This document shows positions 1-37,901 of a DNA stretch of 37,901 nucleotides, piece by piece. A program made the position numbers and the translations under genes. The notes under the pieces are model-generated. The model had not been told where the DNA came from and did not search any database. It worked only from the letters and a program-made list of their open reading frames with translations. The stretch covers positions 1 through 37,901 of the forward strand of contig MEXR01000052.1 in NCBI GenBank assembly GCA_001773775.1, in the 5' to 3' direction. Origin of the DNA: Candidatus Amesbacteria bacterium RIFOXYB1_FULL_44_23 (GTDB lineage Bacteria > Patescibacteriota > Microgenomatia > CAZETR01 > Amesbacteraceae). The first letter of the stretch is position 1. Every line of letters begins with the position of its first letter.

Positions 1-1
1 A

Positions 2-73
2 ACGGGGGCCGATTTGAAAGTTGTATTAAGAAGTGTTCGTGACTTGCTCAAACTATGGTACCGTTTGCTGTAG
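2..73 (+). CDS. 3' end of an upstream CDS (possibly GT2 glycosyltransferase C-terminus), truncated by window start
   Basis: Frame 2 reads TGADLKVVLRSVRDLLKLWYRLL* with stop TAG at 71-73, overlapping the start of the next gene; family guess rests only on the tail. Confidence 0.45.
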   Translation, partial: TGADLKVVLRSVRDLLKLWYRLL

Positions 74-1545
74 GCAGAAGAATCGAAATACTGGCGATTG
101 TGTTGGTTTTAATCCTGGCCGCTTTCTCGCGTCTGTACAGAATCGGGGACTATATGACATTTTTAGGTGACGAAGGTCGGGATGCCATTGTTGTTAGAGA
201 CATTGTGTTGGGTCGCCATTTTCCCTTAATAGGTCCGGGTACTTCCGTTGGCAGCATGTACCTGGGGCCTCTTTACTACTACCTGATTGCCCCGTCGCTA
301 TTTATATCTGACCTCTCACCTGTTGGCCCGTCAGTATTTGTAGCCATCCTGGGCATAGCTACCGTTGCCATGATTTTGTACATCTCCAAAGACTGGTTTG
401 GCTTTATTCCGGCTATAGCTATTTCCACCCTTTACGCAATTTCTCCGGTAGTAATCATCTACTCCCGTTCGTCATGGAATCCCAACGTCATGCCCTTTTT
501 TGCACTGTTAACCATGTTTTCCGTATACAAAATCTGGCAGTCCCAAAACTGGCGCTGGTTAATCGTCACCGCAGTATCACTTGCATTCGTTCTCAATTCC
601 CATTATCTGGGTTTGTTGTTACTTCCGCCCGTTTTCTTTTTTATTCTTATCTCCAAAAATCTCCTCCCGTCTAAACGACTGATTATTAAATCATTGGCGA
701 TTTTCTGCTTTCTGATGTCTCCACTGCTGTTTTTCGATATCCGTCATTCCTGGACCAACTTCACCGCCCTGAAAACATTTTTTACCAATCGCGAAACGAC
801 AGTCAATCTCAAAGCCTATAAGGCCATTCCCAATATTTGGCCGATTTGGCAGGATGTAAATACTTCTCTTCTTGCCGGAGGTCAAAAACAGTTAGGTCAG
901 ATTGTGTCCGTTGCCTTACTGTCATTTTCGCTGGTTTTATTAATTAAACAACTGGCAACCAAAACCATTGACCCAAAATTTGTTTTCATTCTGGTTTGGT
1001 TACTGTCCGGCCTGGTGGGACTCGGACTTTATAAACAACACATTTATGCACATTACTTCGGATTCATTTTTCCCGCCCCTTTCTTTTTACTGGGGTATTT
1101 CTTTTCCGCAGCCAGGAAAAGCAATTTTGTATTAAAGATTTTGTTGGCAGTCCTATTTTTGACTATCTTGGCAGCGATGATTCAAAGCCATCCCTTAAGA
1201 TCATCACCCAATCGCCAACTTTTTCTTACTCAAAGAGTCTCTCGCTATATAACCGAACAAAGCGGAGGTCAGCCGTTTAATTTGGCCCTGCTGGCCAAAA
1301 GTAACTACGACGCCGGATATCGCTACTTTTTCTATCTCGAAAACAGTCCCTACTTTACTATTCATCAAAAAATTACGGACCAGCTATTCGTAATTTGCGA
1401 ACTTGAATCAAGAGCAGCCTGTGAACCTATCAACAATCCGTTGTGGGAGATAGCCTCCTTTGGTTGGGCCAAAATTGACGTTGAATGGGAGCTTGCCGGT
1501 GGCGTACGCATTTTCCGCTTAGTTCATAACCCAACCGGATCATGA
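55..1545 (+). CDS. GT39/PMT-like polytopic membrane glycosyltransferase
   Basis: 496 aa, many TM segments, N-terminal acidic motif FLGDEGRD and LIGPGTSVGSMYLGPLYYYLIAP signature. Confidence 0.85.
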   Translation: MVPFAVGRRIEILAIVLVLILAAFSRLYRIGDYMTFLGDEGRDAIVVRDIVLGRHFPLIGPGTSVGSMYLGPLYYYLIAPSLFISDLSPVGPSVFVAILGIATVAMILYISKDWFGFIPAIAISTLYAISPVVIIYSRSSWNPNVMPFFALLTMFSVYKIWQSQNWRWLIVTAVSLAFVLNSHYLGLLLLPPVFFFILISKNLLPSKRLIIKSLAIFCFLMSPLLFFDIRHSWTNFTALKTFFTNRETTVNLKAYKAIPNIWPIWQDVNTSLLAGGQKQLGQIVSVALLSFSLVLLIKQLATKTIDPKFVFILVWLLSGLVGLGLYKQHIYAHYFGFIFPAPFFLLGYFFSAARKSNFVLKILLAVLFLTILAAMIQSHPLRSSPNRQLFLTQRVSRYITEQSGGQPFNLALLAKSNYDAGYRYFFYLENSPYFTIHQKITDQLFVICELESRAACEPINNPLWEIASFGWAKIDVEWELAGGVRIFRLVHNPTGS

Positions 1546-3020
1546 AGCTCATAAATCGGATCATTTCACATCGGTTTTTTGTTCCTGTATTGCTCCTGGC
1601 AGCTTTGTTTCTGCGCGTTTACCGATTAGGAGCCTTGACCGGTTTTTACTTTGATCAGGGTCGGGACGCCAAAATTATTTGGGATCTCTGGCACTCGGGT
1701 AAATTCTTTTTGATCGGACCGACTACCGGGATTGAGGGCATATTTTTGGGACCGTTCTATTATTATCTGATCGCCCCTTTCTATTTGATTGGAAACGGTA
1801 ATCCGGTAATAGTCTCAATTACTTTGGCGGTTATAAACGTTCTGGGCATTTACGTTATTTACAAAATAGGCAAAGAGTTTTTCAGCCAGTCAGCCGGTCT
1901 TTTGGCCTCAACATTCGTCGCGTTTTCACTTCCCCTGGTACAGGCTCATCGTTGGCTTTCAAATCCCACTCCACTGCCTCTATTCTCCGCCACCAGTGTC
2001 TGGATGCTTCTTAAAATTATCACCGGCTCAACAAGTCCCCTGGTTTGGTCGGTTTTAGGTCTGTGCCTGGGATTAGGTCTTCAGCTTGAAGCCGCCTCAG
2101 CCGTATTTTTCCTTCCGGCTACTTTATTAGTCTTTTTGATATTCCGAAAAAATATTAATTGGAGTCTTAACCTGCTGCATCTGATTTTCACTTTTTCACT
2201 GACTCTGATTCCCCAGCTGTGGTTCAATTTTCGCCACGACAACATTCTGTTTGCTGCCTTTGCCAGGTTTTTATTGGCCGAGAAAAGTTTTACCCCGGTT
2301 CTTAGTGACTTCTATCGTCAGCGTTTATTTTTTTACTTTGACACTTTTTCTCAGAAATTCTTTTTAGACCGCAATCTGGCCATTCCGTTTGGCGTCATTT
2401 TGTTAGTGGCCTTTTTGCTGACTTTCAGGAAATTTAAAAAAGTTTTTTGGGGCCTCACCATTATCTGGGTTACCCCGTTAGTCTTTTTGTTGTTTTATCA
2501 CGGCAACTACGGCTTTGTTTGGGATTATTACTTCACCGGAATCTATTCCATATTCGCTTTATTTGCCGCCGTAGTTTTGACTGCTGCCGCCGGGCAAAAT
2601 AAATTATTCAGAAATGTAGTCGGGGCAGTTGTGGTGGTATTTCTGGTCACCAATGTATTTCATTTGCGAAACTATCTGTCAGCCGGAACCGATGGGCCGA
2701 CTACTGTAGTGTTAGAACCGTCACTAGCAGCAGTCGATGCGGTTTACTCGGATGCCGGCGATAAACCTTTCAACGTTGACGTTTACGTCCCTCCGGTCAT
2801 ACCTCATGCCTATGACTACCTGTTTTTATGGCGTGGGCACACCAAATATCAAAAGCAACCCAATTCTGACCTGCAACCGCTGTTGTATTTAGTTTACGAG
2901 GTTGATCCACCACATCCGGAAAGACTTGAAGCCTGGCTCACCCGGCAAAACACTTACGCCAGGATGATCAGTCAATTCAGGTTTGGCGGTTTGACGGTGG
3001 AAAAACGCCTGCGTTTCTAA
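1542..3020 (+). CDS. GT39/PMT-like polytopic membrane glycosyltransferase
   Basis: 492 aa, FDQGRDA and LIGPTTGIEGIFLGPFYYYLIAPFYLI signature; ATGA overlap with previous gene. Confidence 0.85.
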   Translation: MKLINRIISHRFFVPVLLLAALFLRVYRLGALTGFYFDQGRDAKIIWDLWHSGKFFLIGPTTGIEGIFLGPFYYYLIAPFYLIGNGNPVIVSITLAVINVLGIYVIYKIGKEFFSQSAGLLASTFVAFSLPLVQAHRWLSNPTPLPLFSATSVWMLLKIITGSTSPLVWSVLGLCLGLGLQLEAASAVFFLPATLLVFLIFRKNINWSLNLLHLIFTFSLTLIPQLWFNFRHDNILFAAFARFLLAEKSFTPVLSDFYRQRLFFYFDTFSQKFFLDRNLAIPFGVILLVAFLLTFRKFKKVFWGLTIIWVTPLVFLLFYHGNYGFVWDYYFTGIYSIFALFAAVVLTAAAGQNKLFRNVVGAVVVVFLVTNVFHLRNYLSAGTDGPTTVVLEPSLAAVDAVYSDAGDKPFNVDVYVPPVIPHAYDYLFLWRGHTKYQKQPNSDLQPLLYLVYEVDPPHPERLEAWLTRQNTYARMISQFRFGGLTVEKRLRF

Positions 3021-3024
3021 TTAC

Positions 3025-4494
3025 ATGTCCAAGTACTTTCCTCTTTTATTGGTCATCATTGCCTTTGGTCTGTTTTGCCGCGGATTTGCCTTCCAGTCCC
3101 GCTATATTTACGCCCACGACTCCGATTTGGCTTCCTGGATGGTTAAGGATATTTTGGTAGATCACCATCTCAGGCTGGTTGGCCAGGAAACCAGTTCTTC
3201 CGGAATATTTATCGGTCCGCTTTTTTATTATTCCCTGATTCCTTTTTACTTGATTTCCGGCATGGACCCCATCGGCTCGGTGGCTTATTCGTGGATTATC
3301 GGGCTATTTTCCGTAGCCAGCATTTATTACGTTTTTTCCCGGATTCATAATCCGAAAATAGGTCTGATAGCCGGCTTAATACACGCCGTATCATATGGCA
3401 TTTCCGTTAACGAGCGCGAGGTTGTGCCAACTACCCCGGTTATGTTGTGGACGGTCTGGTTCTACTACGCAGTGCACAGATTAATGGCGGGCGACAAGAA
3501 GTCTCTTTGGCTGTTGGCATTTCTTTTTGGTCTAGTCTGGCACCTTAATCTGGCCTTGGGTTTACTGGCAATAATTGTGGTTATCGGCTTACTTCTTAAA
3601 CGAAACCACTTTCACCCCCGGGATCTGCTTATGCCCCTTCTCATATTTGTAGTTATGTCGCTGCCGCTGATTATTTTTGAAGCCAGACATGATTATCAGC
3701 AGTCTCGGGCTCTGATGTCCACCTTAAGCTCAATCGGTTCGCCCAAACCCGGTTCACCCTCACTACTTACTAAATTTCAAAAAACCGCGTCATACGCCGG
3801 TAAAAATGTTCACGCCATCTACTGGCTCGACGGCAAGCTTTCACCATATTTTCCGCTGTTTCTCATGTTTGGTTTAATCTGGACCAAATTTAAAAAACCG
3901 CGGTTCGGCATACATCTGTGGATTTATGGCATTTGGCTGGCCGTTTATTGGATTTTCTTTTCGCTTCACCCCATCAACCTGTCTGAATACTACTTAAACG
4001 GCATCAATATTCTCTGGATCGCCATGGCGGCTCACTTTTTAGTTTTGCTCATGGACACCAACAATCTCGGCAAAGCGGCCGCCTTTGTACTCATAACCGG
4101 ATTTTTAGCCGTGAATTTAAACCTCCAGCTTACGGCCAATTATTCTAAAAATGGTTACATCCAAAAGAAAGCCATCATTCAGGCCATCAAAACTGACGTT
4201 TTAAAAAGGGGCATTCCCTGCATTTCGGTCTCTTATATCACCAACCCCGGCTACAATTTGGGCTACCGCTATTTTATTTACTTATCCGGACTCAAAACCC
4301 GCCCTGTTACTCAGAAAGTCCCTGTTTATTCGATTGTTTTTCCGCTTAGCTTAGTAGATCAGGTCGATCAGACCTTTGGTGACCTGGGTTTAATCTATCC
4401 CCAATACGAGCGTTACTCGCCCGAAACTGCTAAAATAGAATGCGTCGGGCAGGACTCAAACCTGTCAGACCCCATGTTCGGGTTTACTAAATAA
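3025..4494 (+). CDS. GT39/PMT-like polytopic membrane glycosyltransferase
   Basis: 489 aa, YAHDSDLA and LVGQETSSSGIFIGPLFYYSLIPFYLI signature. Confidence 0.82.
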   Translation: MSKYFPLLLVIIAFGLFCRGFAFQSRYIYAHDSDLASWMVKDILVDHHLRLVGQETSSSGIFIGPLFYYSLIPFYLISGMDPIGSVAYSWIIGLFSVASIYYVFSRIHNPKIGLIAGLIHAVSYGISVNEREVVPTTPVMLWTVWFYYAVHRLMAGDKKSLWLLAFLFGLVWHLNLALGLLAIIVVIGLLLKRNHFHPRDLLMPLLIFVVMSLPLIIFEARHDYQQSRALMSTLSSIGSPKPGSPSLLTKFQKTASYAGKNVHAIYWLDGKLSPYFPLFLMFGLIWTKFKKPRFGIHLWIYGIWLAVYWIFFSLHPINLSEYYLNGINILWIAMAAHFLVLLMDTNNLGKAAAFVLITGFLAVNLNLQLTANYSKNGYIQKKAIIQAIKTDVLKRGIPCISVSYITNPGYNLGYRYFIYLSGLKTRPVTQKVPVYSIVFPLSLVDQVDQTFGDLGLIYPQYERYSPETAKIECVGQDSNLSDPMFGFTK

Positions 4495-4498
4495 TCAT

Positions 4499-5266
4499 AT
4501 GCCAAAAAGTCCCTATCTTTCAGTTGTAATTCCGGTCTATAACGAGGCCGATAATCTCAAGACCCAAAAACTGCCTCAGATATATAAATATCTCTCCGCC
4601 ATGGATTTTTCCTGGGAGATGATTTTGGTCAACGACGGTTCATCTGATGACTCATTGGCCTTATTGAATGAATTTATCAAAGACCATCCGGCAGTCAAAT
4701 TAATAGACAATCCGCATCAGGGAAAGGCCGCCACCGTGGCCACGGGAGTATTTGCCAGTCAGGGAGAGTACATACTGTTTAGCGACACCGACCAGGCCAC
4801 TCCGATCGAAGAATTAAACAAATTTATCCCCTTTATGCATCAGGGTTATGAAATTATTATCGGTTCCCGAACAGGCAGAAAAGGCGCCCCCCTATTTCGC
4901 CAGATTTTGGCCAGGGGAATGGTCATCTTTCGCACCCTGCTTTTGAATCTGCCGATAACCGATAGTCAGTGCGGATTTAAAGCCTTCAAAAAAGAAGCTG
5001 CCACGAAAATATTTACTATTATGAGTCGGGTTCATCCTCCTCAAGTCATTTCCGGTCCGGCCGTAAATCCCGGCTTTGACGTGGAACTGCTGTATCTTGG
5101 CCGTAAATTGGGATTCAAAATAAAGGAAATCCCGGTGGTCTGGAATTATTACACCAGCAAACGGGTGTCTTTCTTCAAAGATGCCGTCAATGGGGTTAAG
5201 GAACTGTTTTTGGTCCGCTACCGTTCCTTAACCAATGCATATATACTTGATGCTGATGGGAAATAA
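4499..5266 (+). CDS. GT2 glycosyltransferase, dolichyl/polyprenyl-phosphate sugar synthase (DPG/DPM-like)
   Basis: SVVIPVYNEADNL, LVNDGSSDDS, FSDTDQATP motifs. Confidence 0.88.
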   Translation: MPKSPYLSVVIPVYNEADNLKTQKLPQIYKYLSAMDFSWEMILVNDGSSDDSLALLNEFIKDHPAVKLIDNPHQGKAATVATGVFASQGEYILFSDTDQATPIEELNKFIPFMHQGYEIIIGSRTGRKGAPLFRQILARGMVIFRTLLLNLPITDSQCGFKAFKKEAATKIFTIMSRVHPPQVISGPAVNPGFDVELLYLGRKLGFKIKEIPVVWNYYTSKRVSFFKDAVNGVKELFLVRYRSLTNAYILDADGK

Positions 5267-6746
5267 GAAGCGTTTGTGGCTGATACTGGCCGGGGTATTT
5301 TTTCTGGCCGCCGTTTTGAGATTTACTCATTTAAATTCACTACCGGTATTCGTTGACGAATCCATTTATATCCGCTGGTCCCAGGTTATGCGGGCCGAGC
5401 AGACACTTCGTTTTCTGCCTCTATCAGATGGCAAGCAGCCTCTTTTTATGTGGGCCACCATGCCGGCTCTCAAGCTAATTTCAGATCCTCTGGTAGCCGG
5501 AAGAGCTGTCTCGGCGGCAGCCGGATTGTTCACGACACTTGGCATCGGACTGGCAGGCTTTTTTCTCTTTGGCCGTCTTCGGGAGGCTATTACCGCTGCC
5601 GGTATCTGGGCCGTTTTGCCCTACGCCGTATTCTTTGACCGTCTGGCTTTGGCAGACAGCTTGCTAGCCATGTTTATTGTTTGGGGATTTGCCTTAGGGC
5701 TATTTGCTTTTAAGCACCTGCGTTGGGATTTTTCCATGTTATCCGGGTTTGCCTTAGGTTTTGCCTGGCTGACTAAGTCCCCGGCCATGTTTGCCTTGGC
5801 CATGACTCCGCTTTTGTGGGTCTTATTTTCACCCAAAAATAACCGCCGGCAAATTTTACAGGGCATCGGCCTGATTCTTACCATCTGGGGCATCGCCTTT
5901 GCCATGTACAACATTCTCAGATTAGGGCCGGAATTTCACATGATCGGCATCAGAAATAAAGATTATATTTATCCGATTTCAGAAGTTCTTCGTCATCCAA
6001 TCGATCCGTTGATACCCCACCTCAAAGATTCACTGGACTTCCTGCTGTACTTATTTACTCCGGTTGGGCTGTTTTTTGCCCTGTTGGGACTTCTGGAAAA
6101 CGGCATTAAGCACACCCGCCAAAGGCTGGCCCTTATTTTGTGGGTGATTATTCCGATATTCGCTCAATCTTTCATCTCCAAGACTTTCACCGCCAGATAT
6201 TTGTTGTACACCATTCCTTACTTAGTTCTCCTGGCCGCCCATGGCATCTGGCATTTTGGGGACCGGACCAAAAAACACATTCTCAGCTTTTTGGGTCTGT
6301 GTTTATTTATATTAGTTAGCCTGATTTTTGATTTTATGTTAATTACTTCACCTCAATCAGTACCGTTGCCCAGAATTGAAAGATCCGGATATCTGGAAGA
6401 ATGGACAGCCGGCTTCGGCATTAAAGAGGTTTCCGCATATTTAAAAAATGCTCCTGGACCAGTTTTAGTGGGATCGGAAGGATTTTTCGGCACTCCGTTC
6501 TCAGCTTTGCAGATGTACTTAAATAATCAAAGAAACATTCGGGTTGTGGGCCTGAGCTCCGAGATTACTGAGGTCGATCCGAAATTAATATCGGCTCAAA
6601 AGGACAATCAGGTGTTTTTGGTCGTAAATTCCACCCGCCTGCGTGTTCCCATGGAGAACCTCAATCTGGAACTGATTGCTCAATACCCCAAAGCTTTCAG
6701 GCCGGACGGAAGCAGGGAATGGTTACTTTTTTTCAAACTTAAATGA
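5256..6746 (+). CDS. GT39/PMT_2-like membrane glycosyltransferase
   Basis: ORF track opens at 5235; MGNKKRLW start at 5256 reduces overlap with upstream gene. VFVDESIYIRWSQ acidic motif, multiple TMs. Confidence 0.82.
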   Translation: MGNKKRLWLILAGVFFLAAVLRFTHLNSLPVFVDESIYIRWSQVMRAEQTLRFLPLSDGKQPLFMWATMPALKLISDPLVAGRAVSAAAGLFTTLGIGLAGFFLFGRLREAITAAGIWAVLPYAVFFDRLALADSLLAMFIVWGFALGLFAFKHLRWDFSMLSGFALGFAWLTKSPAMFALAMTPLLWVLFSPKNNRRQILQGIGLILTIWGIAFAMYNILRLGPEFHMIGIRNKDYIYPISEVLRHPIDPLIPHLKDSLDFLLYLFTPVGLFFALLGLLENGIKHTRQRLALILWVIIPIFAQSFISKTFTARYLLYTIPYLVLLAAHGIWHFGDRTKKHILSFLGLCLFILVSLIFDFMLITSPQSVPLPRIERSGYLEEWTAGFGIKEVSAYLKNAPGPVLVGSEGFFGTPFSALQMYLNNQRNIRVVGLSSEITEVDPKLISAQKDNQVFLVVNSTRLRVPMENLNLELIAQYPKAFRPDGSREWLLFFKLK

Positions 6747-8401
6747 AAAAAACTCTTCTGGTAGTCTTGCTTCTCACCTTGCCGGCTTTTGCCTGGCTTA
6801 TCCAGCCGGGCTATTTCCCCATGCACGACGATCTGCAGACCACCCGTCTTATGGAGATGGAAAAGTGCTTCCGCGATGGCCAGATCCCTTGTCGTTGGGT
6901 TTTGGATCTGGGTTATGGTTTCGGTTACCCGCTTTTTAATTTTTATCCCCCCCTGCCGTACCTGGTCGGACTTCCGTTTAGATTCATGGGGTTGGCTTAC
7001 ATCGACGCCATCAAGATTGTGGGGATTTTAGGTTTTGTATTGTGTGCCCTGAACATGTATTTATTGGGTAGGCAACTCTGGGGAAAAAAGGGCGGAATAA
7101 TATCCTCGCTTGTGTATACCTACGCCCCGTATCATTCGGTTGACTTGTATGTTCGGGGAGCCATGAACGAATTTTGGGCTATGGCTTTTTTCCCGGCCAT
7201 TTTTTATTCTTCGTATCGCCTGATAAAAACCCAGTCGTTCAGATATGTATTGCTTTTGGCCTTATCAATTTCCGGTCTGATGCTTTCTCACAACCTGATG
7301 TTGTTAATATTTGCTCCAGTTGCGGTAGTCTGGGGCTTATTTTGGCTTTTTAAGTTTAAAAAACTATCAGCGATCATCCCTCTGGCAATTTCCGTGTTTT
7401 GGGGATTTGGCCTATCGGCGTTTTTCACCTTACCGGTGCTGTTCGAGCAAAAGTTTGCCCACGTTGAAACTTTGACCATCGGCTATTTCAATTTTCTGGC
7501 TCACTTTCTTGATTTAAGACAAATTCTATTTCGCATCAATTGGGGCTACGGTGAATCAATTTTAGGATCAGGTGATACCATGAGCTTTGCCCTGGGCTAT
7601 TTACAGTGGATCATCCCGGGTTTGGTTTTATTATCTTTATTATTTTCCAAAAAACTTCGCGAGCATAAACTGCTGATTTTCACACTGATTATTTTTACCC
7701 TGGGAGCTTTATTTTTCTCGCACTCCAAATCCACTCCTTTTTGGCTAAAATTCAAACCCCTGCAGTTTCTCCAGTTCCCCTGGCGTTTACTAACTGTGGC
7801 CGTATTCTCGGCCTCGCTTGTCTCCGGGGCCATCGGTAAAACCCACACGCTTAAATGGTTGTCGGGACTTTTTGTTTTAATCCTTTTATTAAACGCCAAC
7901 TATTTCCGGCCGCGGACCTGGTATGTCACAATGACCGATCAGGAAAAATTCTCCGGCAAGTCCTGGGTCTGGCAAATAACCGGAAGTATTTTTGATTATT
8001 TGCCCATCTGGGCTCCCATGCCGCCCGCCGACCCGGCCGGTGGTGATCTGGGAATTACTTCCGGTCTGGGTGAGTATCAGACCCTGAATAAAAAAACCAA
8101 TTATCAAAGCTATCGCTTAAATATCGTCTCCGACGAGGCGATTGCCGAAATCCAGACCTTTTATTTTCCCGGTTGGCGCGTCTGGTTAGACGGCCGGGAA
8201 GTATCAGTTGACCCCACTCGGGATCCGCTGTTAGGCCGGATGCAGGTTGACGTTTCCGCCGGGTCTCATTTGCTGGAGGCCCGCTTTACCGATACTCCCG
8301 TCCGCATTCTGGGCAATGTGCTTTCAGCGGTTAGCTGGCTGACAATTATTTTATTTGCTATTCCAATCCCATGGACCCGGAAGAAATTATCAGTGACGTA
8401 G
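6743..8401 (+). CDS. Polytopic membrane protein, 6-pyruvoyl-tetrahydropterin synthase-related (PTPS-related) type, GT-C-like
   Basis: FPMHDDLQTTRLMEMEKCFRDGQIPCRWVLDLGYGFGYPLFNFYPPLPY is characteristic; C-terminal YFPGWRVWLDG module. Confidence 0.75.
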   Translation: MKKTLLVVLLLTLPAFAWLIQPGYFPMHDDLQTTRLMEMEKCFRDGQIPCRWVLDLGYGFGYPLFNFYPPLPYLVGLPFRFMGLAYIDAIKIVGILGFVLCALNMYLLGRQLWGKKGGIISSLVYTYAPYHSVDLYVRGAMNEFWAMAFFPAIFYSSYRLIKTQSFRYVLLLALSISGLMLSHNLMLLIFAPVAVVWGLFWLFKFKKLSAIIPLAISVFWGFGLSAFFTLPVLFEQKFAHVETLTIGYFNFLAHFLDLRQILFRINWGYGESILGSGDTMSFALGYLQWIIPGLVLLSLLFSKKLREHKLLIFTLIIFTLGALFFSHSKSTPFWLKFKPLQFLQFPWRLLTVAVFSASLVSGAIGKTHTLKWLSGLFVLILLLNANYFRPRTWYVTMTDQEKFSGKSWVWQITGSIFDYLPIWAPMPPADPAGGDLGITSGLGEYQTLNKKTNYQSYRLNIVSDEAIAEIQTFYFPGWRVWLDGREVSVDPTRDPLLGRMQVDVSAGSHLLEARFTDTPVRILGNVLSAVSWLTIILFAIPIPWTRKKLSVT

Positions 8402-9831
8402 ATTTAAACACCGTTAAATCCAGAGCGGTTAAAGGCATGGCCACTTTGACCGGTGGGGGAGTGATTTTGACTTTTATTTCCGGAATCGGCGTTCTGCTTC
8501 TGACCACCTTTTTAGGTCCCAAAGAGTTTGGTCTGTACGGGCTGGTAGGAAGTATCATCGTCATTTTGGGATACTTCTCAGATATTGGCTTGGCGGCCTC
8601 CCTAATTCAGAAAAAAGATCAGATCACCACTTCCGATTTGAGAACTACTTTTACTATTCAGCAAAGTTTAGTCGCGTTATTGGTAATTGCTGCTTTTATC
8701 ATGTCCCCGGTCATTAAAAGTTTTTATGCTTTGGCAAATCCCGAGTATTGGCTTTTGATTGCCCTGCTGGTCAGTTTCTTTCTTTCGTCGTTAAAATCAA
8801 TTCCTTCTGTTCTTTTGGAGCGAACATTGCGGTTTGATTTGATCATGACTATTCGCATCGTCGAGTCGTTAGTTTTTAACGTTGTTGCCGTGACCCTGGC
8901 CATTTCCGGATTCGGAGTTTCCTCATACATTCCTGCAGTTTTACTCCAAAGTCTGGTTGGTTTATTTTTGATTTATATTTTAAAGCCCTGGCCGGTCGGT
9001 TTGGCTTTTTCCAAGGCCAGCTTAAGAAAACTCCTCAGATTTGGCGTCCCGTATCAAATAAATTCTCTTTTGGCTGTAGCCAAGGATCAGTTTGTAAATT
9101 TATTTTTATGGAAGCTGATCGGCGCCCAAGGTATGGGTTTGGTTAACTGGGGTTTTTATTACAGCCAGTTGCCCCAGAGATTGATTATGGATAACGTAAC
9201 CAAAGTCGCCTTTCCCGCGCTATCCCGTCTTCAGGACCATCCGGGGGAATTTCGCTCATCGGTCGAGAAAATGATGCAGTTTATTTGTTTGTTAATTTTC
9301 CCGGCTTTGGTCGGTATTGCTCTTTCCTGGTCGCATCTGGCCTTTTTGGTTCCCAAATGGTTCAAGTGGCAGGACGCCTTAACTCCTTTGTATTTGTACT
9401 GTTTTTCGGCTCTTATGTCCTGTCTGTCCACTCCTCTAACTAATACTCTTTACGCTTTGGGTAAAGCCAGAATTGTGACCGGACTTATGTTTATGTGGTT
9501 GATTCTCGAATGGTTATTAAAACCCACTTTGGCTACCCAGCTTGGCTTCATGGGAGTAGCTATCGCATCCGCAATTATTTCATTTTCTTCATTGGTGCCG
9601 TTTTTCATTGCCAAAAAAATTATTGGCTTTAGCATTGTTAAAAGTCTGAAGGTGCCGGTAATTTCCACTTTCTTTATGGTGCTGGTAGGCATTCTGGTTC
9701 ATCGTTTCGGTTTGATAGTTACCGTTATTGCCGCTTCATTTATTTACATTCTGGCCGTCGTTCTTTTGGGTGGGCGAAAACTTTTAGACGAAGCCAAACC
9801 ACTGTATGTCCATTTTCGAAAAAAAATCTAA
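8371..9831 (+). CDS. Oligosaccharide/lipopolysaccharide flippase (Wzx-like, MATE/MOP superfamily)
   Basis: LLTTFLGPKEFGLYGLVGSIIVILGYFSDIGLAASLIQ typical N-terminus; about 12-14 TMs. Confidence 0.85.
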   Translation: MDPEEIISDVDLNTVKSRAVKGMATLTGGGVILTFISGIGVLLLTTFLGPKEFGLYGLVGSIIVILGYFSDIGLAASLIQKKDQITTSDLRTTFTIQQSLVALLVIAAFIMSPVIKSFYALANPEYWLLIALLVSFFLSSLKSIPSVLLERTLRFDLIMTIRIVESLVFNVVAVTLAISGFGVSSYIPAVLLQSLVGLFLIYILKPWPVGLAFSKASLRKLLRFGVPYQINSLLAVAKDQFVNLFLWKLIGAQGMGLVNWGFYYSQLPQRLIMDNVTKVAFPALSRLQDHPGEFRSSVEKMMQFICLLIFPALVGIALSWSHLAFLVPKWFKWQDALTPLYLYCFSALMSCLSTPLTNTLYALGKARIVTGLMFMWLILEWLLKPTLATQLGFMGVAIASAIISFSSLVPFFIAKKIIGFSIVKSLKVPVISTFFMVLVGILVHRFGLIVTVIAASFIYILAVVLLGGRKLLDEAKPLYVHFRKKI

Positions 9832-11476
9832 ATTGATTCTGATTTTGGTGGGAAGTTTTGTTTGGTCCCTGACCATGATCAAAAGCGGACTCATGTACAG
9901 TTTTGGACTGGGCTTTTGGGGTCCCAATGGTCATGATGGCATTTGGCATTTATCTCTGATCAGGCATTTATCCCAAGGCAGATTTGAAATGCCGATATTT
10001 GCCGGAGAGACGTTAAAAAATTATCACTTCGGGTTCGATTTGATTCTGGCCGTACTTTCCCGTCTGACTTTTATTTCTCCGTCGGTATTGTACTTCCAGA
10101 TTGTTCCGCCTCTTATTGCTCTGGCTTTGGGAGCTTTGGTGTATAAATTTGTTTTTGCCTGGAAAAAATCAGCCGCTTCTGCCTGGTGGGCGGTATTTTT
10201 TGTATATTTCGGCGGCAGCTGGGGTTGGTTGGTTAATTTTATTAAAAACCGCTCATTGGGAGGCGAGTCCATGTTTTGGTCTCAACAAAGTATTTCCACG
10301 CTTTTAAACCCGCCCTTTGCCTTGTCCTTGATCTTACTGTTTCTGGGGCTATGGCGATTAACCCAAAAACCCACTTCCAAAAATTTGCTTCTTATCTCGA
10401 CTGCTTTCGGATTTTTAGCCATCGTTAAAATTTATGCCGCAATTTTGGTTCTTGCCGGATTATCATTATCGGCAATCTACTCATACTTTTTCAAAAAAGA
10501 TACCTATTTATTAAAAATATTGGGACTCACATTCGCAATAAACGCCCTGCTGTTTTTGCCTTTTAATAAAAATTCTTCGTCACTGATCATCTTTAACCCC
10601 GGTTGGTTTTTACAAACCATGCTTTCGGTATCGGATCGTTTTCAATGGTTACGATTGTACCAGGCCCTTATTTCTCAAAACATTTTTAAACAGGTAATTG
10701 GCTACTCATTGGCTTTGACTTTATTTATAGTTGGAAACCTGGGCACCAGAATGATATTTCTTTCTGGATTTAAAAAGTTTACATCGGACTTTTTTAGTAT
10801 ATTTTTGTTAGTAGCCTCAGCCGCAGGCCTGGTTATCCCTATGCTTTTTGTTCAGGCTGGTACTCCCTGGAATCCTATTCAATTTTTCTATTACTCCCAA
10901 ATGTTTATAGGAATTCTCTCCGGAATTTCTCTGTCTGAGATTCTTTCAAATAAAAAGTTAAACAGCCAGCTTCGGTTTACGATTTGCGGCTTAGTCATCC
11001 TAACGACCCTGCCGACTTCTGTTGATACGCTTCGTCATTATTTGCCCGGTAGGCCTCCGGCCATGATTTCAAAAGACGAATTGGCGGCCCTCAAATTTCT
11101 GTCCCAAATGCCGACGGGCGTAGTTTTAACTTATCCAATCAGTCCAAACCCCTACATTGAAGCCCCCCGGCCTTTATATTATTACGAATCCACAGCTTAC
11201 GTCTCAGCCATGACCGGCCAGCCGGTCTTTATTGAAGATGAGGTTAATTTAAACATCACCGGTTATGATTGGCCAACTAGAAAAAAACTATCTCAGGAGT
11301 TTATGGTCCAGACCAATGTTTTAAAGGCAAAGGCCTTTTTGTCCCAGTACCACATCCGGTATGTATATTCTCCCTTAGTGGCTAAATACCGCCCGGAGTT
11401 ATCCGCCCAGGAGTTGGGGGGAAAAGTTATCTTTGAAAACTCTCAGGCTGCAATTTGGGAGGTCAATGTAAAATAG
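9806..11476 (+). CDS. Polytopic membrane protein, GT-C-like
   Basis: 556 aa; GPNGHDGIWHLSLIRHLSQGRFEMPIFAGETLKNYHFGFDLILA followed by many TMs and a C-terminal soluble part. Confidence 0.65.
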   Translation: MSIFEKKSKLILILVGSFVWSLTMIKSGLMYSFGLGFWGPNGHDGIWHLSLIRHLSQGRFEMPIFAGETLKNYHFGFDLILAVLSRLTFISPSVLYFQIVPPLIALALGALVYKFVFAWKKSAASAWWAVFFVYFGGSWGWLVNFIKNRSLGGESMFWSQQSISTLLNPPFALSLILLFLGLWRLTQKPTSKNLLLISTAFGFLAIVKIYAAILVLAGLSLSAIYSYFFKKDTYLLKILGLTFAINALLFLPFNKNSSSLIIFNPGWFLQTMLSVSDRFQWLRLYQALISQNIFKQVIGYSLALTLFIVGNLGTRMIFLSGFKKFTSDFFSIFLLVASAAGLVIPMLFVQAGTPWNPIQFFYYSQMFIGILSGISLSEILSNKKLNSQLRFTICGLVILTTLPTSVDTLRHYLPGRPPAMISKDELAALKFLSQMPTGVVLTYPISPNPYIEAPRPLYYYESTAYVSAMTGQPVFIEDEVNLNITGYDWPTRKKLSQEFMVQTNVLKAKAFLSQYHIRYVYSPLVAKYRPELSAQELGGKVIFENSQAAIWEVNVK

Positions 11477-11481
11477 TAGTC

Positions 11482-11985
11482 ATGAAAATCCTTGCAGACA
11501 TTAAAGACGGCCAAATCCCAAAAGGCGACCTGTCGGTCAAATTGCGTAAAGCCGTCCGTGCAGTAGCATTCGATACAAAAGACCAGATACCGATTCTGTT
11601 TGTTTCTAAATTTCATTATCACAAATTGCCGGGTGGTGGCATAGAACCGGGTGAGGACAAACACCAGGCTCTGCAAAGAGAGGTGGAAGAAGAATCGGGT
11701 TGTCAGATACAAATCATTAAGGAAATCGGCCAGGTCATTGAATACCGCTCCGAGTGGTCGTTAAAACAAATCTCCTATAGCTATTTAGCCAAAATTGTTT
11801 CAAAGGGGGAATTGAAGTTTACCAAGGAGGAATCGGAAGATGGATTTCAACTGCAATGGATGACTCTGGATGAGGCCGTCTCAGTCTTTGAAAAAGAGGC
11901 AGAAAATCTTGAAGGTTATGAACCGCCGTTTATTAATAAACGCGATTTGGCAATTCTTAAGGGCGCTAAACTATCAATCACATGA
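11482..11985 (+). CDS. NUDIX hydrolase
   Basis: NUDIX box GGIEPGEDKHQALQREVEEESGCQI; start MKILADIK at 11482. Confidence 0.9.
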   Translation: MKILADIKDGQIPKGDLSVKLRKAVRAVAFDTKDQIPILFVSKFHYHKLPGGGIEPGEDKHQALQREVEEESGCQIQIIKEIGQVIEYRSEWSLKQISYSYLAKIVSKGELKFTKEESEDGFQLQWMTLDEAVSVFEKEAENLEGYEPPFINKRDLAILKGAKLSIT

Positions 11986-12560
11986 TCATCTATCTTTGCC
12001 GCCATGGTCAAACGACAGGAGATATCGAAGACCGGTATGGCGGCGACTATGAAGATCACCTGACTGATTTGGGAAAAATCCAGGCAGAAGAATTAGCAAG
12101 GAAACTACAGAACAGAAGAATTCAGAAAATTTTCACCAGTTCCAGAATCAGAGCTCAGGAAACTGCCAAAATAATCAGCGATATTTTGAAAGTTGACGTT
12201 GAAATAGTACACGATTTGCGCGAACGCAATCATTACGGAATTCTCACCGGACTTATTAAATCTCACGCCAAAAAGGAGCATCCGGATTTAGTTGAGAAAC
12301 TATCCAATCACCGTATAGCCATTACCGGAGCCGAAGATTATGAAAGTTTTGGCCAAAGGGTTACTGCCGGGTTAGAAAAAATTACCGCCCGCGACTTGGA
12401 CACAGTTTGCATTATTTCACATGGTGGGCCGATTCGTTTTATTTTCAGGGAAATTATCAATTTCGGAGAAATTGATATCTCAGATTGTGCTTACGCCAAA
12501 CTCATTTGGGAATACAAACGGCTGTCGGTTCTGGATTTAAACGGAATTACTAAAAAGTGA
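11982..12560 (+). CDS. Histidine phosphatase (phosphoglycerate mutase-like)
   Basis: YLCRHGQTTGDIEDRYGG, LTDLGKIQAEELA, SSRIRAQETA, ISHGGPIR; ATGA overlap with NUDIX. Confidence 0.9.
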   Translation: MIIYLCRHGQTTGDIEDRYGGDYEDHLTDLGKIQAEELARKLQNRRIQKIFTSSRIRAQETAKIISDILKVDVEIVHDLRERNHYGILTGLIKSHAKKEHPDLVEKLSNHRIAITGAEDYESFGQRVTAGLEKITARDLDTVCIISHGGPIRFIFREIINFGEIDISDCAYAKLIWEYKRLSVLDLNGITKK

Positions 12561-13032
12561 TTGGGTGACTTTTGAAATAATCCTTTAACGGTTCGGAATA
12601 TTGGTCTCGGTCAGCCGGTTCAGCCACCCGTGAATTGTCCATATTTGAAAATAGCTGGTCATTTTCAAACCGGGGAAACAGATGCATATGATAATGAAAG
12701 GCATGTTGACCGGCAGCCGGTTCATTGTTCTGTAGTACATTAATCGCCAGACAATTGCGCACTTCTTTTAAAGCTACGGCTACCTTTTTACTCACACTTA
12801 CAATTCTGTGCAGCACTTCATTGGGAATTTCGTATAAGTTTTCAAAATGTTCCAGGGGCACAATAATCACATGCCCGGGGTTGTTCCCCACAAACTTTGA
12901 ATTAACTGCTGCCATTACTACTTCGTCTCGATAAAAGATATCGGCCTGTTTCATCATGGTCTTATCATTCTCGACACCTGATACGGCCAGACATATTGGA
13001 CAGATGTAGTTATGCGGAGCGTGATTAAACAT
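12550..13032 (-). CDS. HIT family hydrolase
   Basis: HIT motif HAFHYHMHLFPRF; NPGHVIIVPLEHFENLYEI. Confidence 0.88.
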   Translation of the reverse strand: MFNHAPHNYICPICLAVSGVENDKTMMKQADIFYRDEVVMAAVNSKFVGNNPGHVIIVPLEHFENLYEIPNEVLHRIVSVSKKVAVALKEVRNCLAINVLQNNEPAAGQHAFHYHMHLFPRFENDQLFSNMDNSRVAEPADRDQYSEPLKDYFKSHPITF

Positions 13033-13033
13033 A

Positions 13034-13522
13034 TTAGGAAAATATACTCGCCGTTTGAAAGTCGCCTTTATTTGTATAATATTTTTTCATCAATTCTTTT
13101 GATTTATCTCTTAAAAATGCATCTGGTTCACTATTAAGTTCGATCGTTTTAAAATCCGTTTGCATTTTTTCGCTATCCATCAAAAATTTCACACCCCCTT
13201 TGTACGGATCATCCAACGCCCATGTTATATGACGAATATTTGTTCTGGTGACAAAAAAGGCGCACGCAAAACATGGCTCAAGGCTTGTAAACAAAAAGGT
13301 TGAATCTGGGTTGTGTTTAAAGACAATTTTAATGTTTGCTTTTCGCATGCAAATAACTTCAGCGTGAGCAGTAGGATCATTGCTCAATTTAATTTCATTA
13401 AATCCCTCCGATATAATTTCTCCGTTTTTATCCGCAATTACTGCTCCAATTGGTACGCTCCCTTTATCTAAAGCAATTTCTGCTAACTCAATTGTTCTTT
13501 TTAAGAGTTTTAATTGATCCAT
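13034..13522 (-). CDS. Nucleoside/cytidine deaminase family (TadA/guanine-deaminase-like)
   Basis: AHAEVICMRKA and SLEPCFACAFF zinc motifs. Confidence 0.85.
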   Translation of the reverse strand: MDQLKLLKRTIELAEIALDKGSVPIGAVIADKNGEIISEGFNEIKLSNDPTAHAEVICMRKANIKIVFKHNPDSTFLFTSLEPCFACAFFVTRTNIRHITWALDDPYKGGVKFLMDSEKMQTDFKTIELNSEPDAFLRDKSKELMKKYYTNKGDFQTASIFS

Positions 13523-14816
13523 TTTTGAAATTAAGCAACTTGACTAATATTATCACGGAAAATCCACTTAGAATTCTCGTCACAATTGAATCATAAACCA
13601 ACATAAACTGTTTTAGGGGTTCAAACGATGCGGGTATCCACCATTGGTTGTACAGATTTAGCCAAAAAATTACTGACCACACCAGCCACCACTTTAATAA
13701 CCGGAATTGCGTTGCCACCAGAATAAGCCCAAACAACATTCCGGCATATAAGTACCGGTCGAGCATTCCGGTCATAAACATAAAACTTCCGGCTGAAATT
13801 ACAAACAAACCTTCCCACATTCTCCATCGGTCTTTACGGTTAGTTTCAATTCTCCAAATAGCCAGCACATGTATTGCGCCGTAAGCCAAAAGTCCCCACA
13901 CTACAGCCGGTATTCCCAAGAATTTATTCCAGTGGTTGGTTGGTTTATTCCCGGTAACTATTCTCCACAAATTAAAGGCGTTGGTTGTGACTCTGGGTTC
14001 GGCTTTTTCAAATACGATCCTCTTTAAATCATACCAGGCAAATTCGAATGGATTTTTGTGAGTATAAGGAGCCGTGGTAGTCCAAAATAATACTCCTGCT
14101 AAAACCACTCCCAACACTTTAACCACTAATTTTGCCGGCGTTTGCCTTAAATAATAATACCCGACAAAAGGTGCCAGAATCAAAGCTGTGGGTTTGATTA
14201 ATATTCCCAGAAGTATCAATCCGGGAGATAGCATTATCAATTTATGTTTATACAGTAGGTATACTCCCCCCAAAACCAAAGCAAATCCCACTCCGTCATA
14301 CTGCCCCCACAATGCGCTTACATACCAGGAAAAAGGGGACAGTAAGAAAACCACAGCCAAATACGTTTTTTTAGTGATCAGCCATACCAGCCAGGCTATT
14401 GCCAAGTCAGCTGCAACGGGGATTAGTTTCATTGTCACCAGAAATCCGATTTGAAACGGAATTTCTAAATTTACCCTTCCATATCCAAACCAATATACAA
14501 AATCAGTCAGCCACGGAGTCTTATCTCCCGGCAAAATTTTATTGAGTTGAAAGTCAGTCCAGGCTAATCTGCCCAACAGCTCAATGTGCAGTCTTTTATT
14601 AAATGCATATATTGAGTTAATGACTGGAGGTTGGGTTGGCCAGGCATATGTCCAATATGAATTATCATAAAATTTGGCCGGACCATAATCGTATATCCAT
14701 TCTCCCCAGCCGGCGTTTGACCACATATCTACGTGCCAGGCTTTGTCCGTCAGCCAAAGCCGTCCGAATATGGCAAATATCACCACCACGCATATTAATA
14801 GTTTTCTTTTTGTCAT
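13488..14816 (-). CDS. GT-C-like mannosyltransferase-type membrane protein
   Basis: Start trimmed to MTKRKLLICV (ATG at 14814-14816, ATGA overlap with upstream gene stop); VDMWSNAGWGEWIYDYG, LWGQYDGVGFALVLGG. Confidence 0.72.
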   Translation of the reverse strand: MTKRKLLICVVVIFAIFGRLWLTDKAWHVDMWSNAGWGEWIYDYGPAKFYDNSYWTYAWPTQPPVINSIYAFNKRLHIELLGRLAWTDFQLNKILPGDKTPWLTDFVYWFGYGRVNLEIPFQIGFLVTMKLIPVAADLAIAWLVWLITKKTYLAVVFLLSPFSWYVSALWGQYDGVGFALVLGGVYLLYKHKLIMLSPGLILLGILIKPTALILAPFVGYYYLRQTPAKLVVKVLGVVLAGVLFWTTTAPYTHKNPFEFAWYDLKRIVFEKAEPRVTTNAFNLWRIVTGNKPTNHWNKFLGIPAVVWGLLAYGAIHVLAIWRIETNRKDRWRMWEGLFVISAGSFMFMTGMLDRYLYAGMLFGLILVATQFRLLKWWLVWSVIFWLNLYNQWWIPASFEPLKQFMLVYDSIVTRILSGFSVIILVKLLNFKNGSIKTLKKNN

Positions 14817-16171
14817 CAATATCTGTTTATCTGCACCACTTTCCAATTATCAATTCCCGTTTGCCACACTCCGGCTATTGGGCCCTTTCTAAAATATAAT
14901 AACTCGGCCGCCGGATCCTTTTGGATGTCTTTAGCATCCGCCAAAGTTACCACAAACAAGTTATCGGAAATCTCGTATTCAACGTAGTCTTTCAGTCGGA
15001 CCTCCTGAACTAACAGTAAATCTCTGTATTTTTTTCCGGCCGGATAAATATCCGGGCTTCCCAGGACTGCCAGATTGGCGTTAACTAATTTTTGCCCTCT
15101 GATTTCTCTGGCCATGATTTTGGTTGCAGCCCGGGCTAATTGCAGATTTCCCTGCCAGATCTCCTGATGCCATAGTTTCGGCAGACCGACAACAGATCCA
15201 ACCATCAAAACCAGTCCAATAAAGCAAGCCAATAATTTGCCATATCGTTTCCTAGGACCAATCAGCCAAACCGCAAAAAATGGCACCGAAGGCAAGAAGT
15301 AGTGCCACTGAGCACTGAATTTAACCGTAGCCAGAATAGGTAATATCCACCCCACCAACCAAAACAGATTGCTTCTGTTGTTTCTTAAGTCCCAAACTCC
15401 CAATCCCAACAATCCAAACCCCAGTATCATAAGTATCGCCTCGTCTTTAGTCGTAAACATTAGTCTTTCAAATCCCATAAAACTGACTTTGGCTTTTTCA
15501 AACAAAAACTTTGCCGACATTTTTTCGGTTTGCTGTCCGTAACTTACTGCCTGCCGCCAAAACAGTCCCGGCGGATGTCTCAGATCAAAAATTACAAAAG
15601 GTGACACTGCCATCAAAAACCCCAACAGTGTTACTAAACTTCTCTTTTTAATCAGTGTCCACACCGCCGGGATCAGCGCCAAAAAGTGATGGTGTAGGGC
15701 AAGTCCCAAAGCCAGTCCCGATTTCAGTCCCGAACTAAGTAGTCCCAGAGTTATCCAAAGGGGTAAAAAATTAGGGTTCCATGCCCATCTGCTTATTTCT
15801 ACCAGCGGATACCAGATAGCCAGGGCAAGTCCCGTTATCCACCACCACCCGGGATTTATTTTTACCGCCAGATACCATAACGCACAAAATGTCATCATTC
15901 CCCAAAACACCGCTCCCACCACCGGTCCCAGCGGGTCAAAGTCGTAAATGACAGCAAATGGCAGCAGCAGATAATAGGTCAGAGATGAAAACATATGACT
16001 TCTGTCGTCAGAAATAGGCCCAGCCAAAGTTATTTTTTTCTCCACCCAAATCTGATGCATATTCACCAAATCCCGTGATTCATCTGACAAAAAATGGGAA
16101 CTTACTTCAAGTCTGTATAACCGCACTGCCAAAGCCAGCAGTAGGATAACCACTATTCCAATTTTTTTCAT
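14816..16171 (-). CDS. GT39/PMT-like polytopic membrane glycosyltransferase
   Basis: HFLSDESRDLVNMHQIWVEKKITLAGPISDD..LTYYLLLPF. Confidence 0.82.
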   Translation of the reverse strand: MKKIGIVVILLLALAVRLYRLEVSSHFLSDESRDLVNMHQIWVEKKITLAGPISDDRSHMFSSLTYYLLLPFAVIYDFDPLGPVVGAVFWGMMTFCALWYLAVKINPGWWWITGLALAIWYPLVEISRWAWNPNFLPLWITLGLLSSGLKSGLALGLALHHHFLALIPAVWTLIKKRSLVTLLGFLMAVSPFVIFDLRHPPGLFWRQAVSYGQQTEKMSAKFLFEKAKVSFMGFERLMFTTKDEAILMILGFGLLGLGVWDLRNNRSNLFWLVGWILPILATVKFSAQWHYFLPSVPFFAVWLIGPRKRYGKLLACFIGLVLMVGSVVGLPKLWHQEIWQGNLQLARAATKIMAREIRGQKLVNANLAVLGSPDIYPAGKKYRDLLLVQEVRLKDYVEYEISDNLFVVTLADAKDIQKDPAAELLYFRKGPIAGVWQTGIDNWKVVQINRY

Positions 16172-17763
16172 AAGTCCACAACTCTGAAACTTGTATAACC
16201 CTTAACATCAAAAAAATCCACTACTTTGGCCCCATCCCTTTGCATTTGTTCAGCGGCATAGTCCGGAATTCTGGCTGTAGGTCCGACCAGAATCGCATTT
16301 TTTATTTTCCAGTCCTCCTGGGAAATCTTTCTGAAAGTAAATTTTCCGAAAGCATAATCTTCAGTCCCTGAATTTTTTCTGTTTAATCCTGCTTCATCAA
16401 GATATTGCTGGGGAGAATATCTGCTGTAAAAAAGAACAAATATGTATGGCGCAATATGTGGACTATCAAAAATTACCTTCTCCTTATTTTGTGAGAGAGA
16501 AATTATTGTAGGCACGGATTGCTCAAATCCCGGTTGAAAATCTCCGAAATTATCCCAGGGTGCAAAAATAGTTACCGTCAGAAAAGTGTACCAGCTGGAT
16601 ATCGCAAAAATTCCGCAAAAAGCCACAATCACGGCCGCTTTTATCATTTTGTAAGGCTTAAGAAGCCCCACCAGGTAACTAGCCCCGATTGCCATAATCA
16701 TAGTCAGCATCGGATATACAGCTACCGTTCTCACCACCGAAAACCAGTTCCAGGTCACCACTCCCGGAAGAGGAGCCAAAAGTAAAACCGCAATCGCCAC
16801 TTTCAGAAATTGTTTTGACTTAAAAAAGACCAGCAGTCCGGTTATTAAAAGTGGCAACAATTCATAACCAAATAACCCCAATGTGGGAATTCTCAGAATC
16901 GGTTCCACCGAACCTCGGACAAACAAACTGGCCGGAGAAAAGTAGGCCATAAATTGTCCAGCCAGCTGCCAAATCATTGTATAAATCGGAGAATAGACGA
17001 TTTGCGAAAATTCTTTCGGCACAAACGGCCACAGCTTCAAAACATTGGTAGCAGTCAACCGGCTGCCGGCAGGTTCAGTTACAAAGCTGACTATAAGAGG
17101 CAGTAGTCCTAGTCCTAAAATTAGACCTAATTTAGTTAGTTCGGCTCTGTTTAACCTGACTGGCCGAAAAAGTATCCACAACAAAACAAATGTAGGCAAA
17201 GCCACAGCCCTCTGAGCATGATATGCATACATCGAAATGATCATCAGAATAAAACTCGCATAAAAAAACCGTTTTTCCTTTAACCCCAAAATAAATGCCC
17301 CGATGCCCAGGTAGTACAAACTACTGGCCAGGTTGGCCTCAAAGGCAATTCTGGAAAAATGCATTGCCCATGGGGACAGACTCAAAAAAACCGCCGCCGC
17401 CAATCCGGTTTTAAAAGATCCGGTCAGCTTGACTGTCAAATATAAAGCCAGGAATACTAAAATTACCCCTGAAATCACGGACGTTAATCTGGTGCTGGTC
17501 TCTGACAAGCCAAATAACGCTACCGGGGGCACCGATAGATACGAATACAAGGCCGGTTTGTAATCGTCAAAGGACCGCAGCGATACCGGCAAAACTTTAC
17601 CGAACTCATCCCTGCCTGTCTTAAGTAGGCTGTAAGCGTTATAACCCAAGGCGGCCTCGTCCCAGTTTACGCTGTCAGGGGATTTATCTACCCGCCAAAG
17701 CCTTACCCCAAAGGAAAGTGCCAAAATTAATACCATTAACAAAATGTATATGTTTTTTTTCAT
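16168..17763 (-). CDS. GT39/PMT_2-like membrane glycosyltransferase
   Basis: NWDEAALGYNAYSLLKTGRDEFGKVLPVSLRSFDDYKPALYSYLSVP is a classic GT39 N-terminus. Confidence 0.87.
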   Translation of the reverse strand: MKKNIYILLMVLILALSFGVRLWRVDKSPDSVNWDEAALGYNAYSLLKTGRDEFGKVLPVSLRSFDDYKPALYSYLSVPPVALFGLSETSTRLTSVISGVILVFLALYLTVKLTGSFKTGLAAAVFLSLSPWAMHFSRIAFEANLASSLYYLGIGAFILGLKEKRFFYASFILMIISMYAYHAQRAVALPTFVLLWILFRPVRLNRAELTKLGLILGLGLLPLIVSFVTEPAGSRLTATNVLKLWPFVPKEFSQIVYSPIYTMIWQLAGQFMAYFSPASLFVRGSVEPILRIPTLGLFGYELLPLLITGLLVFFKSKQFLKVAIAVLLLAPLPGVVTWNWFSVVRTVAVYPMLTMIMAIGASYLVGLLKPYKMIKAAVIVAFCGIFAISSWYTFLTVTIFAPWDNFGDFQPGFEQSVPTIISLSQNKEKVIFDSPHIAPYIFVLFYSRYSPQQYLDEAGLNRKNSGTEDYAFGKFTFRKISQEDWKIKNAILVGPTARIPDYAAEQMQRDGAKVVDFFDVKGYTSFRVVDL

Positions 17764-17770
17764 AATCTAA

Positions 17771-19306
17771 TTATTTGATTTCAACTTTCCATATATAATC
17801 TCCGTTTCCGAAACTGACAGTATCATGTGTTATATAACTTTCTAAAAGTTTATATTCCCCGGGTAACTCTGACGGCACAAATCCGTTGTCATTCTTATCT
17901 TTTTTATTTCCGATAAACTCACCCGGTAGCCCCACGTATATTCCCTTTCTTGCGTTTGATTTTCTATTTAAATCAAAATGATCAAAGACGATATTGTCAA
18001 ATGTGTTTGAGTTCTCAACTCCGTTCCAAAAAACGCCTGCCTCCATTTTGTTGATCCAGGCATAGTACAGAAACGATCTGCCCAAAATGGTAGTCACAAA
18101 TCCGGGCGTGGCCTGCGGCCTGTTCTCAATCATACGGGCCATGGTCAGTTGGGCCATTGGCCTATTATCCCGCCAATATTCCTCATGACCGACAAAGTGC
18201 GCATAATTCATCAGTCCGCTCCAGATAATCAGGCCAATTATAGGAACTTTCAGATAGTTATTAAAAGTCCGGATCCCCAAGAAAGCCCACATCGACAGCC
18301 CCAGGTACAAACCGGTACCGTTTATAAGAAAACTGCCTGATTTACCAAAAAAGCTGGCGACAACTCCCCAAATCAAAAACAAATTTGCCATTTGCGCCCA
18401 TTCCTTATTGGATTTACTTCCCTTATATATTCCCCAAAGAGCTAGCGGAATCACCCAAAACGGTAGAAATGATAGTTCCTTACTACTCCACAGGTTTTTA
18501 GAAATAGTAGTATCGGCTTGCCCGGGATATGACCATTTTTCAAAATCAATCATTTCAGAAAAATGTTTTCCCACCGCCAGATACCCAAAAACTAGCTTGT
18601 TGTAAGAAATCCTCTTCAGCTTTAAGGGAATTACATCATTGAAGTTATTTAACTGATATTCAAATTTTGCTCTCTGATCGACCGCAAACATTAAATTGGA
18701 TTCAGTTAGCCCCATATCTTTCCAAAACCATCTGCTTGAATTAAATCCGCCCGTTACCCAAATTCCAAAACCTATTAGAAAAACTCCCAGTATAAAAGCG
18801 CTTAGTTTATTTCCGGCAATCCGCTTATTAAGAGTTAAATTAAAAGCCAGGATCCCCGAAAGAAATATCCCTGAAAAACTGCTCATCGACAAAAATAGCA
18901 GTAAAAAAATGATGATTACATTCCTAAGTCGTTTTTCTTTAATCGTTCGCGACGTCCCCAGAACTGCTAGGCCTAAAAAAAGAGACCACAGTCCGGGTAA
19001 GTTAAAAACCATCAAGTTCCAAAACCAAGGCATTACCAGAAGTCCTGTTCCCAGACAGGCAATAGGAATGGCCAATAGTAAATTAGGCAGTCTCAAACCT
19101 AAATCCCAAAGCCCGAAAATCGGCATTAAATACGGAGCTTCGGCTAAGTACGTTGGCTCGATCCTTGCATTGGTTAGCTTTCCCATTGCCACATATCTTT
19201 CCACCAGTTCTGTTTCACTGGGGGCAAAATTTCTTCCCAAAATTGTTATCCCGACTAAAATTACCACCCCAGTCCACAAAAGTACCTTGCCAAGCCGGCT
19301 TCCCAT
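17771..19306 (-). CDS. Divergent GT39-like polytopic membrane protein
   Basis: 511 aa; EPTYLAEAPYLMPIFGLWDLGLRLPNLLLAI resembles the GT39 second-loop region, but the N-terminal acidic motif is degenerate. Confidence 0.6.
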   Translation of the reverse strand: MGSRLGKVLLWTGVVILVGITILGRNFAPSETELVERYVAMGKLTNARIEPTYLAEAPYLMPIFGLWDLGLRLPNLLLAIPIACLGTGLLVMPWFWNLMVFNLPGLWSLFLGLAVLGTSRTIKEKRLRNVIIIFLLLFLSMSSFSGIFLSGILAFNLTLNKRIAGNKLSAFILGVFLIGFGIWVTGGFNSSRWFWKDMGLTESNLMFAVDQRAKFEYQLNNFNDVIPLKLKRISYNKLVFGYLAVGKHFSEMIDFEKWSYPGQADTTISKNLWSSKELSFLPFWVIPLALWGIYKGSKSNKEWAQMANLFLIWGVVASFFGKSGSFLINGTGLYLGLSMWAFLGIRTFNNYLKVPIIGLIIWSGLMNYAHFVGHEEYWRDNRPMAQLTMARMIENRPQATPGFVTTILGRSFLYYAWINKMEAGVFWNGVENSNTFDNIVFDHFDLNRKSNARKGIYVGLPGEFIGNKKDKNDNGFVPSELPGEYKLLESYITHDTVSFGNGDYIWKVEIK

Positions 19307-19342
19307 TGGTCAATCATATAACAAATATAGTAAAATCAGACA

Positions 19343-20263
19343 GTGCTATCCGTTGTCATTAGCGCCTGGAACGAAGAACAGAACCTACCTCGAGTCGTAG
19401 CCTCAGTTCGGGGATTAGCCGACGAAATTGTCGTGGTGGACACCGAAAGTACCGACAAAACCAAATTAGTCGCCAAGCAGTTGGGCTGCCAGGTCTTTAG
19501 CCACCCGAATACCGGTATTGTTGAGCCAGTCAGAAACTTTTCCATAGCCAAGGCCAAGGGCGACTGGGTACTGTTATTAGACGCTGATGAGGAAGTATCT
19601 CCCGCTCTCAAAAAACACATTCAGAAAGTCATCTCCGAAAATAAAGCCGATTATTTTCGTATCCCCAGACGCAACTACATTTTTGGTCGCTGGATTAAAA
19701 GTTCTCACTGGTGGCCGGATTACGTTTACCGGCTGTTTCGCAAAGGTTATATAGTTTGGGACAGCGCCATCCACAGTATTCCCCAAACCCGCGGCTTAGG
19801 TCTAGATTTTTCTTCAGACGAAGACCATGCCATTATTCATCATCACTATTCGACCATTTCCCAGTATTTTGAGCGTGTTAACCGCTACACCGATCATCAA
19901 CTTTCGCTTTTGGTTGCCAACGGAGTGGTATTTAAGTGGCAATACTTACTGCAAAAACCGGCCCAGGAATTCCTGCGTCAGTTTTTTTCCCGGGGCGGTT
20001 ACAAAGAGGGGATTCACGGATTGGCTCTTTCGGGACTGCAGACGTTTTCTGAAATGACTCTCTACTTAAAGCTTTGGCAACATCACGGCTTTTCTGATCA
20101 GAAAGTTTCCTTGCCTGAATTTGGTAAACAAGCCTCATCGGTGATTAGGGATTATTCCTGGTGGTATTTTGAAGAAACCGGGAAAAACACTTTTTTTCTT
20201 CTCAAACCCTTCGTTAAAATCCACCGCCGGATCGCCACTTTTTTATGCAGGTTTCTGTCATAG
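19343..20263 (+). CDS. GT2 glycosyltransferase (WaaE/KdtX-like)
   Basis: GTG start; SVVISAWNEEQNLPRVVAS, IVVVDTESTDKT, LLLDADEEVSP. Confidence 0.85.
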   Translation: MLSVVISAWNEEQNLPRVVASVRGLADEIVVVDTESTDKTKLVAKQLGCQVFSHPNTGIVEPVRNFSIAKAKGDWVLLLDADEEVSPALKKHIQKVISENKADYFRIPRRNYIFGRWIKSSHWWPDYVYRLFRKGYIVWDSAIHSIPQTRGLGLDFSSDEDHAIIHHHYSTISQYFERVNRYTDHQLSLLVANGVVFKWQYLLQKPAQEFLRQFFSRGGYKEGIHGLALSGLQTFSEMTLYLKLWQHHGFSDQKVSLPEFGKQASSVIRDYSWWYFEETGKNTFFLLKPFVKIHRRIATFLCRFLS

Positions 20264-21156
20264 TTTTAAGCTGGAACAGCGCCGATTACATCGGCAAATG
20301 CCTCGACTCTTTACAAAAAGTCAGCGTTCCTTCTGGTGTGGATTTTAGGGTTATTTTGGTAGACAACGCATCTTCGGACAATTCGGTTAAATATCTGACC
20401 AAAAAGTACCCCCAGCATGAACTACTGGTTAACCAATCAAACTTAGGTTATGCCCAGGGCAATAATGTCGGAATTCAAAAAGCTCTGGAAAACGGCAGTG
20501 ATTTTGTCTGGATAGTTAATCCGGACGTCGAAGTTCACCCTAAATCTCTTACAGCTTTACTTGCCGGAGCCCGCAATTTCCCTCAGGGTGGTATTTTTGG
20601 CTCCAAAATATATTTTGCCCCGGGATTTGAATTCCACAAAGATCGTTATACCAAAAAAGATATTGGAAAAGTCATCTGGTACGCCGGAGGCAATATGGAC
20701 TGGGGCAATATGGAAGGACATCACAGAGGGGTGGATGAAGTAGACTCGGACAAATATAACCGGGACTTAGAAACCGATTTTGTTACCGGAGCCTCCATGT
20801 TTGTCAAAAGTCAGGTCTACCGGGATATCGGACTTCTGGATAGCCGTTTTTTCCTGTACTACGAAGAAAATGATTTCTGCCAGCGGGCTAAAGCCGCCGG
20901 CTGGAAGCTTATGTATATCCCCGACAGCATCGCCTGGCACGCCAACGCCCAGGCAACAGGGATCGGCTCCGGCCTTCAGGACTATTACATCACCAGAAAC
21001 CGACTCTTTTTTGGCTTGCGCCACGCTCCCTTCTACACTAAGCTTTTGCTCATAAAACAGTCGATTTGGTTATATTTCAATGGTCGCCCCTGGCAGAAAA
21101 GGGGAGTTTTGGATTTTTATCTCGGCCGGTTGGGCACCGGATCGTACCAACCTTAA
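20245..21156 (+). CDS. GT2 glycosyltransferase (rhamnosyltransferase-like)
   Basis: VIVLSWNSADYIGKCLDSL, LVDNASSDNS, NPDVEVHP, YYEENDFCQRAKAAGWK. Confidence 0.88.
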   Translation: MQVSVIVLSWNSADYIGKCLDSLQKVSVPSGVDFRVILVDNASSDNSVKYLTKKYPQHELLVNQSNLGYAQGNNVGIQKALENGSDFVWIVNPDVEVHPKSLTALLAGARNFPQGGIFGSKIYFAPGFEFHKDRYTKKDIGKVIWYAGGNMDWGNMEGHHRGVDEVDSDKYNRDLETDFVTGASMFVKSQVYRDIGLLDSRFFLYYEENDFCQRAKAAGWKLMYIPDSIAWHANAQATGIGSGLQDYYITRNRLFFGLRHAPFYTKLLLIKQSIWLYFNGRPWQKRGVLDFYLGRLGTGSYQP

Positions 21157-21159
21157 ATC

Positions 21160-21933
21160 ATGCTTTCCGCAATCGTAATCACTAAAAATGAACAAGCTAT
21201 GATTGCCGACTGCCTTAAGTCGCTTGAGTTTGCCGACGAAAAAATACTTGTTGATACCGGAAACACCGATTCCACCAACTCCATAGCCGAAAAAATGGGT
21301 TGGAAAGTGTATAAAAGTCAGGGCAAAAATTTTTCCGAATTCCGAAACGATGGCCTTAAGCAGACTCACGGAGATTGGATTTTGTATTTGGATGCCGATG
21401 AAAGGCTGACTTCTGATTCAATTTCGGAAATCAAATCCTTAGTAAAAACCCCCGGCGATGCCGATGTGGGAGCCTTTGCCCTGCCCCGGACCAATTATTA
21501 TCTGGGAAAAAACCTGCTTCATGGGGGCTGGGGAAATGAATACATCGTCCGCCTGTTTAAAAAAACCCATCTTTCAGCCTGGAAAAATCCTCTGCACGAA
21601 GAGCCGGTATTTTCAGGTAGCTTAAAAAAATTAACTCATCCCTTTATCCACATTTCCCATCGGGATTTAACCTCCATGCTCGGCAAGACTATTCAATACA
21701 CCGATTATGAGGCCAAACTTCGTTTTCAATCCGGTCACCCTCCGGTTACCTGGTGGCGGTTTTTTAGGGTTATGTTCACTGAATTTTGGCATCGGTTCGT
21801 TTCTCTTTCTGCGGCCAAGGATGGCCGGGTGGGCATAATTGAAGGCATGTTCCAGGTATTTAACATGTTTGTTATTTATGCCCGGCTCTGGGAGATGCAG
21901 GTAACCCATGCGCAAAAAAGCTCTCATAATTAA
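21160..21933 (+). CDS. GT2 glycosyltransferase (WaaE-like)
   Basis: SAIVITKNEQAMIADCLKSLEFADEKILVDTGNTDST, LYLDADERLT. Confidence 0.87.
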   Translation: MLSAIVITKNEQAMIADCLKSLEFADEKILVDTGNTDSTNSIAEKMGWKVYKSQGKNFSEFRNDGLKQTHGDWILYLDADERLTSDSISEIKSLVKTPGDADVGAFALPRTNYYLGKNLLHGGWGNEYIVRLFKKTHLSAWKNPLHEEPVFSGSLKKLTHPFIHISHRDLTSMLGKTIQYTDYEAKLRFQSGHPPVTWWRFFRVMFTEFWHRFVSLSAAKDGRVGIIEGMFQVFNMFVIYARLWEMQVTHAQKSSHN

Positions 21934-22945
21934 CCCGTATTGGGACAGCTTAGGCGGGGGCGAGCGCTATACTGCCACTCTGGTTCGCTACCTGCTTGAT
22001 CGTGGTTGGCTGGTAGATATTTATTGGTCAACCAACTTTTCTAGTCAGCTTAAAGATCGTTTTGGAGTCGATGTTGGTTTGGCCAATTGGCTCAATAAGA
22101 CATACTCGCCTCCCCAAACCATCAAGTACGATTTGTTATTTTGGGTTTCTGACGGCAGCCTGCCCGTAAGTTTTTGCAAAAAAACCATCATTCATTTGCA
22201 GTTTCCCTTCTTAAACATTGCCGGTAGGGGATTTAAGAATTTTCTTAAATCGCGTATTTATACTTTTGTAGTTAATTCCGGCTTTACCAAGACGTTTATC
22301 GATAAAGAATTTTCCGTTTCCAGCCAAGTCGTATACCCCCCCATAGACACCAGCTTGTTTATGTCGGCCGCAAAAACCAATTCCATTGTTTATGTCGGCC
22401 GCTTTTCAAATCTTACCCAGCATAAGGGTCAGGAAGTTCTCATCAAATCCTTCAAAAACATTTCAAGAAGTATCCCCGGATGGAAACTGATTTTAGCCGG
22501 CGGCACTTCAGTTGGCACCAATTCGGCTGACCTAACTAAACTCAAAAAACAAGCAAAGGGTTATCCGATTGAATTTGTGACTAATCCCAGTTTTGACCAG
22601 TTAAGAAAATTATTTTCCTCTTCAAAAATATTTTGGTCAGCTAGCGGCTTCGGGGTCGACCAGAATTCACAACCCATCAAAACCGAACACTTCGGGATAA
22701 CGGTAGTAGAAGCCATGGCGGCCGGTAGTGTTCCGGTTATTGTTAATGCCGGGGGCCATCCGGAAATAGTTGAAGACAAAGTCAGCGGGTTTTTATGGGC
22801 CACGACTCAGGAACTGGAATCAACCACTCTGGACCTCATTACCCAGAATCAATTTGCCAAGTACTCCCAAGCCGCCCAGGTCAGGAGTAAAATATTTGAT
22901 GTGACAGAATTTAATAATCGGCTTGATCGGGTTATCAAAGTATGA
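21908..22945 (+). CDS. GT4 (GT-B) glycosyltransferase
   Basis: WDSLGGGERYTATL, VYVGRFSNLTQHKGQEVLIKSF, EHFGITVVEAMAAGSVPVIVNAGGHPEIV. Confidence 0.9.
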   Translation: MRKKALIINPYWDSLGGGERYTATLVRYLLDRGWLVDIYWSTNFSSQLKDRFGVDVGLANWLNKTYSPPQTIKYDLLFWVSDGSLPVSFCKKTIIHLQFPFLNIAGRGFKNFLKSRIYTFVVNSGFTKTFIDKEFSVSSQVVYPPIDTSLFMSAAKTNSIVYVGRFSNLTQHKGQEVLIKSFKNISRSIPGWKLILAGGTSVGTNSADLTKLKKQAKGYPIEFVTNPSFDQLRKLFSSSKIFWSASGFGVDQNSQPIKTEHFGITVVEAMAAGSVPVIVNAGGHPEIVEDKVSGFLWATTQELESTTLDLITQNQFAKYSQAAQVRSKIFDVTEFNNRLDRVIKV

Positions 22946-24117
22946 AGAAACTTCTTCCCTGGTTACTTGCAGGCTTAGTATTAAGATTACTTCTTATCCC
23001 CATCTCGTTGCATCCGGATTTTCGCGCCGTCAATTTAGCCGGATATTTAATTTCTCAAAAAGGCCAGACATTTTCTTTCTATGATTACCTCAGTCGCCAA
23101 CCCAGAACCGATCGCTGGGTCCAGTTATATGGTGATAACCTATTTATTTATCCGCCGCTGGCATACATTACTCATGCCGTTTTCAACAAAGCCTTGTTTT
23201 GGGCTTACCCCCAAACGGCCTTTTTTACTCTGTTAAACGATATTGGCCAGTTGCGGCAGGATTTAGGATTCCCGCTTCTGATGTATTTGCTTAAATTGCC
23301 GTATTTACTAGCCGACGGCATTTGTTTGCTTATTCTTTCCCGGCTTTTGCCCGCAAAAAATAAATTAATAGGTCAGTTAGTTTGGCTCTTTAATCCGATA
23401 ACCATTTATTCTGCCTACTTAATGGGTCAATTTGATATATTCATTGCCCTGTTTTTACTTCTGACGCTTTATTTTTCACCTAAAAACCCCATCCTTTCAG
23501 CCGTCAGCTTGGGCCTGTCTGCGGCTTTCAAGCCGTTTGTATTGGTACTCGCCCCACTTTTGCCGGGAAATTCGGTAAAAAACCTGCTTATTTCCGGTTT
23601 GACATATTTTGCGACCCTTCTGCCGTATTTATTCTCGCCGGCTTTTCGTCAGTATGCCCTGCTGGCCTCCCAGTCGGATAAATTGTTTTTCGCCAAGATT
23701 ATGATTTCCGGATCACAATATCTGCCTCTTTTTCTTGTCGGACTGATCCTGATTTACTTCTGGCGCTACTTTAAGCCCGCAACCTATTCCTTAGTCGGCT
23801 GGCTGTCGCTGCCGCTTTTTTTGTTTTTTTCACTGACTCACTATCATCCGCAATGGTTTACTTGGTTTGCTCCGATTTTGACCTATCTTTTTGCCACCGA
23901 CAACAAAACCCGCCTGCCGATACTCGCTTTAGTCACAAGCTTTCTGGTGGTAGTCTTTTCTTTTGATCCTTCTTTGAATTTCCAGTTAATTAATTCCGAC
24001 CTTCTTCTCAAAATTCCCGATCTTTACACTTCAATCGCCAGGGGCATATTTGCCGGGACCGCCCTTTATTTAACTTTCCATCTTCAGGCGGCTTCTCATG
24101 GCCAGAGCAAATCTTAA
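22942..24117 (+). CDS. GT-C-like membrane mannosyltransferase (GT87/PIG-M-like)
   Basis: WLFNPITIYSAYLMGQFDIFIALFLLLTLYF, LSAAFKPFVLVLAPLL. Confidence 0.72.
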   Translation: MKKLLPWLLAGLVLRLLLIPISLHPDFRAVNLAGYLISQKGQTFSFYDYLSRQPRTDRWVQLYGDNLFIYPPLAYITHAVFNKALFWAYPQTAFFTLLNDIGQLRQDLGFPLLMYLLKLPYLLADGICLLILSRLLPAKNKLIGQLVWLFNPITIYSAYLMGQFDIFIALFLLLTLYFSPKNPILSAVSLGLSAAFKPFVLVLAPLLPGNSVKNLLISGLTYFATLLPYLFSPAFRQYALLASQSDKLFFAKIMISGSQYLPLFLVGLILIYFWRYFKPATYSLVGWLSLPLFLFFSLTHYHPQWFTWFAPILTYLFATDNKTRLPILALVTSFLVVVFSFDPSLNFQLINSDLLLKIPDLYTSIARGIFAGTALYLTFHLQAASHGQSKS

Positions 24118-25564
24118 ATCCCTGCTTTTTTGGGAGCTTCTAGGATTTTTTCTTCTTGCGACCCTTCCCCGTCTTTGGCGGTTGCCGGCTGACCTGCAGA
24201 TCACTTACGACCAGGGACTGCATTCGCTGGATGTTTGGAAAATTTGGCACGACGGCCACATATCATTATTGGGCCACCCCACGGATGTGCCCGGAATTTT
24301 TCATGGTCCGATTTACTATTGGTTGATGCTGCCTTTTTATGTCTTAGGCCGCGGCAATCCGGCAGTAGTTGCCTTGTGGCAGGCCTTAACTCACAGCTTC
24401 TCCGTAATTCTTGTGTACATGTTGGCTTGGAGGTTATTTAATCGCCAAACCGCCAGAATCAGTGCCTTTATTTTTGCCGTAAGCTTTGGCTTTATTAGTT
24501 TTGCCCGTTGGTTAAATAACGTCAATCCGGTAATTCCTTTTTCTTTGCTTTTTTTCTTAAGTTTAGAAAAATCCCGTAAAAATCCTGCCTTTTGGTTTCC
24601 GTTTTCAGCTCTAGTTTGCTCTTTGATCATTCAGTTCAATGGAGCTATCGGAGTGTTTTTACTTCCGGTGTTGTTGCTCAGCGCTTTCATCCGTCCCACA
24701 CCCAAGCTTTTATCGGCACTTGCTTTTTTCCTGCCCCATCTCCCGCTTGTAGTTTTTGATTTGCGGCACAACTTTTTGGTCACTAAAAGTATTCTCAACT
24801 ATTCACTGGCCGGCAGTTCTGGGGTGGGTATCGGTTTTTCACATATCGCCTACGATCTGTCGGTACTCGTCAATCAGGTAACTTCCGTTTTGGTCTGGCC
24901 GTTTGCGGCGCTGTCTTTGGTTTTAATTCTGTTTACCTTTTTACAGATTTATCGTCATATCAAAAAACCTTCGCTTCGCCGTATTTTATTTTGGACTGCC
25001 GCTCCAATTTTAAGTTTATTTCTTTACAAAAGGGGTGCCATCGGGTTTTTCTACTGGTCAACTTTACCTCTGATACTGATTTTAATTTCCTTTGCTTTTT
25101 CGGCCCTCAAACGCCCGTTACTTTATTTAGTTTTGCTGATTATTGCCGTTGTAAATATTTACCAATGGCAAAATTTTGTATCCCCGAATTTTGCTCTGAC
25201 TCCAATCGGCACCAGAAACCTGCTCACCCAAGACGATCGCGTCACCGCCATTGATTGGATATATAAAAAAGCAGCTGGTCGCCCCATTTATTTATGGACC
25301 TATACCATTCCGTACCTGCTGGACCATCCCTGGAGATATTACTTTATCTGGTACGGCAAGTCTAAATACGGCTACCTTCCTGAAAGTTTTGGTGGGGCAT
25401 CGCGAAATGATCTGCCCAAAAACGCTGTATTTTTTGCACTCTTTGAACCCAACGTCGACCGGCCGGCTAATCTGATTGACTGGAAAAGTAGACTCTCCTT
25501 AGAGTTTCCGGAATTAATCTCTGATTTTAGGTCTCATGATGCTATCGTAGAATTCCGACAATGA
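24098..25564 (+). CDS. GT39/PMT-like polytopic membrane glycosyltransferase
   Basis: YDQGLHSLDVWKIWHDGHISLLGHPTDVPGIFHGPIYYWLMLPFYVL. Confidence 0.83.
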   Translation: MARANLKSLLFWELLGFFLLATLPRLWRLPADLQITYDQGLHSLDVWKIWHDGHISLLGHPTDVPGIFHGPIYYWLMLPFYVLGRGNPAVVALWQALTHSFSVILVYMLAWRLFNRQTARISAFIFAVSFGFISFARWLNNVNPVIPFSLLFFLSLEKSRKNPAFWFPFSALVCSLIIQFNGAIGVFLLPVLLLSAFIRPTPKLLSALAFFLPHLPLVVFDLRHNFLVTKSILNYSLAGSSGVGIGFSHIAYDLSVLVNQVTSVLVWPFAALSLVLILFTFLQIYRHIKKPSLRRILFWTAAPILSLFLYKRGAIGFFYWSTLPLILILISFAFSALKRPLLYLVLLIIAVVNIYQWQNFVSPNFALTPIGTRNLLTQDDRVTAIDWIYKKAAGRPIYLWTYTIPYLLDHPWRYYFIWYGKSKYGYLPESFGGASRNDLPKNAVFFALFEPNVDRPANLIDWKSRLSLEFPELISDFRSHDAIVEFRQ

Positions 25565-27870
25565 AAAACCGATTAATCCCAGTCTTTATTTTTTTCACTC
25601 TTTTGGTAGCTACTTTTTTCTACAAGTCGGTAATTTATGGTCACATTCCCATGCCGGCAGATCATGCTCTGGGGGCATATTATCCCTGGCTGGATTACAA
25701 GTGGCCTGGTTTTCCGGCCGGAGTTCCGGTAAAAAATCCCATGTTGGCCGATGTTCCCTCACTGTTTTATCCCTTAAAAATTTATTCCACCGGACTTTTC
25801 AAATCCGGCATCTTCCCGACCTGGAATCCTTTAATCTTCGGCGGATATCCGCTGCTGGCTACTTTTCAGTCGGGAGTCTTAAATCCGTTCAATTTCTTTT
25901 TCCTGATTTTTTCTTCCACAACAGCCTGGACTTTGTTTATTGCAGCTCAGGTATTATTGGCGCTTACCTTTACCTATTTTTTTCTGCGTGATCTGGCAAT
26001 TTCCCGTCTTCCGGCCATATTCGGAAGTATCGTTTTTGCTTTTTGCGGTTTTAATTTAATTTGGCTTGAATACGGCATTCACGGATATGTAGCCGCTTTT
26101 ATTCCGTTGATGTTTTTGCTGACCCGTCGGCTGGTGGTAAACCCCCGCCCGCAAACCGGCTTCTATTTATCAGTCATTGTAGCCGGCCAGCTTTTTTTCG
26201 GTTATCCGCAGCTTACTTTATTTAGTTTAATATTTTTAACCATCTGGGTAATTATTCAAACCGGAAAAGTTCGTTCGTTGGTTTCACCCATTGTTTTTTG
26301 GATTTTGGGCCTGTTACTTGCTGCCATACTATTATTTCCCGGAGCTGAACTGTTTATAAATTCTCAACGTCCGGGAGAACCGGTAGCCGGAGGCAGTTCG
26401 GGAGCATATTTAAAATATTCGCAGTTGATCACACTTCTGGCTCCTGATTATTTTGGGCACCCTTCGACATATAATTCCTGGGGCAGTTTTTTATACACCA
26501 ATAATACCGGCTACGCTTCATTGGTAGCTTTGCTTTTGGCCAGCTTAAGCATTCGTAATTTCAAAAAAAGATCTCTATTTTTCCTGGGGTTGTATGTTGT
26601 TCCCATTTTTCTTTCACTGCCTCATCCCATAACTGAGTTTATTCAGACCCTGCCTCTTTTTTCGGCCTCCGTAGCCACCCGGGTCATGATTTTTTCTGGA
26701 TTTGCCCTCTCATATCTGGGGGCCCTGGGGTTACAGCGCCTGCTTAATTCCACTCCCAAGTTCAGGGACTTTATCTTTCCCGGTTGTGTTGTACTTTTAC
26801 TTACCACCCTCTTTCTTATCACCAAAAATCCGGTTGGGGTAAGAAATCTGATCCTGCCGCTCGGCTTAACCCTCAGCGTGTCGGCCGTTCTGGTCGCAAT
26901 TAGGTGGTTTCCTTACAAAAGGCGCTTTCTGACTCTGCCGCTTCTTTTTTTACTTGTATTTGAACTGTTTCGCTTCGGTTGGAAGTACAACGTCTTTTTT
27001 CCGTCTTCACTGGTATTTCCGACCACCCCCTTAATTACACATCTTAAAAATTCACCCCCCGGATACCGCCTGGATGGGGGAGACGTCCTGCCTTTAAGTT
27101 TGTGGATGGCATACGGTTTAAAATCTGCCTCAGGATACGATGCGGTTTATCCACAGCTCTGGGCCAAATATCTTTCAGCCATCGATAATGGCAATCTGGA
27201 TTATCCTAAGGGCCGACTGGGGGATTTAATTACCTACAATTCACCTCTTTTAGACATTGCCGGAGTTAAATACCTTTTAGCTGTTAAAAGAGATATTTCC
27301 GGAAAGCCTGACCCCCAGGGAGTGCCCTACCCTAAATTTGTTAATTCCAGATTCCAGCCTGACATTGCCATAGGTTCGGTCCAGGTTTATGACAACCCCA
27401 ATGCCATACCTCAATTTTCCGTAAAAGGTGATTACGAAGTCATTGCCGATGACAAAAAAGCCCTGACCAGACTGTTATCCGATGATTTTGACTATCATCA
27501 AAAACTGATTTTAAGCTCGTCCCCGGGTTATAGTACAGTTTCACCGCCGTCAGCTTTCCAACTGGAAGTAGTTAACAACACCAGCACCTATCAGGCAGTC
27601 CAAACCCGATCCGACTCTCCGATATTTTTACTCAACGCTCAGGTTTATTATCCCGGCTGGACGGCTGCCATTGATGGGAAGTCTGCTTCGATAATTAGAG
27701 CAGATTTGGCCTTTCAATCGGTATTAGTTCCGGCCGGAAATCATTTGATCGAATTTACATACCGCCCTTTGTCGCTTACAATTGGAATCTGTGTCAGCCT
27801 TATCTCACTTACCCTCATCGCAATCTATAGCCGCAGACTTACACCAAAACGTTCCTCCGGATTGGTATGA
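25561..27870 (+). CDS. YfhO-like large membrane protein
   Basis: 769 aa; DVPSLFYPLKIYSTGLFKSGIFPTWNPLIFGGYPLLATFQSGVLNPFNFFF; C-terminal VYYPGWTAAIDGK. Confidence 0.85.
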   Translation: MKNRLIPVFIFFTLLVATFFYKSVIYGHIPMPADHALGAYYPWLDYKWPGFPAGVPVKNPMLADVPSLFYPLKIYSTGLFKSGIFPTWNPLIFGGYPLLATFQSGVLNPFNFFFLIFSSTTAWTLFIAAQVLLALTFTYFFLRDLAISRLPAIFGSIVFAFCGFNLIWLEYGIHGYVAAFIPLMFLLTRRLVVNPRPQTGFYLSVIVAGQLFFGYPQLTLFSLIFLTIWVIIQTGKVRSLVSPIVFWILGLLLAAILLFPGAELFINSQRPGEPVAGGSSGAYLKYSQLITLLAPDYFGHPSTYNSWGSFLYTNNTGYASLVALLLASLSIRNFKKRSLFFLGLYVVPIFLSLPHPITEFIQTLPLFSASVATRVMIFSGFALSYLGALGLQRLLNSTPKFRDFIFPGCVVLLLTTLFLITKNPVGVRNLILPLGLTLSVSAVLVAIRWFPYKRRFLTLPLLFLLVFELFRFGWKYNVFFPSSLVFPTTPLITHLKNSPPGYRLDGGDVLPLSLWMAYGLKSASGYDAVYPQLWAKYLSAIDNGNLDYPKGRLGDLITYNSPLLDIAGVKYLLAVKRDISGKPDPQGVPYPKFVNSRFQPDIAIGSVQVYDNPNAIPQFSVKGDYEVIADDKKALTRLLSDDFDYHQKLILSSSPGYSTVSPPSAFQLEVVNNTSTYQAVQTRSDSPIFLLNAQVYYPGWTAAIDGKSASIIRADLAFQSVLVPAGNHLIEFTYRPLSLTIGICVSLISLTLIAIYSRRLTPKRSSGLV

Positions 27871-28459
27871 GCGTTCAGTTAAGGAAAATCTCTTCCAGCG
27901 ATATTGGCACTCCCGCAGAATTACTGAAGTCGGGAAGTATTCTCAAAAAGTCACCGGCGAGATTTTAGACATCGGCTCAGCCGATGGCTATTTCACCAGG
28001 AGAATTTTAGCTTTTACCAAAGCCAAGAAAATTACGGGTATCGACGTTCTTAAATCATCCGTCGACTATGCTTCCAGCAGGTATAAAGGCTTGAGGTCTT
28101 TGGTATTTAAAGTTGGCGACGCCATGAATTTAAAGTTTCCGGCCAATAAATTCGCGGCTGTATATATTTTAGAAGCCCTGGAGCATGTTTTAGACGCCCG
28201 GATAGTATTAAAAGAAATTTATCGGGTTCTAAAACCGGGCGGATACATGATCGTTTTGGTTCCTTCCGAAAACTGGCTCTTTAAACTGGGTTGGCCGATT
28301 TGGCTTAAAACCAGGGGCAGAATTTGGCACGACACTCATTTAAACTTTTTTGACGGCAGTAAACTGCCCCAGCTGGTCAAAAAAGTCGGTTTTACCAAAA
28401 TTGAAGTTCACACCTTTATCCTGGGCATGCTACTATTGGTCAAAGCCCGAAAACCATGA
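27782..28459 (+). CDS. Class I SAM-dependent methyltransferase (start uncertain)
   Basis: ILDIGSADGYFTRRIL, YILEALEHVLDARIVLKEIYRVLKPGGYMIVLVPSE; start uses TTG/GTG inside the YfhO 3' end. Confidence 0.85.
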   Translation: MESVSALSHLPSSQSIAADLHQNVPPDWYERSVKENLFQRYWHSRRITEVGKYSQKVTGEILDIGSADGYFTRRILAFTKAKKITGIDVLKSSVDYASSRYKGLRSLVFKVGDAMNLKFPANKFAAVYILEALEHVLDARIVLKEIYRVLKPGGYMIVLVPSENWLFKLGWPIWLKTRGRIWHDTHLNFFDGSKLPQLVKKVGFTKIEVHTFILGMLLLVKARKP

Positions 28460-29343
28460 CCGTCTCAGTTGTCATCCCGGCCTACAATGGCAGTCAATAT
28501 TTAAAAAAGAACTTACCGGCAGTCTTAAAACTGGGGGCAGATGAAATAATTGTTGTTGACGATGCTTCAACTGACGATTCCGTATCGGTCATTGAATCAT
28601 TCAAGTCAATTAAGCTGATTAAAAATTCTGTAAACCTTCGTTTTCCGACCGCCGCCAACATCGGCTTCAATCATGCTTCCGGTGAAATAGTGGTATTAAT
28701 CAATCAGGATGTTACTCCGGATGCCGATCTTATTACCAGGACTTTGCCTTACTTTAAAAATCCCCGGTTGTTTGCGGTTTCCTTTAACGAACAAGGCAAC
28801 AGTTGGGCTGATGTGAAGTTTACGGCAGGTTTACTACAGTATAGTAACGGCGCAAAAACTCGCCATCCTCACTCTTCATTTTGGGCCTCTGGCGGTAGCG
28901 CCGCTTTTAGAAAAAACATTTGGGATAAATTGGGTGGGTTTAACACCATTTTTACCCCTGGGTATTATGAAGATTTAGATCTGGGCTGGCGAGCCAGAAA
29001 ACAGGGCTACGAAATTCTTTGGGCACCAGATGCCAAAGTTGACCATGTCCGGGAGACGGCCTATTCTAAAGCTTTTAATAAAGACTATCTAACCAAAATT
29101 AAGGAGCGCAACTATCTGCTTTGCCACTGGATGAATCTGGATCCTGCTTTGCTGATGGAACATTGGAAAGCCTTGTTTGTTACCTGTCTTAAAACTCCGG
29201 GGTATTCAGTTCCAGTTCTTATGGCTTTGTCCAAAATTTCCCAAGTAATTACCACTCGCCGGAAGTTAAAACTGAACTGGACCCAAACGGACGCTCAGGT
29301 ATTTAGTCCTTTTTTAACAAAAACAGGTCAAACTTCTGATTAA
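28456..29343 (+). CDS. GT2 glycosyltransferase
   Basis: SVVIPAYNGSQYLKKNLPAVL, IVVDDASTDDS, YYEDLDLGWRARKQGYE. Confidence 0.87.
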   Translation: MTVSVVIPAYNGSQYLKKNLPAVLKLGADEIIVVDDASTDDSVSVIESFKSIKLIKNSVNLRFPTAANIGFNHASGEIVVLINQDVTPDADLITRTLPYFKNPRLFAVSFNEQGNSWADVKFTAGLLQYSNGAKTRHPHSSFWASGGSAAFRKNIWDKLGGFNTIFTPGYYEDLDLGWRARKQGYEILWAPDAKVDHVRETAYSKAFNKDYLTKIKERNYLLCHWMNLDPALLMEHWKALFVTCLKTPGYSVPVLMALSKISQVITTRRKLKLNWTQTDAQVFSPFLTKTGQTSD

Positions 29344-30523
29344 TTCGCCAGCGTTTCAACACCAAAGCTGGTTTAAAAGTAGCCACTTCGTATGCCGGAT
29401 CTGATAGTGCCGTCTTCGGCGGGCCGATGACAAATAAGTAAGCATTTTGGAAGTAGTCTTCTTCGTTTATTTGTATTCCGTCTTTCTTCAACAGAAATTT
29501 TTGTGTTGCCGCTTTGGTATCGTATACCAGGTTGACCACATTAAAATCAGTTAGACCTTCTTTCATAATCAGCTCATGCACGATTGCCTCGCTGCTGTAG
29601 TCCCAATCGTTGGCCATTCTAAATCCATGAGTCGGCTGGGGGACAAACACTAATAACGACCAAATCAATAAGCCAATAACAACATAAACCACCGGCCACT
29701 TTATTTTTTTCAATATCAAAACAAGTCCCAACAGCGCAAACAACGAAAGCGACAAAAAGTAGTAGTCAGCCAAAGTTGTAGTGGGATTATTTCCGATTGA
29801 GCTTCGGTATTTTAAAAATAACCAGATGGTTTGCAGATTATAAAAATTGTGTCGCAATTCAAAAATAATCAAAGAGGAAAATCCCACCATCAGTCCCGCC
29901 ATACCTACCGCAAATGTTTTTAGTTTTTCCCGGTTAGTTACCAGAACTGTTATTCCGACAGCTGCAATTACCAGCAAAAACTGATAATGAAACTGCAAAA
30001 CCACCCCCATTGCTACGGTAAGTACCAGCAACCATTTATAAGTTCGGTATTTTTTGTAAAGTCCGATTAAAAGAATTATCCAGGCAGAAAGTACTAATTG
30101 TGAGTTGGGATTCCAAAAAAATCTGGTGTAGCGGATATAGTAGGGAAGTAAGGTGTAAACCGTGGCCATAAGTAGTGCCGCTCTCGATCCGGCCAATAGC
30201 TTCACCCCTATATATAATGGTACCAAGCTTACCGCTGCAAACAGCATAAACAGATAACTGGAAATAACCGGATCAAAACGTCCCAGCATCATAAACAGAA
30301 GTTGAAAGTAGTAAATCACCGATCCCTGATATGCATAGCGTCCGTTCAGGTTCACCGAAAAAGTCGGTCCGATTAAAAGCAGCTTGGGTTTTTGATAGAT
30401 AGCCAGAGCATTCGAAGAAAATAGACCCTGATCCGTGGAGAAATTCAAAGCCTTTGTAAAATGAAGCGACCTGATGGCAACAAATATTATTATCAAACTC
30501 AGCAATATTTTTTTGTGATTCAT
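29303..30523 (-). CDS. Short GT39-like membrane glycosyltransferase paralog
   Basis: 406 aa; FSTDQGLFSSNALAIYQKPKLLLIGPTFSV..YQGSVIYYFQLLFMMLGRFDPVIS. Confidence 0.78.
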   Translation of the reverse strand: MNHKKILLSLIIIFVAIRSLHFTKALNFSTDQGLFSSNALAIYQKPKLLLIGPTFSVNLNGRYAYQGSVIYYFQLLFMMLGRFDPVISSYLFMLFAAVSLVPLYIGVKLLAGSRAALLMATVYTLLPYYIRYTRFFWNPNSQLVLSAWIILLIGLYKKYRTYKWLLVLTVAMGVVLQFHYQFLLVIAAVGITVLVTNREKLKTFAVGMAGLMVGFSSLIIFELRHNFYNLQTIWLFLKYRSSIGNNPTTTLADYYFLSLSLFALLGLVLILKKIKWPVVYVVIGLLIWSLLVFVPQPTHGFRMANDWDYSSEAIVHELIMKEGLTDFNVVNLVYDTKAATQKFLLKKDGIQINEEDYFQNAYLFVIGPPKTALSDPAYEVATFKPALVLKRWRINQKFDLFLLKKD

Positions 30524-31215
30524 GACTTTAATACTTGATAAAGGCGTAAAACATCAAGTGGAGTTTGCCAAATCCGCTTAAGTCCGAATACTGCCGGCCT
30601 AACTTCTCTCACTGTGGTTGGCAATTCCAGCACCTGCAGGTTTTGTCTGTAAGCTCTGACCATGATTTCCGAATCCACTATTCCCGATCTGGTTTTGCAC
30701 TTTTGAATTACAGGCACCAGTTTTTCTTTATTAAATACCTTGATCCCATGAGTATCGGTTCCGGGATAGCCTAAAAAAATCTTTAAAAACCAGTTGAAGG
30801 CCCAGGTTGTAAGTCTTCTAGTTAGCTGTCGTTGGTCTAAAGACCCTGGTAGCCGTTTGGACCCGATCACTATGTCGTATCCCAGTAAATCAGCCTGGGT
30901 TATACTTAAAAACTTTCCGTCCCAGTAATCGGCATTAAAAATCACCACATACTTTCCCCGGGACTTTTTAATTCCGGCTATCATTGCCGCCCCGTAGTCT
31001 GCCTTCTTCAGCCTCAGTCCATAAACTGTTGAACTACGCTTCATGTTCTTTTCGATTATTTGCCATGTCAAATCCTTACTGCCGTTTTCAATCAGTAACA
31101 GTTCGTACGAAATTTTCAGTTTTTTGCAGGCCGAAACCAGGGATTTGATAAAGGCGTCCAGAATCAGCTCCTCATTGTGTACCGGCACCACAATGGACAC
31201 TGTCGGGGTTTTCAT
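30520..31215 (-). CDS. GT2 glycosyltransferase (DPM1-like)
   Basis: Start trimmed to MKTPTVSIVVPVHNEE (ATG at 31213-31215); LLIENGSKDLTWQ. Confidence 0.85.
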   Translation of the reverse strand: MKTPTVSIVVPVHNEELILDAFIKSLVSACKKLKISYELLLIENGSKDLTWQIIEKNMKRSSTVYGLRLKKADYGAAMIAGIKKSRGKYVVIFNADYWDGKFLSITQADLLGYDIVIGSKRLPGSLDQRQLTRRLTTWAFNWFLKIFLGYPGTDTHGIKVFNKEKLVPVIQKCKTRSGIVDSEIMVRAYRQNLQVLELPTTVREVRPAVFGLKRIWQTPLDVLRLYQVLKS

Positions 31216-31261
31216 ATGCCAATTGTACCCGAATATTTGCAAAATGTGAGAAAATGACTAT

Positions 31262-32068
31262 GTGAAACCCTCTGTATCGGTCATCATCGTCACCTGGAAC
31301 GCCGAAGATATCATAAAAGATTGTCTTCAGTCGGTTTTCGCAACCAAATATCCGAATTTAGAAATCATTATCGTTGACAACAATTCGCAGGATCACACCC
31401 TGTCTAAAGTTAAAAAAATGCAGAAAAAACTTTTTAAATTAATTACCAACGGTCAGAATCTTGGTTTCCCCAAAGCAATTAATCAGGGTTTAAGAGTCGC
31501 CACTGGGGACTATCTTTTATTGCTTAACGCAGACGCCAGTTTACCCGCTGATTTTTTTCAAAAGGCCGAAGCTTTTTTTGCCGACTATCCCGAGGCGGCC
31601 GTTATGGGTCCAAAACTGGCCGATCCTGATGGCACACCCCAAGGGTCGGTTTTTCCAGAACCGTCGGTTGAGGCGACTTTCAGGGAGTTTTGGTTAGGCC
31701 AAAAGAATTTAACTGCGAAATATTCACCCTCTCCAGAAAACAAACGGCCGGTATCCGTCAACGCCATTTCCGGAGCCTGCATGTTTTTCCCCCGCCGGAC
31801 TTTGGAAAAAATTGGGTTATTTACCGAGAGTGTTTTTATGTATTACGAGGATCTGGATTATTGTCGGCGAATCAGAAGGTCCGGCTGGAACATCTACTTC
31901 AATCCGCAGATCACCGTTACCCACATCCACGGTCATGCTTCCAAGCAAACTTCAGGCCGGGCTCTTGGGTACCTGCAACAGTCCAGTCTGTGGTACAACG
32001 GACCCCTCAAACACTATCTGATGTGGTTAATCTCCTGGACCGGCCAGAAACTCTTCCGAACTGCTTAA
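31262..32068 (+). CDS. GT2 glycosyltransferase (rhamnosyltransferase-like)
   Basis: GTG start; VIIVTWNAEDIIKDCLQSV, IIVDNNSQDHT, LLLNADAS, YYEDLDYCRRIRRSGW. Confidence 0.87.
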   Translation: MKPSVSVIIVTWNAEDIIKDCLQSVFATKYPNLEIIIVDNNSQDHTLSKVKKMQKKLFKLITNGQNLGFPKAINQGLRVATGDYLLLLNADASLPADFFQKAEAFFADYPEAAVMGPKLADPDGTPQGSVFPEPSVEATFREFWLGQKNLTAKYSPSPENKRPVSVNAISGACMFFPRRTLEKIGLFTESVFMYYEDLDYCRRIRRSGWNIYFNPQITVTHIHGHASKQTSGRALGYLQQSSLWYNGPLKHYLMWLISWTGQKLFRTA

Positions 32069-32150
32069 TTACCCACATATTTAAAAAATCTCCAACTGCT
32101 TCTAGGTTTCCAAATTTTAAAGACAACACTATTACCAATTAGGCCTATAG

Positions 32151-32179
32151 TTGATATTGACTGTGGCTACTGGTAAAAT
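32151..32179 (+). promoter_or_regulatory. Sigma70-like promoter for the Erm-like gene
   Basis: TTGATA (32151-32156), 17-bp spacer, TAAAAT (32174-32179). Confidence 0.6.
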
Positions 32180-32214
32180 ATAGTCGTTATGTGTATCACT
32201 TGCCGGAGGCTCTT

Positions 32215-33024
32215 ATGTATTGGCTGCGTAAGAGGCTCCTTTCTCAGAACTTCCTCACAAATCGGCAGTTAATCAAAAAACTGATCCGAGGCTCTTCTAT
32301 CGGCAAGAATGACTTAGTTTTAGAAATAGGCGCAGGTAGTGGCGTTATTACCAATGAGTTATTACAAGTCGCCGGCCAAGTGGTAGCCATAGAGTTGGAT
32401 CCCAAATTGTACGCTAAATTACGCTCCCGATTTGTCACAAATCCCAGGCTACAGCTAGTCCAGTCTGATTTTCTTGGCTGTCCGCTTCCCCGAAAGCCTT
32501 ACAAGGTTTTTTCCAATATTCCCTTCAGTATTACGGCAGATGTTATTCGTAAACTGCTTGTGCCATTAAATCCACCCCTGGATTGTTATTTGGTAATGCA
32601 GTCTCAGGCAGCTGAAAAATTTACCATCAACTCCACGGCAAATTCAATGGCTGCTGTTTTATACTACCCCTGGTGGAAATTCGAAGTGGTTCACAAGTTT
32701 AGCCCTCTTGATTTTTACCCCCGCCCTTCCGTTGATTCAGTCCTGTTGCATATTTGCCCCAGACCGACTCCATTAGTATCAGAAAACCCGAGCTTGTACC
32801 GGGATTTTGTTGTTCATTCATTCACCACCGATAAGAAAGCCAAATTCCTACCCGTCAACCAGTGGTTGTATCAGTTTAACCATCTTTCGCCAAAGAAAAT
32901 TAAGCTTGTTCAGAGTTCATTTGCCAAGTATTTAAAGTCACAGCAATTATTGTCTAAGATTCACCGGACTCGTACCGACAGCAATTGGCGCCAGTTCAAA
33001 AAGTCCTCCTTGACCTTCCAGTAA
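32215..33024 (+). CDS. rRNA adenine N6-dimethyltransferase family, Erm-like
   Basis: LLSQNFLTNRQLIKKLI (motif X), LEIGAGSGVITNELL (motif I), SNIPFSITADVIRKLL (NIPF motif IV), FSPLDFYPRPSVDSVLL. Start moved to ATG 32215 because GGAGG lies just upstream. Confidence 0.85.
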   Translation: MYWLRKRLLSQNFLTNRQLIKKLIRGSSIGKNDLVLEIGAGSGVITNELLQVAGQVVAIELDPKLYAKLRSRFVTNPRLQLVQSDFLGCPLPRKPYKVFSNIPFSITADVIRKLLVPLNPPLDCYLVMQSQAAEKFTINSTANSMAAVLYYPWWKFEVVHKFSPLDFYPRPSVDSVLLHICPRPTPLVSENPSLYRDFVVHSFTTDKKAKFLPVNQWLYQFNHLSPKKIKLVQSSFAKYLKSQQLLSKIHRTRTDSNWRQFKKSSLTFQ

Positions 33025-33040
33025 CTGGAAGGTATATATT
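33010..33040 (+). promoter_or_regulatory. MerR/CueR-type promoter-operator with 19-bp spacer and perfect dyad
   Basis: TTGACC (33010-33015), 19-bp spacer, TATATT (33035-33040); dyad ACCTTCCAGT-A-ACTGGAAGGT at 33013-33033. Confidence 0.85.
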
Positions 33041-33047
33041 CAGGTCT

Positions 33048-33512
33048 ATGGATAACCACACGATTGGCCAGACGGCAAAAATAACTGGGCTCTCACCCAA
33101 GACCATCCGTTTTTATGAGGAGTCCGGGGTAATTACTCCGGCCACGCGTGGTGAAAATGGATACCGCGCTTATACCCAAAAATCCATAGAGGAACTCAAG
33201 GTACTTAAATATGCCAGGGACTTGGGACTTCCGTTATCCGAGATTAAAAAGCTGATGCGTGGCTGTGAAGATGGCAATTGCGCCCATTCCCGGAACTATA
33301 TTCTGGACTCAATTACCAATTATTTGAAAATATTAGACGACCGCCTGGGCCAGATGCAGCTCCTAAGAAGTAAACTAAATGATTTACAACAAAAAATGAC
33401 CTCTGGCGATTCCAGCTGTAATAATGGGGGCTTCTGCTGTGACATCCTGCACCAGTTAGTTGACGTTCCAGTGTCCAAAAAAGGAGGTGATACAAATGAA
33501 GGATCCGACTAG
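33048..33512 (+). CDS. MerR-family transcriptional regulator, thiol/metal-sensor type
   Basis: MDNHTIGQTAKITGLSPKTIRFYEESGVITPATRGENGYRAYTQ HTH; Cys at GCEDGNC and C-terminal SSCNNGGFCCDIL loop. Confidence 0.9.
   Translation: MDNHTIGQTAKITGLSPKTIRFYEESGVITPATRGENGYRAYTQKSIEELKVLKYARDLGLPLSEIKKLMRGCEDGNCAHSRNYILDSITNYLKILDDRLGQMQLLRSKLNDLQQKMTSGDSSCNNGGFCCDILHQLVDVPVSKKGGDTNEGSD
33481..33491 (+). promoter_or_regulatory. Extended Shine-Dalgarno sequence
   Basis: AAGGAGGTGAT, complementary over 11 nt to the usual 16S rRNA 3' end, 4 nt before ATG 33496. Confidence 0.7.
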
Positions 33513-33534
33513 TTGTCCCGGAGGTTGCTGCTAA
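33496..33534 (+). CDS. Candidate 12-aa cysteine-rich peptide MKDPTSCPGGCC
   Basis: ATG AAG GAT CCG ACT AGT TGT CCC GGA GGT TGC TGC TAA; overlaps merR 3' end in another frame; full-length SD upstream. Confidence 0.55.
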   Translation: MKDPTSCPGGCC

Positions 33535-34106
33535 ACCTTAGCCTTGGTGTCATGTGCGCGCCATGACATCAGAGCTTGGTCAATTTTCTTATAAAGATCT
33601 TCTTGGCTTCCGTCATTGATTAGAATCATGTCCGCCATCTTCACACACGCAGACAAATTAGTTTTCGTTGGGTCTGGATCGTTCATTTCCCGGGCTTCGT
33701 CAGCCAAAAATTTTTCGAAACTAACTTCATCCTTTGTAGATTTTCTCTCTAATATTCTTGCAAATCTGATCTCCGCTGGGGCGTCAACCGCGATTAATAT
33801 AAAATTACTTTGCTTTTTCAGGTACTCAACCTCACCCACGTTTCTTATGCTTTCGATAACGCAATCATGTCCGGTATTTATTGCCTGAGCATATAGCTGT
33901 CTGATCAGGTAATCATTGCCGAAAAGAGCTCTCATCTGATTGGCTTTTTCCAACATGGTGTCCCTGTTTACTACTTTCTTGTCCGCAATAATTAAGTCAG
34001 TTAGATATCCGGAAACGGATAAGTGGATAAAAGATTTATCATGAAGATACTCGGCAACTGTTCCTTTTCCAGCTCCCAGAGTTCCGGTAATTCCTAAAAC
34101 TATCAT
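33531..34106 (-). CDS. P-loop nucleotide/dephospho-CoA kinase-like protein
   Basis: MIVLGITGTLGAGKGTVAEYL Walker A; CVIESIRNVGEVEYL; LIAVDAPAEIRFARILER. Confidence 0.78.
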   Translation of the reverse strand: MIVLGITGTLGAGKGTVAEYLHDKSFIHLSVSGYLTDLIIADKKVVNRDTMLEKANQMRALFGNDYLIRQLYAQAINTGHDCVIESIRNVGEVEYLKKQSNFILIAVDAPAEIRFARILERKSTKDEVSFEKFLADEAREMNDPDPTKTNLSACVKMADMILINDGSQEDLYKKIDQALMSWRAHDTKAKV

Positions 34107-34112
34107 CCGAAA

Positions 34113-34140
34113 AGTGTACCATAAATTAGCTCCTTACCAA
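34113..34140 (-). promoter_or_regulatory. Promoter of P-loop kinase gene
   Basis: On minus strand TTGGTA, 16-bp spacer, TACACT; predicted +1 coincides with ATG. Confidence 0.4.
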
Positions 34141-34192
34141 CCAGCAGTCCCCATCAAAAAATTATTCAAAAATTTGTAATATAATAAAAATA

Positions 34193-34666
34193 ATGATCAG
34201 CCACCAGCTGAAGTTGACCGCCAGTATTCTGTTGTGTTTGGGAGCCGGTTTTCTTGGTTCGGTGTTTTCTGCCCCGGTGATTGGTACTTGGTACGCTCAG
34301 TTGAATAAACCGTTTTTTAATCCCCCCGGCTGGATCTTCGGGCCCGTCTGGACGCTTCTCTATGTGCTTATGGGAATATCTCTCTACCTGGTCTGGACCA
34401 AACCGGGGGCCCGCAAAAAACATCCGTATGCGGTTAAATTCTTTTTTACTCAGTTGGGTCTTAACGTTCTTTGGTCAGTTATATTTTTTGGGCTGCAAAA
34501 CCCATTAGCCGCGTTACTGGAAATTTTGCTTCTACAGGTAGCTATTCTGATTACAGCCAGATCTTTTCAGTCAATTTCTCATCGGGCAAGCCTATTGCTA
34601 TATCCCTACATCGCCTGGGTCTTTTTTGCTGCGCTTCTGAACTTATCGATCGTCATTTTGAACTAA
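34193..34666 (+). CDS. tspO: TspO/MBR family protein
   Basis: IGTWYAQLNKPFFNPPGWIFGPVWTLLYVLMGISLYLVW; five TMs. Confidence 0.92.
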   Translation: MISHQLKLTASILLCLGAGFLGSVFSAPVIGTWYAQLNKPFFNPPGWIFGPVWTLLYVLMGISLYLVWTKPGARKKHPYAVKFFFTQLGLNVLWSVIFFGLQNPLAALLEILLLQVAILITARSFQSISHRASLLLYPYIAWVFFAALLNLSIVILN

Positions 34667-35618
34667 CGGTCGGCTTTTTTTGTATTTTCTGGAAATTCAA
34701 ATCGAACCTTTTTTTAAATTCCGAAGGAGTAAATTTATGAGTTTGCGTTCCGTATTTTTCCACTGTGTAAGCGGCCGTTACTGATCCCATTCTTCCGCAC
34801 TGCTCAAGTGGCAGGTCTTTTATAATCCCGGCCAAAAACCCGGCCCTGAAAGCGTCTCCGGCCCCGGTCGGATCGCTGGCATTGATCGGTTTAGCCGCAG
34901 CAATCTTAATGCTTTTTCCCCCGCTGATTATCTCTGACCCCCTGGCCCCCAGCGTAGTAATCAACAGCTGCTTGGCCGTTACCAGTTTGGTTTTGGGCAT
35001 TTTTAGTCTTTTGCTGATTAATTCAATCTCGTAATCATTTCCAATCAAAACCGCACATTTTTTAATGGCAAATCGCAGATCGGTTAGTGACAAGTGGGGA
35101 ATATTGAAAGCCGGATCAAACAAAAATGGAATTTTTAATTTTTCAGCCTCTTTGGCAAATTTCACCATGGACTTGGGATCGTTTGGGGCCAGTACCAAAA
35201 AATCACCCCGCTTTAATGTCTTAAGCAGAGTTAGTTTAGACGTATATTTCATCGCCCCTTCATAAAATCCCCAAATCTGATTGTCGTCGCGGTCGGTAAT
35301 CGCAAAGCCGCTCGCACAGCTCTCTTTCTTAAAAAGGGATATTTTTCGCGTTAAAGCCGGTAATTTTTTCAGATGTTTTTCGTAAGTTTCGAAATCCGAT
35401 CCCGCCACCCCCACCAATAAGGTGGGAATTTTATGCAGCGCCAGTGAGTAAGCAATATTGCCCCCGGTTCCTCCGAATTCCTTTCTCAGTGTTTGCATTA
35501 TGAAGCTAACATTTAGGATATGTATTTTGTCAGGTAGAATATGGTCGGCAAATCTTCCCGGCATACTCATGATTTGATCAAACGCCAAAGATCCGGTGAC
35601 TACAATTCTTTTATACAT
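34653..35618 (-). CDS. PfkB-family carbohydrate/adenosine kinase
   Basis: Start trimmed to MYKRIVVTGSLAFDQIM at 35618, 7 nt after the ahcY stop; GGTGGNIAYSLAL, NASDPTGAGDAFRAGFLAG. Confidence 0.87.
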   Translation of the reverse strand: MYKRIVVTGSLAFDQIMSMPGRFADHILPDKIHILNVSFIMQTLRKEFGGTGGNIAYSLALHKIPTLLVGVAGSDFETYEKHLKKLPALTRKISLFKKESCASGFAITDRDDNQIWGFYEGAMKYTSKLTLLKTLKRGDFLVLAPNDPKSMVKFAKEAEKLKIPFLFDPAFNIPHLSLTDLRFAIKKCAVLIGNDYEIELISKRLKMPKTKLVTAKQLLITTLGARGSEIISGGKSIKIAAAKPINASDPTGAGDAFRAGFLAGIIKDLPLEQCGRMGSVTAAYTVEKYGTQTHKFTPSEFKKRFDLNFQKIQKKPTVSSK

Positions 35619-35625
35619 TAAATCT

Positions 35626-36930
<1,305 letters not shown>

Positions 36931-36966
36931 GCAGCAATTAAATAACCACCCTAGATGTTCAGAAGT

Positions 36967-37901
36967 TTATTTGAAGATAATGTTCAATGGTTGTTCGTTT
37001 GTAATGATTCTGTAAATTGAAACAACCTCAGGATCTTTCGCAAAATTGTATCTCACTGAGTTTGCCACAGCATTTTTTGCTATAACAACATTTCCGTCTT
37101 GGTATTCAATAATTGCCATATACAGCCACAGTTTACTGTCCAGGGGAAACTTTTCGAGCGTTTGTTTCAGAAAAGCCAAATTATCCTCTTTATTACCGCC
37201 CAAAAGAGTCAGACTGCCCAAATTTTGGTATGTCATGTAATTATCGCTGTATGTTAAGGCTTTCAAATACATTTGCTTAGCGTTTTCGTAGTCACCTAAC
37301 TTCAAATACACTGTTCCCAGCAAATTGTAATTATTCCAACCTGGATTAAGTTTGATAGAAATCTCTGCATGCTCTTTTGCTTCACTAAGATTACCTGTCT
37401 TGATAAGTTCATCCCCCATTCCATTATGTAAGTTGTAATCATTTTTTGATACCTGGATATCTTTACTAATAAGAGTCAGCGAATTTCTGTAATCAAAGCT
37501 TCTTAAAAATGTTCTTACTGAAAAAGGTATTAAAAGTGCAGCGATAATCATTAAAACCCATTTGTTACTTAAGTTAATACGAAAAGGCTCAAGTAATACA
37601 CCCAATGCACCCAACACTCCAATAATCGGAAAATAAAACCATCGGTCAGCCACAGTTGCGTCTAAGGGCAGTATTTGTACATGTAACAAAATTCCAATGA
37701 AAAACCAAAAAACAAAGAACGCATAGAGATTAAGACGCATCAATGACTGCTTTTTAACCCAAAAGAAAGCATATATGATTCCGCTAACAAAAAGGACTAC
37801 CACAAAAAGGGGCAAGTAAAAGTGTTCAAATGTAATTATTGGATACGTCCAATGATACGAAAATGACAGATTTATCGGAAAGAGAAATGTTTTTAAATAA
37901 A
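36967..37901 (-). CDS. TPR-containing polytopic membrane protein, TMTC-like; partial, 5' end beyond window
   Basis: The frame stays open to the window end: YLKTFLFPINLSFSYHWTYPIITFEHFYLPLFVVV, so the track's 37815 start is internal; C-terminal TPRs (NLLGTVYLKLGDYENAKQMYLKAL). Confidence 0.78.
   Translation of the reverse strand, partial: YLKTFLFPINLSFSYHWTYPIITFEHFYLPLFVVVLFVSGIIYAFFWVKKQSLMRLNLYAFFVFWFFIGILLHVQILPLDATVADRWFYFPIIGVLGALGVLLEPFRINLSNKWVLMIIAALLIPFSVRTFLRSFDYRNSLTLISKDIQVSKNDYNLHNGMGDELIKTGNLSEAKEHAEISIKLNPGWNNYNLLGTVYLKLGDYENAKQMYLKALTYSDNYMTYQNLGSLTLLGGNKEDNLAFLKQTLEKFPLDSKLWLYMAIIEYQDGNVVIAKNAVANSVRYNFAKDPEVVSIYRIITNEQPLNIIFK

Follow-up and report, generated by a model that had tools for sequence, protein, structure and literature searches.

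What does a metal-sensing regulator control when the gene that follows it points the other way? This question is raised by a merR gene of Candidatus Amesbacteria bacterium RIFOXYB1_FULL_44_23, located in a stretch of 37,901 bases (hereafter the window) that constitutes the entire contig 52 of a 1.1 Mb assembly (62 contigs, 92% complete). The known CueR, ZntR, CadR and MerR members of the family drive pumps, oxidases, chaperones or reductases. The gene that follows merR in the window is a convergent AAA_18 nucleotide-kinase-like ORF (33531-34106, minus strand). A sequence-only reading of the window had pointed to a Cys-rich micro-ORF at the merR stop and had proposed that nothing apart from the regulator and this peptide seems to be expressed from the promoter. 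Elsewhere in the window, a TspO/MBR family gene (34193-34666, Pfam 6.6e-49) lies two genes from merR, and ORFs resembling membrane glycosyltransferases and GT2 proteins follow one another over positions 1-32070, which on reading appear to be a surface polysaccharide region.

Anatomy of the merR locus

The N-terminal winged helix and the dimer helix typical of MerR proteins are both present in the regulator (MerR_1, 1.7e-19; MerR, 2e-14; MerR-DNA-bind, 3.9e-6 in Pfam), and its best PDB match is CueR (2.9e-18). The start was placed at the ATG at 33048, the ORF listing also giving an upstream TTG. The best NCBIfam match, TIGR02044 CueR, reached 84.8 bits against a cut-off of 147.4, and the equivalog scores for all the single-metal classes (CueR, ZntR, CadR, MerR) likewise fell under their cut-offs. 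Judged by these scores, the protein is probably nearest to CueR while standing below every equivalog cut-off, with Cu(I) or Zn/Cd/Hg/Pb as candidate metals. Two Cys residues (73 and 78) lie close to the dimer helix, and three more (126, 132 and 133) belong to the C-terminal tail. In the alignment with the relatives described below, the segment with C73/C78 is missing from G793 and the C-terminal Cys are missing from G190; since the sensor Cys differ among members, the metal may differ too.

Direct reading confirmed every element of the micro-ORF that had been described: the Shine-Dalgarno sequence, the gap of 4 nt, the ATG at 33496, the peptide, with three Cys among its 12 residues, and the TAA at 33532-33534. 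The reported overlap of 17 nt with merR was also correct, the micro-ORF being in the +1 frame relative to merR, which ends with the TAG at 33510-33512, and the micro-ORF stop does overlap that of the convergent kinase-like gene (33533-33531). The coordinates are collected in Table 1.

Table 1. Features of the merR locus in the window and their counterparts in related genomes.
Feature	Locus	Position	Strand	Sequence	Basis or remark
MerR-type promoter/operator	window	33010-33040	+	-35 TTGACC, 19-bp spacer TTCCAGTAACTGGAAGGTA with dyad ACCTTCCAGTAACTGGAAGGT, -10 TATATT	layout common to all six loci
merR, CueR/ZntR-like metal sensor, 154 aa	window	33048-33512	+		Pfam, NCBIfam and PDB matches
Shine-Dalgarno of micro-ORF	window	33481-33491	+	AAGGAGGTGAT	read directly; within merR 3' end
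Micro-ORF, 12 aa, proposed metal-chelating effector peptide	window	33496-33534	+	ATG...TAA, MKDPTSCPGGCC	counterparts in five relatives
Hairpin, 7-nt loop (1 nt + 6-nt palindrome)	window	33548-33568	+	TGTCATG[TGCGCGC]CATGACA, loop T-GCGCGC	probable transcript end
Peptide	G139, L003			MNGGCCGGGSCC	
Peptide	G336, L112			MRSPPCC	
Peptide	G190, L005			MRIPPCC	
Peptide	G224, L113			MKNCTCCGDECKCGDCKC	
Peptide	G793, L118			MIYNCCGGKCECENCTCK	
Hairpin loop	G139, L003	about 2003-2030		A-TCGCGA	
Hairpin loop	G224, L113	about 1980-2010		A-TCGCGCGA	
Hairpin loop	G336, L112	about 1965-1985		A-CGCGCG-A	
Hairpin loop	G190, L005	about 1400-1430	-	T-GCTAGC	

The peptide in related genomes

Searches of the class and the phylum yielded seven genomes with a short regulator of this kind (profile E 1e-33 or better), separated by a sharp gap from the remainder, which consisted of distant MerRs, mostly of 250-300 aa, at E 1e-16 or weaker; the phylum-wide searches added only distant MerRs and no further member. 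Among genome contigs, the single-sequence scan gave no match and the alignment scan only distant MerRs from other phyla, which were taken as controls. No match was found in viral contigs, and the plasmid records returned only CueR-type matches below 60% identity.

The sequence-only reading had named homologous merR loci lacking the mini-ORF or disrupting its frame, or a mini-ORF left over from a longer gene, as observations that would speak against it. A Cys-rich micro-ORF was found at the merR stop in six of the seven genomes, the window included, in a frame that differs by locus and with its own ATG in each case, and the peptides, of 7-18 aa, never exceed 18 aa in the relatives. The regulators of the five relatives are 34-53% identical to that of the window in the alignment, their neighbourhoods are unrelated, and in all five the start codon of the micro-ORF lies at, or overlaps, the merR stop. 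The Shine-Dalgarno sequence is strong in four of the six members and weaker in G139 (AAGGGGGTGG) and G224 (GGCAGGTGAG). With the exception of the short PPCC pair, the micro-ORF DNA cannot be convincingly aligned across members; what is kept is the ATG, the ribosome-binding site and the richness in Cys (25 of 74 residues over the six peptides, 2-7 in each), with CC at the very end in four of six. The specific motif MKDP..CPGGCC, the conservation of which had been expected, is absent from the relatives, and it is the Cys content that is conserved instead, while sequence, length and frame change. The 18-aa forms, with seven Cys arranged as CxCC..CxCxxCxC and CC..CxCxxCxC, look like metallothioneins. 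Since the frame relation to merR differs by member, what is conserved is an independent start. The same variation in frame and the separate ATG at each locus also rule out the idea that a frameshift joins the peptide to MerR.

The nearest regulator without a micro-ORF is that of G148 (locus L004, 136-1926, minus strand), which has a promoter of the same kind (TTGACA, 19 bp, TACAAT). Where the other members have the peptide, G148 has two genes that we take, from reading, to encode a thiol protein resembling TlpA and a membrane protein resembling CcdA, which points to the place behind merR as that of the effector.

A micro-ORF of this size may also arise by chance, its Shine-Dalgarno sequence being a mere by-product of the codons of a Lys/Gly-rich MerR tail. 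MerR tails do have this composition, and some background was indeed seen at 457 control gene ends taken from 438 kb, made up of the window together with 400 kb of the related genomes G139 and G190: 184 had an ATG micro-ORF within 40 nt, 12 a micro-ORF with at least 2 Cys, and 31 a micro-ORF of any composition with a Shine-Dalgarno sequence. When a length of 5-30 aa, at least 2 Cys and a Shine-Dalgarno match of at least 5 nt were required together, two ends remained, both of merR (window and G190), that of G139 falling just under the threshold with a match of 4. All six loci have a Cys-rich product, whereas no background end outside merR shows matching features. This makes chance a very improbable explanation, contradicted by the relatives, and the micro-ORF is very likely a real, selected gene. 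An ORF of this kind was absent from 11 distinct distant MerR ends of the same phylum, and among 79 distant MerR ends the combination of ATG, Shine-Dalgarno sequence and Cys-rich ORF was seen in locus L080 only. In this Bacillota MAG (about 1220-1870), the only product encoded behind a MerR gene with its own 20-bp-spacer promoter is a 29-aa peptide, MSDKKNCGCGCLLKDNKKDQAKGPEKKEK, which starts 57 nt past merR and precedes a terminator-like hairpin; it may be an independent instance of the merR-peptide design.

Promoter, operator and regulon

In all six loci, TTGAC(A/C), a spacer with a TTCYAG...CTRGAA-type dyad and a -10 element stand directly before merR. A spacer of 19-20 bp is the hallmark of MerR-type promoters (PMC9909328), and the length of 19 bp found in all six, together with the dyad operator, agrees with the CueR/ZntR type. 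In the window, the first base of the -35 element is at 33010 and the merR ATG comes 7 nt past the -10 element (merR start region, 33035-33050); this distance is 6-7 nt in all six loci. Such spacing would put the transcript start on the merR ATG or immediately beside it, and therefore merR is predicted to be translated from a leaderless mRNA, whose strong Shine-Dalgarno sequence would be that of the micro-ORF.

With two mismatches at most, the operator pattern matched a single place in every one of the six genomes, always in front of merR (second rows in the search being the identical dyad on the opposite strand), at a sensitivity at which more divergent sites, for example before a pump, or sites lying in the gaps of incomplete assemblies would be missed. 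As the operator occurs once per genome, merR has no other evident target, and merR and the peptide seem to form the whole regulon, which strengthens the earlier proposal that the promoter delivers only these two. The regulator resembles CueR, ZntR, CadR and MerR in its fold, in the dyad operator within a 19-bp spacer and in its C-terminal Cys, but unlike in these known members the sole detected site is that before the regulator itself.

The downstream hairpin and possible control at the RNA level

A stable hairpin lies closely 3' of the micro-ORF stop in all six loci. In five of them (the window and four of the five relatives) a 6- or 8-base palindrome forms part of the loop, which is 7-9 nt long, and the hairpin of G793 is a plain GC-rich terminator. 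Among 41 hairpins with seven-base loops in the 438 kb, a palindromic loop was found only in the merR hairpins of the window and G139. Rfam gave no match at the hairpins. An integron attC site was also considered and was rejected by eye, the core orientation being wrong. The hairpin may be the transcript end, and it could act as a kissing loop or dimer site, palindromic loops being able to pair two RNA molecules. The next gene is convergent in the window, G139 and G336, which excludes an attenuator for a downstream gene at those three loci; the G224 contig ends downstream, and in G190 the next same-strand ORF begins past the hairpin.

The hairpin bears on the alternative, already raised in the sequence-only reading, that the Shine-Dalgarno sequence and mini-ORF load or stall ribosomes and so affect mRNA stability or termination, the peptide itself being irrelevant. 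Its constant presence behind the micro-ORF, with a palindromic loop in five loci, is compatible with such a role, as is R-x-PP in two members, which recalls RAPP arrest motifs. There is also a precedent for control of this type by metal in CruR (DUF2946) of Bordetella, likewise a small Cys-containing ORF, in which copper binding to the nascent protein controls downstream genes (PMC9426467). CruR, however, lies upstream and acts through RAPP arrest and Rho, whereas the present ORF is the last gene of its unit, with no same-strand gene to control after it in the window, G139 and G336. Moreover, R-x-PP is limited to two of six members, and an element working at the RNA level cannot account for Cys that are kept at differing positions, in unrelated sequences and with mixed TGT/TGC codons. 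This alternative is therefore considered improbable.

Discussion

The best explanation of the locus, to which a probability of roughly two in three is given, is a self-contained, self-regulating, metal-activated operon in which the peptide would be a metal-chelating effector, a proposed micro-metallothionein. The anatomy of this unit is conserved; metal-inducible expression is expected from the MerR-type promoter and from the family of the regulator, and chelation and negative feedback are suggested by the Cys content. One MerR-type promoter would drive both the sensor and a peptide coupled to the merR stop codon. MerR would bind a thiophilic metal, either Cu(I) or one of Zn, Cd, Hg and Pb, and the metal-bound regulator would untwist the 19-bp spacer, giving a transcript whose first base is that of the merR ATG or the one preceding it. 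MerR would be translated leaderless, and ribosomes would also load at the strong Shine-Dalgarno sequence and produce many copies of the peptide. Cys thiolates of one or several peptides would then wrap the metal, the level of free metal would drop and the promoter would be turned off again. In this way, the peptide would act like a metallothionein of about phytochelatin size, but gene-encoded. A regulator with no downstream gene to control, as judged from the convergent next gene in the window, G139 and G336, counts in favour of the peptide as the effector. Against chelation, 7-aa peptides with two adjacent Cys would be weak chelators unless several shared one metal, and peptides so short may be degraded fast; the chelator reading is based on six members.

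The main rival to this explanation is a peptide that serves as a metal chaperone or as a feedback ligand of MerR, delivering or stripping metal and setting the threshold of the response rather than sequestering metal in bulk. Translational coupling to merR would ensure co-production, the regulon seemingly holds nothing else, and the two members with just two adjacent Cys have too few for storage. However, apart from Cys the sequences vary freely, unlike those of a docking partner, the strong Shine-Dalgarno sequence implies a large excess over MerR, and the 18-aa forms have seven Cys, so that this role is regarded as unlikely. The peptide might also be the starting point of a modified natural product, a RiPP of the methanobactin kind, since methanobactin cores are likewise small and rich in Cys. 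A leader peptide is absent, however, 7 aa are too short for leader and core, and no modification or export gene is evident in the same transcription unit at the loci read, which makes this reading very improbable.

Returning to the peptide as a chelator, very high Cys content with CxC, CC and CxxC motifs, as expected of a metallothionein, was found (all three motifs occur in G224 and G793). At 7-18 aa the peptides are too short for profile comparison, which needs 20 residues, and they cannot be filed as metallothioneins. Phytochelatins and methanobactin are thiol peptides of very small size with a role in metal sequestration, the former synthesised enzymatically from glutathione and the latter modified, whereas the present peptide is directly encoded, with no modification genes evident. 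The products of the SmtB-SmtA and BxmR-BmtA pairs are folded proteins of roughly 50 aa, several times larger than the peptides described here. In these pairs, from Synechococcus and Oscillatoria respectively, sensor and metallothionein form one response unit (PMC8790569), and in the same manner a metal sensor and a Cys-rich product, here a putative metal binder, are encoded together in the present loci. Their sensor, however, is an ArsR/SmtB repressor, and prokaryotic metallothionein expression has been proposed to be negatively regulated (PMC8790569), whereas the regulator here is of the MerR activator type. In the open-licence literature, no report was found of MerR-coupled Cys-rich peptides of such size. 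The chances are about even that these loci represent a class of micro-metallothioneins, 7-18 residues long and directly encoded by genes, which are produced from a MerR-activated leaderless transcript that would be the entire regulon of the regulator, with a palindromic-loop hairpin that may pair or end the transcripts; this would be the smallest dedicated metal-detoxification operon, hidden from annotation by a product smaller than any gene-calling limit.

If this explanation holds, one regulator and one peptide of as few as seven residues can suffice for a complete metal response in bacteria with genomes of about 1 Mb. ORFs of such size are omitted by gene callers and databases, and effectors would then have been overlooked wherever a metal sensor seems to be without a target. 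The merR-peptide pair is, moreover, short and portable, and could serve as a compact module that combines a metal reporter with a chelator.
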